Part shown: positions 1 through 64,000 of the stretch, piece after piece
How the letters are laid out: every line of letters starts with the position of its first letter
Numbering within the stretch: the stretch's first letter is position 1
Origin: an uncultured Bacteroidales bacterium
GTDB lineage: Bacteria; Bacteroidota; Bacteroidia; Bacteroidales; Paludibacteraceae
Assembly: GCA_946403215.1 (NCBI GenBank)
Contig: CAMIZG010000002.1
Coordinates: 1 to 64,000, forward strand
Length of the DNA: 64,000 nt
Reading direction: 5' to 3'
Position numbers and translations under genes: made by a program
Notes under the pieces: model-generated
Database searches by the model: none
What the model was told of the DNA's origin: nothing
What the model saw: only the letters and a program-made list of their open reading frames with translations

Positions 1-2
1 CG

Positions 3-407
3 GACAATCCGACCTACGAACAGGTCTATACGGACACGACCGGTTATGCCGAGACGGTGCATGTGACCTATGATCCGGACAAAGTGAGTCTGGAGTTCCT
101 GCTGCATATGTTTTTTGTGGCCATCGACCCGACGAGCCTGAACAAGCAAGGGCACGACGAAGGAACCCGTTACCGCACCGGCATCTATTATACGGATGAG
201 GCAGATGTCCCCACCATCGAGAAAGTCTATGCCGAAGAGCAAAGCAAGTATGCGCAGCCATTGGCGGTAGAGAAACTGCCTTTGCTCAATTTCTATCCTG
301 CCGACGAGTATCATCAGGATTACTTGGACAAACATCCGGACGGGTATTGCCACTTGCCGAAAGCCTTATTTGCCTTTGCTCGAAACGTAAAAGATATGAT
401 ACGATGA
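3..407 (+). CDS. msrA: Peptide-methionine (S)-S-oxide reductase MsrA, 5' truncated by window edge
   Basis: Frame open from base 3; translation DNPTYEQVYTDTTGYAETVHVTYDP...HDEGTRYRTGIYY...HPDGYCHLPK is MsrA-like. Confidence 0.9.
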   Translation, partial: DNPTYEQVYTDTTGYAETVHVTYDPDKVSLEFLLHMFFVAIDPTSLNKQGHDEGTRYRTGIYYTDEADVPTIEKVYAEEQSKYAQPLAVEKLPLLNFYPADEYHQDYLDKHPDGYCHLPKALFAFARNVKDMIR

Positions 408-1273
408 ACACGATATTTATTGTACTACCTATACTGACGTTGCTGATGTTCGACTTGGGATTAACCCTCAAGCCACAGGATTTCAAACTCATCGCACAAC
501 GTCCGAAACCGGTGATTGTAGGCCTTGTCGGACAGATTATCTTGCTGCCGCTAATCGCATGGGGAATTATTGCGTTGCTTTCGACTTTTGACTTTCGACT
601 TTCGACTCTCTTTATCATCGGAATAATGCTCGTCGCTTGCAGTCCGGGCGGAAGTTCGAGTAATGTGTTCTCGATGTTGGCAAAAGGCGATGTGGCGCTT
701 TCGGTGACGCTGACGGCGTGCAGTAGTATCATCACACTATTTACGTTACCGCTTATCATGGCGTGGGTGATGAAAAGTATTCAGTTTTCAGATGTCAGTA
801 TCCAGCTACCGATAGGGAATCTATTGATACAAAACATCGTGCTGATGGTAGTGCCCATCTCTGTCGGATTTATCGTCAATATCTTCCGCGAACAAGCCGC
901 GGCGAAGATTCACAACGTGCTCAAACGTATCGCTATGCCGGCATTGGTATTGCTGGTGACCGTCTTTTTCTTCCAACACAAGCAAACCATCGTGACGGAG
1001 TTTGCTTCGTTGGGGCTAACCATGATTGTGCTAATCCTGGCTACAACGGGTTGCGGAGCTATTCTCGCATGGCTACTCCACCTGACCACCAAAGAGCGTC
1101 GCACGTTGGTCATCGAAATCGGCATGCAGAATGCAGCACAAGCTATCACTATCGCGTGCAGTCCGCTCATCTTCAACAACGAGATCATCGCCATACCTGC
1201 TATCATCTACGCGCTCATGATGAACTTGATTCTATTGGCATACGTGGGTATAACCAAAATACAGAGAAAATGA
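404..1273 (+). CDS. Bile acid:sodium symporter (BASS) family transporter
   Basis: Multi-TM protein with ACSPGGSSSNVFSMLAKGDVALSVTLTA motif; ATGA overlap with msrA. Confidence 0.85.
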   Translation: MNTIFIVLPILTLLMFDLGLTLKPQDFKLIAQRPKPVIVGLVGQIILLPLIAWGIIALLSTFDFRLSTLFIIGIMLVACSPGGSSSNVFSMLAKGDVALSVTLTACSSIITLFTLPLIMAWVMKSIQFSDVSIQLPIGNLLIQNIVLMVVPISVGFIVNIFREQAAAKIHNVLKRIAMPALVLLVTVFFFQHKQTIVTEFASLGLTMIVLILATTGCGAILAWLLHLTTKERRTLVIEIGMQNAAQAITIACSPLIFNNEIIAIPAIIYALMMNLILLAYVGITKIQRK

Positions 1274-2007
1274 AAAAATTATTTACCCTTGCACTCGCGG
1301 CACTATCGTTGACCGTTTGTGCCAAACAACCAAAAGACATGTACGAAACAGATGAGTTTCAGACCCGGAGCGGGAAGACCGTGCGTTTCCATGCACTCGT
1401 GCACTCCAGTGTCCGTATCGAGTTCGACGGCAAGGAGATAGAGGTTGATCCGTGCGGTAAGTTGGGCGACTGGACGATTGACTACAGCGCGTTCCCGAAG
1501 GCGGACTATATCATCGTGACCCACGAGCACTATGACCACTTGGACAAAGCGGCTATCAAGCAGCTCAGCAAAGAGGGCACGCAGGTGATTATGAACCAGC
1601 GTTCGGCGGACGAGTATGGCGCAGGAACCGTGATGGCGAACGGCGATAAGTTGCAGTTGGCAGATGAAATCTCTATTGAAGCTATGGCGGCTTACAACAC
1701 AACCGAAGGGCATCTGCAGTTCCATCCGAAAGGACGCGATAACGGTTATATCCTGACGTTGGACGGCTTGCGTATTTACATCGCCGGAGATACGGAGGTG
1801 ATACCGGAGATGGCAGATATCAAGGATATTGACATCGCTTTCCTGCCGTGCAATCAACCGTACACCATGACGCCGGAGCAACTGATTGAAGCGGCGCGTA
1901 TCATCCAACCGAAAGTGCTATTCCCGTATCACTACAGCCAGACCGACGTGACCGGCATCGCAGCACAACTACCCGATATAGACGTTCGAATCAGACATTA
2001 TGAATAA
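1270..2007 (+). CDS. Secreted MBL-fold metal-dependent hydrolase
   Basis: Signal peptide MKKLFTLALAALSLTVC; VTHEHYDHLD and IAGDTE motifs; in-frame start inside ORF 763..2007. Confidence 0.85.
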   Translation: MKKLFTLALAALSLTVCAKQPKDMYETDEFQTRSGKTVRFHALVHSSVRIEFDGKEIEVDPCGKLGDWTIDYSAFPKADYIIVTHEHYDHLDKAAIKQLSKEGTQVIMNQRSADEYGAGTVMANGDKLQLADEISIEAMAAYNTTEGHLQFHPKGRDNGYILTLDGLRIYIAGDTEVIPEMADIKDIDIAFLPCNQPYTMTPEQLIEAARIIQPKVLFPYHYSQTDVTGIAAQLPDIDVRIRHYE

Positions 2008-2013
2008 ACAACA

Positions 2014-2682
2014 ATGCCCCACTACGAGATACATAGTTGCGAGCAGATGATGGAACTCATCCAGCAGCTCGGATTCCTGCCGCTTTTAGCAAGCGGCATA
2101 TCCGGCTATTCGGCGGAAGAGATGGCGGACGAGGAATGTCGTTACGTCGTCTTTCCGGACGGTGGATGGGACTGGCCGTTATGGAAATGGAAGGGCATCA
2201 TCATCAACGAGAGTGATTGTGTCTATGGCAAGTTTTTCAACGGTAAGGCCGGCTTCATCAGTCGCTCTTGGTGGCCGCATTTCTGCAACTGGCGCCGCAG
2301 TCTCTATCCCATGCCGGAGGACGGCAGTATAGAAGGCATCATATACCAGACGCTCTGCGAACAGGATAGTATCATCAACCGCGACTTGCGTGCGGCATGT
2401 GGCTTCTCCGGTCCGAAGATGCGGAGTAAGTTCGACGGCTATGTGACGCGTCTTCAGATGGCAACGCGGGTGGTGACGGAAGATTTCGTCTATCCGCGTG
2501 ACAAGCATAATCGTGAATACGGTTGGGGATGGTCGTTACTCACTACTCCCGAACGGCTTTATGGCAAGGACTCGTGTTTTGTTGATTGCTCGCCGGAGGA
2601 ATCGTATCAGTTGATGACCAAGCACTTGCGCACCATTCTTCCGCACGCTACCGACAAACAAATAAGCAAACTATTGAAATAA
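2014..2682 (+). CDS. AlkZ/YcaQ-related protein
   Basis: MPHYEIHSCEQMMELIQQLGFLPLL...VVFPDGGWDWPLWKWKG resembles AlkZ-related proteins of Bacteroidales. Confidence 0.6.
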   Translation: MPHYEIHSCEQMMELIQQLGFLPLLASGISGYSAEEMADEECRYVVFPDGGWDWPLWKWKGIIINESDCVYGKFFNGKAGFISRSWWPHFCNWRRSLYPMPEDGSIEGIIYQTLCEQDSIINRDLRAACGFSGPKMRSKFDGYVTRLQMATRVVTEDFVYPRDKHNREYGWGWSLLTTPERLYGKDSCFVDCSPEESYQLMTKHLRTILPHATDKQISKLLK

Positions 2683-2684
2683 GC

Positions 2685-2735
2685 ATGACCATCCGACTTG
2701 CGACATATGACGACATTCCTGCAAAAAACATTTGA
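2685..2735 (+). pseudogene. GNAT acetyltransferase N-terminal relic (MTIRLATYDDIPAKNI*)
   Basis: Matches the start of GNAT proteins; compare MIRLATTNDIPRLLEL at 21822. Body of the gene is missing. Confidence 0.55.
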
Positions 2736-2770
2736 GTAACAGGACACTAATGATATAAACAGGTTAAACA

Positions 2771-3790
2771 ATGGAAAACGACAATCACATGTATTTGGTT
2801 ACCGGAGCCGCCGGATACCTAGGCCTTACAGTCACCAAACAACTGATCGCACAAGGAGCAAAGGTAAGAGCCTTTATTCTTCCTAACGATCCTGCACGCA
2901 GGTATCTGCCAGCCGAGGTAGAAGTGTATGAAGGCGACCTCACTAACAAAGAGAGCATGCTTCCTTTCTTTACGCTGCCCGAAAGCACACAAGGCTATGT
3001 GCTGCATATAGCCAGTATCGTGAGCAGCAATCCTGAATGGAGTAAGCGCGTGTTTGATGTCAATGTGGGAGGCACAAAAAATATTATCGAACTATGCCTT
3101 GCTACGTCGGCTATCCGAAAGATGGTCTATTGTTCCAGCACAGGTGCCATTCCTGATCAACCTCGCAGTATAGCCATCGCCGAAACCGACCATTTTGACC
3201 CATCACTCGTTCCCGGTTGTTACTCGCAAAGCAAAGCAATGGCAACCCAAGCCGTACTCGATACGTGCAGGCAAAAAGGATTGCATGCCTGTGTCGTGCA
3301 TCCCAGCGGTATCATGGGCCCCGGTGACTATGCTCACGGCGAATTGACACAGACACTTGTGCGGATTGTCAAAGGAGAATTACGTATTGGACTGGACTGT
3401 GATTTCAACCTCTGCGATGTGCGTGATCTTGCCGATGGAATCATCAAAGCAGCAACACACGGACGTGACGGCGAGTGCTATATTCTGGCAAACGAACCGG
3501 TTACATTCAAGCAGTTCAGCGATATGGCTATCGGAGCTGTGGGGGGAAAGAGAATTCGTGTATTCCTGTCTATTCCCGTTGTTATGACAGGTGTAAAAAT
3601 AATGGAGAGGATGGCTAAGATATGGGGTAAGAAACCGATTCTCACAACGTTCTATCTGGTTAACGTAGCGCGCAATAACCGCTTTGATTACTCCAAAGCC
3701 CAAACGGAACTAGGTTACCGCACTCGCCCCTATGTGGACACCATCACAGATCATGTGCGATGGATGAAAGAAGAAGGCCTTCTGTCCTAA
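2771..3790 (+). CDS. NAD-dependent epimerase/dehydratase (extended SDR)
   Basis: VTGAAGYLGLTVTKQL, YCSSTGA, CYSQSKA motifs. Confidence 0.85.
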   Translation: MENDNHMYLVTGAAGYLGLTVTKQLIAQGAKVRAFILPNDPARRYLPAEVEVYEGDLTNKESMLPFFTLPESTQGYVLHIASIVSSNPEWSKRVFDVNVGGTKNIIELCLATSAIRKMVYCSSTGAIPDQPRSIAIAETDHFDPSLVPGCYSQSKAMATQAVLDTCRQKGLHACVVHPSGIMGPGDYAHGELTQTLVRIVKGELRIGLDCDFNLCDVRDLADGIIKAATHGRDGECYILANEPVTFKQFSDMAIGAVGGKRIRVFLSIPVVMTGVKIMERMAKIWGKKPILTTFYLVNVARNNRFDYSKAQTELGYRTRPYVDTITDHVRWMKEEGLLS

Positions 3791-3862
3791 AGCCAAAAAT
3801 TTGATAGCAAGGGTATGCAACCACAAAAAATAGGAATGGAAATGGAGTTATAACAGAAAGAA

Positions 3863-4065
3863 ATGACGATACAAGAAGCTATCCAAGTCCGCCATAGTGT
3901 GCGGCAGTCAATCAGCAGAAGTTCCTCTTTGTGTTGCATGACAACAACCGCGTGGAGGCAAAACCGAACTATTTGCTTATCGGTAGCTACGTCCACACCG
4001 ACCTTGGCATCGTCAAGTACCATTTCGAACTGGCTGCCGGTAAAGAGAATTTTAATTGGAAATAG
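3863..4065 (+). pseudogene. Nitroreductase relic with large internal deletion
   Basis: N-term MTIQEAIQVRHSVRQ in one frame; from about 3916 a second frame gives QKFLFVLHDNNRVEAKPNYLLIGSYVHTDLGIVKYHFELAAGKENFNWK*, a nitroreductase C-terminus. Confidence 0.7.
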
Positions 4066-4067
4066 AC

Positions 4068-4559
4068 ATGACACGTAAAGAAACAATCATAGCAACGATC
4101 TTGCTAATCATTTTCGGAACGAGTATGCACTTTGTGCATCATGTGCCGTTCTTCAATCATTTTATGGGCTATATCTTTCCCGTGACGGAAAGTGTGATGG
4201 CGCACATGAAGATGGTGTTTTACCCGATGCTTTTGCTTAGCATCTATCTGTGCTTTTCGCGTCGTGACATCCGCGAGATAGGCGCTCCTATCTTGGGCGC
4301 ATTTGCTGTAATGCCGCTCATCGTAGCCGCGTTTTTCAGCTATTGGGGTTTCGTGCGCCATGAGTTGATGGTGCTGGATATCGTCATCTACATCGCGTCA
4401 ATGGTCGGCGCAGTACACCTCGCTAACCGTTGGCGCACATGTGCATTCGTGCAACGTCTCTGGCCGTTGTGGATAGTGCTCATCGTGTTGGCTATCATCG
4501 CCATCGGCGTGTTGACTTACCACGCACCCGACTGGATCATCTTCGCAGATTTAGGATAA
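4068..4559 (+). CDS. Integral membrane protein, DUF6512-like
   Basis: Several TM helices; ESVMAHMKMVFYPMLL motif. Confidence 0.5.
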   Translation: MTRKETIIATILLIIFGTSMHFVHHVPFFNHFMGYIFPVTESVMAHMKMVFYPMLLLSIYLCFSRRDIREIGAPILGAFAVMPLIVAAFFSYWGFVRHELMVLDIVIYIASMVGAVHLANRWRTCAFVQRLWPLWIVLIVLAIIAIGVLTYHAPDWIIFADLG

Positions 4560-4578
4560 TCAAATACTAAGCTATTAT

Positions 4579-4947
4579 ATGTGCTATAGAGAAGAAGCCA
4601 TCGAATGTGTAAAAGATCATGTTCTCCAGATACATAAGCAAATATATGCCAAGTATGAAGGGGATTTTGACAGGATCTATACGGAAGGGTACAACAGCAA
4701 GTCCTATACGGGTAGGGTGATTGAGCCAGGAAAGATTTATGAACTGAGTTATCTGGAATGTACGTGCCCTAAAGTTAAATGTGGGCTGAGAAACCATCCG
4801 CAGCAGTGTGAGTGCTCACGACAGAGCATTCTATATATCTTGTCGCAACTTGAACCGGACAGCCAATTCGATGTTCGGATTGAGAATACGATTCTCAGGG
4901 GAAGCGACCGCTGTACTTTCAGAATAACAAAGCATAAAGATGTTTAA
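4579..4947 (+). CDS. Cys-rich hypothetical protein
   Basis: Intact 122 aa ORF; LECTCPKVKCGLRNHPQQCECSRQS. Confidence 0.5.
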   Translation: MCYREEAIECVKDHVLQIHKQIYAKYEGDFDRIYTEGYNSKSYTGRVIEPGKIYELSYLECTCPKVKCGLRNHPQQCECSRQSILYILSQLEPDSQFDVRIENTILRGSDRCTFRITKHKDV

Positions 4948-4959
4948 GTCATTCGAGTT

Positions 4960-5649
4960 ATGACAATAGATAGAATAGATATTACCGCTCAACTCTTTGC
5001 TTTGCAAGACCAGGCATATGCTGACTTCCAAAGCAAGTTACTTCCGACTGTCAAACGCGAGACGGTTATCGGTGTGCGGACACCGGACTTGCGCAAAATG
5101 GCGAAGCAAATCTGCAAGACTCCTGCTGCGCAAGAGTTCTTGCACAGTTTGCCACATCGCTATTTTGACGAGAACCAACTGCACGCGTTTATCCTGTCGG
5201 AAGAGAAAAATTTCAACACCTGTATCGCTAATCTGGAGAAATTCCTGCCGTATGTAGATAATTGGGCAACATGTGACCAACTATCGCCAAGTTGCTTCAA
5301 GAGACACACGACTGAACTGTTACCGCTCATTCGCAAGTGGATGAGAAGCAAGCACACCTATACGAAACGCTTTGGCATAGGGACGCTGATGCGATATTTT
5401 TTGGACGAGGCTTTCCGGCCGGAGTACTTGGAGTGGGTTACATCCATTAAAAGCGATGAGTATTACATCCGCATGATGCAGGCGTGGTTCTTTGCCACAG
5501 CGCTTGCCAAGCAATGGGATGCCACGCTTCCCTATATCGAGCAACATCGCTTGGAGAAAGACACGCACAACAAAACCATCCGGAAAGCCGTTGAGAGTTA
5601 CCGTATCACTCCCGAACAAAAACAACTGCTAAAGACTTTTAGACAATAG
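4960..5649 (+). CDS. DNA alkylation repair protein (AlkD family), copy 1
   Basis: VIGVRTPDLRKMAKQ...DEYYIRMMQAWFFATALAK, AlkD HEAT-like repeat family. Confidence 0.85.
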   Translation: MTIDRIDITAQLFALQDQAYADFQSKLLPTVKRETVIGVRTPDLRKMAKQICKTPAAQEFLHSLPHRYFDENQLHAFILSEEKNFNTCIANLEKFLPYVDNWATCDQLSPSCFKRHTTELLPLIRKWMRSKHTYTKRFGIGTLMRYFLDEAFRPEYLEWVTSIKSDEYYIRMMQAWFFATALAKQWDATLPYIEQHRLEKDTHNKTIRKAVESYRITPEQKQLLKTFRQ

Positions 5650-5661
5650 CCTCAATCAGAT

Positions 5662-6009
5662 ATGAATGTTGAAGAATATAGGGATTACTGTCTGTCGCTT
5701 GGCGCAGATGTAGAGGAAAAACTGCCGTTCGTGAAGTTCAAGAACGGCGACGGTGTGCTCGTATTTTATGTGTGCGGGCACATGTTCTGTTTCTTTGACC
5801 TCAATGATTTTCAGGTGGTATCGCTCAAGTGCCAACCTGAACGGATAGACGAGCTGAAGGCACAATACGACTGCGTCGGCAATCCGTATAACGAGTCGCC
5901 GAGACATTGGATAGGTCTCGATCCGCATTCTTCGCCCGACTGCCTTGCCCGAGACCTTATCCGCAATTCGTATGAGATAGTTAAAGCCAAATACAGCAAG
6001 AAAAAATGA
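5662..6009 (+). CDS. MmcQ/YjbR family protein
   Basis: MNVEEYRDYCLSLGADVEEKLPF...NPYNESPRHWIGLDPHS. Confidence 0.85.
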   Translation: MNVEEYRDYCLSLGADVEEKLPFVKFKNGDGVLVFYVCGHMFCFFDLNDFQVVSLKCQPERIDELKAQYDCVGNPYNESPRHWIGLDPHSSPDCLARDLIRNSYEIVKAKYSKKK

Positions 6010-6968
6010 AACCGACAATCAACAGATCAATACAGTTCAGGATGCTGGCATGCGCCATTGGAGCTGTATGGGCGCTGGCGTTTATGTCAGGATGCAGACG
6101 CCAAGTTGAGACGTATGTGCCCGATGCGCCGGACTACATGGACAGCACGATGTGGTTCACAGCGGACAAGGACACCACGGGCACCGGAGCGGATGTGTTC
6201 TACGTGGTATCCACATGGGAAGAAGACTGGATGCACGACAGTAAGGTCTGCCACTACGCGGATGTGTGGAATGCCGTGCACCGTGCACACATGGAGATTG
6301 AGATCAGTCGCGCTGCGGCGTACATGGCTCCGGGCAACCGGTTTTATGCTCCCTATTACCGTCACACGACGATTGACGGTTGGGTGACGCGCAACGAGGA
6401 CACAATCCAGCACCGCACGCGCCTGTCGATGGGCGATGTGTGTCAGGCGTTCGACTGCTTTGCGGCGAAGCGCGACAACAGCCGCCCGTTGATCATCGCC
6501 GGATTCAGTCAGGGCGGCTTGGCGGTGGTTGAACTGCTCAAGCATATGAGCGACGAGACCTACAGCCATCTGGTGGCGGCGTATGTGATGGGCTACAAAC
6601 TCACGCCGCAAGACACACTCTGCCCGCATATCCGTCCGGCACACGGCGAGACGGACACTGGCGTGACGATCTGCTACAACACAGTCAAGGATGTGCGATA
6701 CATTCAGCCGGTTATCGCCTCTTCGTGCGTGTGCATCAACCCTGTCAACTGGCGCACCGATGCCACGCCGGCTGTGCTGCACGACACAATCACCGTCACC
6801 GTCGCGCCGGAGCATGTGCTGGTGGTCAGCGGGTACAGCGGCGATGAGTACAAGCCGTACGCCGGATTTATCAATGTGGGCGACATTCACAGTTGCGAGC
6901 CCTGGCTGTACAGCGACTGCATCCGCCGCAACATGCAGAAACGCATCAAGAGCTTCCTACAACAATAA
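6006..6968 (+). CDS. DUF3089 lipoprotein (alpha/beta-hydrolase-like)
   Basis: Lipobox-like MSGC; ADVFYVVSTWEEDW; GFSQGG. Confidence 0.75.
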   Translation: MKPTINRSIQFRMLACAIGAVWALAFMSGCRRQVETYVPDAPDYMDSTMWFTADKDTTGTGADVFYVVSTWEEDWMHDSKVCHYADVWNAVHRAHMEIEISRAAAYMAPGNRFYAPYYRHTTIDGWVTRNEDTIQHRTRLSMGDVCQAFDCFAAKRDNSRPLIIAGFSQGGLAVVELLKHMSDETYSHLVAAYVMGYKLTPQDTLCPHIRPAHGETDTGVTICYNTVKDVRYIQPVIASSCVCINPVNWRTDATPAVLHDTITVTVAPEHVLVVSGYSGDEYKPYAGFINVGDIHSCEPWLYSDCIRRNMQKRIKSFLQQ

Positions 6969-6977
6969 CTCTCCGTT

Positions 6978-7898
6978 ATGGACTTTCACGTTTACAGAAA
7001 ACAAGGTATGGCACATCATCATCAACATACCACTCCAACGCAGTCGTTGAACGGCATTTTTATCTTCTCTATCGTTCTGAACGTCCTCTTCGTGCTCATC
7101 GAGGCGGGTGTCGGGTTGTGGCAGGACAGCCTGTCGCTGCTCAGCGACGCGGGGCACAACCTGAGCGACGTATTCTCGCTACTACTGGTGCTGGTGGCTT
7201 TCCGCCTGGCGAAAGTGCACAGCAACGAGCGCTACACATACGGCTACCGCAAATCGACCGTCCTGATCTCGCTGCTCAATGCCGTCATACTGTTGGTGGC
7301 TGTAGGGGCTATCGTGATTGAGAGTATCCATAAGTTCAGCGAACCTGCCGAAGTGAACGGCATCGCCGTGTCGTGGACTGCCGGTGTGGGTATCCTGACC
7401 AACGGTCTGACAGCTTTCCTGCTGATGCACGGACAGAAGAACGACCTGAACGTCCGCGGCGCGTTTCTGCACATGGTGGCCGACACGCTCGTCTCGGTGG
7501 GCGTCGTGATAAGCGGAATCATCATCTACTACACCGGCTGGAACATGGTTGATCCTATCGTCAGCCTCATCATCGCCGCCGTTATCCTCATCTCCACATG
7601 GGAACTGCTGTCCGACAGTCTGCGTCTGGCGGTGGACGGTATTCCCGATGGCGTGGATAAGCGCGAGATTGAGCATGTGCTCCTTGCCGCCGAGCATGTG
7701 AAGGACATCCACCATGTCCATATCTGGGCAATCAGTACGACCGAAACGGCGCTCACCGCGCACATCGTTATTAACGACCTGACGCATTGGACGCAGGTGT
7801 CGGAGCATATCAAACACGAACTTGCAGAACACGGCATCACACACGCTACACTCGAGCCGGAAACGCCCGATGCAATGTGCCATCATAAAGAATGCTGA
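6978..7898 (+). CDS. Cation diffusion facilitator (CDF) transporter
   Basis: SLSLLSDAGHNLSDVFSLLLV; six TM; C-terminal His-rich tail. Confidence 0.9.
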   Translation: MDFHVYRKQGMAHHHQHTTPTQSLNGIFIFSIVLNVLFVLIEAGVGLWQDSLSLLSDAGHNLSDVFSLLLVLVAFRLAKVHSNERYTYGYRKSTVLISLLNAVILLVAVGAIVIESIHKFSEPAEVNGIAVSWTAGVGILTNGLTAFLLMHGQKNDLNVRGAFLHMVADTLVSVGVVISGIIIYYTGWNMVDPIVSLIIAAVILISTWELLSDSLRLAVDGIPDGVDKREIEHVLLAAEHVKDIHHVHIWAISTTETALTAHIVINDLTHWTQVSEHIKHELAEHGITHATLEPETPDAMCHHKEC

Positions 7899-7950
7899 TT
7901 CCTAACCAAGTATTATTCAGCAAGTAACGGCCACACTCTAAACATATACA

Positions 7951-8157
7951 ATGGACTACCTGCCGCAGAATCCTGCCATATTAGTATCGAGCATCAATAT
8001 GCTGCTTAGGGATGAGGAATTTGACTCGCTCGAAGCGCTCTGCTATAACTTTAACACCGAACCGGAGAAGATCAAAGCCTTTCTCTATGATGCCGGTTAC
8101 GTCTATAGCGAAGAACAGGAACAGTTCCGACCGATTGGATACGATGAAAACAGATAG
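7951..8157 (+). CDS. DUF4250 protein
   Basis: MDYLPQNPAILVSSINMLLRDEEFDSLEALCYNF... Confidence 0.75.
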   Translation: MDYLPQNPAILVSSINMLLRDEEFDSLEALCYNFNTEPEKIKAFLYDAGYVYSEEQEQFRPIGYDENR

Positions 8158-8836
8158 CATAGATATCACTGCTCAGCTCTTTGCGCTGCAAGACAAATCG
8201 TACGCCGACTTCCAGAGCAAGTTGCTTCCGACCGTTCAGCACGAGACGGTTATCGGCGTTCGTACACCTGATTTGCGCAAACTGGCGAAGCAAGTTAGCA
8301 AGACTCCTGCCGCGCAAGAGTTCATGCATAGTTTGCCACATCGCTATTTTGACGAGAACCAACTGCACGCTTTTATTCTGTCGGAAGAGAAAGACTTCGA
8401 TAGGTGTTTGGAGGAATTGGAGTTGTTCCTGCCGTATGTGGATAATTGGGCTACTTGCGACCAGTTATCGCCTAAATGCTTTAGGAAGCATACGCAAGAG
8501 TTATTACCGCACATCCGCAAGTGGATGATGAGCAAACACACCCATACCATCCGCTTCGGAATGGGGATGTTGATGCGATATTATCTGGACGAGGCTTTCC
8601 GACCGGAATTCTTGGAATGGGTTGCATCCATCAAGAGCGATGAGTATTACATCCGCATGATGCAGGCGTGGTTCTTTGCTACCGCTCTTGCCAAACAATG
8701 GGATGCCACGCTGCCTTATATAGAGCAACATCGCTTGCATCCCTGGACGTATAATAAGACTATTCAAAAGGCTATTGAGAGTTATCGTATAACGGACGAG
8801 CAAAAGGCTTTGTTAAGGACCTTTCGAGTGAAATGA
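8144..8836 (+). CDS. DNA alkylation repair protein (AlkD family), copy 2
   Basis: Close paralogue of 4960..5649 throughout; in-frame start MKTDSIDITAQLFALQDKS. Confidence 0.85.
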   Translation: MKTDSIDITAQLFALQDKSYADFQSKLLPTVQHETVIGVRTPDLRKLAKQVSKTPAAQEFMHSLPHRYFDENQLHAFILSEEKDFDRCLEELELFLPYVDNWATCDQLSPKCFRKHTQELLPHIRKWMMSKHTHTIRFGMGMLMRYYLDEAFRPEFLEWVASIKSDEYYIRMMQAWFFATALAKQWDATLPYIEQHRLHPWTYNKTIQKAIESYRITDEQKALLRTFRVK

Positions 8837-9432
8837 AAAAGATACTATTTTTACATGGCTTTTATGCAAGCGGGCAATGTGTTCCGGCTATGGCATTACG
8901 AGAGGCTTTTGCAGGGAGAGCAGAAGTGCTCACTCCGGATCTGCCTATGCATCCGCAGGACGCGCTTGAAACCATCTCCGAACTAATAGATAGCGAAAAG
9001 CCCGATTTGCTAATCGGGAATAGTTGTGGCGCATTCTATGCGCAAATGATAGCTCCTATAAAATCCATACCTGCGCTGCTGGGCAATCCGCATTTCCGGA
9101 TGTCAGAGTTTCTAAACCAACGCTTAGGGCAGCACGAATACAAATCCCTTCGCAAGGATGGACACCAATCTTTTGTGATTAATGTAGAATTGGTCAAAGA
9201 GTTCGCTGCTCTGGAGGCTACTCAATTTGACAACTGCAATCCTCAATTCAGTGACCAAGTGTGGGGATTGTTCGGCGAGCAGGACACCTTGGCACATTTC
9301 GAACCGCTCTTTCTGACGCACTATTCACATTCCTTCCATTTCCCCGGAGCTCACACGCCCACTGCCCAGGAGGTTCGCGCATGGTACGTCCCGTTGGCAG
9401 AACAATTACTGACGCACTATACAAGTTTTTAG
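8833..9432 (+). CDS. YqiA/YcfP-type alpha/beta fold esterase
   Basis: KKILFLHGFYASGQC...LLIGNSCGAFYAQ...HQSFVI. Confidence 0.8.
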   Translation: MKKILFLHGFYASGQCVPAMALREAFAGRAEVLTPDLPMHPQDALETISELIDSEKPDLLIGNSCGAFYAQMIAPIKSIPALLGNPHFRMSEFLNQRLGQHEYKSLRKDGHQSFVINVELVKEFAALEATQFDNCNPQFSDQVWGLFGEQDTLAHFEPLFLTHYSHSFHFPGAHTPTAQEVRAWYVPLAEQLLTHYTSF

Positions 9433-9554
9433 GTTGCACAATACCAGCATTTACATCCTCCGCTTCTGCATGTAGGCGAGCAGTCTTGCATGTGCGTTTC
9501 GACGAGGTCGGGCTTTGCAGGGGTTCACACGTTCCGCATTGTTGCACAATACCA
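9433..9554. repeat. 14-bp perfect direct repeat GTTGCACAATACCA (9433-9446, 9541-9554)
   Basis: Two identical copies 108 bp apart. Confidence 0.7.
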
Positions 9555-9635
9555 TAGCCCTTCCAATCCCTAACGCGGGGAAGAGTAAGTTTTTCTGTTA
9601 ATTTTTGTTAAACCTATGAACGTACGCACAATAAA

Positions 9636-9667
9636 TTTGCACATGTGAATATTTTTTTGTAATTTTG
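9636..9667 (+). promoter_or_regulatory. Bacteroidetes-type promoter (TTTG / TAATTTTG)
   Basis: -33 TTTG to -7 TAnnTTTG, start-to-start distance 24. Confidence 0.7.
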
Positions 9668-9693
9668 CAGCACAAAATTATTGAAAACAAGAT

Positions 9694-10032
9694 ATGAAAC
9701 GTATATTTACATTGTTATTTTGTTTTGCCATTGCCATCTGTGCGGTGGCTGCTGATGTCAAAATCGACAAGGAGAATTGTACTATTACCAAAGACGGCAA
9801 GACATACAATTTGTATGGAAAGGTAAAGATTGTGGATTCGTTTGAGGACATCAAAGTCAAAATCGTAGATGCCTTTGAAGACGCAGATATCAAAATTGTG
9901 GATGCCTTTGAGGACTCATGCGGCAAGGTCAAAATAGTTGAGAATTTTGAAGATGTCAAAGTGAAGATAGTGGACTCTTTTGAAGATATAAAAATCAAGA
10001 TAGTAGATTCTTTTGAAGGAGTAAAGAAATAA
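9694..10032 (+). CDS. Small secreted 11-residue-repeat protein, copy 1
   Basis: Signal peptide then about six repeats of KIVD(S/A)FED(I/V)K(V/I). Confidence 0.8.
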   Translation: MKRIFTLLFCFAIAICAVAADVKIDKENCTITKDGKTYNLYGKVKIVDSFEDIKVKIVDAFEDADIKIVDAFEDSCGKVKIVENFEDVKVKIVDSFEDIKIKIVDSFEGVKK

Positions 10033-10080
10033 GAACTCTTTGGCTCTCTCGCTAACCCGATAACTCGATCTCTCGGAACT

Positions 10081-10366
10081 CCAGTCTGCTCCACCACAGA
10101 GCAGGCTGGCTTTTTCTTCGTCTCGTTCGCGGTACTTTAGTGCCGCGTTTTTCTTCGTCTATTTCGTCGGATAATATCCGACACCTTCGTGATCACCTAA
10201 TCACGTGAGCACGTGGTAACGATTTCTTTCTTCTTTTCCCTGCATTTGATTCCGGCTGTTTCTCGCGTTCCTGCATCGTGCATTGATGCGCGATTTGTAT
10301 TACGTTTCTGACACGGAACAAAGCTCCGTTTTTTCTTCCGTTACGTCGGATGCCATCCGACGATTT
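10081..10366. other. Intergenic array of seven short hairpins, several followed by U-tracts
   Basis: CCAGTCTGCTC..GAGCAGGCTGG; CGCGGTAC..GTGCCGCG; GTCGGAT..ATCCGAC (twice); CGTGAT..ATCACG; GCATC..GATGC; ACGGA..TCCGT. Confidence 0.6.
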
Positions 10367-10408
10367 TTCACAAAAATCTCATTTTTCTCACATTTTCACC
10401 GTCCGAAA

Positions 10409-10440
10409 TTTGCATATCTCAAAATAAAATTGTAATTTTG
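10409..10440 (+). promoter_or_regulatory. Bacteroidetes-type promoter (TTTG / TAATTTTG)
   Basis: 24-nt spacing, 20 nt upstream of ORF 10460. Confidence 0.7.
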
Positions 10441-10459
10441 CAAGCAAAATTTTGATATT

Positions 10460-11236
10460 ATGAAAATACAATTAGTTTCTTTTCCTGTTTACTCGCGTCT
10501 CACAAGAAAAATGAAATATGAGCGGATAGAGTTGATTGCTAAAGTTCTTAATAATAGTTCAGTGGATTTTGTGATGTTCAGCGAACGTGTATTAAAAGAC
10601 TCTTCAGACCTAATTGTTATTAGGAGTTTGGTGAAAAACAAATCTATTTCAGCCTTCATAGAACTCAATGAGTTTAGTGGACTCAATGGCAATTGTATGT
10701 ATTTGTTCCAGGATGGTCAATGGATATATATTAGCAATCAAGTTTTTGCAGAGTCAAAAGAGGCAAATAAAGCTAGTATTAAGTATTTAGTGGATGAACT
10801 AGATGGTAAACATTTCAACATGAGACGACAATTTTCTGTCTCTGGTAAGAAATTCATGGTGTTTAACTGTGGTGAGAATAACATTTTGAAAGGAAGCACA
10901 GGAGTTGCAGAATTTAGATTAAAGGGTGAATATACTCTTGAAGAAAAGTTTGAGCGTCGTATAAATGAGGTTGATATTGTCCTCAATCCCGTACATACCA
11001 AGTGGGGATGGTTCGCTAAATTCTTAGCTCGAATTAGAAAATTCAGTGAAAATAAAAGATACTGTTTTTCATCGTGCCAATTAGAAGATGGTCAATTAGA
11101 GAAAGCGGTTGAAAATCCAAGGAATAATACTGCACACGTAGCAATGTATAATTCAGATTTTATAGCACCAATCGAAACTGAAGTTATGGAAGCTGGTGAT
11201 GAGAAAGTATTAGTTCAGACTTATGAGATCAAGTAA
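10460..11236 (+). CDS. Hypothetical protein, possible divergent carbon-nitrogen hydrolase (nitrilase) fold
   Basis: MKIQLVSFPVYSR...FVMFSERVL...KKFMVFNCGENN...NPVHTKWG; local match to nitrilase Glu and Cys regions by eye only; AT-rich relative to neighbours. Confidence 0.4.
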   Translation: MKIQLVSFPVYSRLTRKMKYERIELIAKVLNNSSVDFVMFSERVLKDSSDLIVIRSLVKNKSISAFIELNEFSGLNGNCMYLFQDGQWIYISNQVFAESKEANKASIKYLVDELDGKHFNMRRQFSVSGKKFMVFNCGENNILKGSTGVAEFRLKGEYTLEEKFERRINEVDIVLNPVHTKWGWFAKFLARIRKFSENKRYCFSSCQLEDGQLEKAVENPRNNTAHVAMYNSDFIAPIETEVMEAGDEKVLVQTYEIK

Positions 11237-11239
11237 ATA

Positions 11240-11470
11240 ATGGAGCGATTTTTACCAATATTATTGTGCCTTATCTTTTCGATTAGTGCTATAGCATCCG
11301 ATGTCATGTCATACGACGAATCGTTAAAACGCGTAGAGGAGATTGTTTCCTATTTAGAAGGCGCGGAAGCTATTAGTATGGAAGAATACAAAAAGCTGGC
11401 CGCCGAAGCCACCAGCCTTTTGAATCGTTGCAAACAGGAACTTGACGGTTTAGTCGAACAAGTTCATTGA
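11240..11470 (+). CDS. Small secreted hypothetical protein
   Basis: Signal peptide MERFLPILLCLIFSISAIAS; 76 aa; overlaps the cysK 3' end convergently. Confidence 0.5.
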   Translation: MERFLPILLCLIFSISAIASDVMSYDESLKRVEEIVSYLEGAEAISMEEYKKLAAEATSLLNRCKQELDGLVEQVH

Positions 11471-12364
11471 CAGATAGCGCTCGCCTGTATCCGGCAGTAC
11501 AGCTACAATCGTTTTTTCTTTATTTGCCTCATCACGAGCCAGTTTCAGAGCAGCAGAAAACGCTGCACCGGAAGAGATTCCGACCAGTAATCCTTGTGTT
11601 CGAGCTAACGTACGGACACCTTCAAAAGCTGTCTCGTCTTCGATAGTGATGATACGGTCTACAATATTGCCATCATAGGTCTGAGGCACAAATCCTGCGC
11701 CTATTCCCTGAATGCGATGTTTGCCCGGTGTGCCGGTTGACAAAACAGGAGAAGAAGCCGGTTCTACAGCCACTATTTGTGCAGCAGGATTATGTTTTTT
11801 AATGGCCTTTCCTGCTCCGGAAACAGTACCTCCGGTACCTACTCCGGCAACAAAAATATCCACTTTCCCGTTTGTATCTGCCCAAATCTCCTCACCTGTT
11901 GTCCGTTCGTGGATAGCAGGGTTGGCAGGATTGATGAACTGGCCTAAGATAACTGAACCCGGGATAGACTCACGCAATTCTTCTGCACGACGGATAGCTC
12001 CTTTCATTCCTTCCGCACCCGGAGTGAGTTCTAATGTCGCTCCATATGCTTTGAGGAGGTTACGACGTTCAACACTCATCGTGTCCGGCATGGTGAGAAT
12101 AACTTTATACCCCTTTGCTGCTCCGACCCACGCCAGACCAACACCTGTGTTTCCGCTTGTAGGTTCAATGATAGTAGCACCTTTTTTAAGCAAACCTTTT
12201 TGCTCTGCATCTTCTACCATAGCCAAAGCAATGCGGTCTTTGACACTGCCACCGGGATTAAAATACTCCAACTTGACAATGATACGTGCTTGTTGTCCTT
12301 CTAAATTTTTGATTTCTAGCATCGGTGTGCGACCGATCAATTCAGTTAGTTGATTGTAAACCAT
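11450..12364 (-). CDS. cysK: Cysteine synthase A
   Basis: VYNQLTELIGRTPMLEIKNL...PGGSVKDRIALAMV...EPTSGNTGVGLAW. Confidence 0.95.
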   Translation of the reverse strand: MVYNQLTELIGRTPMLEIKNLEGQQARIIVKLEYFNPGGSVKDRIALAMVEDAEQKGLLKKGATIIEPTSGNTGVGLAWVGAAKGYKVILTMPDTMSVERRNLLKAYGATLELTPGAEGMKGAIRRAEELRESIPGSVILGQFINPANPAIHERTTGEEIWADTNGKVDIFVAGVGTGGTVSGAGKAIKKHNPAAQIVAVEPASSPVLSTGTPGKHRIQGIGAGFVPQTYDGNIVDRIITIEDETAFEGVRTLARTQGLLVGISSGAAFSAALKLARDEANKEKTIVAVLPDTGERYLSMNLFD

Positions 12365-12420
12365 ACGAATTATTATTAAATGTGTTGATAATATGCCTAC
12401 TCCATACGAATATGATTGCT

Positions 12421-12456
12421 AAATAAAAACGACTCACCTCGTATGGGGTAAGCCGT
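12421..12456 (-). terminator. Leader terminator upstream of cysK (attenuator)
   Basis: Minus strand ACGGCTTACC-CCATACGA-GGTGAGTCGT followed by TTTTATTT; 10-bp stem with two G-U pairs. Confidence 0.8.
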
Positions 12457-12489
12457 TAACTTTGATATATCGTGCCTATATCATATACG

Positions 12490-12552
12490 TTAAGCAACAC
12501 CCCATAGAGGCGTGGTACAACAACATATATTAAAGAGGCTGACTGTCATCAT
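12490..12552 (-). CDS. Putative cysK leader peptide MMTVSLFNICCCTTPLWGVA
   Basis: Minus strand ATG ATG ACA GTC AGC CTC TTT AAT ATA TGT TGT TGT ACC ACG CCT CTA TGG GGT GTT GCT TAA; three consecutive Cys codons. Confidence 0.75.
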   Translation of the reverse strand: MMTVSLFNICCCTTPLWGVA

Positions 12553-12576
12553 TTCCGTTTCTTTCAAATTTCGGTG

Positions 12577-12608
12577 CAAAGGTAATACATTTTTTTTAAT
12601 TCTGCAAA
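12577..12608 (-). promoter_or_regulatory. cysK promoter (TTTG / TACCTTTG)
   Basis: Minus-strand TTTG and TACCTTTG with 24-nt spacing, about 25 nt upstream of the leader ATG. Confidence 0.75.
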
Positions 12609-12652
12609 TACTTTATGCATTTTTTTGAAAAAAAACTTATTCTTTGCTTTTA

Positions 12653-12785
12653 TTACTCTTCGCTAAAATGCACTAACACATGGCGATAGGAGTTAAAGAT
12701 CTTGGACTTGGAAACAAAACCGAGATATCTTCTGTCTTGGTCCACTACGGGCAGATTCCATGCTCCTGTATCTTCAAAAATCTCC
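12653..12785 (-). pseudogene. C-terminal relic of a ClC-type chloride channel CBS domain
   Basis: Minus-strand frame ...IFEDTGAWNLPVVDQDRRYLGFVSKSKIFNSYRHVLVHFSEE*. Confidence 0.65.
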
Positions 12786-13058
12786 AAGATAGACAAAGAT
12801 AATTGCACTATCACCAAAGATGGAAAGACCTACAAGCTTTACGGCAAGGTAAAGATTGTAGATTCCTTTGAGGATATCAAGGTAAAGATCGTGGATAATT
12901 TCGAGGACGCAGACATCAAGATTGTTGATGCCTTTGAGGACTCTTGTGGCAAGGTCAAAATCGTGGAGCACTTTGAGGACGTCAAAGTCAAAATAGTTGA
13001 CAACTTCGAAGACATCAAAATCAAAATAGTAGAACATTTCGAAGGCGTAAAGAAATAA
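12785..13058 (+). pseudogene. 11-residue-repeat protein copy 2, signal peptide lost
   Basis: KISKIDKDNCTITKDGKTYKLYGKVKIVDSFEDIKVK... matches copy 1, but N-terminus is replaced by antisense ClC relic sequence. Confidence 0.6.
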
Positions 13059-13252
13059 AAATACAAAACTTTATTACACGATTCGCAGACTGATGTAATT
13101 TACCTGCGTTTTTTCTTTAAGTCACGTTTGTTTGCCCTGCCAAGCAGCTGCGCCCTGCACTCTACCTGCCGGTGGCTGCAATTACCTCCAATCGCGTTCG
13201 AACGAAGATATTGGAATTAATCGGAGTAAAACCTCAAAAATCTTCGGAATTA

Positions 13253-13284
13253 TTTGCATATATCAAAAAAAAGTAGTATCTTTG
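13253..13284 (+). promoter_or_regulatory. Promoter TTTGCATATATCAAAAAAAAGTAGTATCTTTG
   Basis: Nearly identical, including spacer, to the tRNA-Pro promoter at 39871. Confidence 0.7.
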
Positions 13285-13285
13285 C

Positions 13286-13390
13286 ACTCGATTTCAAAAG
13301 TGTTCTTTTTCCCGTTTGGAGCAACCGCTTGTGGCCGTACATTCCAATGTCCTACAACATCCCGCCTCGCCCTAAAATCGAGTTTTTATA
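13286..13390 (+). ncRNA. Candidate ~100-nt structured small RNA
   Basis: Begins just after a strong promoter; closing stem ACTCGATTT (13286-13294) / AAATCGAGT (13375-13383) then TTTT; no ORF with a convincing start. Confidence 0.45.
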
Positions 13391-13409
13391 ATGGTTAATA
13401 GCACCCAAA

Positions 13410-13464
13410 AGCGCGTGATTAGCGCGTGATAACCGGGTAGTTACCGCGTCATTAGCACGTTATT
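13410..13464. repeat. Five tandem 11-bp degenerate direct repeats
   Basis: AGCGCGTGATT AGCGCGTGATA ACCGGGTAGTT ACCGCGTCATT AGCACGTTATT. Confidence 0.8.
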
Positions 13465-13660
13465 CATATGACGTAAACGGGAGGAAAACTTGACGAACAC
13501 TCGAAATCCTAACTCTATGCCCAGTTCAAGAAACCCGACCCAGAAGCGCCTTTCGAGAAAAAACTGCGTCCCGGCGCATCCAAACTCTACCGGAAGCAGT
13601 ACTCCAAACTCGACACATTCATCCAAGCCCTCCTTCGCCAAAAAACAGCAATAAACAACT

Positions 13661-13708
13661 AAAAATCCCGCAAACCCTTGCACATGTGGGATTTTTTTTG
13701 TACCTTTG
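13661..13708 (+). promoter_or_regulatory. Hairpin-embedded promoter
   Basis: AAAAATCCCGCA / TGTGGGATTTTT stem; TTG in loop; TACCTTTG after the T-tract. Confidence 0.7.
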
Positions 13709-13741
13709 CACCGTTAAACGACGCAAATAAGACGAAAAACT

Positions 13742-14257
13742 ATGCAAGTCCTCATTTTACAAGGCTCTCCGAGAGCCAAAGGTAACACCGCATGGATGGC
13801 GGAAGAGTACAAGAACGCTGCCGAGGCAGCAGGTCATAACGTGACGCTCGTCAACGTAGCGCACAAGCATATAGCAGGCTGTCTGGCGTGTGAGTATTGC
13901 CACGGCAAAGGCAATGGCGCATGCATCCAGAAAGATGACATGCAAGAGCTTTATCCGCTGATGGCAGAAGCCGACGTGCTTGTATTGGCTGCACCGATCT
14001 ATTACTTCACGCTCAGCGCGCAGATTCAGGCTCCAATACAACGCATGTACTGCGTCAACGCACCGGCTAAGGTGAAGAAGATGGCGCTGCTCTGCTCGTC
14101 GTATTCGCCCGGCGTGTATGATGGCGCACTCGCCGAGTTCCGTGACATCTGCAACTACTGGCAAGTAGAGAACATGGGTCACGTCACCGCCAAGATCGAC
14201 GAACAAAAGACCGAAGCCACGAAGCAGAAGATTGTGGAGTTGGTTGGAAAAATCTAA
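13742..14257 (+). CDS. Flavodoxin-fold NAD(P)H-dependent oxidoreductase
   Basis: MQVLILQGSPRAKGNTAWMAEEY...APIYYFTLSAQIQAPIQR. Confidence 0.85.
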   Translation: MQVLILQGSPRAKGNTAWMAEEYKNAAEAAGHNVTLVNVAHKHIAGCLACEYCHGKGNGACIQKDDMQELYPLMAEADVLVLAAPIYYFTLSAQIQAPIQRMYCVNAPAKVKKMALLCSSYSPGVYDGALAEFRDICNYWQVENMGHVTAKIDEQKTEATKQKIVELVGKI

Positions 14258-14279
14258 CTACTTATGAATGGAAATAGAT

Positions 14280-14338
14280 ATGTACATTGACGATTATAGA
14301 GAATAGTGTCTTTCCCTAAATATGGCAAGAAAAAATGA
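14280..14338 (+). pseudogene. Collapsed MmcQ/YjbR relic
   Basis: MYIDDYRE*CLSL then, in another frame, KYGKKK*; compare MNVEEYRDYCLSL...KYSKKK* at 5662..6009. Confidence 0.6.
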
Positions 14339-14955
14339 CCCAAGGCACCACTAATATCATCTTTGATTTCGGCGGCGTGCTGATGAAGCATGACAGAGAA
14401 GGTTGTATGAATGACCTTCGCCAATTCATGGCGGACGAGGATGTAACGTATGTCCTTGGATTTGGGAATGACAACGACGATACGCTGCGGGCGAAGCTCG
14501 AAAGAGGGGAATGCGACACGCACTATTTTCTGGAACGTGTGCTGGCGCTTTGCAAGCCCGGCACAACAGAGCAACAAGTCATTGACGCGTGGAATACGGT
14601 ACATGCCGGCATTCCGGATGAAGCATGGGAAACTATACGTCAGTTGCGCACCAAAGGCTATCGCACCTATCTCATGTCGAACACAGACGCGATCCATTGG
14701 CAACATACGTTGTCGCTCTATCGGCAGCAGGTAGAGAGTTTGTTTGATGGCGTGTTCTTGTCCTTTGAATTGAAGCTAACGAAACCCGCAGAAGCGATCT
14801 TTCGGCATGTCGCCAATGTGATAGGCGACGGACAAACGATCTTTGTGGATGATATGGAAGCGAACCGCCTTGCTGCACAGCAGTTTGTTAGTTGGCAGAC
14901 CTGCGCAAGCATGGAAGAACTGCTACTTATTTCATTCCCCGATAGATCTCTGTGA
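14335..14955 (+). CDS. HAD-superfamily hydrolase (IA)
   Basis: IIFDFGGVLMKHD...LMSNTDAIH...KPAEAIF...FVDDMEAN. Confidence 0.85.
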   Translation: MTQGTTNIIFDFGGVLMKHDREGCMNDLRQFMADEDVTYVLGFGNDNDDTLRAKLERGECDTHYFLERVLALCKPGTTEQQVIDAWNTVHAGIPDEAWETIRQLRTKGYRTYLMSNTDAIHWQHTLSLYRQQVESLFDGVFLSFELKLTKPAEAIFRHVANVIGDGQTIFVDDMEANRLAAQQFVSWQTCASMEELLLISFPDRSL

Positions 14956-15343
14956 ACATCCAGCCGTAGAAGTGCTTGTAGTCCTTTCTGTCCGGTGAGA
15001 ACGTGGCACGGTACTCCGCATACTTTTGCTGCCAGATCCGCGCCTGCTCTCTATCCTCCTCGCCATACTCCTCCGGATGATAACACACACGCTCAATGTC
15101 GTGCGCCATCCTTTGTGCGGCTTTGATCATCTCACGGTTGCGCGTCGCACCTTCCGACCATGCCCCTTCATGAAAATGGTACGTATACACCAAGTGCACC
15201 TTACTCCCGTCTTCATCTATCCATTTCTCTCCCCAGTAATGCCACTTGCACACTAACCGTGCACGATTAGCCTGTCCGTCCTTTACACAGTCCAGAGCGC
15301 CTTTCACTGTGTCAATTGCATCTACAAATGTTACTCTTGCCAT
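14927..15343 (-). CDS. Hypothetical protein (MARVTFVDAID family)
   Basis: Intact 138 aa ORF; N-terminus resembles ORF 17760. Confidence 0.5.
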   Translation of the reverse strand: MARVTFVDAIDTVKGALDCVKDGQANRARLVCKWHYWGEKWIDEDGSKVHLVYTYHFHEGAWSEGATRNREMIKAAQRMAHDIERVCYHPEEYGEEDREQARIWQQKYAEYRATFSPDRKDYKHFYGWMFTEIYRGMK

Positions 15344-15349
15344 AAAAAA

Positions 15350-15388
15350 GTTAAATTGTTAAATCGTTAAACTGTTAAATTGTTAATC
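15350..15388. repeat. 8-bp-period array (TTAAATTG TTAAATCG TTAAACTG TTAAATTG TTAATCG)
   Basis: Direct reading. Confidence 0.8.
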
Positions 15389-15549
15389 GGGGAGTATGTT
15401 GTTGGCGTTTTGGGTGGACTAAAGTCTAGGATTAGCCCGATGCAACTTCATATACGGTCCGTTTTTGAGTCGTTTCCGAAGTACCCGAATACCATTCGGG
15501 TGCAACAGACAAAATATAAGAATGAGCACAACAACTGCCACCAACGCTG

Positions 15550-15662
15550 AAGAAAAAATGAGTGGCAGTTTGGCAGTTTTAACTTAATCTGTTGATAGTA
15601 AGCAAGTAAGGAACTGCCATTAAGGTAGTAGAAACTGCCAAACTGCCAAAACTGCCGCTCAA
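15550..15662. repeat. Inverted repeat built of GGCAGTTT units
   Basis: GGCAGTTTGGCAGTTTT versus AAACTGCCAAACTGCCAAAACTGCC. Confidence 0.7.
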
Positions 15663-15676
15663 AATTTTTGCATAAT

Positions 15677-17017
15677 TTAGCCGATTTTGCGGTAATGACC
15701 ATGTGATATTTTAGTGATTAAACCATCACGAAGCCAAATGCCAGTCCAACGGTAGACTGTGCGTTCAGGTACGCCATGTGCTACTGCTTGCGCGAGAACA
15801 TTTCTCGTCTCAAACTCGGGTTGGAGGGCGGAGAAGAGAAGTTGCTTTTGGAAGCTGGTTTGGATGGCAGGGACGAGTTCGGTGGTAGCGCCATTGATGA
15901 GGCGGTAGGCAGCTGCCATGTGGAGGATGAGTTTGCTGCCGATGAGCTCGGCGGTGAAGTAATCGGCATCGGAGCAGTATAATCGCCCATGTATGGTAGA
16001 TGCATCCTCAGCGGAACTGATGTCCGAATTGGATTCGGACACAACAGGCAAAGTATCTCGCTCATGGAAATCGCGAGTACAGAACACCCGCAACGCGGAT
16101 AATATCATAGCGATGCGCTCGATTTGGATTGCCATCCTCACTACCGCCGAGTGGAAGTTCTCGCCCAGCATACTGATCAGCGCCTTATACTCCGTACTCA
16201 AGTGCTCCGCTAAGCGGCTCTTCTGCTCCTTGGTAAGTGTCCACTCCTGTTCAGGATTGCTATGCAGCCGTTCACATAATCTTGCCAACAGTTGACCGAC
16301 TTGCCTGCTGACAGGCTCAGCAGGAGATTCCGCTTCAACATATCGCCTGTCGAACGCCTGCGTATCACGTACGATAAACGGTAACAGACGTGAAAAGTAA
16401 CCATTCTCGATGCTCGGCACGAGGTGATGGTACTGACTAAACGTGCCTGTAAGCAGAACCGACAACTGCGGGCAGGGAATAACCTGCATCTCTTTCACGC
16501 GGTTATGGCTGACTGTTTCGTGTTCAGCCGCCTTGCGCAGGATGGAGTTGTAAGTAGCGGCCTGTGACTTCCAGATGTCGGTAATCACAGAGCCCTCACT
16601 TTCATGTACATAACCCCGACCGCCGTTCTCGTATAGCCGCTTAAAGAACGCAGGAAACGTGCTGTCGCCCGGGATGAGTGTCGGATAGATTGCTTCCACT
16701 GGGCGCACCATCTCCAAAGCCTGACTCGCGATACCTTTGCCGCTTGCAGCCGCAGCGAGGATGAAACATTGCAGGTTGGCGTAATACTTCTTACCCGTCA
16801 TTCCATAGCGGAAGTACAGGTTTGGCAGACAGGCGCTGGTGGCCGTGAGGGTAGCCATAAGCAACATATCCCGTTCGGCAGGTGTTGCGGCTTGCGAGAG
16901 CATCTTTTGCAACGTCTCAGGCAGTGCAGAAAGGTTCAGGTACTCGACGATACGCAGATCGTCAATGTCTTGGCTGTCCTGTGCCGGCTCAGCCGGTACG
17001 ATTAGGTTTGTGTTCAT
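15677..17017 (-). CDS. DUF3987-containing protein
   Basis: ASACLPNLYFRYGMTGKKYYANLQCFILAAAASGKG...HESEGSVITD. Confidence 0.75.
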   Translation of the reverse strand: MNTNLIVPAEPAQDSQDIDDLRIVEYLNLSALPETLQKMLSQAATPAERDMLLMATLTATSACLPNLYFRYGMTGKKYYANLQCFILAAAASGKGIASQALEMVRPVEAIYPTLIPGDSTFPAFFKRLYENGGRGYVHESEGSVITDIWKSQAATYNSILRKAAEHETVSHNRVKEMQVIPCPQLSVLLTGTFSQYHHLVPSIENGYFSRLLPFIVRDTQAFDRRYVEAESPAEPVSRQVGQLLARLCERLHSNPEQEWTLTKEQKSRLAEHLSTEYKALISMLGENFHSAVVRMAIQIERIAMILSALRVFCTRDFHERDTLPVVSESNSDISSAEDASTIHGRLYCSDADYFTAELIGSKLILHMAAAYRLINGATTELVPAIQTSFQKQLLFSALQPEFETRNVLAQAVAHGVPERTVYRWTGIWLRDGLITKISHGHYRKIG

Positions 17018-17533
17018 AGATTAAAATTAGTTTGATAAATGTGCAGTTGTTCGAAGGGCAAAACAACACCTCTCTATATATCATACACCACGTTGCCCGT
17101 ATTGAGAACTGAAGTGATAGCGCTCAAAAACATATGCCCCTCTATAATATAGTCACACGGCTATAACCTTCAGAGGGGGATTTTGGTGGATTTTGGCTAT
17201 AAAATGGTGATTTTTTCAAGACTTGTTAGTATTTTTTAACATTATTGCGAGGCGTAGTTTGAATTATTGCAATCTTATTTGATAATCAGATTGATAGCAT
17301 GCGTAAAATTGTTGATTTCCGCGTATGCAGGTATCAAAAACCAATCAAATCAGTTCAAAAACGCCCCAAAACGGTCAAAAAATACAAAAAAATCACATTT
17401 TTGGTTTTGTGCATAAAAATTTGCACTTTTTTTGTCGAAAATCCAAAATCTGCTACAAATATACGTTAAAGAAATTGTGCTTTCCAAATCTGTTTGCGTA
17501 ATTTTGCATTTTTTGTTATTTTTTCATTCTTCT

Positions 17534-17565
17534 CTTGCAAATGTGGGATTTTTTTTGTACCTTTG
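17534..17565 (+). promoter_or_regulatory. Promoter with conserved GCAAATGTGGGATTTTTTTTG spacer
   Basis: CTTGCAAATGTGGGATTTTTTTTGTACCTTTG; same spacer as 34059 but without the 5' hairpin arm. Confidence 0.65.
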
Positions 17566-17578
17566 CAGCGGATTAAGA

Positions 17579-17672
17579 GCAACGAGGCCTGATGGCAAGC
17601 AAATCAGCGGAGCGGACTAGACCATACCTCGACCATATCTTGACTATATCTAGACCATATGAGGCTCGTTGC
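17579..17672 (+). other. Structured leader: closing stem GCAACGAG/CTCGTTGC around an 11-bp repeat array
   Basis: 8-bp stem 17579-17586 / 17665-17672; inner CTGAT/ATCAG hairpin; four 11-mers 17618-17661. Confidence 0.6.
17618..17661. repeat. Four tandem 11-bp repeats
   Basis: TAGACCATACC TCGACCATATC TTGACTATATC TAGACCATATG. Confidence 0.8.
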
Positions 17673-17759
17673 AGGTCTGTCAGGGCACTTTTTTGCACCC
17701 GTAAAGTATATATACTACGTATATATAGTATTTGTTAACCAAAACACCAAAAACAAACG

Positions 17760-17993
17760 ATGTCCAAAGTCAAATACAATATTGCCATCGACACATGGCG
17801 CGGCACACTTGACTCCCGCAAAACAGGGCAGGCCAAACTGCTCATCGACATCCAGCGCGAACGCTCCATCCAGGAGATAGCCTATATGCTCGGCTTCTCC
17901 GAACCGTCCTCTTTCCACCACTTCTTCAAGCGCGTCATCGGCATGACCGCCAAGGACTACCGCAACCAACTGTCCACGCGATACCGTTTCTGA
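17760..17993 (+). CDS. Chimeric small protein: N-terminus of the MARVTFVDAID family fused to an AraC-type C-terminal HTH
   Basis: MSKVKYNIAIDTWRGTLDSRKTGQ... + SIQEIAYMLGFSEPSSFHHFFKRVIGMTAKDYR. Confidence 0.55.
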   Translation: MSKVKYNIAIDTWRGTLDSRKTGQAKLLIDIQRERSIQEIAYMLGFSEPSSFHHFFKRVIGMTAKDYRNQLSTRYRF

Positions 17994-18119
17994 TAGTTAT
18001 GTTTGCCAATTTGCCTAAATTCCTTGCCAATTTGCCCTAAATCATCAATTATTTATCCTACTATTTGCATTCATGCAAATTATTTCGTATCTTTGTGCAC
18101 TAAAACAACAATATCGACT

Positions 18120-18215
18120 ATGAAAAAACTCCCGATCCTTCTGCTTGCAGCAATGGCATTGGCTGCATGCTCGCCCAAGTCGCAAGAGCAAATAAATAAC
18201 CATGAATACCTATGA
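18120..18215 (+). CDS. 31-aa lipoprotein-like ORF (MKKLPILLLAAMALAACSPKSQEQINNHEYL)
   Basis: Lipobox LAAC; ATGA overlap with next gene; possibly a relic. Confidence 0.4.
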   Translation: MKKLPILLLAAMALAACSPKSQEQINNHEYL

Positions 18216-19570
18216 CCCGCAAAGAATTCATCCACAAGGCGCGGAAATTCTTCCGTGAACAACTGCAGGTAACCGACTACATTGATGTCAACGCTGCCGC
18301 GGCTAATATCCGCAGTAATATCCCGTTTCGCGGACCGACCATCTATATCCTGTTCGTGGCCATCGTGATAGCCAGTGTCGGACTGAACGTCAACTCTATA
18401 CCGGTCATCATCGGTGCCATGCTCATCTCGCCGCTGATGAGCCCGATTATCGGCTTTGGTATGGGGCTTGGCACGAATGACACCAAGCTGCTGCTGCGTT
18501 CGCTCAAGAACCTGGGAATAATGTTCGCTATCAGTCTGATAGCCTCCACGCTCTATTTCCTTCTCACCCCCCTGGAGACCGATAATCCTACCGAACTGCT
18601 GGCACGTACCAATCCGTCCATCTACGATGTGATGATTGCTTTCTTCGGCGGCGTGGCAGGCATACTCGAACTGTCGCGCAAGGAGAAAGGTACGGTGTTG
18701 TCCGGTGTAGCCATCGCCACCGCTCTTATGCCGCCCTTGTGTACGGTGGGCTACGGCATAGCGAACATGAACTGGCACTATGCCGGCGGCGCATTGTACC
18801 TGTTCTTCATCAACTGCGTGTTCATCGCCCTTGCCACCTATCTGGCGGTCAAGTTCCTGCGTTTCCCTATGGCGGAGGAGCAGGACGAGCGTTCGTGGCG
18901 GAAGATTATCAGTTACAGCCTGCTGCTGTTGGTGGTGCTCGTACCGAGTGTGTTCAGTGCCTATAATATAGTGCGTGAGAACAGGTTTGCCACCGATGTG
19001 CGGTACTTTGTCAAGGAGAACAAGACTATCGGCGGCACGTATATTTACGACTATTCCACCGACATGTCGGTCAAGCCCTATACGCTGACGCTCCGTCTGG
19101 CAGGCGAGGCACTTAGTCAGGACGCACGTGCCAGGCTCTATACCGAAGCCGACAAGTTCGGGATAGGCCATAACCAGATTATCTTCCAGGAGGATGCCAC
19201 CATCGAGGTGCGCCGCCTGAACGAGACGGAGATCATGCGTGACTGGCTGTCGTCCACCGAGGCGCAACTGCGTCAGCGTGACGATACAATCCTTTCGCTA
19301 CGCACCCGGCTGAATGCTTACGAAGCGTTGCAGCTGCCGTCTGCGCAGATTGCCGCCGAAATGCGTTCGCAATGGCCGGAGATTACGGATGTCACGCTCG
19401 CCCGTTCGGATGCATCGGTCATCCTGTTGATTACAGCTGCTCCGCCCAAGGCCGCCGCTACGGAAACCGACACGGTGCCTTCCGCTCTTCGTGCCGAGGA
19501 CCTGGAGCGCATACATAACTGGCTCTCCGTCCGCCTGCAAGAACCCAACGTAGAAGTGCTCGTTCGCTAA
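18212..19570 (+). CDS. DUF389 membrane protein
   Basis: NSIPVIIGAMLISPLMSPIIGFGMGLGTND motif. Confidence 0.85.
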   Translation: MTRKEFIHKARKFFREQLQVTDYIDVNAAAANIRSNIPFRGPTIYILFVAIVIASVGLNVNSIPVIIGAMLISPLMSPIIGFGMGLGTNDTKLLLRSLKNLGIMFAISLIASTLYFLLTPLETDNPTELLARTNPSIYDVMIAFFGGVAGILELSRKEKGTVLSGVAIATALMPPLCTVGYGIANMNWHYAGGALYLFFINCVFIALATYLAVKFLRFPMAEEQDERSWRKIISYSLLLLVVLVPSVFSAYNIVRENRFATDVRYFVKENKTIGGTYIYDYSTDMSVKPYTLTLRLAGEALSQDARARLYTEADKFGIGHNQIIFQEDATIEVRRLNETEIMRDWLSSTEAQLRQRDDTILSLRTRLNAYEALQLPSAQIAAEMRSQWPEITDVTLARSDASVILLITAAPPKAAATETDTVPSALRAEDLERIHNWLSVRLQEPNVEVLVR

Positions 19571-19604
19571 TAATTTTGAAATTTGAAATCTTGAAATTAA
19601 ACAT

Positions 19605-20501
19605 ATGAAGCGTACTTATTCCAAATGGTGCAGCATAGCGTTGATAACCGCTATCTACCTGCTTGCCGGCGTGGCAGCTGTGCTGCTGTTCCGGACTCTC
19701 ACCTGTAGCGCAGCGTCCTCAAACCTCTCACCTCTAACTTCTAACCTCTCACCTCTCTTTGCTCTCTTCCTCGCAGACGTATTGGCTACGGTCATCGTCT
19801 GGGCGTTCGGACTGCTCTATGAGAACGTGTCGGTCTATGATCCGTACTGGAGCGTCTTTCCGCCGGTGGCGTTCCTTATATGGGCGTTCTATACGGGGGT
19901 CTGGTCCCTGCCCGTCATCCTGCTGCTCGTCGCCTCGTGGTACTGGGGCTGGCGGCTGACGCGCAACTGGGCAATCACCTTCAAGGGCATAGCCCACGAA
20001 GACTGGCGCTACACCAAGTACCGCTCCTTGCATCCCGTGCTCTTCCACCTGATCAACCTTTTCGGCCTGAACATGATGCCCACGCTGGTGGTCTTCGCCG
20101 CCATGCTCCCCGGACTGAGGCTGATGGAAGAACCATTAGCCATTAGCCATTGGCCATTAGTCATTTGTATAGTAGGTTTTCTCGTATGTATAGCAGCGGC
20201 AACCATCCAGCTCATTGCGGACAAGCAGATACACGATTTCCGTGCCGCCAACCCCGGCAAGTACTGCAACGTAGGTTTGTGGAAACGCGGACGACACCCG
20301 AACTACTTCGGCGAGATGGCTTTCTGGTGGGGCATATGGATCATGTACGCCGCCATGAACGGCATTGACTGGTTCATCTGCGGACCAATAGCTATGTCGG
20401 TTATGTTCATCTGCATCAGTATCCCGCTCATGGAGAAACGCCAGCTGCAAAACAAACCCGGCTATGCTGACTATTGCAAGCAGACCCGAATGCTTATATA
20501 G
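19605..20501 (+). CDS. DUF1295 / steroid 5-alpha-reductase-like membrane protein
   Basis: VYDPYWSVFPP...RHPNYFGEMAFWWGIW; two in-frame repeat insertions. Confidence 0.85.
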   Translation: MKRTYSKWCSIALITAIYLLAGVAAVLLFRTLTCSAASSNLSPLTSNLSPLFALFLADVLATVIVWAFGLLYENVSVYDPYWSVFPPVAFLIWAFYTGVWSLPVILLLVASWYWGWRLTRNWAITFKGIAHEDWRYTKYRSLHPVLFHLINLFGLNMMPTLVVFAAMLPGLRLMEEPLAISHWPLVICIVGFLVCIAAATIQLIADKQIHDFRAANPGKYCNVGLWKRGRHPNYFGEMAFWWGIWIMYAAMNGIDWFICGPIAMSVMFICISIPLMEKRQLQNKPGYADYCKQTRMLI

Positions 20502-20582
20502 TCCATCGAACGAGTTAAACGCAAGACCTGATAAATTACGAATCATTAGCATCGGCGAACTGAGGAAATAACAATAGAACCT

Positions 20583-21032
20583 ATGACAAAAGAAGAAACA
20601 TATCAGCAGCTCCTGCCGCAGATCAAGGCACTGGTGGCCGGAGAGCAAGACATCATAGCCAACATGGCGAATGTAGGCGCAGCCTTGCACGAAGCGTTTG
20701 ACTTCTGGTGGACTGGTTTCTACCGCGTGGAGGGCGACGTGCTGGTGCTTGGACCATTTCAGGGACCGATAGCATGCACCCGTATTCCGTACGGCCGCGG
20801 TGTGTGTGGCACAGCCTGGGCACAAGGGCAAACTGTCATTGTGCCCAACGTACATGAGTTCGCAGGACATATAGCCTGTTCCAGTGCATCGAACAGCGAG
20901 ATCGTTGTGCCCATACATCGAGATGGCGAGGTTATTGCCGTTCTGGATATTGATAGCACCGCGTTCAACACCTTTGACTCAATCGACCGGCACTATCTGG
21001 AGCAGATTGCCGCAACACTGGTCAAGGCGTAA
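20583..21032 (+). CDS. GAF-domain free methionine-R-sulfoxide reductase
   Basis: FWWTGFYRV...GPIACTRIPYGRGVCGTAWAQ...SEIVVPI. Confidence 0.85.
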   Translation: MTKEETYQQLLPQIKALVAGEQDIIANMANVGAALHEAFDFWWTGFYRVEGDVLVLGPFQGPIACTRIPYGRGVCGTAWAQGQTVIVPNVHEFAGHIACSSASNSEIVVPIHRDGEVIAVLDIDSTAFNTFDSIDRHYLEQIAATLVKA

Positions 21033-21038
21033 TTTTGC

Positions 21039-21806
21039 GTGCGATGTCCTCTAATTGAAAAGAAATATGAAACGATGACTATCCGACATTTTGGCAAACA
21101 GCAAACCCCGACACTACTGCTCATTCCGGGCTTAGGTGTGTCGTACGAGATCTTCCTGCCGCTGGTTCGGCTACTGGAAGATAGGTTTCGTATTCTGGCT
21201 GTCGAGGTCGATGGCTTCACACTCGGCAGGCAGACACGGTTCACGTCCATTGATGACCAGGCTGCGCAGATTATTGCTTACGTGCAACAGCACCACGACG
21301 GGCATCTGGATGTCGCTTACGGTTTGTCGATGGGCGGTAAGATACTCTCGCGCATTATGGAGCGCAGCGAGATAACTATTGACCATGCTTTCCTCGACGC
21401 AGCGCCCTTGTTGCCACTACCCAAATGGCTGGTTAACCCCTTGCGGTACTACCAGGCATGGAACGTCTGGACATGCTATCGTTGGACGGGATTCTGGAAA
21501 GGCGTGTTCCGTTCGCACTATTTCGATGTGCTACTCGATGAGTGCAAGAAGATATATCCCTTCGGCGGCAAGCAAGCCGTCTTGGATGGCTACAAGTCTG
21601 TTTATACCAACCGCTTGGAATCCATCCGCGGAGCAGATATCCATTTCTGGTACGGTACAAAAGAAGCTTTTGTTGCCAAACCGCAAGTAAACCATCTGCT
21701 CTCACTTTGCCCCGGAGCACACGTGGAAGTCTTTCCCGGTCTGAACCATGGGCAACTCCTCATCGATCATCCCGACGAGATCGCCAGGCGAATAAAAGAA
21801 TTGTAA
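21039..21806 (+). CDS. Alpha/beta hydrolase
   Basis: LLIPGLGVSYEIFLPL, YGLSMGGK motifs; start may be at the internal MTIRHF. Confidence 0.75.
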   Translation: MRCPLIEKKYETMTIRHFGKQQTPTLLLIPGLGVSYEIFLPLVRLLEDRFRILAVEVDGFTLGRQTRFTSIDDQAAQIIAYVQQHHDGHLDVAYGLSMGGKILSRIMERSEITIDHAFLDAAPLLPLPKWLVNPLRYYQAWNVWTCYRWTGFWKGVFRSHYFDVLLDECKKIYPFGGKQAVLDGYKSVYTNRLESIRGADIHFWYGTKEAFVAKPQVNHLLSLCPGAHVEVFPGLNHGQLLIDHPDEIARRIKEL

Positions 21807-21821
21807 ACGTAGGATATTTAT

Positions 21822-22283
21822 ATGATACGGTTAGCTACAACAAACGACATCCCGCGATTGCTTGAACTGTTACACCAAGTGAATAGGGTACACCATGACC
21901 TGCGCCCTGATTTGTTCAAACCCCGCACCACCAAGTACAACGCGCAGCAACTGCAAGAACTGCTGGCACAGCCTGATCATGCCATCTTTGTATATGAAGA
22001 CGAAGTGGTACTGGGTTATGCCTTTGTGCAATTGGAGGACGTCCGCGGCGACATCCTGCTGCAAGACATGCGCACATTGTATATCGACGATATCTGCGTG
22101 GACGAAACGGCACGCGGGAAGCACGTGGGCAGGCAACTGTTTGAATATGTGCGTGCCTATGCGCACTCAATGCGATGTCATGCAATCACACTCAATGTGT
22201 GGCAGGGTAACGATGCTGCAATGGCATTCTACCGCAGTTTGGGCATGAACGTCCGAAAGACATGTATGGAAATGATGTTGTAA
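21822..22283 (+). CDS. GNAT family N-acetyltransferase
   Basis: MIRLATTNDIPRLLEL...DDICVDETARGKHVGRQLFEY. Confidence 0.85.
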   Translation: MIRLATTNDIPRLLELLHQVNRVHHDLRPDLFKPRTTKYNAQQLQELLAQPDHAIFVYEDEVVLGYAFVQLEDVRGDILLQDMRTLYIDDICVDETARGKHVGRQLFEYVRAYAHSMRCHAITLNVWQGNDAAMAFYRSLGMNVRKTCMEMML

Positions 22284-22381
22284 GTAATACTGCGGCTATT
22301 CCATCCTTGCCCAACCCCAAGTCGGATACCCTACCGATTAGTGTTGCTTCGCTGACAAAATTCTAAAATTCCGCAAATAAA

Positions 22382-22413
22382 TTTGCATTTGTCAGTTTTT
22401 TTTTGTACCTTTG
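22382..22413 (+). promoter_or_regulatory. Bacteroidetes-type promoter (TTTG / TACCTTTG)
   Basis: 24-nt spacing. Confidence 0.65.
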
Positions 22414-22623
22414 CGCTTTGAACGCGCAAACAAGAAAGAATTGGGTGCGCCTGTTGTCCAAGTCATCGGAAGTGTGCTGAGCATCATCGCCATGCTTGTC
22501 TATGCCCCGGGAGGCTACCGCTTCAGTGACTTTATACGTGTTGGCTTGCCGATGAACTTGATCATCTTGGCGGCGAACATATTGATCGTCAACCTGGTTT
22601 ATCCCTTGACGCCATTACTGTAA
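22414..22623 (+). pseudogene. C-terminal relic of an SLC13/DASS-type permease
   Basis: LGAPVVQVIGSVLSIIAMLVYAPGGYRFSDFIRVGLPMNLIILAANILIVNLVYPL; no plausible full-length gene upstream. Confidence 0.6.
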
Positions 22624-22635
22624 ACAATCGAAAAT

Positions 22636-23229
22636 ATGAAACAACTAACTATCCTTGCCCTAAGCGCAATGCTGTTAGTGGCATGTAACCAACCGACCAA
22701 AGTTATGGAAAACCCGTCTATTCAAACCATCTACACCCGCGTTTCTGTGCGCGAGTTCACCGGCGAAAAGATCAGTGCCGAGCAAATCGACACCCTGCTA
22801 CGCGCTGCTATGTCTGCGCCATCGGCCATCAATCGCCAACCCTGGGCATTTATCGTGGTAACTGACGAGGCGCTTATCGCCCGCCTGGGTGAAGCACTCC
22901 CTTATTCGCGCTGCAGCAATCATCCGGCATGCGCCATCATTCCCTGCGGTGACTTGAGCAAAGCAATCGAAGGCGAGATGGGGGCATTTTGGGTGAACGA
23001 CGTATCTGCCGCCACGCAGAATATCCTGTTGGCTGCGCATGCCATGGGGCTTGGGGCTGTGTGGACCGGTCTGCACCCCGACATTAAGCGTGCTGCTCTT
23101 GTGCAAGAACTGCTGGGGTTGCCGGAGCACATTATTCCGCTGTGTGTGGTGCCCGTGGGCGTGCCTGCCGAGCATCCTGCTGTCAAGAACAAATATCTCC
23201 CGGAGAACATTCACCACAACGGCTGGTAA
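22636..23229 (+). CDS. Nitroreductase family lipoprotein
   Basis: Lipobox LLVAC; RVSVREFTGEKISAEQIDTLLRAAMSAPSA. Confidence 0.85.
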   Translation: MKQLTILALSAMLLVACNQPTKVMENPSIQTIYTRVSVREFTGEKISAEQIDTLLRAAMSAPSAINRQPWAFIVVTDEALIARLGEALPYSRCSNHPACAIIPCGDLSKAIEGEMGAFWVNDVSAATQNILLAAHAMGLGAVWTGLHPDIKRAALVQELLGLPEHIIPLCVVPVGVPAEHPAVKNKYLPENIHHNGW

Positions 23230-23253
23230 TAACTTTTGAATAGGTAGATAGTT

Positions 23254-24264
23254 ATGTTAAGCCGTTTGTATGGGGTGTTAGTGCCCTTCTTCGTTAGTTT
23301 TTTACTGGCGTATATATTAGCGCCGGTGGTGAACTTTATGCAGCACAAGTGCCGAGTCAAGAATAGGGTGCTCTCTGTAGTGGTCACCTTGCTCCTTGTC
23401 ATCGGTCTTTTAACCGCTTTGATAGCTATGCTGGCACCGGTTGTTGGTAGGCAGGTAAAGGCCGCTGGCGAAGGTATAGAGACTTATGTCATGAACTTCG
23501 ATGCCGACCGCTACCTCTCGCCTGAGGCGCAAGAGCGTATTCAGACTTGGGCGGAGAATCTCAACATGGAGGAGGTGCTTTCTTACCCCGAGGTGCGCGA
23601 TGCCGTTAAGACGCTCATACCCAAGATTACATCCTGGATTTCCGGTGGCTTGAGTTGGTTGGCGGAACTGGTGGTCGTGTTCATCGGATTGTTGTATCTG
23701 ATCTTCTTACTGATTGACTTTCCGAACATCAAGGCGAATTGGAGCAACTATGTGCCACAACGGATTCGCCCGCATGCCATCACGCTCATGCACGATATCG
23801 GCCACAACATGAATGCTTATTTCCGCGGTCAAGCCATCGTGGCGACTATTGTGGGCGTACTATTTGCTGTCGGATTTACCGTCATCGGCATGCCGATGGG
23901 TATAGCTATGGGACTAATCATCGGTGTTCTCAACCTCGTTCCATACATGCAGGCTTTGGGCATCCCCCCCTGCATCATTCTATGCCTGGTTCAATCGGCG
24001 CAGACAGGTCGCCCGGTGTGGGTCACGCTGCTATGCATGGCGTTGGTGTTCATCGTGGTGCAAACTATACAAGATGTGGTGCTCACACCCAAGATTATGG
24101 GCAAGGTCACCGGTATGAGTCCGGCAACTATCCTGCTTAGTCTCAGTATATGGGGCGCGCTGTTCGGAGTGATAGGTATGATCATCGCTCTACCGCTCAC
24201 TACGCTCGGTATTTCTTATTACAAGCACTATATCCTCAAGCAGCCAAACTCGCAACCTGCATGA
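23254..24264 (+). CDS. AI-2E/PerM family transporter
   Basis: PFFVSFLLAYILAPVVNF...LVPYMQALGIPPCIIL...VQTIQDVVLTPKIMG. Confidence 0.85.
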   Translation: MLSRLYGVLVPFFVSFLLAYILAPVVNFMQHKCRVKNRVLSVVVTLLLVIGLLTALIAMLAPVVGRQVKAAGEGIETYVMNFDADRYLSPEAQERIQTWAENLNMEEVLSYPEVRDAVKTLIPKITSWISGGLSWLAELVVVFIGLLYLIFLLIDFPNIKANWSNYVPQRIRPHAITLMHDIGHNMNAYFRGQAIVATIVGVLFAVGFTVIGMPMGIAMGLIIGVLNLVPYMQALGIPPCIILCLVQSAQTGRPVWVTLLCMALVFIVVQTIQDVVLTPKIMGKVTGMSPATILLSLSIWGALFGVIGMIIALPLTTLGISYYKHYILKQPNSQPA

Positions 24265-24375
24265 TAGCCTGAGCCATTCTTACGGATCCGTGGTGCGCGA
24301 GGTGCATCTGCTGCAAAGCGATGATGCCGCAAAGGTCGCTAAGGGGTTCAGTTTGTCGAGACTCACCAAGGAATA

Positions 24376-24401
24376 GGGCATGCCAAACACATGGCATGCC
24401 C
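24376..24401. terminator. Perfect 9-bp stem hairpin GGGCATGCC/GGCATGCCC
   Basis: No clear U-tract; terminator call is weak. Confidence 0.35.
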
Positions 24402-24526
24402 TATATTGTGAGCAAAGAATGGGAGTCTGCGAAATAGCACTATCACACCCCTTCATCGGTGTCGCGAGAGCGCGAGGTAAATGCTATTTTACATAATATA
24501 CGGGGATTTGTGCAATTTAGTTAGGG

Positions 24527-24570
24527 GTAAACCGAGGAAAAGATGGGTCAAAGACGGGGGAAAGACGGGG
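24527..24570. repeat. Four tandem 11-bp repeats upstream of the hut operon
   Basis: GTAAACCGAGG AAAAGATGGGT CAAAGACGGGG GAAAGACGGGG. Confidence 0.7.
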
Positions 24571-24648
24571 CAAAACAATTTTTTTATCGGGGCATTGCAC
24601 GGACATTTTTAATTTTTCGGCTAAAAAATCTCTATTGCGAAAGAATTA

Positions 24649-24680
24649 TTTGCAAATATCATTTTTTTTTTGTAACTTTG
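24649..24680 (+). promoter_or_regulatory. hut operon promoter (TTTG / TAACTTTG)
   Basis: 24-nt spacing, 42 nt upstream of the ftcD start. Confidence 0.75.
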
Positions 24681-24721
24681 CCTTTGTTTTCATAATTGAT
24701 ACGAATCAAGCAATACATACC

Positions 24722-26440
24722 ATGAACAAACTGATTGAATGTGTGCCTAATTTCTCCGAAGGCCGCAACAAACAAGTCATCGACCAGATTGTAGCCGAGA
24801 TAGTAGCCACGGAACTTAACGGCGAACGAGTCAAACTGCTGGATGTCGATCCCGGCGAAGCCACCAACCGTACGGTCGTTACCTTTGTCGGCGAACCTGA
24901 AGTGGTGGTCGAAGCCGCCTTCCGCGGAGCTCGCAAAGCCGCTGAACTCATCGACATGCGCCAACACCATGGCGCCCACCCGCGTAGCGGCGCAACAGAC
25001 GTATGTCCGCTCATCCCCGTGGCAGGTGTCACCCTTGAGGAGTGTGCTGAACTTGCGCGCGCGCTTGCCAAACGCCTTTACTCCGAGCTTGGTATCCCCT
25101 GCTACTGCTACGAAGCCGCTGCCTTCACCCCCGAGCGAAAGAACCTGGCCGTCTGCCGTGAAGGCGAATACGAAGCCTTGCCCGAGAAAATGAGCGATCC
25201 CAAGCGGCGTCCTGATTTCGGTCCTGATAAGTTCGACGAGCGTACTGCACAAGTCGGCGCAACCAACGTAGGGGCGCGCAACTTCCTCATAGCCGTCAAC
25301 TTCAACCTCAACACCACCAGCACACGCCGCGCCATGGCTGTCGCCTTTGATGTGCGAGAGAAAGGTCGCAAAGCACGCGAGGGCGGGTCGCTCACCGGCA
25401 AGATCCTTCGCGACGAAAACGGACAGGAAATATGGATCCCCGGCACACTCAAAGGCTGCAAAGCCATCGGCTGGTACATCGATGAGTATGGTATAGCCCA
25501 AGTAAGCATGAACATTACAGACATTACTGCCACGCCGCTCCACGCAGCCTTTGAAGAGGTCTCCCGTGCTGCAGCGGCACGCGGCATGCGCGTAACAGGT
25601 GCCGAGATAGTTGGCTTAGTTCCTAAATGTGCGCTCATCGATGCAGGCCGATACTACCTCACCCGCCAGCAGCGCTCGCTCGGTATAAGCGAGGCGGAGA
25701 TCATCCGTATGGCCGTCAAATCCATGGGGCTGGACGAACTCAAACCCTTTAATCCCAAAGAGAAGATCATCGAATATATGATTGAGGATGAGCAGGCTGA
25801 GGCCGCCAAAGAACGTCTCATCCGTATGACCTGCAAAGGTTTTGCCATCGAGACAGCCAGCGAGTCACCCGCACCCGGTGGAGGCAGTATATCCGCCTAC
25901 ATGGGCGCGTTAGGTGCCGCCCTCGGTACGATGGTTGCTAACCTGAGCGCCCACAAGCGCGGATGGGACGAGCGCTGGGAGGAGTTCTCCGGGGTAGCCG
26001 AACAAGGCCAGGCTGTGATGAACGATCTGCTCGCTCTGGTGGATGAGGATACAGCCGCCTTCAACAAGATAATGGACGTCTTTGCAATGCCCAAATCTAC
26101 CGACGAGGAGAAAGCCGCGCGCGCAGCCGCCATGGAAGCCGCAACGCTCTATGCAACCCAAGTACCCCTGCGCACCATGAAGGCCGCACTACGCGCAATG
26201 CCTGTCATCCGTGCCATGGCCGAAAAAGGTAATCCTGCCAGCGCCAGTGACGCCGGAGTAGGCGCTCTCGCCGCGCGCGCAGCCGTGCGCGGAGCAGATA
26301 TGAACGTACGCATCAACGCCGCCGGACTCAAAGACCGCGCTAAGGCCGAACAACTCATCGCCGAAGCAGCAGACCTCGTCCGCCAAGCCGAAGTTGCGGA
26401 GCGCGAGATCCTCGAAATAGTGAACAAAAATATCGGATAG
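24722..26440 (+). CDS. ftcD: Glutamate formimidoyltransferase / formiminotetrahydrofolate cyclodeaminase
   Basis: MNKLIECVPNFSEGRNKQVIDQI; C-terminal cyclodeaminase domain SPAPGGGSISAYMGALGAAL. Confidence 0.95.
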   Translation: MNKLIECVPNFSEGRNKQVIDQIVAEIVATELNGERVKLLDVDPGEATNRTVVTFVGEPEVVVEAAFRGARKAAELIDMRQHHGAHPRSGATDVCPLIPVAGVTLEECAELARALAKRLYSELGIPCYCYEAAAFTPERKNLAVCREGEYEALPEKMSDPKRRPDFGPDKFDERTAQVGATNVGARNFLIAVNFNLNTTSTRRAMAVAFDVREKGRKAREGGSLTGKILRDENGQEIWIPGTLKGCKAIGWYIDEYGIAQVSMNITDITATPLHAAFEEVSRAAAARGMRVTGAEIVGLVPKCALIDAGRYYLTRQQRSLGISEAEIIRMAVKSMGLDELKPFNPKEKIIEYMIEDEQAEAAKERLIRMTCKGFAIETASESPAPGGGSISAYMGALGAALGTMVANLSAHKRGWDERWEEFSGVAEQGQAVMNDLLALVDEDTAAFNKIMDVFAMPKSTDEEKAARAAAMEAATLYATQVPLRTMKAALRAMPVIRAMAEKGNPASASDAGVGALAARAAVRGADMNVRINAAGLKDRAKAEQLIAEAADLVRQAEVAEREILEIVNKNIG

Positions 26441-26488
26441 GCTTCCTAGGAATACTAGCCCGCCCAGGCCAACTATATAGAGTAGATT

Positions 26489-28516
26489 ATGACCGATTTT
26501 CAACGTGAGATACTAGCCGGCATCCCTGCCGAGTTACCCGATCGCAAGCCCTACGATCCCTCCATCAATCATGCGCCCAAGCGCAAGGATATCCTTTCTG
26601 ACGAGGAGAAAGTGCTCGCGCTCAAGAACGCGCTCCGGTATTTCGACCCCAAGCACCACGCTGTTCTGGCACCGGAGTTTGCCGAGGAGTTGCGCACTTA
26701 CGGACGAATCTATATGTACCGTTTTCGTCCGTCGTACGCCATGTACGCACGCCCTATTGATGAGTACCCCGCCCGTTCGCGTCAGGCGGCGGCTATTATG
26801 GCTATGATCCAGAACAACCTCGATCCGCGTGTAGCCCAACACCCGCACGAACTCATCATATACGGAGGCAACGGAGCCATCTTCCAGAACTGGGCACAGT
26901 ACCGCCTGACCATGCAGTACCTCGCCACGATGACCGACGAGCAGACCCTGGCCATGTACTCCGGTCTGCCTATGGGACTCTTCCCCAGCCACAAGGACGC
27001 GCCGCGCGTCGTCGTCACCAACGGAATGGTGATCCCCAACTACTCCAGCCAAGACCACTGGGAGCGGTTCAACGCCTTGGGCGTGTCGCAGTATGGACAG
27101 ATGACCGCCGGATCGTACATGTACATCGGTCCGCAAGGTATCGTACACGGCACGACCATCACCGTGATGAACGCGGCGCGTAAGCAATTACGCAAACGCG
27201 GAATGACCGGTTCGCTCGAAGAACGCAAAGGAATGCTCTTTGTCACCGCCGGTCTGGGGGGGATGTCGGGCGCACAACCTAAGGCAGGAAACATAGCCGG
27301 CGTGGTGAGCGTCACGGCGGAGATCAATCCCTTAGCCGCCGAGAAACGCCATGAGCAGGGCTGGGTGGATGAACTCCACTACGATCTCGACGAACTGTTG
27401 GCACGCATTCGTTGTGCGCAGGCTGACAAAGAGGTCGTTTCCCTCGCCTACGTAGGTAACATCGTTGATCTCTGGGAACGCCTGGCTGACGAGAAATACC
27501 CTGTGGACTTGGGATCCGACCAGACATCCCTGCACAATCCTTGGGCAGGTGGCTACTACCCCGTTGGCTATTCGCTCGAAGAATCAAAACGGATGATGGC
27601 GGAAGAGCCCGAGCGGTTCAAAGAGGCCGTTCGGGCGTCCCTGCGTCGTCACGTGGCAGCTATCAACCGCCTGAGCGCCGATGGTATGTACTTCTTCGAC
27701 TACGGCAACGCCTTCCTGCTCGAGAGTTCGCGTGCCGGAGCTGATGTGCTCCGCGCCGATGGCACCTTCCGCTACCCGTCGTACGTACAAGATATCATGG
27801 GACCGATGTTCTTCGATTACGGCTTTGGCCCCTTCCGTTGGGTTTGTATGTCCGAAGACCCGAAAGACCTGCAGAAATCCGACGACTTGGCCGTAAAGGT
27901 ATTGAGCGAGATCGTTCAAGATGCCCCCGAAGAGATCCAAGGGCAGATGCACGATAATATCCATTGGATCGAGGAAGCCGGTCGCAATAACCTCGTCGTA
28001 GGTTCGCAGGCACGTATCCTGTATGCCGACTGCGAAGGACGAACCAGGATCGCACTCGCCTTCAACGATGCTATACGCCGGGGCGAGATAACAGCGCCTA
28101 TCGTACTCGGTCGCGATCATCATGACGTGAGCGGTACCGACTCACCTTTCCGCGAGACCAGCAACATCTACGACGGCAGCCGGTTCACGGCCGACATGGC
28201 TATCCAAAACGTTATCGGCGACGGATTCCGGGGCGCGACCTGGGTCAGCATCCACAACGGAGGAGGAGTAGGATGGGGTGAAGTCATCAACGGAGGTTTT
28301 GGTATGGTCATCGACGGAAGTGATGATAGCGAACGTCACATCAAGAACATGCTCTTCTGGGATGTTAACAATGGTATAGCACGCCGTAGCTGGGCTCGCA
28401 ACGAAGGTGCCAGCCACGCCATCCTCCGCGAGATGAACCGCACACCCGAACTGAAGGTGACTGTACCAAACTTGGCGGATGAACAACTCATCCGCAGAGC
28501 CCTCAATCGTCAATAA
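26489..28516 (+). CDS. hutU: Urocanate hydratase
   Basis: YGGNGAIFQNWAQYRLTMQYLATM...GGMSGAQPKAG...DHHDVSGTDSPFRETSNIYDGS. Confidence 0.95.
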   Translation: MTDFQREILAGIPAELPDRKPYDPSINHAPKRKDILSDEEKVLALKNALRYFDPKHHAVLAPEFAEELRTYGRIYMYRFRPSYAMYARPIDEYPARSRQAAAIMAMIQNNLDPRVAQHPHELIIYGGNGAIFQNWAQYRLTMQYLATMTDEQTLAMYSGLPMGLFPSHKDAPRVVVTNGMVIPNYSSQDHWERFNALGVSQYGQMTAGSYMYIGPQGIVHGTTITVMNAARKQLRKRGMTGSLEERKGMLFVTAGLGGMSGAQPKAGNIAGVVSVTAEINPLAAEKRHEQGWVDELHYDLDELLARIRCAQADKEVVSLAYVGNIVDLWERLADEKYPVDLGSDQTSLHNPWAGGYYPVGYSLEESKRMMAEEPERFKEAVRASLRRHVAAINRLSADGMYFFDYGNAFLLESSRAGADVLRADGTFRYPSYVQDIMGPMFFDYGFGPFRWVCMSEDPKDLQKSDDLAVKVLSEIVQDAPEEIQGQMHDNIHWIEEAGRNNLVVGSQARILYADCEGRTRIALAFNDAIRRGEITAPIVLGRDHHDVSGTDSPFRETSNIYDGSRFTADMAIQNVIGDGFRGATWVSIHNGGGVGWGEVINGGFGMVIDGSDDSERHIKNMLFWDVNNGIARRSWARNEGASHAILREMNRTPELKVTVPNLADEQLIRRALNRQ

Positions 28517-28560
28517 AAATCAATCGTAAATAGTAAATCTGTAATTCGTCAATTATAATT

Positions 28561-30045
28561 ATGCACATAATTAGTTCTGCTCGCTTGACCATCGAACGCG
28601 TCAAGCAGATTTTAGACAACCACGAGCAACTCCAACTCGGAGAGGAAGCCGTCGCAGCCATCGAGAAGTGCCGCAAGTACCTCGACAGCAAGATGGGTGA
28701 CATCAGCCATCCTATCTATGGTGTAACTACAGGTTTTGGTTCGCTCTGTAACATCTCCATCCCCGAGAAAGAACTCAGCCAGCTCCAACACAACCTCGTC
28801 ATGTCGCATGCATGCGGAATGGGCGATGAGGTGCGTCCCGAGATCGTGAAGATCATGCTCCTTATGAAAGCACAATCTCTCAGTTACGGCCATTCGGGTT
28901 CGCAACTTGTTACCGTTCAGCGCCTGATTGATATGTTCAACAACGATGTGCTGCCTATCGTCTATCAGCAAGGTTCACTCGGCGCGTCAGGCGACCTGGC
29001 ACCGCTGGCGCACCTCTGTCTGCCGATCATCGGTTTGGGCGAGGTCTATTACAAAGGCCAGCGTCGCGAGAGTGCAGAGGTGTGGAAAGAACTCGGCTGG
29101 GAACCTATCCGCTTGCAGGCGAAGGAAGGACTCGCGCTACTCAATGGCACGCAGTTCATGTCCGCACATGCTGTGTGGTGCATCATCCAAGCCGAGCGTC
29201 TGAGTCGTTGGGCTGACATGATCGGAGCAATCTCGCTCGAGGCCTTTGACGGATGCATCGAACCGTTCTATCCGCATAGCCATCGTCTGCGCGCACAGCC
29301 AGGACAACTCGTTACGGCCGAACGATTCGCCGAACTGCTCGAAGGTAGCGAGCTCATCTCTCGCAAGAAAGAGCACGTGCAAGACCCCTACTCCTTCCGA
29401 TGCATCCCGCAGGTTCATGGTGCTGTCAAGGACACCATCGCCCATGTGCATGGCATCATTGAGAACGAGATCAACTCCGCTACCGACAATCCGAACATCT
29501 TCCCCGACGAGGATATGATCATCTCGGCCGGTAACTTCCATGGCGAACCCATAGCCATCCCGATGGATATGTTGGCTGTGGCACTTAGCGAACTGGCCAG
29601 CATATCCGAACGACGCGTCTATCGCCTCATCTCCGGACAACGTAGTCTGCCTCCGTTCCTCGTAGCCAAACCAGGACTGAGTAGCGGTTTCATGATCCCG
29701 CAGTACACAGCCGCAAGCATCGTCAGTCAGTCCAAAGGATTGTGCTGGCCGGCCTCCTGCGACTCCATTCCATCCTCGCAAGACCAGGAAGATCATGTAT
29801 CCATGGGATCCAACTCCGCCACCAAACTGGTGCGTGTAGTCGAGAACACCGAGTCCGTCTTGGGAATCGAACTGATGAATGCTGCCCAAGCAATCGAGTT
29901 CCGTCGTCCCGCCAAGTCGTCACCCAAACTGGAGAAGATAGTAACCGAGTACCGCAAAGTGGTGCCCTTCATCTACGTCGATTGTTATATGCACCCCATG
30001 ATGGTTCAAAGCAAAGAGTTTATTCGCCGTGAGGACCTGTATTAG
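28561..30045 (+). CDS. hutH: Histidine ammonia-lyase
   Basis: GVTTGFGSL; GSLGASGDLAPLAH (MIO motif ASG). Confidence 0.95.
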   Translation: MHIISSARLTIERVKQILDNHEQLQLGEEAVAAIEKCRKYLDSKMGDISHPIYGVTTGFGSLCNISIPEKELSQLQHNLVMSHACGMGDEVRPEIVKIMLLMKAQSLSYGHSGSQLVTVQRLIDMFNNDVLPIVYQQGSLGASGDLAPLAHLCLPIIGLGEVYYKGQRRESAEVWKELGWEPIRLQAKEGLALLNGTQFMSAHAVWCIIQAERLSRWADMIGAISLEAFDGCIEPFYPHSHRLRAQPGQLVTAERFAELLEGSELISRKKEHVQDPYSFRCIPQVHGAVKDTIAHVHGIIENEINSATDNPNIFPDEDMIISAGNFHGEPIAIPMDMLAVALSELASISERRVYRLISGQRSLPPFLVAKPGLSSGFMIPQYTAASIVSQSKGLCWPASCDSIPSSQDQEDHVSMGSNSATKLVRVVENTESVLGIELMNAAQAIEFRRPAKSSPKLEKIVTEYRKVVPFIYVDCYMHPMMVQSKEFIRREDLY

Positions 30046-31255
30046 TCATATTCGCGAGATCGTAGGCATCGTCCCTCAGGGCGTGCTGCGCAAGCAAGGC
30101 GTCGAGATGAACGAGACGGGCATCCTTCACGATGCATGGCTCCTTATTGATGGTGATCGTATAGCCGCCTTCGGTGAGATGAGCAGTATGCCTACCGATG
30201 TCGATGCGTACATTAACGCCGAAGAAGGACTGCTGATGCCCTCGTTCTGCGATTCGCACACCCACATAGTCTATGCCGGTTCGCGCGAAGGAGAGTTCCT
30301 CGACAAGATCAACGGACTGAGTTACGAACAGATAGCCCGCCGCGGCGGAGGTATCCTTAACTCGGCCGACCGACTCCACGAGACATCCGAGGAAGAGCTC
30401 TATCGTCAATCCATGGAGCGCCTGAACGAGATGATTCAGAAGGGTTCTGGTGCCATCGAGATCAAGAGCGGCTATGGACTGAACACCCAGGATGAACTCA
30501 AGATGCTCCGTGTCATCCGGCGTATGCGCGAGCAAACGCCTGCGCTCGTGCGCGCTACTTTCTTAGGCGCGCATGCTATCGGACGCGGGTACACACATGA
30601 TGAGTACGTGCGCCTCGTGGCGGATGAGATGATTCCGGCAGTAGCCAAGGAGAACTTAGCCGACTTCGTCGATGTGTTCTGCGACGACGGGTTCTTTACA
30701 GTTGAAGATACCGACCGTATTCTCCGTGCCGGAGAGCAGTATGGTCTTCGCCCCAAGATCCATGCCAACGAACTGGCTGTGAGTGGTGGCGTGCAGATTG
30801 GTGTCAAGCACCAGGCACTCAGCGTCGATCACTTGGAGAAGACAACCGATGCCGAGATCGAAGCCTTGCGCGGTAGCGTAACTATGCCCACCATGCTCCC
30901 GGGGTCGTCGTTCTTCCTCGGTCTGCCCTACGGCCGTGCAAAGGACTTCGTCGAAGCCGGACTTGGCGTCGCCCTTGCCAGCGACTACAACCCGGGTTCA
31001 TCACCCAGCGGAGATATGCGTTTCGTTATGGCGATGGCTTGCATCCGTATGCGTCTGACTGCTGTGCAAGCACTCAATGCCGTCACGCTCAACTCCGCCT
31101 ACGCGATGGGGGTGAGCGACGAGGTAGGATCGATCACCGTTGGCAAACGTGCCAACCTCATCCTCACCCGTCCGCTCAACTCACTCACCATGATCCCCTA
31201 CATGTACCAAACACCATTTATTAAACAGATCATTCTAAATGGAAAATTGCTTTGA
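30029..31255 (+). CDS. hutI: Imidazolonepropionase
   Basis: PSFCDSHTHIVYAGSREGEFLDKINGLSYEQIARRGGGI. Confidence 0.95.
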   Translation: MRTCISHIREIVGIVPQGVLRKQGVEMNETGILHDAWLLIDGDRIAAFGEMSSMPTDVDAYINAEEGLLMPSFCDSHTHIVYAGSREGEFLDKINGLSYEQIARRGGGILNSADRLHETSEEELYRQSMERLNEMIQKGSGAIEIKSGYGLNTQDELKMLRVIRRMREQTPALVRATFLGAHAIGRGYTHDEYVRLVADEMIPAVAKENLADFVDVFCDDGFFTVEDTDRILRAGEQYGLRPKIHANELAVSGGVQIGVKHQALSVDHLEKTTDAEIEALRGSVTMPTMLPGSSFFLGLPYGRAKDFVEAGLGVALASDYNPGSSPSGDMRFVMAMACIRMRLTAVQALNAVTLNSAYAMGVSDEVGSITVGKRANLILTRPLNSLTMIPYMYQTPFIKQIILNGKLL

Positions 31256-32108
31256 TGGAAAGAAACTGGCAGAGGAGATCCGTTCCTCTCTCCGCGAACG
31301 AATATATGCGTTACAAAGCCGCTACGGCCGTGTGCCGTGTTTGAGCGTGTTACTCGTAGGCGATGACTACGGCAGCCAGCGTTATGTGACAGCTTGTGAA
31401 AAGAATGCTGCATTCGTCGGACTTACCTGCCGTGTTATCCGTATGCCTGAGGATAGTACGGACCAGCAGGTGCTCGCGCAGGTTAGCGCGCTCAATGAAG
31501 ATAATCAGGTAGATGCCATCCTCGTCCAGATGCCCCTGCCCAAGCATATATCCCAAGCAAAAATTGTTGCGGCACTCAGTCCCGCCAAGGATGTAGATGG
31601 CGTGACAGATACCAATGTGGCTCAACTCTGGAAACAGAAAAGAAACGACTACAGCCGTTTCTCTGTGCCCTGCACGCCGCGTAGCGCCATGCGTATTCTC
31701 GAAGCCTCGGGTATCAACCCCGATGGCATGAACGCCGTTGTCGTTGGCCGTAGTAATATTGTAGGCTTGCCTGTCGCCAAACTATTGATGAACGCCAACG
31801 CTACTGTTACCGTTGCGCACAGCCACACACGCGACCTGCCTGCTGTCCTGCGCCGCGCAGACCTCATCGTAGCGGCTATCGGTCAGCCTAAGTTCATCAC
31901 AGCCGACATGATCTCCGATGGTGCCGTAGTTATTGATGTAGGTATCAATAGCGATCCTGCTACCGGCAAATTATGCGGCGACGTGGACTTTGAGCACGTG
32001 GCACCCAAATGTCGCTTCATCACTCCCGTTCCGGGTGGAGTTGGACCACTCACGATCTGTTCCCTGATGGAGAACGCCATCGACTGTTTCCTGCGCCTGC
32101 ATGCTTAG
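31239..32108 (+). CDS. folD: Bifunctional methylene-THF dehydrogenase/methenyl-THF cyclohydrolase
   Basis: VGDDYGSQRYVTACEKNAAFVG; VVGRSNIVGLPVAKLL; TPVPGGVGPLTI. Confidence 0.95.
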   Translation: MENCFDGKKLAEEIRSSLRERIYALQSRYGRVPCLSVLLVGDDYGSQRYVTACEKNAAFVGLTCRVIRMPEDSTDQQVLAQVSALNEDNQVDAILVQMPLPKHISQAKIVAALSPAKDVDGVTDTNVAQLWKQKRNDYSRFSVPCTPRSAMRILEASGINPDGMNAVVVGRSNIVGLPVAKLLMNANATVTVAHSHTRDLPAVLRRADLIVAAIGQPKFITADMISDGAVVIDVGINSDPATGKLCGDVDFEHVAPKCRFITPVPGGVGPLTICSLMENAIDCFLRLHA

Positions 32109-33367
32109 GCGCGTCCTGCATGCTTATCCCGGCGCATGCCTGGTTTATGCCCGCGGCCCGAATGCCTATGGCCGCCGTTATGGCGCTTGTTACCGTTGTG
32201 GCTGGGCTGTGCGTACAGGCTGTTATCAGGCGCGTCCCCCAGTGACGATGGCAAGGTCAGACGCTGGATATCTTTTTGCAGGAACCGTTCAATCTTTCCC
32301 CAGTACCGCGCATCTTCCGGACTGACCAGGGTGATCGCCTCGCCCTTGTTCTCAGCGCGTGCCGTACGACCTATGCGGTGCACGTAATCCTCTGCATCAC
32401 GCGGTACGTCGAAGTTGATTACCAGCGGTATATCATCTACATCGATCCCTCGCGCCACAATATCCGTGGCAACCAGTACATCCACCTTGTTGTTTCTGAA
32501 GTCCAGCATCACCTCGTCGCGTTGTTTCTGCTCCAGATCGCTATGCATGGCGCGTGCGTTCAGACCCTGGCGACTGAGTAGCACGGTCAGTTCTTTCACT
32601 CGTTGCTTCTTGCCCACAAACAGGATGACCTTGCTCAGTTTTGCCTCTTTCAGTCGCTCGATGATGAACGGGATCTTCTGTGTCTCATAGCAGCACAGCG
32701 CGCGTTGGGCTATACTCTCCGGCGGACGGGATATAGCTATCTTAACCTCAGCCGGGTTGTTCATAATCTTCCTGGCCATCTTGCGGATATTGTCGGGCAT
32801 AGTGGCGGAGAACATAATGGTCTGTCGGTCTTTTGGCAGGCAGTCTACTATCTTCATTATATCGTCGTAGAAACCCATATCGAGCATCCGGTCGGCTTCG
32901 TCCAGAATGAAGTACTTCACGCCCGAAAAGTCGATATCCATGATGTTCATATGACTGAGCAGTCGTCCCGGAGTGGCTATCACAATATCTGCACCCGTCT
33001 TCAGTCCGTTGGCCTGGACGGAGAAGTTACCGCCATCGTTGCCGCCATATACGGCTACCGACGAGAAAGGCACGTAGTACCCGAAACCCTCCATCTGCTG
33101 GTCGATCTGTTGCGCCAGTTCGCGTGTAGGAGCCATGATGATGGCGTTGAGTTTGTTCGGATCGTGATGGTCGTACTGCAGGTTAGTCAGTAGTGGCAGG
33201 ATATACGCGGCAGTCTTGCCCGTGCCGGTCTGCGCACAACTGATCACATCCCTGCCTTCAAGCAGCACAGGGATGGTCTGCTCCTGCACCGGAGTGCATA
33301 CGTCAAAATGCATATCCCACAATGCGTCCAGCACTTCGTCTGATAGAGGGAGTTCGTCAAAATACAT
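32105..33367 (-). CDS. DEAD-box RNA helicase
   Basis: AQTGTGKTAAY, DEAD, SAT, HRIGRTAR motifs; basic His/Gly-rich tail. Confidence 0.95.
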   Translation of the reverse strand: MYFDELPLSDEVLDALWDMHFDVCTPVQEQTIPVLLEGRDVISCAQTGTGKTAAYILPLLTNLQYDHHDPNKLNAIIMAPTRELAQQIDQQMEGFGYYVPFSSVAVYGGNDGGNFSVQANGLKTGADIVIATPGRLLSHMNIMDIDFSGVKYFILDEADRMLDMGFYDDIMKIVDCLPKDRQTIMFSATMPDNIRKMARKIMNNPAEVKIAISRPPESIAQRALCCYETQKIPFIIERLKEAKLSKVILFVGKKQRVKELTVLLSRQGLNARAMHSDLEQKQRDEVMLDFRNNKVDVLVATDIVARGIDVDDIPLVINFDVPRDAEDYVHRIGRTARAENKGEAITLVSPEDARYWGKIERFLQKDIQRLTLPSSLGDAPDNSLYAQPSHNGNKRHNGGHRHSGRGHKPGMRRDKHAGRA

Positions 33368-33458
33368 GGTGTTGTTACTGTAATAAGTTCATTTTCATTT
33401 GCAAAATTACGAAAAAAAACGCATATTTGCAAAAAAAATAAAAAAAATCCCACAAAAA

Positions 33459-33490
33459 TTTGCAAATATGATTATTTTTTTATACCTTTG
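33459..33490 (+). promoter_or_regulatory. Promoter TTTG / TACCTTTG
   Basis: 24-nt spacing; divergent to helicase promoter-like sequence on the other strand. Confidence 0.65.
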
Positions 33491-33595
33491 CATCCGCAAA
33501 GTATGTGAGTTTCTCAAGAAGTCTATATAAATATACTGCTTTGATATACAAAACAAGACAATACAATAACTAATTAACAATCAAACTTTATTAAA

Positions 33596-33973
33596 ATGAA
33601 AAAGTTCCTTTATGTAGCCGTTATGGCAGTTGTAACGCTCGCTTTCACAGCTTGCAAGTCGAATCTCGGTACCAGTGCTGACTATGCTGAAGGTAAGACA
33701 GTTGTTATTAATGAAGAAAAGGGCACCGTTAATGGTGTTAAGTATGACAACACGAAGGAGATGTGCTGGGCTTGGACCATCAACGAGAAGACCAATGGCG
33801 TAGAGGTTAAGTTAACCTACTACGTATGGGCTACCGAGTTCCATCTCGTTGCTACCTGCGAGATGGAGATGTACGAGTGCTCACGCAGCGGCCGTATAGC
33901 TTCCTACGCTTACATCCAGGCTCCTAAGTCTCTGCAGTCGGAGAGCGCTTGCGAGAATGCTAACAACCAATAA
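33596..33973 (+). CDS. Lipoprotein-like hypothetical
   Basis: MKKFLYVAVMAVVTLAFTACKSNLG; 125 aa; ~100-nt 5' UTR. Confidence 0.6.
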   Translation: MKKFLYVAVMAVVTLAFTACKSNLGTSADYAEGKTVVINEEKGTVNGVKYDNTKEMCWAWTINEKTNGVEVKLTYYVWATEFHLVATCEMEMYECSRSGRIASYAYIQAPKSLQSESACENANNQ

Positions 33974-34041
33974 GCAAGCAGCACCTAAGCTCATAGAGCG
34001 ATTCAATCGCACGAGCTAAGCAAGATTTTCAAAAAAATCAA

Positions 34042-34090
34042 AAAAAATCCCACAAAAATTTGCAAATGTGGGATTTTTTTTGTACCTTTG
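34042..34090 (+). promoter_or_regulatory. Hairpin-embedded promoter upstream of pgk
   Basis: Perfect AAAAAATCCCACA / TGTGGGATTTTTT stem; loop AAAATTTGCAAA contains TTTG; TACCTTTG at 34083. Confidence 0.75.
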
Positions 34091-34183
34091 TGGCGGATGA
34101 TGCGTGCAGTACGCCCAACCGCCGTGAACGGGCGCATGCTAATCTCCAAACTGACAGACTACAAACATTTAAATAGCACGAAT

Positions 34184-35437
34184 ATGATGACAATTGACAA
34201 TTACAAGTTCGCCGGAAAGAAGGCGATTGTACGCGTGGACTTCAATGTACCACTGGATGAGAATGGTAACATTACTGACGACACCCGTATCCGCGGTGCC
34301 CTGCCTACCCTCAAGCACATTCTCGACGAGGGCGGTGCGCTGATTATTATGAGCCATATGGGCAAGCCCAAAGGCAAGGTGGCTGCCAAGTACAGCCTCG
34401 GTCAGATCAAGGACGCCGTAGCCAAGGCGCTCGGCGTTGCAGAGGTGAAGTTCGCTCCCGACTGCGCGAAGGCACAGGCAGAGGCTGCTGCCCTCAAGGC
34501 CGGAGAGGTGCTGCTGCTGGAGAACCTGCGCTTCTATCCCGAAGAGGAAGGCAAGCCTGTAGGCATCGAGAAGGAAGACCCTGCTTACGAGGCTGCCAAG
34601 AAAGAGATGAAAGCCCGTCAGAAGGATTTCGCCAAGGTGCTGGCATCGTATGCTGACTGCTACGTGATGGATGCCTTCGGTACCGCTCACCGTAAGCATG
34701 CTTCGACAGCCGTTATTGCTGACTACTTTGATGCCGACAACAAGATGCTCGGCTATCTGATGGAGAAAGAGGTGAAGGCTGTTGACAATGTGCTGTCCGA
34801 CATCAAGCGTCCGTTCATCGCAATCATGGGCGGCTCGAAGGTTAGTTCCAAGATCGGCATCATCGAGAACCTGCTGGGCAAGGTGGACAAACTCATCCTT
34901 TGCGGCGGTATGACCTACACCTTCGCCAAGGCGCACGGTGGTGAGATAGGCGAGTCCATCGTCGAGATGGATAAGCTCGACGTTGCTCTGGGCGTTGAGG
35001 AGCTGGCTAAGAAGAACGGCGTAGAGCTTGTGATGGCTCCGGATGCTATCATCGCCGATGACTTCTCTAACAACGCCAACACCAAGGTTGCTCCGTCCAA
35101 CGCTATCCCCGCAGGTTGGCAGGGCCTGGATGCCGGACCTGAGGCACAGAAGAAGTTCGCAGCAGCCATCAAAGGTTGCAAGACCATACTCTGGAATGGT
35201 CCTGCAGGCGTATTTGAGTTCGACAACTTCTGCGCCGGCAGCCGCGCTATCGGCGAGGCTATTGCTGAGGCTACCGACAATGGCGCCTTCTCGCTCATCG
35301 GTGGTGGTGACTCTGTTGCTTGCGTCAACAAGTTCGGTTTGGCTGACCGCGTATCGTACATCTCCACCGGCGGTGGTGCCCTGCTCGAGGCTATTGAGGG
35401 TAAGGTGCTCCCCGGCGTAGCTGCCATCAAAGGATAA
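34184..35437 (+). CDS. pgk: Phosphoglycerate kinase
   Basis: RVDFNVPLD...[10 protein letters not shown]-like [10 protein letters not shown]...[14 protein letters not shown]. Confidence 0.95.
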
Positions 35438-35467
35438 TGTATGTTGAGAGTTTAGTGTTTAGAGAAA

Positions 35468-35890
35468 ATGGAAGTTTCAGGAAAGATAATTCAAAAACTC
35501 CCTCTGCAGCAGGGAGAGTCCAAGGCTTCGGGTAAGCCTTGGGCATTACAGGCCTATGTATTGGAGACGCAGGAGCAGTTCCCACGCAAGGTGCACTTTG
35601 AGGTGTTTGGCGAACAGCGCATCAAGGATAATCCCTGCGAGATCGACGATCTGGTAACCGTATCGTTCGACATCGAGAGCCGTGAATTCAACGGCCGCTG
35701 GTACACATCTATCCGTGCATGGAAGATCCAGCAGGGTATAGCCGATCCGGCTGCTCAACCGGTAGCCGCACCTGTAGCACAAGGCGCACCGGCTCCTGCA
35801 CCTGCAGCTCAGCCTATGCCGCAGATGGCGGCTAACGTTGAGACCTTTGACCCTGCAGCCGGCGAGTCAACCGACGATCTGCCGTTCTAA
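35468..35890 (+). CDS. DUF3127 protein
   Basis: MEVSGKIIQKLPLQQGESKASGKPWALQAYVLETQEQFPRKV. Confidence 0.8.
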   Translation: MEVSGKIIQKLPLQQGESKASGKPWALQAYVLETQEQFPRKVHFEVFGEQRIKDNPCEIDDLVTVSFDIESREFNGRWYTSIRAWKIQQGIADPAAQPVAAPVAQGAPAPAPAAQPMPQMAANVETFDPAAGESTDDLPF

Positions 35891-35893
35891 CGC

Positions 35894-36877
35894 ATGACCA
35901 AGCGAACCATCATATGGCTGATACTGGCCGTACTGATCCTGGCGAGTGGCACAGTAGTATGTGTCACCCGCTGGGATGCATGGTTCACTATGCCGCCAGA
36001 ACCCGAGTGGACGGGCGACACACTACAGACCCGCTTTGCCACCTTCCGCGACGACACGATCTATCCCTGCCAACTCAGCGATACGCTTAGTATGGTTGTG
36101 CTGGGTGATGTGCATAATAAGCTTGAGAACTCCGATTACATGCTCATCGCGCAGCAGTACCCACAGATGCAATGCTATGCACAGCTGGGCGATTTTGTGG
36201 AGCGGGAGCAGTTCTATTACAAGCAGCTGCTTGCCCACCAACTGGCCGGGACGCCGTTCGACAGCTTACCTATGATGACCTGCCCGGGTAACCATGAGTA
36301 CGTCAAGGGCATCAACAAACAACTGCCAGAGTCCTGGTACGAGACCTTCCCTCTGCCCCACAACGGACCGGAATACGGAGCGGGATCAACCTATTATGTC
36401 GATTTTCGCAACCTTCGCTTCATAGCCATTGATACCGAGGATCCACTTATCCTGTCCGACTACACGCGTCTTAACGCTTGGGCGAAGAACGCTATCAGTT
36501 CGGCTTGCCAGCCTTGGGTGGTGGTGATGATGCATAGGCCCGTGTTTGCCTCGCGCAAGGGACGAATGAATCCTACCGTGTGGGTGACCCTGGCGTATGC
36601 GCTCCGGGAGGCGGATGTGATCTTCTCCGGCCATGATCATACCTATGCTCGCCGCGGACGAACCTTGCAAGATGAGCACGAGCAACACGAACCCGTATGG
36701 CTCGGCATAACATCCACAACCAAAGTGCGTACACCCAAATCGCGCAGCCGCATGGATACAATAGTCGCCGGCGGACCGTTCTACGCGCAGATGCGCGTCA
36801 CCCGACATGAACTGACCGTCCGCACCTGTCAACTCGATGGCGCATGCATCGACAGCATCGCCCTATACAAGCGGTAA
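35894..36877 (+). CDS. Metallophosphoesterase
   Basis: LGDVHNK, LGDFVE, CPGNHEY, FSGHDHTYAR motifs. Confidence 0.85.
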   Translation: MTKRTIIWLILAVLILASGTVVCVTRWDAWFTMPPEPEWTGDTLQTRFATFRDDTIYPCQLSDTLSMVVLGDVHNKLENSDYMLIAQQYPQMQCYAQLGDFVEREQFYYKQLLAHQLAGTPFDSLPMMTCPGNHEYVKGINKQLPESWYETFPLPHNGPEYGAGSTYYVDFRNLRFIAIDTEDPLILSDYTRLNAWAKNAISSACQPWVVVMMHRPVFASRKGRMNPTVWVTLAYALREADVIFSGHDHTYARRGRTLQDEHEQHEPVWLGITSTTKVRTPKSRSRMDTIVAGGPFYAQMRVTRHELTVRTCQLDGACIDSIALYKR

Positions 36878-36917
36878 ACAAATAGTCAAATGGCTATATT
36901 GCCAGATAAAAGACTAA

Positions 36918-37580
36918 ATGGTAAATGAAAAAATGAAAAAATTAATTGCTCCTTCTGTTCTGTCTGCAAACTTTGCCGAACTGCGCAAAGACTTGGAAAT
37001 GATCAACCGTTCTGATGCCGACTGGCTGCATGTGGATGTGATGGACGGTACGTTTGTGCCGAATATCTCGTTCGGTTTTCCGCTCATGGAACCGATGCGC
37101 CAGTACTGCACCAAGCCGCTGGATGTCCATCTGATGATTGTGCATCCCGAGAAGTACGTTGAGCGCTTCTGCGATGCCGGAGCATGGAGCGTAGGATTTC
37201 ATTTGGAGGCTGTGGATGATCCGTTACCTATCCTTGATTTGATTCGCGCCAAAGGTGTGCGTACCTGTCTGACTATTAATCCTGATATCGACGTGAAGCG
37301 ACTTGTACCTTATTTGGATAAGGTCGATATGATCCTGTTGATGTCGGTCTTTGCCGGCTTTGGCGGGCAGAAGTTCATTCCCGAAACGATGGACAAGATC
37401 CGCTTTATCCGTCAGGAGATCGATAGCCGTGGACTCAGTACACTCATCGAGATTGACGGCGGCGTGAATACGCAGAACGCGCACGAACTTTATGCTGCCG
37501 GAGCCGATGTGCTGGTAGCCGGTTCGGCTGTCTTCGGTGCACCCGATCCCGAGGAGGCTATCCGCATCATGAAACGTTAA
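36918..37580 (+). CDS. rpe: Ribulose-phosphate 3-epimerase
   Basis: APSVLSANFAELRKDLEM...HVDVMDGTFVPNISFG...SVFAGFGGQKFIP. Confidence 0.95.
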   Translation: MVNEKMKKLIAPSVLSANFAELRKDLEMINRSDADWLHVDVMDGTFVPNISFGFPLMEPMRQYCTKPLDVHLMIVHPEKYVERFCDAGAWSVGFHLEAVDDPLPILDLIRAKGVRTCLTINPDIDVKRLVPYLDKVDMILLMSVFAGFGGQKFIPETMDKIRFIRQEIDSRGLSTLIEIDGGVNTQNAHELYAAGADVLVAGSAVFGAPDPEEAIRIMKR

Positions 37581-37603
37581 CTCGTTCATTCGTTCACTCG
37601 TTA

Positions 37604-39241
37604 ATGCTCCGGCGTTACCCGTTTGTACTGCTTTTTGTCTGTACCGCACTCTTCATCTTAGGAGCGTACTACTTGCATTTCCCCTTCAATCTGCGTGCTG
37701 ATACCGAGGCGGATTATCTGGATTCGCTTCGTGTGTTCCGCGTGCATGTGCTTGAGCCGCCTGTGCATAAACCCGGCGGACTGCAGCTCCGTATTTCGCT
37801 CATCGACTATGCGCAGCAGGCTGTGCTGTATCTGCGTCCTGATTCCACGCAGGCTACACCTGTAGCAGGAGATATATTGTTCGTGAGCACGCGTCTCACG
37901 CGTCCGCGCCCGCTCTTTCCGGGCGATTTCGATTATGGTGCTTACCTTCGTCTGCAGCATCAGGTGGGAGTTGGGTATGTGCATCCTGGTCGGTGGCAGC
38001 TTGTCGGTCATGCGCCTGTCCACAGTTTGCGCGCCTATGCTGCGCTGGTACAACAGCGGTTGGCAGAGCGCTACAGCGATGCCGGACTGAGCGGACGTGC
38101 GTTGGCGTTCATGTCTGCTATAACGTTGGGCGAACGCGATGCCTTGGATTCCGATCTGAGGCAATCATTCACCGCCGCGGGCGCGGCGCATGTGCTGGCG
38201 GTCAGCGGTCTGCATACGGGTATCATCTACATTGTCTTGGCTACCTTGCTCACCTGCTTTGGTCTGCGTCGTCCGCTCTACGAGCAACGCTTGCGGCGCG
38301 TGCTGTTGTCCCTGACCATCATACTAGCCATGTGGGCGTACGCGTTCGTTACCGGTCTGTCGCCATCTGTGATGCGTGCCGTGCTGATGCTCACCATCGT
38401 TCAGGTCGGATGGATGTGCCGTAGGCAGAGCCTCTCCATCAATACGCTTGCGGCGGCCGCGTGCATCTGTTTGTGGATTGATCCGCTTAGCTTGTTTGGC
38501 GTCAGTTTTCAGTTGTCCTTTGCCGCTGTGGTGGGTATATTATTGCTCGTGCCGTACATGAATGCGTTGTGGCGACCTCATAGCCCCGTTCTGCGTTGCT
38601 TGCGCGATCTGATCACAGTCTCTCTGGCGGCCACTATCGGCACGCTACCTGTCACCTTGTATCACTTTGGCCAGATGTCGCATTGTTTTCTGCTGACGAA
38701 CATGCTTATTATCCCCGCAGCCTATGTGCTGGTCATCATGGGTGTAGCTGTCTTGCTGTTAGCATATACTGCTGTGGGTGCATGGCTGGCTTTGGCGCTT
38801 AAATACATGTGCGGTGGCGTGTGCGCCTACGTCAGTTGGATAGAGCACTTGCCGCATGCTACGTTCCGGCTGCATGCCACGCCCTGGATGGTTGTTTGCC
38901 TGGTTGTGGCTTTCGCGTTCATCTACGTCAGCATGCAGCGCAAGCGTCTTGCGTGGCTCGTGCCGGCTGTATCGGCTGTGGCGCTGATCTGCGTGTTGCA
39001 TGTAGCGGATGTTCGGCAGGCGAGTCAGGAGCAGGCTCTGGCTTTCCGCGGACGAACACTCTACTACCGCCATGGGTCAGAGCTTGAGAAACGGGCATTA
39101 GAAAGCCGCTACACCTTCTTTCGGTATAGCGGCCGTGAATATGTATATGCTCCGTATGTTTCCGCTCGTAGGATGCGTGCCTTGCAGTCGTATTGTGCAC
39201 AGCACGGGATAATGCTGGTGCAGCCTGATGCCGGATTATAG
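37604..39241 (+). CDS. ComEC/Rec2-family competence protein
   Basis: AAGAAHVLAVSGLHTGIIY; FVTGLSPSVMRA; multiple TM. Confidence 0.9.
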   Translation: MLRRYPFVLLFVCTALFILGAYYLHFPFNLRADTEADYLDSLRVFRVHVLEPPVHKPGGLQLRISLIDYAQQAVLYLRPDSTQATPVAGDILFVSTRLTRPRPLFPGDFDYGAYLRLQHQVGVGYVHPGRWQLVGHAPVHSLRAYAALVQQRLAERYSDAGLSGRALAFMSAITLGERDALDSDLRQSFTAAGAAHVLAVSGLHTGIIYIVLATLLTCFGLRRPLYEQRLRRVLLSLTIILAMWAYAFVTGLSPSVMRAVLMLTIVQVGWMCRRQSLSINTLAAAACICLWIDPLSLFGVSFQLSFAAVVGILLLVPYMNALWRPHSPVLRCLRDLITVSLAATIGTLPVTLYHFGQMSHCFLLTNMLIIPAAYVLVIMGVAVLLLAYTAVGAWLALALKYMCGGVCAYVSWIEHLPHATFRLHATPWMVVCLVVAFAFIYVSMQRKRLAWLVPAVSAVALICVLHVADVRQASQEQALAFRGRTLYYRHGSELEKRALESRYTFFRYSGREYVYAPYVSARRMRALQSYCAQHGIMLVQPDAGL

Positions 39242-39799
39242 TTGCTCGGCCTCCACCAGAGTAATGATCCGCTCGATGATCCGGTCTTTGTCCTTGGCAT
39301 CATACTCCTCTTTCAGATCGTTCTTGAACAGTTTGGCTATGAACTGCCAGAAGTCGGCAGCGAACTTGCTCTTGAATGTCTTGATCAGTTCGTACGATGT
39401 GCGGTCACTTTCGCGGTCGAGCAGCAGCATCAACATCCGTCCTTGCGAGGCGGTCATGCCGCGGAAGTCATCTTCGTACTCCCGGAACAGTTCTCGTTCG
39501 CGTTTCCGCCACCAGCGGCGTCTGTCCTTCGGTGTCATCTGTGCCAGAGTGTCTTCGGCCTCGATGATTGCCAGATTGATACGTTTGGCGTAGGGTAGGG
39601 TTTTCTTCACGTCGCGTACCGTGCGCCAGTAGAACCGCTCCTGCTGTTTGTTCTTGAACTTAAGCGGAGCGTAGCAATACACCTCATGCAGTATAGCGCC
39701 GTACAGCGTATCGTTCTCCGCCTCCTGGGCGCAGAGCTGAGGTGTGCATATCACCAGCATGCAGGCACAGATCAATATGTATCGCACATGTTCCAACAT
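39236..39799 (-). CDS. DUF4294 protein
   Basis: RTVRDVKKTLPYAKRINLAIIEAEDTLAQM; DFWQFIAKLFKNDLKEEYD. Confidence 0.8.
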   Translation of the reverse strand: MLEHVRYILICACMLVICTPQLCAQEAENDTLYGAILHEVYCYAPLKFKNKQQERFYWRTVRDVKKTLPYAKRINLAIIEAEDTLAQMTPKDRRRWWRKRERELFREYEDDFRGMTASQGRMLMLLLDRESDRTSYELIKTFKSKFAADFWQFIAKLFKNDLKEEYDAKDKDRIIERIITLVEAEQL

Positions 39800-39870
39800 T
39801 GTTTTGTTAGTGTCTCGACATGTCAAAATACAACTATTGTGCCACAAAGCGAATATTTTTCCTGCAAAAA

Positions 39871-39902
39871 TTTGGATATATCAAAAAAATGTAGTATCTT
39901 TG
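39871..39902 (+). promoter_or_regulatory. tRNA-Pro promoter TTTGGATATATCAAAAAAATGTAGTATCTTTG
   Basis: 24-nt spacing; ~52 nt upstream of the tRNA. Confidence 0.75.
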
Positions 39903-39953
39903 CACCCGCTTTTGCAAAAAAGCAGATGAGTGGTGTGCGCGAGCTGCCGCTCG

Positions 39954-40027
39954 CGGGATGTGGCGCAGTCCGGTAGCGCAACGGTCTGGGGGACCGGAGG
40001 TCGCAAGTTCGAATCTTGTCATCCCGA
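39954..40027 (+). tRNA. tRNA-Pro (GGG anticodon)
   Basis: CGGGATG...CATCCCG acceptor, CTGGGGG anticodon loop, GCAAGTTCGAATCTTGT T-arm; CCA not encoded. Confidence 0.9.
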
Positions 40028-40033
40028 CAAAAG

Positions 40034-40073
40034 GAAAATGCAACTGTCTGAACTATAGGCGGTTGCATTTCGT
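40034..40073 (+). terminator. Terminator downstream of tRNA-Pro
   Basis: AAATGCAAC ... GTTGCATTT inverted repeat. Confidence 0.55.
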
Positions 40074-40412
40074 TTGATAAGTGATAACTCTGCGTTTTGC
40101 TCTGCATTATTTTTTCCCACTATTTCAAAGACCATTATTGTCGACATCTGTTGCGCGGCATTTGTTATTGAAATGTTAAGATAATCCGCTGCAATACGCT
40201 AAAAAAACGTAGCTCTGCGTTGTTTTATTTTATGTGCTGTATTACCCTAAGTACGATTCATTATTGCATCCTGAATTTCTTCGTTCACCATTCACGCCGT
40301 ATGAGCAATTCTTTTTTTGCATCTTAAAATGGAGTCTTTTCACAATTCTTGTAAAATTTCACACTTTCTCCAACATATTTGCTCATTTCTTATCTTATAA
40401 TTTGCATAATTC

Positions 40413-40461
40413 AAAAAAATCCCGCAAAATTTGCAAATGTGGGAATTTTTTCGTAAATTTG
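40413..40461 (+). promoter_or_regulatory. Hairpin-embedded promoter upstream of TonB receptor
   Basis: AAAAATCCCGCA / TGTGGGAATTTTT imperfect stem, TTTGC in loop, TAAATTTG at 40454. Confidence 0.65.
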
Positions 40462-40480
40462 CAACGGTTTTTATGCGCAC

Positions 40481-42982
40481 GTGTTGCGCGAGGAGGAAAT
40501 GTCCAAACGACTGTTAGCCATATACCTGCTATTGGTGTGCCTGTGCGGTGGCGCATCGGCTGCGCGCGTGCGGCTGTATGGGTATGTGGTTGATGAGCAG
40601 AACAGAGGTATGGAGGCGTGCAATGTATTCTGGAAAGAGAGCGTTGGCACCAATGCCGTGGGTACATCAACGAACAAGAACGGGTACTACGACCTAATGC
40701 TAACTACAGAGGATAGCGTGACTATCGTCTATTCGATGCTCGGCTATGAGACTGTTGAGATGCGCCTCTTACCCGCCCGAGATGTGCTGAATATCAACAT
40801 CGAGCTGCGTGAGTCGGGTGAGCAGCTCATGGAAGTTGAGGTGCGTGGCATACAGAAACAGCAAGATATGATGGATCGCGTGGATGCCTCGACGCGTCGC
40901 GTGATTCCCGACCTGAGTGGCGGAGGAATAGAGAGTCTGCTGATCACGTTCGCGGGCGTAAGTCAGACCAACGAGATGAGTAGTCAGTACAACGTTCGCG
41001 GCGGCAGTTTTGACGAGAACGCCGTGTACGTGAATGGCATAGAGATCCATCGTCCGCTGCTCGTTAGAGCTGGACAACAGGAGGGACTGAGTTTCGTCAA
41101 TCCGGAGATGGTGGATAATGTGCAGTTCAGCGCCGGCGGGTTTGATGCGCGGTTTGGCGACAAGTCGTCGTCGGTGTTGGATATACGCTACAAGCGTCCC
41201 ACGGCCTTTGAGGCCTCGTTGACCGGTGGTTTTCAGGGTGGAAGCATCTATGTGGGTGTAGGCGACAGTATGTACAGCCAGATGCACGGCGTGCGCTACA
41301 AGAGTTCGCAGTATATGCTCGGTTCGCTGCAGACGAAGGGTAATTACCGTCCGCACTTCTTAGACTACCAGACACACATGACGTGGAGGCTTTCGCGATA
41401 CAACGACTGGACGATAGCGTTCCTGGCTAACTACAGCCTGAACTCGTACGGTTTTACGCCGGATAGTATGAGCTCGTCGTTCGGCACGATGCAGGAAGCG
41501 AAGAACCTGACCATCTACTACGACGGTCAGGAGCAAGATCTGTTTCAGACGGCTTTTGGCGCGTTGAGCGTAGGCGGCCATGTGTCGGATGAGGTGCAGA
41601 TAGGCTTTGATGTAAGCGGGTTTTACACCAACGAGCGCGAGACGTACGACATACGTGGCGAGTACATCCTGAGCGACCATCCGATGGATGGTTCAGGAAG
41701 CAGTCAGCATTCAGCTTCCAGTGATCAGGTAGTTAACTCGGAGACTACTGAGACGGCCACTGTGCTGGGCAAGGGCACGTACCACGAGCATGCTCGTAAC
41801 ACGCTGACGGCGGGTGTGGCCACCGTGCAGCATACGGGTCAATGGCAGCGCGGGATGAACAACATGCGTTGGGGAGTGAGCGGACAGGTGGAGGTGATTA
41901 CCGACCGCATCAACGAGTGGGAGTGGCGCGACAGTGCCGGTTACTCGATGCCGCATACCGATCAAGGGATGGAACTGTACTACGCCATGCGATCGGATGC
42001 TCACTTGCTGAGCGGCCGCGTGCAAGCCTACCTGCAGGACAGTTACACTTGGCATACCGATCAGGCTAAGGTCATCCTTACCGGCGGCGCCCGATTGCAT
42101 TGGTGGAGCTATAATAATGAGCTGCTCGTGTCACCCCGAGCCTCGGTGGTGATCATGCCGGGTTGGAAGAGGGATGTGAGTTTTCGTATAGCGACCGGTC
42201 TGTACTACCAGGCACCGTTCTACAAGGAGATGCGCGACACGCTGACCGATGAGTACGGCATAACGCGTATCCACCTGAATGACAAACTGAAGGCAGCACG
42301 CACCACGCAGCTGGTGTTCGGAACTGATTATTACTTCCGCGCCTTGGGGCGTCCGTTCAAGCTGACCGCTGAGGCGTACGCCAAGTACATGGATCGAGGC
42401 ACGAGTTACACGGTGGATAATGTGCGAGTGCGCTACTCGGGCAGGAACGATGTTCGCGGGTATACAATAGGATTGGATCTAAAGTTGTACGGCGAGTTGG
42501 TGCCTGGTGCAGACAGCTGGATCAGTTTCTCCACGATGCGCTCGCGCGAGCAGCTGCTTGATCATCCTGAACTCGGCTGGCTGCATGCGCCACAGGAGCA
42601 GCGGTATCAGTTTGCCATGTTCTTCCAGGACTACCTGCCTCAGTTGCCACAGTTGCATGCGCATCTGAAGTTCGTATGGTGTGAGGGTCTGCCCTACGGC
42701 GCTCCAAGAAGCATAGCTCTGCGCGGCAAGGGACGGATGCCCGACTATAGGCGTATCGATCTGGGACTGACGCACGTGAGCAATGCCCACAACTACAAGT
42801 ACATGAAGAAAGCCAAGCACGTCAAGCAATGGACCGTTGGATTTGAGGTGTTCAACCTGGTGGATTGGCGGAACACGAACTCCTACTTCTGGGTAAGCGA
42901 TGTGGATGGCAACCAGTGGGCAAGCCCCAACTACCTGACAGGTCGAAGGTATAACATTAAAGTGGCAATAGATTTCCAGTAG
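40481..42982 (+). CDS. TonB-dependent receptor with N-terminal carboxypeptidase-like domain
   Basis: Signal peptide, [39 protein letters not shown], plug domain [21 protein letters not shown]. Confidence 0.85.
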
Positions 42983-43038
42983 AAATCAGATGTCAGAATT
43001 TTTATCCCAAGGGAACGATTATTTCAGAAATCAGTTAT

Positions 43039-45648
43039 ATGGCAAACGAGCAATTAACCCCCATGATGCGGCAGTTCCGCAACATCAAAGAGCAGTACCC
43101 CGATGCACTACTGCTGTTCCGTTGTGGTGACTTCTACGAGACCTACGCCGAGGATGCCGTCCGTGCCGCCAAGATACTGAACATCACTCTGACCAAGCGC
43201 AACAACGGCGGTTCGGCAGAGGATACGGCCATGGCTGGTTTTCCGTTCCATGCATTGGATACATACCTGCCCAAGCTGGTAAGAGCGGGCATGCGCGTGG
43301 CTATATGCGATCAACTGGAGGACCCCAAACTGGCCAAAGGACTGGTGCAACGTGGCGTGACAGAACTCGTAACGCCGGGTGCCAGCTATAATGATACGGG
43401 ATTCGGGCAGAAAGAGAACAACTGGCTCAGTTGCCTCAACTTTGCCAAGACATCAATAGGCATATCGCTACTTGACCTATCCACCGGCGAGTACCTGGTG
43501 GCTCAGGGAACGTCGGATTATATAGCTACGTTGCTTACGAAGTTTGCCCCGAAAGAGGTGCTGTTCCTGCGCGGCAAGAAAGCGGAGTTTGAGCGCCTGT
43601 TCGGCACGAAGTTCTTCACCTTTGAACTGGATGACTGGATGCTCAATCCCACGACAGCCGAGGAGCGGTTGCGTAAGCAGTTTGAGACCACCAACCTGAA
43701 GGGATTTGGCGTGAGTGGCGTGCCCGATGGCGTAGTAGCGGCAGCAGGCATACTGCACTACTTGGATATAACGCAGCACCTACAGACCAAGCATATCCAT
43801 CCGCTTAGCCGCCTGGAGACCGATAAGTACGTATGGCTTGATCAGTTCACTATCCGTAACCTCGAACTGCTGCATAGGCAGACCGACGAGAGTTGCACGC
43901 TATTTGATATACTCGACAAGACCGTAACTCCTATGGGCGGACGTATGCTGTATCGTTGGATGACATTCCCGCTGAAGGAGGTGCGTCCGATCAGGAACCG
44001 TCAGTCGGTGGTGGAGTTCTTCTTCCGCCATCCTGACCAGCGTGAAACGATCCGCGAGAGCTTGAGTCATTTACAAGATATGGAGCGCACTGTGAGTAAG
44101 ATCAGCACGGGTCGCATCGGTCCGAGAGAGATGGTGCAACTGGGTAACGCACTGGGCGCCTTGCAACCCGTGAAGCAGATCTGCGAGCAGGCGGAGGATA
44201 ACAGTTACCTGAACAGTCTGGGCGAGAGCATCAATCTATGTACTGAAATGCGCGAACGGATCCTGCGGCAGATTGTGCCCGACCCGCCCTTGGCGCAGAA
44301 CAAGCCGAACACCATCGCAGCGGGCGTGGATGATGAGCTGGACGAGCTGCGCGAACTACGCGACCACAGCCGCGAGGCGATAGAGAGGATCTGCCGGCGT
44401 GAGATTGAACGCACGGGGATAAGCAGTCTGAAGGTGGGGTACAACAACGTGTTCGGCTACTACCTGGAGGTGCGCAATACATACAAGGACAGCGTTCCAA
44501 AGGAGTGGATCCGCAAGCAGACACTAGTCAATGCCGAGCGCTATGTGACCGATGAGTTGAAGGATATAGAGCAGAAACTGAGCGAAGCGAACGAACGTAT
44601 CGAATCGATAGAGTACCGGTTGTACACCGAACTAATGCTTGCACTGGTGGAGTACGTGCCGATGATGCAGATTGATGCGCATGTGGCGGCACAGCTCGAC
44701 TGCTTGCTCAGCTTTGCCGCTACGGCTGCCGAGAACAAGTATATCTGCCCCGATATCAACGACAGTATGGTGATCGATATCCGTCAGGGGCGTCACCCTG
44801 TGATAGAGAAGAACATGCCGATGGGTGAGGAGTACATAGCCAACGATGTTCTGTTGGACAACAATGGGCAACAGATCATCATCATCACCGGACCAAACAT
44901 GGCTGGTAAATCGGCACTACTCAGGCAGACGGCGCTGATTGTACTGATGGCACAGATGGGTTCGTTTGTACCTGCCGAGAGCGCATCAATCGGATTGGTG
45001 GACAAGATCTTCACGCGCGTAGGTGCCAGCGACAATATATCGATGGGCGAGAGTACGTTCATGGTTGAGATGAACGAGGCGGCGAGCATCCTGAATAACC
45101 TGAGCGAGCGGAGTCTGGTACTGTTCGACGAGCTGGGCCGCGGCACATCAACATACGACGGCATAAGCATAGCGTGGGCCATCGTGGAATATATTCATGA
45201 GAACAAGTGCCACGCCAAGACCCTGTTTGCCACCCACTACCACGAGCTGAACGAGATGGAAGCGTCCTTCGAGCGCATACGTAATTACAACGTGTCTGTG
45301 CGTGAGGTGAATCAGAAGATAATCTTCCTCCGCAAGCTTGTTCGCGGAGGTAGTGAGCATAGCTTTGGTATTCATGTGGCGAAGATTGCGGGTATGCCCG
45401 AGAGCATTATCCGTCGTGCGAATACGATACTCAAGCAGCTGGAGAGCGATGCGGCGGGAGTAGCCAAACCCGTGACGGGCATCGGGCAGTCGAGACAAGG
45501 CGTGCAACTGTCGTTCTTCCAATTGGATGACCCCGTGCTGGAACAGATACGTGATGAGCTGAAGAACCTGGATATCAACAACCTGACGCCCCTTGATGCC
45601 CTGAACAAACTGAGCGAAATTCGCGGACTGGTAGGGGGAAGCAAGTAG
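43039..45648 (+). CDS. mutS: DNA mismatch repair protein MutS
   Basis: [52 protein letters not shown]. Confidence 0.97.
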
Positions 45649-45699
45649 CAGGCAGTACGACTAACGAAGACAGATAACTAACCTAAAACGATTCATACC

Positions 45700-46164
45700 A
45701 TGCATCAGATTATTGACAACTTTATTCAGACGCCCTGGCTGATGGTGATACTGAAGATAGTGTCTGCCACTATCTTGGGCTATATTATCGGCGTAGAGCG
45801 CGAGCTGCACGGCAAGGTGGTAGGTACGCGCACCATATCGCTGATAGCCATCGGCACAGCATTGTACGTACTTATGTCCCCTACGATCTTCGATGGAGAT
45901 AACTCTCGAATCATCGCGCAGGTGGTTTCCGGCATCGGTTTTCTGGGTGCAGGCATTATCTTCAAGGATGGTGATACGGTCAAAGGCCTGACTACCGCTG
46001 CCACCGTGTGGTGCGCCGCGGCTGTAGGCGGATTATGCGGATTTGGTATGTTCGCCGAGGCTATCCTGGGCACAGTGGCTATCGTGACGATCAACATCTT
46101 CTTCCGTCATCGCCTGACGAAGTTGGAGCGTGATGACAAACACCCTGATCACCCCACTGAGTAG
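45700..46164 (+). CDS. MgtC/SapB family protein
   Basis: IIGVERELHGKVVGTRTISLIAIGTALY; GFLGAGIIFKDG. Confidence 0.9.
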   Translation: MHQIIDNFIQTPWLMVILKIVSATILGYIIGVERELHGKVVGTRTISLIAIGTALYVLMSPTIFDGDNSRIIAQVVSGIGFLGAGIIFKDGDTVKGLTTAATVWCAAAVGGLCGFGMFAEAILGTVAIVTINIFFRHRLTKLERDDKHPDHPTE

Positions 46165-46277
46165 AAAGATCGGGGTGAGAAAAGGTGAGGTTGGTGGCTG
46201 AAGTGGGCTGTTTTGCCACATAATGTGTGCGAATAGCACCATAAAAATCAACTTTTTTGAAAAAAATGCAAAAAATA

Positions 46278-46309
46278 TTTGCATAAATAAAAAAAATGTT
46301 GTACCTTTG
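46278..46309 (+). promoter_or_regulatory. Promoter upstream of rpmH
   Basis: TTTG / TACCTTTG, 24-nt spacing. Confidence 0.7.
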
Positions 46310-46384
46310 CAATCCCTTTTTCGCGCGTTGATAGAAACGCCCGATGAAAAGATATTAGTAACACAGAATTAAGGAGATAAGACA

Positions 46385-46543
46385 ATGAAACGTACATTCC
46401 AACCCTCGCAACGTAAGCGTCGTAACAAACACGGATTCTTGGAGAGAATGGCTACCGCTAACGGTCGCCGCGTGCTGGCTGCTCGCCGTGCTAAAGGCAG
46501 AAAGAAACTGACTGTAGCCGACGAAGGCCGTCATAAGAAATAA
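46385..46543 (+). CDS. rpmH: 50S ribosomal protein L34
   Basis: [52 protein letters not shown]; absent from supplied ORF track. Confidence 0.97.
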
Positions 46544-46555
46544 TTGACAATTCTC

Positions 46556-46591
46556 ATCTCGGCCAAGCCTCGAACGATCTGCTTACGCCGT
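46556..46591. repeat. Dispersed hairpin element, copy A
   Basis: ATCTCGGCCAAGCCTCGAACGATCTGCTTACGCCGT; second copy at 59809. Confidence 0.65.
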
Positions 46592-46659
46592 ATGGACAAT
46601 TGACAGTTAGGGAAAAGAGGCATCTCTTTTCCTTGTTTTGCGTATTAAATAGTACTAAT

Positions 46660-46995
46660 ATGGAATCAACGAGACAACACAAGATTGCACGTCTGATACA
46701 AAAGGACCTGAGTGATATATTCCTGAAATATGCCAGGCAGATAGGCAACGTGCTTATTTCGGTGAGCGAAGTACGTGTATCGCCCGACTTGAGTGTGGCG
46801 AATATCTACCTGAGCATCTTCCCCGACAATCGCGAGAAAGAACTGATGGAGAAGATCGCCGAGAACACGAGCGCTATCCGCGGACAACTCGGTACGCTGG
46901 AGCGCCATCAACTCAGGATAATCCCCGAACTGCGGTTCTTTGCCGATGAGACGATTCAGCGGATGGAGCATATTGATCAACTGCTGCGTAGTTGA
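46660..46995 (+). CDS. rbfA: Ribosome-binding factor A
   Basis: MESTRQHKIARLIQKDLSDIFLKYARQIGNVLISVSEVRVSPDLSVANIYLS. Confidence 0.9.
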   Translation: MESTRQHKIARLIQKDLSDIFLKYARQIGNVLISVSEVRVSPDLSVANIYLSIFPDNREKELMEKIAENTSAIRGQLGTLERHQLRIIPELRFFADETIQRMEHIDQLLRS

Positions 46996-47012
46996 TAGTT
47001 TAGTGTTTAGAG

Positions 47013-48230
47013 TTGAAGGTTGAAGGACGGATAGCATGGCGATACTTGGTGGCGAAGAAGCGACAGAACGCCATCAATATCATCTCAGGCATATCGTGCC
47101 TGGCTGTAGCCGTGGTTACTGCGGCTATGATCTGCGTACTGAGTGTGATGAATGGTTTTGGTGAGGCTGTGGAACAGATGTTCTCGCAGTTGGATGCCGA
47201 GTTGCGCATCACGCCGGCATCGGGTAAGGTGCTTACGCTCAGCGACGAGCGCATCCAATCCCTACGGACTATGCCGGATATAGAAATTATAGCTCCGACG
47301 ATAGAGGAGACAGCCTTGGTCGAGTTCCGCGGCAGGCAAGTCCCCTCGCTACTAAAAGGTGTGGATACGACCTACCAACAACTGACGGCTATCGACAGTA
47401 TAGTGATTGACGGCAGTTATGCCGTGTGGGACGGAGCCTTCGAGCGCTGTGTGATGGGTGTGGGGCTGGCTAATACAATAGGTATAGGCGCGCACTTCAT
47501 ATCGCCCGTGCATATATACGCTCCCAAGCGCGTGGGGCAGGTTAATATGCTGCGTCCGGACGAGAACTTCCGCACCAAGGGAGTGTTCATCGCAGGCGTA
47601 TTTGCCGTCAACCAGACGAAGTACGATGATACGTATATGCTTATCTCCCTGCCGCTGGCACAAGAGTTGTTTGAGTACGATAGTTTGCAAGCTACGGCAC
47701 TCGAACTCAAACTGCGTGAAGGAGCATCGGTAAGGAAAGTGCAGAAAGCCATTCGCGCCACGCTTGGCGCGGATTACACGGTGCTTAACCGCTATGAGCA
47801 ACAAGCGGATTTCTATCGCATACAGATGGTGGAGAAATGGTTGACAGCCTTGCTGCTGGTGTTCATCCTGCTGATCGCAAGTTTCAATATCATCAGTTCG
47901 CTGACGATGCTCATACTGGATAAAAAAGAGGATATTCGTTTGCTGCATACCCTGGGCGCGGATGAGCCGATGATCCGTTGCATCTTCTTGTACGAAGGTT
48001 GGCTGATAAGCGTATTTGGTGCTCTGATAGGTACTGTGACAGGCGTGGCTGTTTGCGCCGTGCAGCAGCAGTTCGGATTGCTTAAACTCGGCAACGGAAT
48101 GAACTATGTGCTGTCGGCCTACCCCGTGAGCATTCAACCAACGGATGTGCTGCTGGTGCTGGCTGTAGTGCTGTCGTTGGGTTGGTTCGCGGCATGGATA
48201 CCGGCGAGGAAGTTGACAATTGACAAATGA
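47013..48230 (+). CDS. ABC transporter permease (LolC/E-like, FtsX domain)
   Basis: GRIAWRYLVAKKRQNAINIISGIS; C-terminal FtsX segment; apparent TTG start within repeat sequence. Confidence 0.8.
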   Translation: MKVEGRIAWRYLVAKKRQNAINIISGISCLAVAVVTAAMICVLSVMNGFGEAVEQMFSQLDAELRITPASGKVLTLSDERIQSLRTMPDIEIIAPTIEETALVEFRGRQVPSLLKGVDTTYQQLTAIDSIVIDGSYAVWDGAFERCVMGVGLANTIGIGAHFISPVHIYAPKRVGQVNMLRPDENFRTKGVFIAGVFAVNQTKYDDTYMLISLPLAQELFEYDSLQATALELKLREGASVRKVQKAIRATLGADYTVLNRYEQQADFYRIQMVEKWLTALLLVFILLIASFNIISSLTMLILDKKEDIRLLHTLGADEPMIRCIFLYEGWLISVFGALIGTVTGVAVCAVQQQFGLLKLGNGMNYVLSAYPVSIQPTDVLLVLAVVLSLGWFAAWIPARKLTIDK

Positions 48231-48240
48231 TAATTAATAC

Positions 48241-48819
48241 ATGATAATTCGTAGGACATTCTATGTGTTGATGGCTATGCTGTCGGTGGTGATAGCAGGT
48301 TGCAAGCGCGGTAACACCCCGGTAGTCCGGCAGCAGCTGGACAGCGTGCTTGTGTCGGGTAGGCTGGAGTACTATGGTGTGTTCTACAAGGCCGAGGGGA
48401 TTGATTATGATGTTGTTTGTCTTGACTTGTATGGCAAGGGCGTCGGTCTGAACAGCGAGGGTAGGATGGAAGGTGTAGGCACTAACCTGTACATTGGCGA
48501 TATTTTCGTTCCTGCCATTGCAACCGAACCGGTCAAACCATCGGATTGCCTGCCTGCCGGCACGTACCATAGCGATTCCATTGCCCGCGTGATGCACTTC
48601 CTGCGCGGACTGGATTACGATGGCAACTACGGTGGCAGTTATGTACTACTGAAGAACGAGAGCGGCTACACAGTTTATCCGATGACCATAGGCGAGATGA
48701 CCGTTGCCTACTCGGGTGACACCTTGCTATTGGACGGACATGCTACGTTGCAGGGACAGAAACAGCCGTACGCCTTCCACTACCGCGACACCCTGCCTAC
48801 AATCCACCGCACGCGATGA
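48241..48819 (+). CDS. Hypothetical lipoprotein
   Basis: Lipobox VIAGC; 192 aa. Confidence 0.6.
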   Translation: MIIRRTFYVLMAMLSVVIAGCKRGNTPVVRQQLDSVLVSGRLEYYGVFYKAEGIDYDVVCLDLYGKGVGLNSEGRMEGVGTNLYIGDIFVPAIATEPVKPSDCLPAGTYHSDSIARVMHFLRGLDYDGNYGGSYVLLKNESGYTVYPMTIGEMTVAYSGDTLLLDGHATLQGQKQPYAFHYRDTLPTIHRTR

Positions 48820-49700
48820 GCAAGGAGAAAGAGTACCATACTTACCTTAAGTTGGAGAAAGGTCTGTCGGAGAACTCGGTGTTAGCCTACGAACAAGATC
48901 TGGATAAACTTCGCGCCTACTGCGAGGAGCATGGTATAGACATGGTGCATGCTACAGCCGATGACTTGCATCGGTTTGTGCAAGAAGTGCTTGGCTGCGT
49001 GGATAACACGCAATCCCAGGCGCGCATTTTGACCGGGATTCGTAGTTTCTACCGTTTTCTTGTTTACCACAACTATATTGAGCAGGATCCCTCCGAATTG
49101 CTGGAGATGCCCAAGCGGGACCAGCATTTGCCGGAGGTGTTGACTGTTGAAGAGATTGACCGGATGATTGCCGCCATCGACTTGTCGTCACCGGAAGGTC
49201 ATCGCAACCGTGCTATCATTGAGATGTTGTATGGTTCGGGTCTGCGTGTATCCGAACTGACTACGCTCCAGCTCAGTCGCATCTATCTGAAAGAAGGATA
49301 CATGCTCATCGAGGGCAAGGGTAACAAACAACGGCTGGTGCCGATCTCGCCCGTAGCGATTGAGTGGTTCGGCTATTGGATGGAGGACAGGTCGCGACTG
49401 GATGTCAAACCCGAGTACAAGGATTACGCGTTCCTTAACCGCTATGGCCGCGGACTGACAAGGGCTATGATCTTTACCATCGTCAAGCGTTTGGCTGCTG
49501 AGACCGGCATCCGCAAGACTATCTCGCCGCACACGTTGAGGCACTCGTTTGCTACCCATCTGCTGCAGAACGGCGCTGACCTGAGACTCATTCAGCAGAT
49601 GCTGGGGCATGAAAGCATCACTACCACCGAAATATATACACATCTGGATATTCAAGACCTGCGTCAGGCCGTGCTCAAGTATCATCCTGCCAACCGATGA
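48816..49700 (+). CDS. xerD: Tyrosine recombinase XerD
   Basis: MLYGSGLRVSELTTL; HTLRHSFATHLLQNGADLRLIQQMLGHESITTTEIYTH. Confidence 0.9.
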   Translation: MSKEKEYHTYLKLEKGLSENSVLAYEQDLDKLRAYCEEHGIDMVHATADDLHRFVQEVLGCVDNTQSQARILTGIRSFYRFLVYHNYIEQDPSELLEMPKRDQHLPEVLTVEEIDRMIAAIDLSSPEGHRNRAIIEMLYGSGLRVSELTTLQLSRIYLKEGYMLIEGKGNKQRLVPISPVAIEWFGYWMEDRSRLDVKPEYKDYAFLNRYGRGLTRAMIFTIVKRLAAETGIRKTISPHTLRHSFATHLLQNGADLRLIQQMLGHESITTTEIYTHLDIQDLRQAVLKYHPANR

Positions 49701-52123
49701 AGCGCCTTGTATCCATAGTGTTGTTGCTACTCTGCATCGGTTGGCTGACCGCTGCGGAGACAATCGTTATCGGCGAGGTGTATAACGCCTATACAGGTGA
49801 ACCTATCCCGGCGGCGAACATTATGCTGCGCGGCACAAAGATCGGAGCCTCAACCAATGATGAGGGACTGTTCATGATCCGCACCGATATACAAGAGAAG
49901 CATACGCTTGTTGTATCGGCCGTTGGCTATCGCAAGCAGCGTTTTGAAATCATGCCCGGTATGCAGGCTGGTATAGATGTAGCGCTGGTGGAGAAAGTGG
50001 AGAGTCTGCGTGAGATTCAAGTTATGCCCGATGATAATGCCGCCATGGCTATCATTGACAATGTGCGTAACAACCGCGAGCTGAACGACCGCCAGTTGGG
50101 CGGATTGACAACCGATAGATACGAGGAGTACAAGCACCTCTATTTGTCCGATATACGGGCTAAACATTTGGAGCGATTGCTGTGGAAAAATCTGAAGGAC
50201 GGGATTGTGACGCGTGAGGACAGTTCGATGTTCCTGCCACTGTATATCAGCGTAGGTAGCACTCGTTTGAGTGGGGGATACTTGTCGCCACTAACGCAGC
50301 AACAGACACGTTGCGTGCTGACAGAGACGGATTATGAACCTATCCTATCACTTACCGGCAACTATGCCGACTTTTACAGCAACAATGTCAGTCTCTGCGG
50401 TACAGCGTTCGTCAGTCCTCTGGCTAAGAGCGGGGCTATCTATTATGACTATTTTCTAGCGGACAGTATAATGCCTGCTCAGGACACACTTGCACCAACT
50501 CAAGTTCCCAAGCGATACATGCTGCATTATCGGACGAAGAACGGATACTATCCTACTTTTAACGGCGAGATGGAAGTTGATTCGGGCACCTGGGCACTAC
50601 GGCGCATGGAAGCCAAAGTGCCGCGTGAGGTTAACCTGAATTTCCTGCACGGCCTGCATATAGAGCAACAGTTCGATGAGCAGAACATCCTGCAGACGGA
50701 ACGGATGACCATGGCAATGGATTTTGCGGTGAAGGCAGACTCCTCGCACATCTTCCCCAGTCTGGTTGTTGAGCGCAGGCTGAGTTATGTGGCTACGGAT
50801 GCCGAAGGTGCACCTCAGCTCAACCGCATAGCGGACTCGACAGCTCTTGAGGCGATGAACCGATTTGAAGATCTGCCTATTGTTCGGTTTGTCAAGTGGG
50901 GACTGACTATCGCCACTACCGGGTATATACCTATTGGCGGACCGATAGAGATAGGTAAGATTAGCGACCTGTTCCATTGCAACAAAGCGCATGGTCTGTA
51001 CTTCGGTCTGCCACTGCATACTAATGAACGATTGTGGAAACATGTTAGTCTGGATGCCTACTTCGGTTACGGCTGGGGCGACAAGGCGCTCAAGGGCATG
51101 GGACAAGTGGCTGTAATGATTCCAACTGAGCGGCGGCATTGGTTGCAACTACGCTATGAGGATCACTATATCTATTCCGAAAGTTCGATATTTGACAAAC
51201 TGCCGCGTGAGAACAGTTGTGGTGCACGCGAGATGGATTTCATCCCCTCGCTGCTGGATGGTTTGCCGTACAATAATAAAGTAGCCCGCCACACAGGCAT
51301 CCGCGAACGTGCGTTCCTTTTGGGTTATGAGGCCGACTGGCGTGATGGAATAGAAACAACGATTCGCGTCAAGGTAGGTCGGCTTGATCCGTCGTATGTG
51401 AGCGACCGTCTGTTGCGAACGAATGCCATCATCCCTGAGCCAGCTTATCCGTTTACTCCGTTCCGCTTTGCCAGCCTGACAGGTATTGTACGACTGAGTT
51501 GGCACGAACGAGTGGTGGATCGTTATATGCAACGTTTTCATTTGTATGGACAGATGCCAACGCTCTTTTTGGGAGCCGAGTTGGGGAGTTATTCGTACGT
51601 GGAGGGTGGCGATAAGTATCATGTATATGCAAAGCTTCATGCCACCGTACGCCAGCAAGTATCGTTCGGCGTAGGCGGACGGTTGACATATGTGGCATCG
51701 GCAGGCGTAGTGATCGGTAAGGTGCCTTATCCGCTACTGGAGATCATGGATGGCAACCAATCCTATTTGTACGATACGTACCGCTTCACGCTTATGAACA
51801 GCCATCAGTACGCCACCGACAAGTATCTGACGCTGCAAGCCGAATGGAATGGAATGGGCGTGCTGTTCAACCTTATACCAGGTGTGCGGTTCTTGCATCT
51901 GAGAGAGTTGGTAGAGTGCAAGGTGGCATATGGCGGCTTGGGCAAAGGTCATATGTTTGTAGGCGATATGCAAGCGCTCAATGTACCGTATGTTGAGCTG
52001 GGCGTAGGTATAGGCAATATACTGCGACTGATTGATGTCTATTCTATCTGGCGCCTCACACACCGCAACGATCCGAGTACACCTCTATGGGGTATACGCG
52101 GATGCGTGCGGTTGGGATTATAA
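49697..52123 (+). CDS. DUF5686 / carboxypeptidase-like regulatory domain outer-membrane protein
   Basis: Signal peptide; GEVYNAYTGEPIPAANIMLRGTKIGASTNDEGLFMI; long beta-rich C-terminus. Confidence 0.75.
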   Translation: MKRLVSIVLLLLCIGWLTAAETIVIGEVYNAYTGEPIPAANIMLRGTKIGASTNDEGLFMIRTDIQEKHTLVVSAVGYRKQRFEIMPGMQAGIDVALVEKVESLREIQVMPDDNAAMAIIDNVRNNRELNDRQLGGLTTDRYEEYKHLYLSDIRAKHLERLLWKNLKDGIVTREDSSMFLPLYISVGSTRLSGGYLSPLTQQQTRCVLTETDYEPILSLTGNYADFYSNNVSLCGTAFVSPLAKSGAIYYDYFLADSIMPAQDTLAPTQVPKRYMLHYRTKNGYYPTFNGEMEVDSGTWALRRMEAKVPREVNLNFLHGLHIEQQFDEQNILQTERMTMAMDFAVKADSSHIFPSLVVERRLSYVATDAEGAPQLNRIADSTALEAMNRFEDLPIVRFVKWGLTIATTGYIPIGGPIEIGKISDLFHCNKAHGLYFGLPLHTNERLWKHVSLDAYFGYGWGDKALKGMGQVAVMIPTERRHWLQLRYEDHYIYSESSIFDKLPRENSCGAREMDFIPSLLDGLPYNNKVARHTGIRERAFLLGYEADWRDGIETTIRVKVGRLDPSYVSDRLLRTNAIIPEPAYPFTPFRFASLTGIVRLSWHERVVDRYMQRFHLYGQMPTLFLGAELGSYSYVEGGDKYHVYAKLHATVRQQVSFGVGGRLTYVASAGVVIGKVPYPLLEIMDGNQSYLYDTYRFTLMNSHQYATDKYLTLQAEWNGMGVLFNLIPGVRFLHLRELVECKVAYGGLGKGHMFVGDMQALNVPYVELGVGIGNILRLIDVYSIWRLTHRNDPSTPLWGIRGCVRLGL

Positions 52124-52139
52124 ATCTCCGAAATCTTTA

Positions 52140-54443
52140 TCAGAAGGTAACAACGAACCCGGCATGCACATTGATACCTGCCTGGGCGTAGTACCATGCG
52201 CATCGGCTTCCGTCCTGAAAGCGGCTGGCTTCTGCACCACCATTGCTGGCGAACTTGGCGTTAAAGATGTTATTTAGTTGGCATAGCAGTTTGATGTCAG
52301 GCACTCCGCGGCGGTTACCCAGCCAATGCTTCATCGGCAGAGCGTATTGCAGGTTGACATTCGTGGTGGTGAATGCTTTGAGCATAGCATTCTTGTCCAT
52401 CGTGTTGTCGAGGAACTGCCGGCCGGTGACGTTTGTCTGCACGGTGCCGGTGAATCCTGCATACTCAAAGGTGAACAGACTCATGGCGGTTATCATTGGC
52501 GAGAAGGCTATCGTTACCTCGCCCACTATGCTGTCCTGACCAATCCAGTTCCAATTGTCCTGATCGTCATATAGGTCGATATACTGCTTGTAGTTCCGGA
52601 TCTTGTTGCGGCTCAACACGATGTTGCCCTCCCAGCGCATCCAGTCAGTAATCTTGACACCTGCTGTAATCTCAGCACCCATTCGGTAAGAGTCCTTGAC
52701 GTTGGTGGTCAGGTACTTGCCTACATCGTTGTATTCGCCGGTAAGCACGAGCTGATTGTCATAATCCATGAAGTAGAGGTTAGCCCCCACGCTGAATCGC
52801 GGATGGCTGTACTGGTAGCCGAGTTCGTAGTCATATAGCGTTTCGGCCTTGGGCATATTGCCGGAGTACGACTTTGTGACAGGATCGTACAGGATATTTT
52901 CCGTATAGTTGCTGCGGCTCGGGTCGCGGTTGGCGATAGCAAACGAGGCACTCAATGTATGACCATGGTTCTGGTAGGTCAATCCGGCTTTGGGGTTGAA
53001 GAAGTGGAAATTGCGCGACAGTGGCAGTTCGGTCATCGTCTCGTCGTTCACGCCCCACATCGTGTAGCGCACAAAGCGGTACTGCAGGTCGCCGTAGATG
53101 GCAAGCTTCTCCTGGGCACGGTTAATCACGCGCCAGTTAGCCTTGGCATATGCGTTGGCATCGATCTTGTTCGCTGCGTTGCGGTAGTACTCGTAGTGGA
53201 TGGGCAGCGGCTCGGCCAGCGGCTTAGCCAAGTACTCCAGTTGTCCCCAGTGGTGACCAAGGTAGTTATTAGCCGCAGCACCAATCTGCACATCCACCGG
53301 TTCGGAGATATACTTGCCGGAGATCATGAATCCTGCAAAGTGGTTCTCCAGCCACTTCTGGTACATGCCGTAGGATTTGCCGCTCTCGCTGAGTCCCCAG
53401 TAGCTGTATTTCTTCTTCTTGTATTGTTCGTAGTAGCCTCCGCCATGGGTGTAATGGAACGTGGCAGTGAGGCTCAGTATGGGCGTGAAGCGGTGATTGA
53501 TAGTCAGTTGCGCATGTTGCTGCTGGTAGTTGTCCGTCTGGTTGGGGTAATATATAGTTGAGTCCTGTCCTTGACTGCCCGTTACGCTGTATTCGCCGGC
53601 AGGGTTGTACCTGCGGTCAGCACCACCAATGCCATAAGCGGTGTTGTAATCCACGCCTTCCCAGCCCATGCCGGTCTTCTCTGCGCCACCAAAGGCGCGC
53701 AGGATAACCTGTGTCTTTTCGCCGTACCAGCCAATGTCACCGTACCAGCTGTACAGGTCACTATTCGTACGATAAAGGAAGCCATCGGAGTTGACCTTGG
53801 TGAACCGCGCGTTCATCATCCAACGGTTGCTGATAGAGGCGTGGGCGTGAATCATCTCGCGGAATGTATTGTACATGCCTCCGTTGAATGCTATCGTCAG
53901 TCGGCTTACCGAGTCAAGCATGTTCGTCTGCATATTCAGACTCGCACCAAATGCCGAACCGCTGGTACTGGTGCCCACGCCGCGCTGCACATCGATCTGC
54001 GAGATAGACGAACTCATGTCCGTCATGTTCACCCAGAACACGGTCTGGCTCTCCTGGTCGTTCAGCGGCACCTCATTCACGGTCATGTTGATGCGCGTAT
54101 GATCCGTTCCGCGCACGCGGAAATAGGTGTAACCGACGCCCAGACCGTCATCACTGGTCACTTGCAAACCGGGGGTGGTGGTCAGCAGGTACGGCAGGTT
54201 CTGCCCGGTGTTGTCCTTGTTAAGCACCTCGTTGCGGATGATGGCAGTTGACAGCGTGGTTTGTTGTACACGCTTGGCGGACACCTCGATATCCTCCATC
54301 TGATGCATCAGGATGGTCAGGGTGTCCTCTTTGGCGGGGGATGTACTGATAGTGAGGGTTTCATTACTTGTCTGCGCCATGGCAGACATGCTCAGCAGAG
54401 ATAGAATCAGCCAAGTCTGGCTGATGAAGTTGGTTGTTTTCAT
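52140..54443 (-). CDS. TonB-dependent receptor, likely thiamine/TPP-regulated
   Basis: Plug domain NLPYLLTTTPGLQVTSDDGLGVGYTYFRVRGTDHTRINMTVNEVPLNDQESQTVFWVN; TPP-riboswitch-like leader. Confidence 0.85.
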   Translation of the reverse strand: MKTTNFISQTWLILSLLSMSAMAQTSNETLTISTSPAKEDTLTILMHQMEDIEVSAKRVQQTTLSTAIIRNEVLNKDNTGQNLPYLLTTTPGLQVTSDDGLGVGYTYFRVRGTDHTRINMTVNEVPLNDQESQTVFWVNMTDMSSSISQIDVQRGVGTSTSGSAFGASLNMQTNMLDSVSRLTIAFNGGMYNTFREMIHAHASISNRWMMNARFTKVNSDGFLYRTNSDLYSWYGDIGWYGEKTQVILRAFGGAEKTGMGWEGVDYNTAYGIGGADRRYNPAGEYSVTGSQGQDSTIYYPNQTDNYQQQHAQLTINHRFTPILSLTATFHYTHGGGYYEQYKKKKYSYWGLSESGKSYGMYQKWLENHFAGFMISGKYISEPVDVQIGAAANNYLGHHWGQLEYLAKPLAEPLPIHYEYYRNAANKIDANAYAKANWRVINRAQEKLAIYGDLQYRFVRYTMWGVNDETMTELPLSRNFHFFNPKAGLTYQNHGHTLSASFAIANRDPSRSNYTENILYDPVTKSYSGNMPKAETLYDYELGYQYSHPRFSVGANLYFMDYDNQLVLTGEYNDVGKYLTTNVKDSYRMGAEITAGVKITDWMRWEGNIVLSRNKIRNYKQYIDLYDDQDNWNWIGQDSIVGEVTIAFSPMITAMSLFTFEYAGFTGTVQTNVTGRQFLDNTMDKNAMLKAFTTTNVNLQYALPMKHWLGNRRGVPDIKLLCQLNNIFNAKFASNGGAEASRFQDGSRCAWYYAQAGINVHAGFVVTF

Positions 54444-54446
54444 TTT

Positions 54447-54556
54447 TCTTTAGCAGCATTACCTGCTCAAGTTCTTAGCCCATTGGGCACGATGTGCTTC
54501 GCCGGGCAACGGGTTTGAATTCTCAGAAGGCGTTTGATGGCCTACTCCCCGAATGA
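54447..54556 (-). promoter_or_regulatory. TPP (THI-element) riboswitch
   Basis: Minus strand CGGGGAGTAGGCC...CTGAGAATTCAAACCCG...GAACTTGAGCAGGTAATGCTGCTAAAG matches conserved THI-box blocks. Confidence 0.75.
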
Positions 54557-54572
54557 ATTTGATGCGATGTTA

Positions 54573-55271
54573 TTATTGTAATTGTTTGATTAGTTGGTCA
54601 ACAACTTGCGGCACACCAATGGTGGCAGGCTGGCGAACGAGCTGTACGCGCGAGGCATATGGTCCGAGTTGCGGGTCACCCGGATCAACCATGATAATCT
54701 TGGCATCTGCCGGCGCGTAGTGCAGCAGCGAAGCAGCCGGATAAACATTTAGCGACGTACCCACCACCAGTAGGATATCTGCCGTGGCAGCGATATTACA
54801 TGCCTCGGTAAACCAGGGCACTCCCTCGCCAAAGAATACGATGTACGGCCTGAGTAGCGAACCGTTAGGATGGCGGTCGCCGTAGTGCTGCTCCCAGCCA
54901 TCGATGTCAACGGTTGCCAACTCATCATTTTCAGCACGAAGCTTGCGGATCTCGCCATGCAGATGCACCACGTTGGTTGCACCAGCACGCTCGTGCAGGT
55001 CGTCAATGTTCTGCGTGATGACCCGTGTGCTCGAGATAGCCTTCTGCAATCGCGCTATAGCCTCATGTGCGGCGTTGGGCTTGGCGTTCAGTACATCGCG
55101 ACGGCGGGCGTTGTAGAAATCCACGCAGAGCTGCGGATTCCTCAGCCACGCCTCATGCGTGCATACATCCTCAATGCGGTACTTCTCCCACAGACCATCC
55201 GAGTCGCGGAACGTACCCAAACCACTCTCAGCCGACACTCCGGCACCTGTAAAGACAACGATTTTTTTCAT
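54573..55271 (-). CDS. cobB: Sir2-family NAD-dependent deacylase
   Basis: VVFTGAGVSAESGLGTFRDSDGLW; ITQNIDDLHERAG; ADILLVVGTSLNVYPAASL. Confidence 0.9.
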   Translation of the reverse strand: MKKIVVFTGAGVSAESGLGTFRDSDGLWEKYRIEDVCTHEAWLRNPQLCVDFYNARRRDVLNAKPNAAHEAIARLQKAISSTRVITQNIDDLHERAGATNVVHLHGEIRKLRAENDELATVDIDGWEQHYGDRHPNGSLLRPYIVFFGEGVPWFTEACNIAATADILLVVGTSLNVYPAASLLHYAPADAKIIMVDPGDPQLGPYASRVQLVRQPATIGVPQVVDQLIKQLQ

Positions 55272-55349
55272 ATGGCAAGCATTATTATTGTCAATTTGGC
55301 TGCAAAGGTACAAAAAATAATACAAATTTGCAAAAAAATCTTGCAAAGA

Positions 55350-55381
55350 TTTGCATATTCGAAAAAAAAAATGTAACTTTG
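55350..55381 (+). promoter_or_regulatory. Promoter of amylase cluster (TTTG / TAACTTTG)
   Basis: 24-nt spacing; divergent from cobB promoter-like TACCTTTG on the minus strand. Confidence 0.65.
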
Positions 55382-55435
55382 TGCCCGCGTTTTGATAATA
55401 GCGCCTATACTGCGAACAAAAACAACCATAATACG

Positions 55436-57502
55436 ATGAAAAAGTTTTTCTCCATTATCCTTGCCCTCACTCTTGCCCTTGCCGTGCATGCCGACTCGTT
55501 TGGCATCCTGCTGAACGGCGAGACGTACATCGAAGGCGAACTGACCGGCGAGTTCGAGGGATTCACCCAATATGTATCCCACGTGCAGGTCAAGAACGGC
55601 GACTACTGCCAGTTGCACAACGGCGGCACTGGTGATTCGTGGGTTGTACTCATCAACACCTACTCCGCTGCAGGCTTCACGCTCAACGTCGACCGGTACG
55701 ACATTAGCGTTGACGGCTGCTTTGATTTCTACATCAAACTCAAGTGGGGTGCCGACGAGCTGTACATCGGCAACGGTTCGGGCTGCTACGACCCGGCTAC
55801 AGTGGAGTACTACATAGCCGGTGAGGGACTTCCCGGTGTGAGCTGGGCTGAGCACAAGAAGCTGACAGACAAGACCATCACCTTCAGCAACCTCCCGAAA
55901 GGCACCTACAAGTTCAAAATCACTTCGGGCGACTGGAGCGGTCTGATATGGGGCTACGACAAGGTTGACGCCTCGTGCAGCAACAAAGGCTACACCAAGG
56001 ACAACGACGGCAACGTGATGATTGCCTTTGCCTCGGACGGCGGTTCGATAACCGTGACCGTGGGTGACAACAAGATTTGCGTGGGGATAACCGGCGACGT
56101 GCAGGAGATATACGGTTCGGCCGTACCCGAGCAGTGCGAGGACGTGCTGATGCAGGCGTTCTTCTATGACTCGTACAGCGACAACGCTCCGGGTGCAGAG
56201 CTGGTAGGCAACACCAAATGGTCCACCCTGCTACCGCAGGCCGCAGAGATAGGCAAGTACATCGACCTGATATGGCTTCCGCCCAGTGCCAACGGTTCGG
56301 GCACAGGCTACCACCCCAAGCAGTACAGCAACCAGAACTCCAACTGGGGCACACGCGCCGAGCTGGAGCAGCTGATAGCCGCGTTCCACCAGGCCGGCGC
56401 CAAAGTGATTGCGGACATCGTGATCAACCACTGCGAGGGCTGGACGAGCTGGTGCGACTTCCCGGAGATGGACTTCGGCGAGTACGGCAAGTTCTATCCC
56501 GACGCCTCGTACATCTGCAAGAACGACGAGGTGAATGCCGAGTGGAACCAGGAGAGCGCAGGTGCCTGCTGGGGCACGGCCACGGGCAACTATGACGACG
56601 GCGAGAACTGGGACGGAGCACGCGACTGGTCGCACGACAACGTGTATGTGCAGGACTTCTTCAAGGCCTACCTGCAGTGGATGCGCAATGTGATGAAGTA
56701 CGACGGTTTCCGCTATGACAAGGGCGACGGCTTCAACAACTGGCACCACGACAACTATAACAAGGCCTCCGGTCCGTACATCGCGTTCATGGAGTGCTAC
56801 AGCGGCGACGACCGCATCATAGCCGGCATAGAAGGCGCCAACCGTAACCTGATGGCTCTGGATTTCCAGACGCGCTGGGACGCCATCTGCAACATAGCAG
56901 GCTTCAACTACAGCAAGTGCAAGGGCAGCGGTCTGCTGGGCAAGGGCTACGCAAAGTACGCCGTGACGTTCATTGACAGCCACGACTGGTTCATGCGTGG
57001 CGACAACGAGAACGAGTTCGGCGGGCGCGGCAATTCGCTGAAAGCCGAGCTGAAGGACCGTCTGCTGCAAGCCAATGCATACATATTAGGCATGCCTGGC
57101 GTACCGTGCATCTTCTATCCGCACTGGTACAAGTACAAAGAGGAACTGAAGCCGATGATCGAGGCACGCAAGCTCGCCGGTGTACACTCGGAGAGCAACG
57201 TATATGACGAGTCCGCAGAAGAAGGCGGCTACCAGTGCACGCTGCAAGGCAAGTACGGCTGGCTGGTACTGCAGCTGGGCAACAAGACCACCCACGACGG
57301 CTGGGGCGATCCGGCATACAAGCTGATAGCCAAAGGCCCGGGCTACGCGATGTGGGTGAACCGTACGGCACCGCTGCCGACAGATGTCAGCAGTCAGCAG
57401 TCAGCGGTCAGCAACCGGGCGGAAAAGTTCATCGAGAACGGAACCCTGTTCATCCGCTGCGGAGAGAACGTGTATGACCTGATGGGAAAGAAGGTGAAGT
57501 GA
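55436..57502 (+). CDS. Secreted GH13 alpha-amylase
   Basis: Signal peptide; DIVINHCEG, GFRYDKGDG, FIDSHDW motifs; C-terminal FIENGTLFIRCGENVYDLMGKKVK. Confidence 0.85.
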   Translation: MKKFFSIILALTLALAVHADSFGILLNGETYIEGELTGEFEGFTQYVSHVQVKNGDYCQLHNGGTGDSWVVLINTYSAAGFTLNVDRYDISVDGCFDFYIKLKWGADELYIGNGSGCYDPATVEYYIAGEGLPGVSWAEHKKLTDKTITFSNLPKGTYKFKITSGDWSGLIWGYDKVDASCSNKGYTKDNDGNVMIAFASDGGSITVTVGDNKICVGITGDVQEIYGSAVPEQCEDVLMQAFFYDSYSDNAPGAELVGNTKWSTLLPQAAEIGKYIDLIWLPPSANGSGTGYHPKQYSNQNSNWGTRAELEQLIAAFHQAGAKVIADIVINHCEGWTSWCDFPEMDFGEYGKFYPDASYICKNDEVNAEWNQESAGACWGTATGNYDDGENWDGARDWSHDNVYVQDFFKAYLQWMRNVMKYDGFRYDKGDGFNNWHHDNYNKASGPYIAFMECYSGDDRIIAGIEGANRNLMALDFQTRWDAICNIAGFNYSKCKGSGLLGKGYAKYAVTFIDSHDWFMRGDNENEFGGRGNSLKAELKDRLLQANAYILGMPGVPCIFYPHWYKYKEELKPMIEARKLAGVHSESNVYDESAEEGGYQCTLQGKYGWLVLQLGNKTTHDGWGDPAYKLIAKGPGYAMWVNRTAPLPTDVSSQQSAVSNRAEKFIENGTLFIRCGENVYDLMGKKVK
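57385..57418. repeat. In-frame 7-bp-period array GTCAGCA GTCAGCA GTCAGCG GTCAGCA
   Basis: Encodes VSSQQSAVSN linker before the C-terminal tail. Confidence 0.75.
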
Positions 57503-57507
57503 GGGAG

Positions 57508-57570
57508 GGTTTCAGGATTTAAGATTTAGGATTTCAAATTTAGGATTTTAAATTTCAAGATTAAAATTTT
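57508..57570. repeat. 7/8-bp-period array of ATTTAGG / TTTCAAA variants
   Basis: GATTTAAGATTTAGGATTTCAAATTTAGGATTTTAAATTTCAAGATT. Confidence 0.8.
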
Positions 57571-57575
57571 AGGAT

Positions 57576-59756
57576 ATGAAAAAGATTCTTCTGTTTGCTG
57601 TCATGCTGACCATGGGTTTGGCAGCAAAGGCTGAGTGTCAGGACGGCCCGTACGGCCTCCAGATAAACGGCAGCAAGGTCGTGGACGCCCCTAAGTTCGG
57701 TGACCCGGACTCGCAGGGACGTGTCCAGTACAAAGCCTCCTGTGTCGAACTGGCAGCAGGTGACAAGATCAAACTGATCAACCAGAGCTGCGGTGATACA
57801 TGGATGATTGACATCGACCCCTACGGCGAGTATCAGAAATTCGACGGCGGTAAGGATGCCGGTCAGCTGACCTGCACCACCGCAGGCACGTATGACTTCT
57901 ACATCAAGCTGAAAGCGAACGATGATCTGGTATATATCGGTCCCGGAGACTGCGGCGGCGAATCGGGTTGCGAGGACGGTCCGTATGGCGTGATTATCAA
58001 TAACAAGACCGTTGTGGACGCCCCGTTGTTCGGCGACGAGGACACGGAGGGACGCACCCAGTACATGGCATCGTGCGTTGATCTGAAGGCCGGCGACGAG
58101 GTTCAGCTGATCAACAAGAGCTGTGACGCCAAATGGATGGTGGACCTGGACCCGTACGGTCACTACGAGAACTTCAGCGGCGGCTCGAGCACGAACAAGC
58201 TGGTGTGCAACGTAGCAGGCAAGTATGACTTCTATATCAAGCTGAGTATGCAAGCGGGCGACCTGGTATATGTTGAGAGCAGCCAGACCTGCGGCGGTGG
58301 CGGTGGCGGCACTCCCGATCCGGGTTACAAGACTTCCGCTCCGGAGAAATGTCCGGACGTGCTGCTTCAGGCCTTCTACTGGGACAGCTATCAGGACAAG
58401 GGCTACGGCCGTACCAAATGGATAGACCACCTGAACGGCAACAGCGGTTCGACAGCCGAGGAGATGGGACAGTGGTTTGACCTGATCTGGCTGCCGCCTA
58501 TGTCGAAGGCAACCGGCGGAACAGGCTATATCCCGTCGAAGTACAGCGATCTGAACAGCGACTGGGGCACGAAGAAGAAGCTGGAGGAGATGGTGGAGAT
58601 ATTCCACAAGAACGGCGCCCGCGTGGTAGCGGACATCGTTATCAACCACGGCGCCGCCTGGAGCGGTTGGTGCGACTTCGCGCAACTGAACTTCGGCAGC
58701 TACGGTTCATTCAAGCCCGACGCATCGTGGATATGCAATACCGACGAGATGAACTATTCCAGCGAAGCCGGCGACTGCAAAGGCAAGGCCACCGGTAACA
58801 ACGACGACGGCTACGGTAACGAGGCGAACTACGACTCCGGCCGCGACTGGGACCACAACAATTCCAAAGTGCGCGACATGTTCAAGGCATACCTGAAGTG
58901 GCTGCGCAACGACATCAAGATTGACGGTTTCCGCTACGACTACTGCAAGGGATTCCACAACTCGCATATAGACGACTACAACAAGGCCGCCAAGGCCTAC
59001 TTCTCCGTGATGGAGATGTGGGACGGCAACCCCGACGTACTGCAGTCGCACCTGAACGATGCCGGATGGAACACGCTGACATTCGACTTTGCGATGAAGT
59101 ACCAGGCGTTCAACAACGGTATAGCCTCCGACAACTACGGCGCCCTCAAAGGTGCCGGTTTGCTCGGCGCAGGCAAGGGACGTTATGCTGTCACCTTCCT
59201 TGATAGCCACGACTCGTTCCAGCGTGACGACAACGAGTTCTGCGGCGCAGGCAACGCGATGACCGTGTGCAAGGACAAGATCATGCAATGCTACGCCTAT
59301 CTGCTCTCAATGCCGGGCGTACCTCTGGTATTCTGGCCGCACTGGGTGACCTTCAAGGAAGAACTCAAAGCGCTGATCAACGCACGCTACAAAGCAGGCG
59401 TACACAGCGAGTCGGCTGTTAGCGACGAGGCCGGCAACGGCTACTACAAGGCCACCGTGACCGGCACGAACGGCCAGATACGCGTACTGATAGGTCCTAA
59501 CTCCGGCTACGGCGACACCCCGTCAGGCTTCACCCTGGCAGGCAAAGGCGTCAACTACGGCGTATATTACAAGATGAACACGCCGCGCGGTGACAAGAAC
59601 ACCGAGCGTCCCGACCGCACCAAAGAGGAGCAGACGGGCATCAGCACGATTGAGGCAGCAAGCCAACCCGCCGGAGAGAAATTCATCCGAAACGGACAAC
59701 TGTTCATCCGCTGCGGCGAACAGGTGTATGACGTGATGGGAAAGAGAGTGGAGTGA
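57576..59756 (+). CDS. Secreted GH13 alpha-amylase with duplicated N-terminal domain
   Basis: DIVINHGAA, GFRYDYCKG, FLDSHDS motifs; two ~100-aa GPYG-INGS domains; C-terminal FIRNGQLFIRCGEQVYDVMGKRVE. Confidence 0.85.
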   Translation: MKKILLFAVMLTMGLAAKAECQDGPYGLQINGSKVVDAPKFGDPDSQGRVQYKASCVELAAGDKIKLINQSCGDTWMIDIDPYGEYQKFDGGKDAGQLTCTTAGTYDFYIKLKANDDLVYIGPGDCGGESGCEDGPYGVIINNKTVVDAPLFGDEDTEGRTQYMASCVDLKAGDEVQLINKSCDAKWMVDLDPYGHYENFSGGSSTNKLVCNVAGKYDFYIKLSMQAGDLVYVESSQTCGGGGGGTPDPGYKTSAPEKCPDVLLQAFYWDSYQDKGYGRTKWIDHLNGNSGSTAEEMGQWFDLIWLPPMSKATGGTGYIPSKYSDLNSDWGTKKKLEEMVEIFHKNGARVVADIVINHGAAWSGWCDFAQLNFGSYGSFKPDASWICNTDEMNYSSEAGDCKGKATGNNDDGYGNEANYDSGRDWDHNNSKVRDMFKAYLKWLRNDIKIDGFRYDYCKGFHNSHIDDYNKAAKAYFSVMEMWDGNPDVLQSHLNDAGWNTLTFDFAMKYQAFNNGIASDNYGALKGAGLLGAGKGRYAVTFLDSHDSFQRDDNEFCGAGNAMTVCKDKIMQCYAYLLSMPGVPLVFWPHWVTFKEELKALINARYKAGVHSESAVSDEAGNGYYKATVTGTNGQIRVLIGPNSGYGDTPSGFTLAGKGVNYGVYYKMNTPRGDKNTERPDRTKEEQTGISTIEAASQPAGEKFIRNGQLFIRCGEQVYDVMGKRVE

Positions 59757-59760
59757 GGTA

Positions 59761-59880
59761 GGGATTTAGGATTTCAAATTTCAAGATTTCAAGATTTCAA
59801 GATTGCTTATCTCGGCTAAAGCCTCGAACGATCGGCAAAGCCGTGCAAGATTTCAAATTTAGAATTTCAAATTTTTTAAC
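59761..59880. repeat. TTTCAAG-type 7/8-bp array interrupted by dispersed hairpin element copy B (59809-59844)
   Basis: ATTTCAAGATTTCAAGATTTCAAGATT...ATCTCGGCTAAAGCCTCGAACGATCGGCAAAGCCGT...GATTTCAAATTTAG. Confidence 0.75.
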
Positions 59881-59900
59881 AACAAATAATCTCAATAAAC

Positions 59901-60818
59901 ATGAAAAAGATTCTTCTTTTTGCAGCTTTGCTGACCATGGGTTTGGCAGCAAAGGCAGAGTGCAGTGATGGCCCTTACGGTCTCCAGATTAACGGCAGCA
60001 AGGTAGTGGAAGCACCCAAGTTCGGTGATCCCGATTCAGAAGGACGCGTTCAGTACAAAGCTGCATGTGTAGAACTGTCGGCTGGCGACAAGATCAAACT
60101 GATCAACACCAGTTGCGATGCTACCTGGATGATTGACATCGACCCCTACGGCGAGTATCAAAAGTTCGATGGCGGCAAGGATGCGGGCGAACTGACCTGC
60201 AAGACAGCCGGCAAGTATGACTTCTACATCAAGCTGAGTATGGAAAAAGGTGATGTACTGTATATTGGCCCCGGTGAGTGCGGTGGCCAAGGTGGCGGTC
60301 AAGGTGGTGGCCAAGGTGGTGGCAGCGTAGAGGGCAACCCGCGCTACTACTACAAGATGTACACCAAGGCTGACGAAACATGGCATGAGCCTTCAGAAGA
60401 GACTATCTTCGACCACGGAGTAGCCGAACTGATTGCAGACTACGGAGAGGCATATGTGTTCGTACTCTTCCAAGTGGACGGTCAAGGCGGCGTGCAGTAC
60501 CGCACTGAAACCTTCATGGACGAGAGCAACCGTCAGGTTAAACTCGTACTTGAGGGTCCGAGTGACTGGCGTCTGCCTGCTGATGCAACCAACCTGTATC
60601 TGTATGACAACGGCGATGGCACACTGACATTATCCATTGATGAACTCCCCGGCAAGAAGCTGGCTGACCCGCAACCGGCCAGCGGCGGCGGTCAGCAGAG
60701 CAGCGCAGTGGAGAACACCACAGTCAGCACCAAGGTCGTAAAGACAATCGTGAACGGTCAGGTAGTGATCATCAAGGACGGTGTACGCTACAACCTGCTT
60801 GGTGCTCAAGTTCAATAA
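59901..60818 (+). CDS. Secreted non-catalytic protein sharing the amylase N-terminal domain and C-terminal tail
   Basis: Same signal peptide and GPYGLQINGSKVVEAPKFGDPDSEGR domain as 57576; GGQGGGQGGG linker; tail IVNGQVVIIKDGVRYNLLGAQVQ; no GH13 motifs. Confidence 0.7.
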   Translation: MKKILLFAALLTMGLAAKAECSDGPYGLQINGSKVVEAPKFGDPDSEGRVQYKAACVELSAGDKIKLINTSCDATWMIDIDPYGEYQKFDGGKDAGELTCKTAGKYDFYIKLSMEKGDVLYIGPGECGGQGGGQGGGQGGGSVEGNPRYYYKMYTKADETWHEPSEETIFDHGVAELIADYGEAYVFVLFQVDGQGGVQYRTETFMDESNRQVKLVLEGPSDWRLPADATNLYLYDNGDGTLTLSIDELPGKKLADPQPASGGGQQSSAVENTTVSTKVVKTIVNGQVVIIKDGVRYNLLGAQVQ

Positions 60819-60887
60819 TCCAATCATTCAGGGTGGTGCGCTTGGCTGCGCGCCACCTTACTAACATTCAAAACAGATATCTAACCT

Positions 60888-63275
60888 ATGAAACGATTCA
60901 TCTTTAGCGCAGTAGCTGTTCTATGGGCAGTGCTGCTGATGGCACAAGTTATGCCCTCACCAAACCCTATTCCTGTAGGCTATACGGGGCAAGTGATCAT
61001 CACCTACGATGCAAAAGCCGGAAACGGTGCGCTGGCATCGGCCACGGAGGTTTATGCTCACACGGGTCTGATCACATCCGCCTCAACAAGCACAAGCGAT
61101 TGGAAAAATGTGATTGGCTCGTGGGGATCTACCTCCCAACCTAAACTCACCAAAAACGCAAGTGGCAAATGGGAACTGACAATCTCTAATATATTCGAGT
61201 TCTACGGTGTGCCGGAATCAACGGACATCAAGAAACTCGCCTTCGTCTTCCATAATGGTAAGGGAGACAATTCAACAGCCGGCAAGACCAGCTCCAACGG
61301 AGATATATTCATCACCCTCGGTGAGAAAGTCGATGACAGCGATATATGGTCATCTGTCGAAGGCCTGACTCCTACGACCATGGCGCGCCCCGCAGGCGTA
61401 AGTAACGGCATCTACTATGGTGAAGACGGCACGTCGGTTACGCTGTGTACGTACGCCGCCAGCAAGACGGAAGCCGCCAAGCGCGTTTTCCTGCTCGGTG
61501 ATATGACCAACTGGAAACTGGATGCTGAGCACCAGCTCTACAAGGACGGCAACTACTTCTGGATCACCCTCACCGGCCTTACCAAAGGCAAGGAGTACCG
61601 TTTCCAGTACGCCGTGGAGCGCGCCGACGGAGTGCGCAAGCAGATATGCGACCTCTATTCCGAAAAAGTCCTGCATCCCGACGACAAGTACGAACCCAAG
61701 ACCGCTGACCCCACGCTCATCAGTTATCCTACCAAAGGTGCTGACGGAGGGTACGTAACAGTTATCCGACCCGGCAAACCCGAATACCAGTGGAGCAGCG
61801 CCACCCTCAACTTCTCTCGCCCCAAAAAGGAAAACCTCATCATCTACGAAGTGTGGGTACTCGACTATACATCCAAGCGCACCTTCAAGGCGCTCAAAGA
61901 TCGTCTCGATTACATCCAGAACCTTGGCGTCAATGCCATCGAGCTGATGCCTGTGTCGGAGTTCGAAGGCAACCAGAGTTGGGGCTACAACCCCACGCTG
62001 TACTTCGCCGTAGATAAAGCATACGGCACAGCCGATGACCTCAAAGACCTGATTGATGCCTGCCACCGACGCGGCATAGCTGTTATCGTCGATATGGTAT
62101 TTAACCACGCTTATGGCCTCAACCCCATGAACAAACTCTACCCCTACGGCACCGACCTGAGCAGCAACCCGTGGTTCAATGTCACACCTCCCGAAGGCGG
62201 ACAAACCTATGGTCAGGACTGGAACCATGACTTTCCTCCTGCCCACGAGATGTTCACTCGCGTGTTCCAATACTGGCTCAAGGAGTACAAGATCGACGGT
62301 TTCCGTCTTGACCTCAGTCATGGTCTGTGCGGCACGACAGTTAATGCCGTTTACAACCTCAAGGACTATTACGCCAACGGCGTGCAGGCTACCTCACCCG
62401 GCGCATACATGATCCTCGAGCACTGGGGCGACGGACAGAGCGAACTGATCAGCAAAGGTATGCAATGCTGGACTGGACAGACCGTTTCCAACGCCTATTG
62501 CCAGACTGCTATGGGGTGGCTCAAAGAGGGTGACGGATTTGAAGGAGCAAACAAAGCAGGCTATGTTTCCTACGCCGAGTCGCATGACGAGGAGCGCATG
62601 CAATACAAAGCCAAGGCGTACGGCAACGGCGATCTGCAGACCAACGAGGCGGCTCGGCTCGGTCGCGTGGCGGAAAATGTGGCATTCAACGTACTGCTCA
62701 AGGGCGCACATATGCTCTGGCAGTTCGAGGAGATAGGCTACGACATATCCATCGACCAGAACGGCCGTACCGGTACCAAACCCAATCCCAAGGGCAAAGG
62801 CTATTTCACGCAGGCGGAACGTGTTGACGCGTTCACCAAATGCGCCCAGGTCATCACTTTGCGCACGCAACTCATGCCTGACGCCTTCACCGGTACGCCT
62901 ACCGTAAGCATCAGTTCGGGCAAAGCCCTGCGCACCATACAATGGGGCAGCAATGTGCTGGTGGCTGCGAACTTCGGCGTTACAGGCAACCAGGCCGTAA
63001 CCATGCCATCAGGCACATGGTACGACTACCTGGATGGCGGAAACCGCGCAACATCATCTACCTACGTCCTCAAACCGGGCGAGCTGAAAGTATTCACAGG
63101 TAAGGCAGTGGAAGCGCCGACCTTTGCAGATATCGAAAAACGCGACCACACAGACGTGGAGTTTGTATCTGACAACAGCAACCTGCCACACCTGGAGAAA
63201 TTCTTCTACAACGGCACGCTGTATCTGCGCCGCGGTAACGAGACATATACCATTGAGGGACTGAGAGTGCAGTAA
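60888..63275 (+). CDS. Secreted GH13 alpha-amylase/pullulanase-like with N-terminal CBM48-like region
   Basis: GDMTNWKLDAEHQLYKDGNYFWITLTGL; WGYNPTLYFAVDKAYG; GFRLDLSHG; ILEHWGD; tail FFYNGTLYLRRGNETYTIEGLRVQ. Confidence 0.85.
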   Translation: MKRFIFSAVAVLWAVLLMAQVMPSPNPIPVGYTGQVIITYDAKAGNGALASATEVYAHTGLITSASTSTSDWKNVIGSWGSTSQPKLTKNASGKWELTISNIFEFYGVPESTDIKKLAFVFHNGKGDNSTAGKTSSNGDIFITLGEKVDDSDIWSSVEGLTPTTMARPAGVSNGIYYGEDGTSVTLCTYAASKTEAAKRVFLLGDMTNWKLDAEHQLYKDGNYFWITLTGLTKGKEYRFQYAVERADGVRKQICDLYSEKVLHPDDKYEPKTADPTLISYPTKGADGGYVTVIRPGKPEYQWSSATLNFSRPKKENLIIYEVWVLDYTSKRTFKALKDRLDYIQNLGVNAIELMPVSEFEGNQSWGYNPTLYFAVDKAYGTADDLKDLIDACHRRGIAVIVDMVFNHAYGLNPMNKLYPYGTDLSSNPWFNVTPPEGGQTYGQDWNHDFPPAHEMFTRVFQYWLKEYKIDGFRLDLSHGLCGTTVNAVYNLKDYYANGVQATSPGAYMILEHWGDGQSELISKGMQCWTGQTVSNAYCQTAMGWLKEGDGFEGANKAGYVSYAESHDEERMQYKAKAYGNGDLQTNEAARLGRVAENVAFNVLLKGAHMLWQFEEIGYDISIDQNGRTGTKPNPKGKGYFTQAERVDAFTKCAQVITLRTQLMPDAFTGTPTVSISSGKALRTIQWGSNVLVAANFGVTGNQAVTMPSGTWYDYLDGGNRATSSTYVLKPGELKVFTGKAVEAPTFADIEKRDHTDVEFVSDNSNLPHLEKFFYNGTLYLRRGNETYTIEGLRVQ

Positions 63276-63276
63276 A

Positions 63277-63340
63277 ACAGCCATTAGCCGTTAGCCATTA
63301 GCCATTGGCAGCCAACGGCCAAAAGCCAAAACCAAAAGCC
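63277..63340. repeat. 7-bp-period array of CCATTAG / CCAAAAG units
   Basis: CAGCCATTAGCCGTTAGCCATTAGCCATTGGCAGCCAACGGCCAAAAGCCAAAACCAAAAGCC. Confidence 0.8.
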
Positions 63341-63343
63341 AAC

Positions 63344-64000
63344 ATGATACTCTGCGTAGCCGAGAAACCGTCCGCCGGACGAGATATAGCCAAAGTGCTG
63401 GGTGCAAACACCCGGCACGATGGTTTTATGGAAGGTAACGGCTACTGCGTTACCTGGACGTTCGGTCACCTCTGCGCCCTATATGATCCCAACGACTACA
63501 ACGAGCAGTGGAAAGGCTGGAATATGTCAGCTCTGCCGATGATCCCTGAACGATTCAGTATTAAGGTTAGTGGCGATGAGGGTGTACAGAAGCAGTTCGC
63601 CATCATAAAAAAACTGATGTCCGAAGCCACCGAGGTTATCAACTGCGGCGACCCCGGTCAGGAAGGTGAACTCATCCAGCGCTGGGTCTATCAGCAGGCG
63701 GGCTGTAAGGTGCCTGTTAAGCGTCTGTGGACTTCGTCACTAACAGAGGAAGCTATACGCGAAGCATTCAATCAACTCAAGGATCAATCAGCCTACCAGC
63801 ACTTGTACGAAGCAGGACTGATGCGCGCCATTGGCGACTGGCTGCTTGGCATGAATGCCTCGCGCGCATATACTCTTAAGTACGCACGCAACGCAGGCCG
63901 GCGTGATATCTTATCCATCGGGCGCGTGCAGACACCCACGCTCGCCCTAATCGTCAAACGTCAGCAGGAGATAGAACACTTCGTGCCACGCACGTACTAC
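63344..64000 (+). CDS. topB: DNA topoisomerase III, 3' truncated by window edge
   Basis: MILCVAEKPSAGRDIAKVLGA...GDPGQEGELIQRWVY...SIGRVQTPTLALIV; frame open to end. Confidence 0.9.
   Translation, partial: MILCVAEKPSAGRDIAKVLGANTRHDGFMEGNGYCVTWTFGHLCALYDPNDYNEQWKGWNMSALPMIPERFSIKVSGDEGVQKQFAIIKKLMSEATEVINCGDPGQEGELIQRWVYQQAGCKVPVKRLWTSSLTEEAIREAFNQLKDQSAYQHLYEAGLMRAIGDWLLGMNASRAYTLKYARNAGRRDILSIGRVQTPTLALIVKRQQEIEHFVPRTYY

Follow-up and report, generated by a model that had tools for sequence, protein, structure and literature searches.

A probable intrinsic terminator built into the sigma-ABfr-type promoter of pgk in an uncultured Bacteroidales bacterium

Genome diagrams and annotations usually treat the terminator and the promoter as two distinct modules. 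DNA shared between the two is found in the frd/ampC overlap of E. coli, where a terminator and the promoter region of the neighbouring gene occupy common sequence, the shared hairpin lying downstream of the ampC promoter and acting also as an attenuator. The sigma-ABfr promoter of Bacteroidota, described in B. fragilis and B. thetaiotaomicron, consists of a -33 TTTG and a -7 TAnnTTTG (PMC7366714). In E. coli, a terminator within several bp of a stop codon is repressed, with efficiency rising with distance (PMC4824070), and RNA polymerase that has stopped at an intrinsic terminator remains DNA-bound and is able to start again close by (PMC6978380, PMC6978322). No fused terminator-promoters were found for Bacteroidota in the open-licence papers searched. 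The data below indicate that one lineage repeatedly merges both modules in about 45–50 bp.

The element considered here lies at 34036–34090 of a 64-kb stretch of DNA (64,000 nucleotides, hereafter the window). It is followed by pgk, encoding phosphoglycerate kinase (34184–35437; PF00162, E = 4.6e-143), and preceded by a gene for a 125 aa protein with no Pfam match (33596–33973), whose transcript is presumed to end at the hairpin; this gene is on the same, plus strand as pgk, and 110 nt separate its end from the -7 element. A preliminary description had laid out the element as a stem, a loop holding the -33 TTTG, a T-tract spacer and TACCTTTG at 34083, and the sequence is as described. The left stem arm, an A-tract plus TCCCACA, occupies 34040–34054 and the right arm, TGTGGGATTTTTTTT, 34067–34081, both assigned from sequence and fold and covarying with one another. 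Between them RNAfold places the loop AAAATTTGCAAA (34055–34066), within which the TTTG at 34059–34062 agrees with the promoter consensus. The last eight bases of the right arm (T8, 34074–34081) would be the U-tract of the terminator as well as the promoter spacer, the 3' flank of the hairpin reading T8-G, and the -7 element TACCTTTG (34083–34090), again consistent with the consensus, is located about 100 nt 5' of pgk. The stem contains 15 perfect pairs; RNAfold closes 16 and predicts a single hairpin with a 12-nt loop at -18.6 kcal/mol (z -5.3), a value equalled by 0 of 200 dinucleotide shuffles. A stable stem with a G/C core directly abutting a T-tract, behind a codirectional gene, is characteristic of intrinsic terminators, and TAnnTTTG with TTTG about 20 nt 5' is characteristic of sigma-ABfr promoters. 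The loop exceeds the length of about 3–9 nt seen in intrinsic terminators, which is a tendency and no strict requirement; at 12 nt it is long for a terminator and counts against the terminator reading. The element was not reported by a simple terminator scan, in which loops of only 3–8 nt were allowed.

To place the pgk promoter among others of its kind, 2.11 Mb of the 2.20 Mb host genome was scanned, promoters being defined by consensus only. The pattern TTG-N20-TAnnTTTG was present at 384 sites compared with 17 for the reversed pattern. Alignment of 391 promoters revealed a rigid layout with A/T tracts upstream about every 10 bp, a G/C slot at approximately -33 to -31 relative to TA, TTTGCAAAT, an A/T-rich spacer and then TAnCTTTGC. 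The pgk element matches this layout, and its right arm and T-tract are therefore mostly ordinary promoter sequence; the complementary left arm is what turns the pgk promoter into a terminator. As a separate observation, G+C content between -80 and -25 of the promoters varied from roughly 0.1 to 0.5 with a period of ~10 bp, and strongly phased A/T tracts lay upstream of nearly all promoters. Divergent promoter pairs under 150 bp, of which there are 70 genome-wide, showed discrete TA-to-TA distances (33–34, 64–65, 73–77, 83–86, 95–98 and 104–105 bp), a spacing in approximately helical (10-bp) steps, with only 3 same-strand pairs that close. At 33 bp the palindromic -33 box TTTGCAAA is common to both promoters of a pair. 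Divergent pairs in the window are 33409(-)/33483(+) and 55310(-)/55374(+).

Pairing between a left arm upstream of the -33 box and a right arm in the spacer was assessed for 389 distinct promoters, with right halves shuffled among promoters as the null. Perfect stems of -11 kcal/mol or lower were observed 19 times against an expectation of 6.2 +/- 2.1, and those of -14 kcal/mol or lower 10 times against 1.3. These stems were diverse (TCCCACA/TGTGGGA, TCCCATA/TATGGGA, TCGACA/TGTCGA, TGACAT/ATGTCA and TCCCGAA/TTCGGGA), nearly all of the strong ones adjoined a run of 6–8 T, and the genes downstream of hairpin promoters were unrelated (pgk, GHL10, Na+/H+ antiporter, RseC, MMPL, PdxJ and RelA/SpoT). 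With genes called by a simple home-made codon model (1673 genes), strong-stem promoters were tandem to divergent in a ratio of 15 : 1, compared with 114 : 154 for the other promoters (P = 4e-5). At an RNAfold MFE of -10 or lower, 23 hairpins were observed in tandem promoters where shuffled halves gave 5.2; in divergent promoters no excess was detected at this threshold (6 observed, 4.5 expected). This excess suggests that ~18 of 139 tandem promoters (13%) are fused beyond chance. Exceptions exist in the form of a few hairpin promoters with a divergent upstream gene, for example at C26:10706. The upstream stop codon was at a median distance of 79 nt from hairpin promoters and 131 nt from others, and a separate terminator was present at 1 of 20 hairpin promoters compared with 31 of 108 others.

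Within the window, the similar elements that had been noted at 13661 and 40413 are both real. The former (13661–13708, plus strand) is a second fused element 5' of an FMN reductase gene, with the stem AAAAATCCCGCA/TGTGGGATTTTT folding at -13.8 kcal/mol and a codirectional eroded ORF ending at 13662; the tail of this eroded gene, ...SKLYRKQYSKLDTFIQALLRQKTAINN*, can be followed over about 13513–13662 and ends right at the element. A third and weaker fused element, containing one A-A mismatch (40413–40461, plus strand; -11.4 kcal/mol), lies 5' of a TonB-receptor-like gene. Upstream of it are a plus-strand tRNA gene (39954–40027) and, beyond that, a minus-strand gene; a promoter-like site was seen at 39895, 5' of the tRNA gene, and about 385 nt without a predicted gene separate the tRNA from the element. 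Two other plus-strand promoters carry one arm each. A near-copy at 33436–33490 (promoter 33483) has just the left arm and folds at -0.3 kcal/mol, and at 17515–17565 (promoter 17558) only the right arm is present, with a fold of -3.4 kcal/mol. Both fold poorly and both have divergent upstream genes, a DEAD helicase gene (32105–33367) and the gene at 15677–17017, respectively. The neighbouring promoter segments 33440–33468 and 34041–34069 are identical over ~28 nt (A-tract, TCCCACA and AAAATTTGCAAAT) with a hairpin in one only, possibly as a result of local duplication or conversion.

Orthologues of pgk provided a natural experiment. At locus L236 pgk is 94% identical, the hairpin is identical and the upstream gene is tandem, being an orthologue (73% identical) of the gene at 33596–33973. 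At L178, where pgk is also 94% identical, the closest gene on the upstream side encodes tRNA-Met and lies on the other strand; here the right arm TGTGGGATTTTTTTTGTACCTTTG is intact but the left arm is missing. L177 and L205 have a divergent upstream gene, and neither has a hairpin at pgk. In most congeneric species pgk closely follows another gene and has no promoter motif of its own, so that these promoters are uninformative. Conservation of the left arm among homologous promoters, on which the preliminary description had made its reading depend, was found in part: the arm is kept beside a tandem neighbour (L236) and is missing at the loci whose closest upstream gene points the other way (L178, L177 and L205).

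Covariation of the two arms was apparent in 61 congeneric genomes, where AATCCC..GGGATTTTT..TAnnTTTG occurred 38 times, AATCGA..TCGATTTTT..TAnnTTTG 11 times and the mixed arm combinations 0 and 0 times (Fisher P = 3e-11, an optimistic value since the genomes are related; as elements may also have been duplicated, the counts are only partly independent). Pairing is thus kept via compensatory change, as in intrinsic terminators. A search of GTDB species genomes with one strict form of the element returned 23 DNA stretches, all from Paludibacteraceae or (uncultured) Bacteroidales and several with ruminant isolate names. Treated as independent loci, 22 of the 23 distinct sites have a codirectional upstream gene (binomial P = 3e-7), mostly 43–114 nt away. 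The flanking DNA of the sole exception, L231, is closely similar to that of the window element at 13661, and since an eroded codirectional ORF reaches the 13661 hairpin, it is probable that a codirectional gene, now decayed, preceded both sites when they arose. The earlier proposal of a reusable compact terminator-promoter, which predicts hairpins only behind a codirectional gene, is borne out both in the host genome (15 : 1) and at the independent loci. Beyond the genus, the exact TCCC/GGGA form was not found in a 247-genome survey of the order. A looser form (G/C stem, T-tract and TAnnTTTG at fixed spacing) was represented 48 times among the matches listed for 149 genomes of the order, compared with 8 among those listed for a scrambled -7 motif (TAnnTTGT), a difference that could in part reflect promoters being common just behind terminators. 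Many of the listed looser-form matches were perfect hairpins with other stems, and TTG at the ~-33 distance was present in 9 of 42 distinct ones. Judged by these motif matches, a terminator directly adjoining a -7 element seems to be common across the order, and full interlocking is established in this genus of Paludibacteraceae-like rumen Bacteroidales alone.

Hairpins of this kind could arise accidentally from promoter composition, given the upstream A-tract, the palindromic -33 box and the T-rich spacer. About 5 of the 23 hairpins in tandem promoters, and all of the divergent ones, are expected from shuffling, and spacer T-richness, taken as a sign of termination, did not differ between tandem and divergent promoters. 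However, when subsets with T-rich spacers or A-rich upstream regions were shuffled within class, tandem hairpins still numbered 14–16 against 3–4 expected with no divergent excess, and mixed arms are missing from the 61 genomes. Chance complementarity as a full account is ruled out by the excess over shuffled halves together with the covariation; it covers a minority of weak cases, and is very improbable as the origin of the element. A different role for the hairpin, in which it marks or protects the upstream mRNA at its 3' end once Rho or processing has acted and does not terminate by itself, would equally require a codirectional upstream gene and covariation. This is considered improbable, as almost every strong hairpin runs directly into 6–8 T, the layout of an intrinsic terminator, and a further terminator is seldom present at hairpin promoters.

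The palindrome surrounds a promoter box, the usual position of an operator, and exact copies of TGTGGGA are present in several promoters, on occasion by itself, as might be seen if a dimeric regulator bound TCCCACA-N12-TGTGGGA across the -33 box. Yet the single conserved half-site and coherent gene set typical of one regulator were not observed; stem sequences vary widely, the downstream genes have no shared theme and an operator has no reason to depend on the direction of the upstream gene, making this quite improbable. The preliminary description had further suggested that extrusion of a cruciform or hairpin could gate the access of sigma, in this reading by concealing or uncovering the -33 box. 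The perfect inverted repeat, whose loop contains the -33 box, would suit this, and promoter regions of E. coli are enriched in inverted repeats that could form cruciforms (PMC6060812). Such gating predicts independence from neighbour direction and should serve promoters with divergent neighbours equally, yet the stem excess was found only in tandem promoters. Loops of 11–13 nt, the size present in these elements, also disfavour extrusion, and the suggestion is regarded as extremely improbable. Operator and cruciform are both disfavoured because neither would lead one to expect stems that vary, downstream genes that are unrelated or a hairpin that depends on the orientation of the upstream gene.

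The pgk element is very probably an intrinsic (Rho-independent) terminator of the upstream gene built into a sigma-ABfr-type pgk promoter. From the computed layout, folding, covariation, dependence on neighbour direction and recurrence in other species, we infer that polymerase would actually both terminate and initiate at this site. The TCCCACA/TGTGGGA hairpin would form in the RNA of the gene at 33596–33973 when RNA polymerase arrives at the T-tract, and the transcript would be released at about 34076–34083. As duplex, the same DNA would serve as the pgk promoter, with the -33 TTTG in the loop, the T-tract as spacer and TACCTTTG at -7, and the pgk start is expected a few bases past 34090. 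The standard arrangement of these promoters (A-tract near -38, G/C slot near -33, TTTGCAAAT and T-rich spacer) would already provide most of a terminator, and selection would need only to pair the G/C slot with the first spacer bases, presumably behind a codirectional gene. The spacing between stop codon and hairpin is in keeping with the stop-codon repression of terminators in E. coli (PMC4824070). Since the upstream RNA would be released with polymerase positioned on the spacer of the next promoter, and since E. coli polymerase can restart nearby, direct reinitiation may be possible in principle. Polymerase that had just shed the upstream RNA on the T-tract spacer, over the -33 and -7 boxes, might reinitiate there and couple neighbouring genes without cotranscription, although such a relay from terminator to promoter is unlikely.

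The presence of the hairpin follows neighbour direction, which makes these promoters a clean natural experiment on the evolution of intergenic regulatory DNA. If working as predicted, the fused elements would offer compact parts for Bacteroidota genetics, would explain gene ends missed in these genomes by terminator finders with short loop limits, and would be a natural setting for asking whether terminated RNA polymerase passes to an adjacent promoter.

In comparison with known systems, the element resembles intrinsic terminators in its G/C-containing stem flush with a U-tract shortly past the stop codon of a codirectional gene, and bidirectional terminators in the A-tract on its 5' side, but its loop of 11–13 nt is constrained by a promoter box and its U-tract is also a promoter spacer. 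With sigma-ABfr promoters it shares both boxes and an AT-rich spacer, whereas behind a codirectional gene it has, in addition, complementary arms in the spacer and in the region upstream. As in frd/ampC, a terminator and the promoter region of a neighbour lie on common DNA; here, however, the hairpin spans the -33 box and spacer, and the element belongs to a recurring class in contrast to one locus. Post-termination reinitiation (PMC6978380, PMC6978322) offers a parallel in that terminated polymerase may restart at a nearby promoter, where the distance between terminator and promoter is expected to matter. That work concerned E. coli polymerase, mainly on templates with separate elements, whereas in the pgk element the distance is effectively zero.
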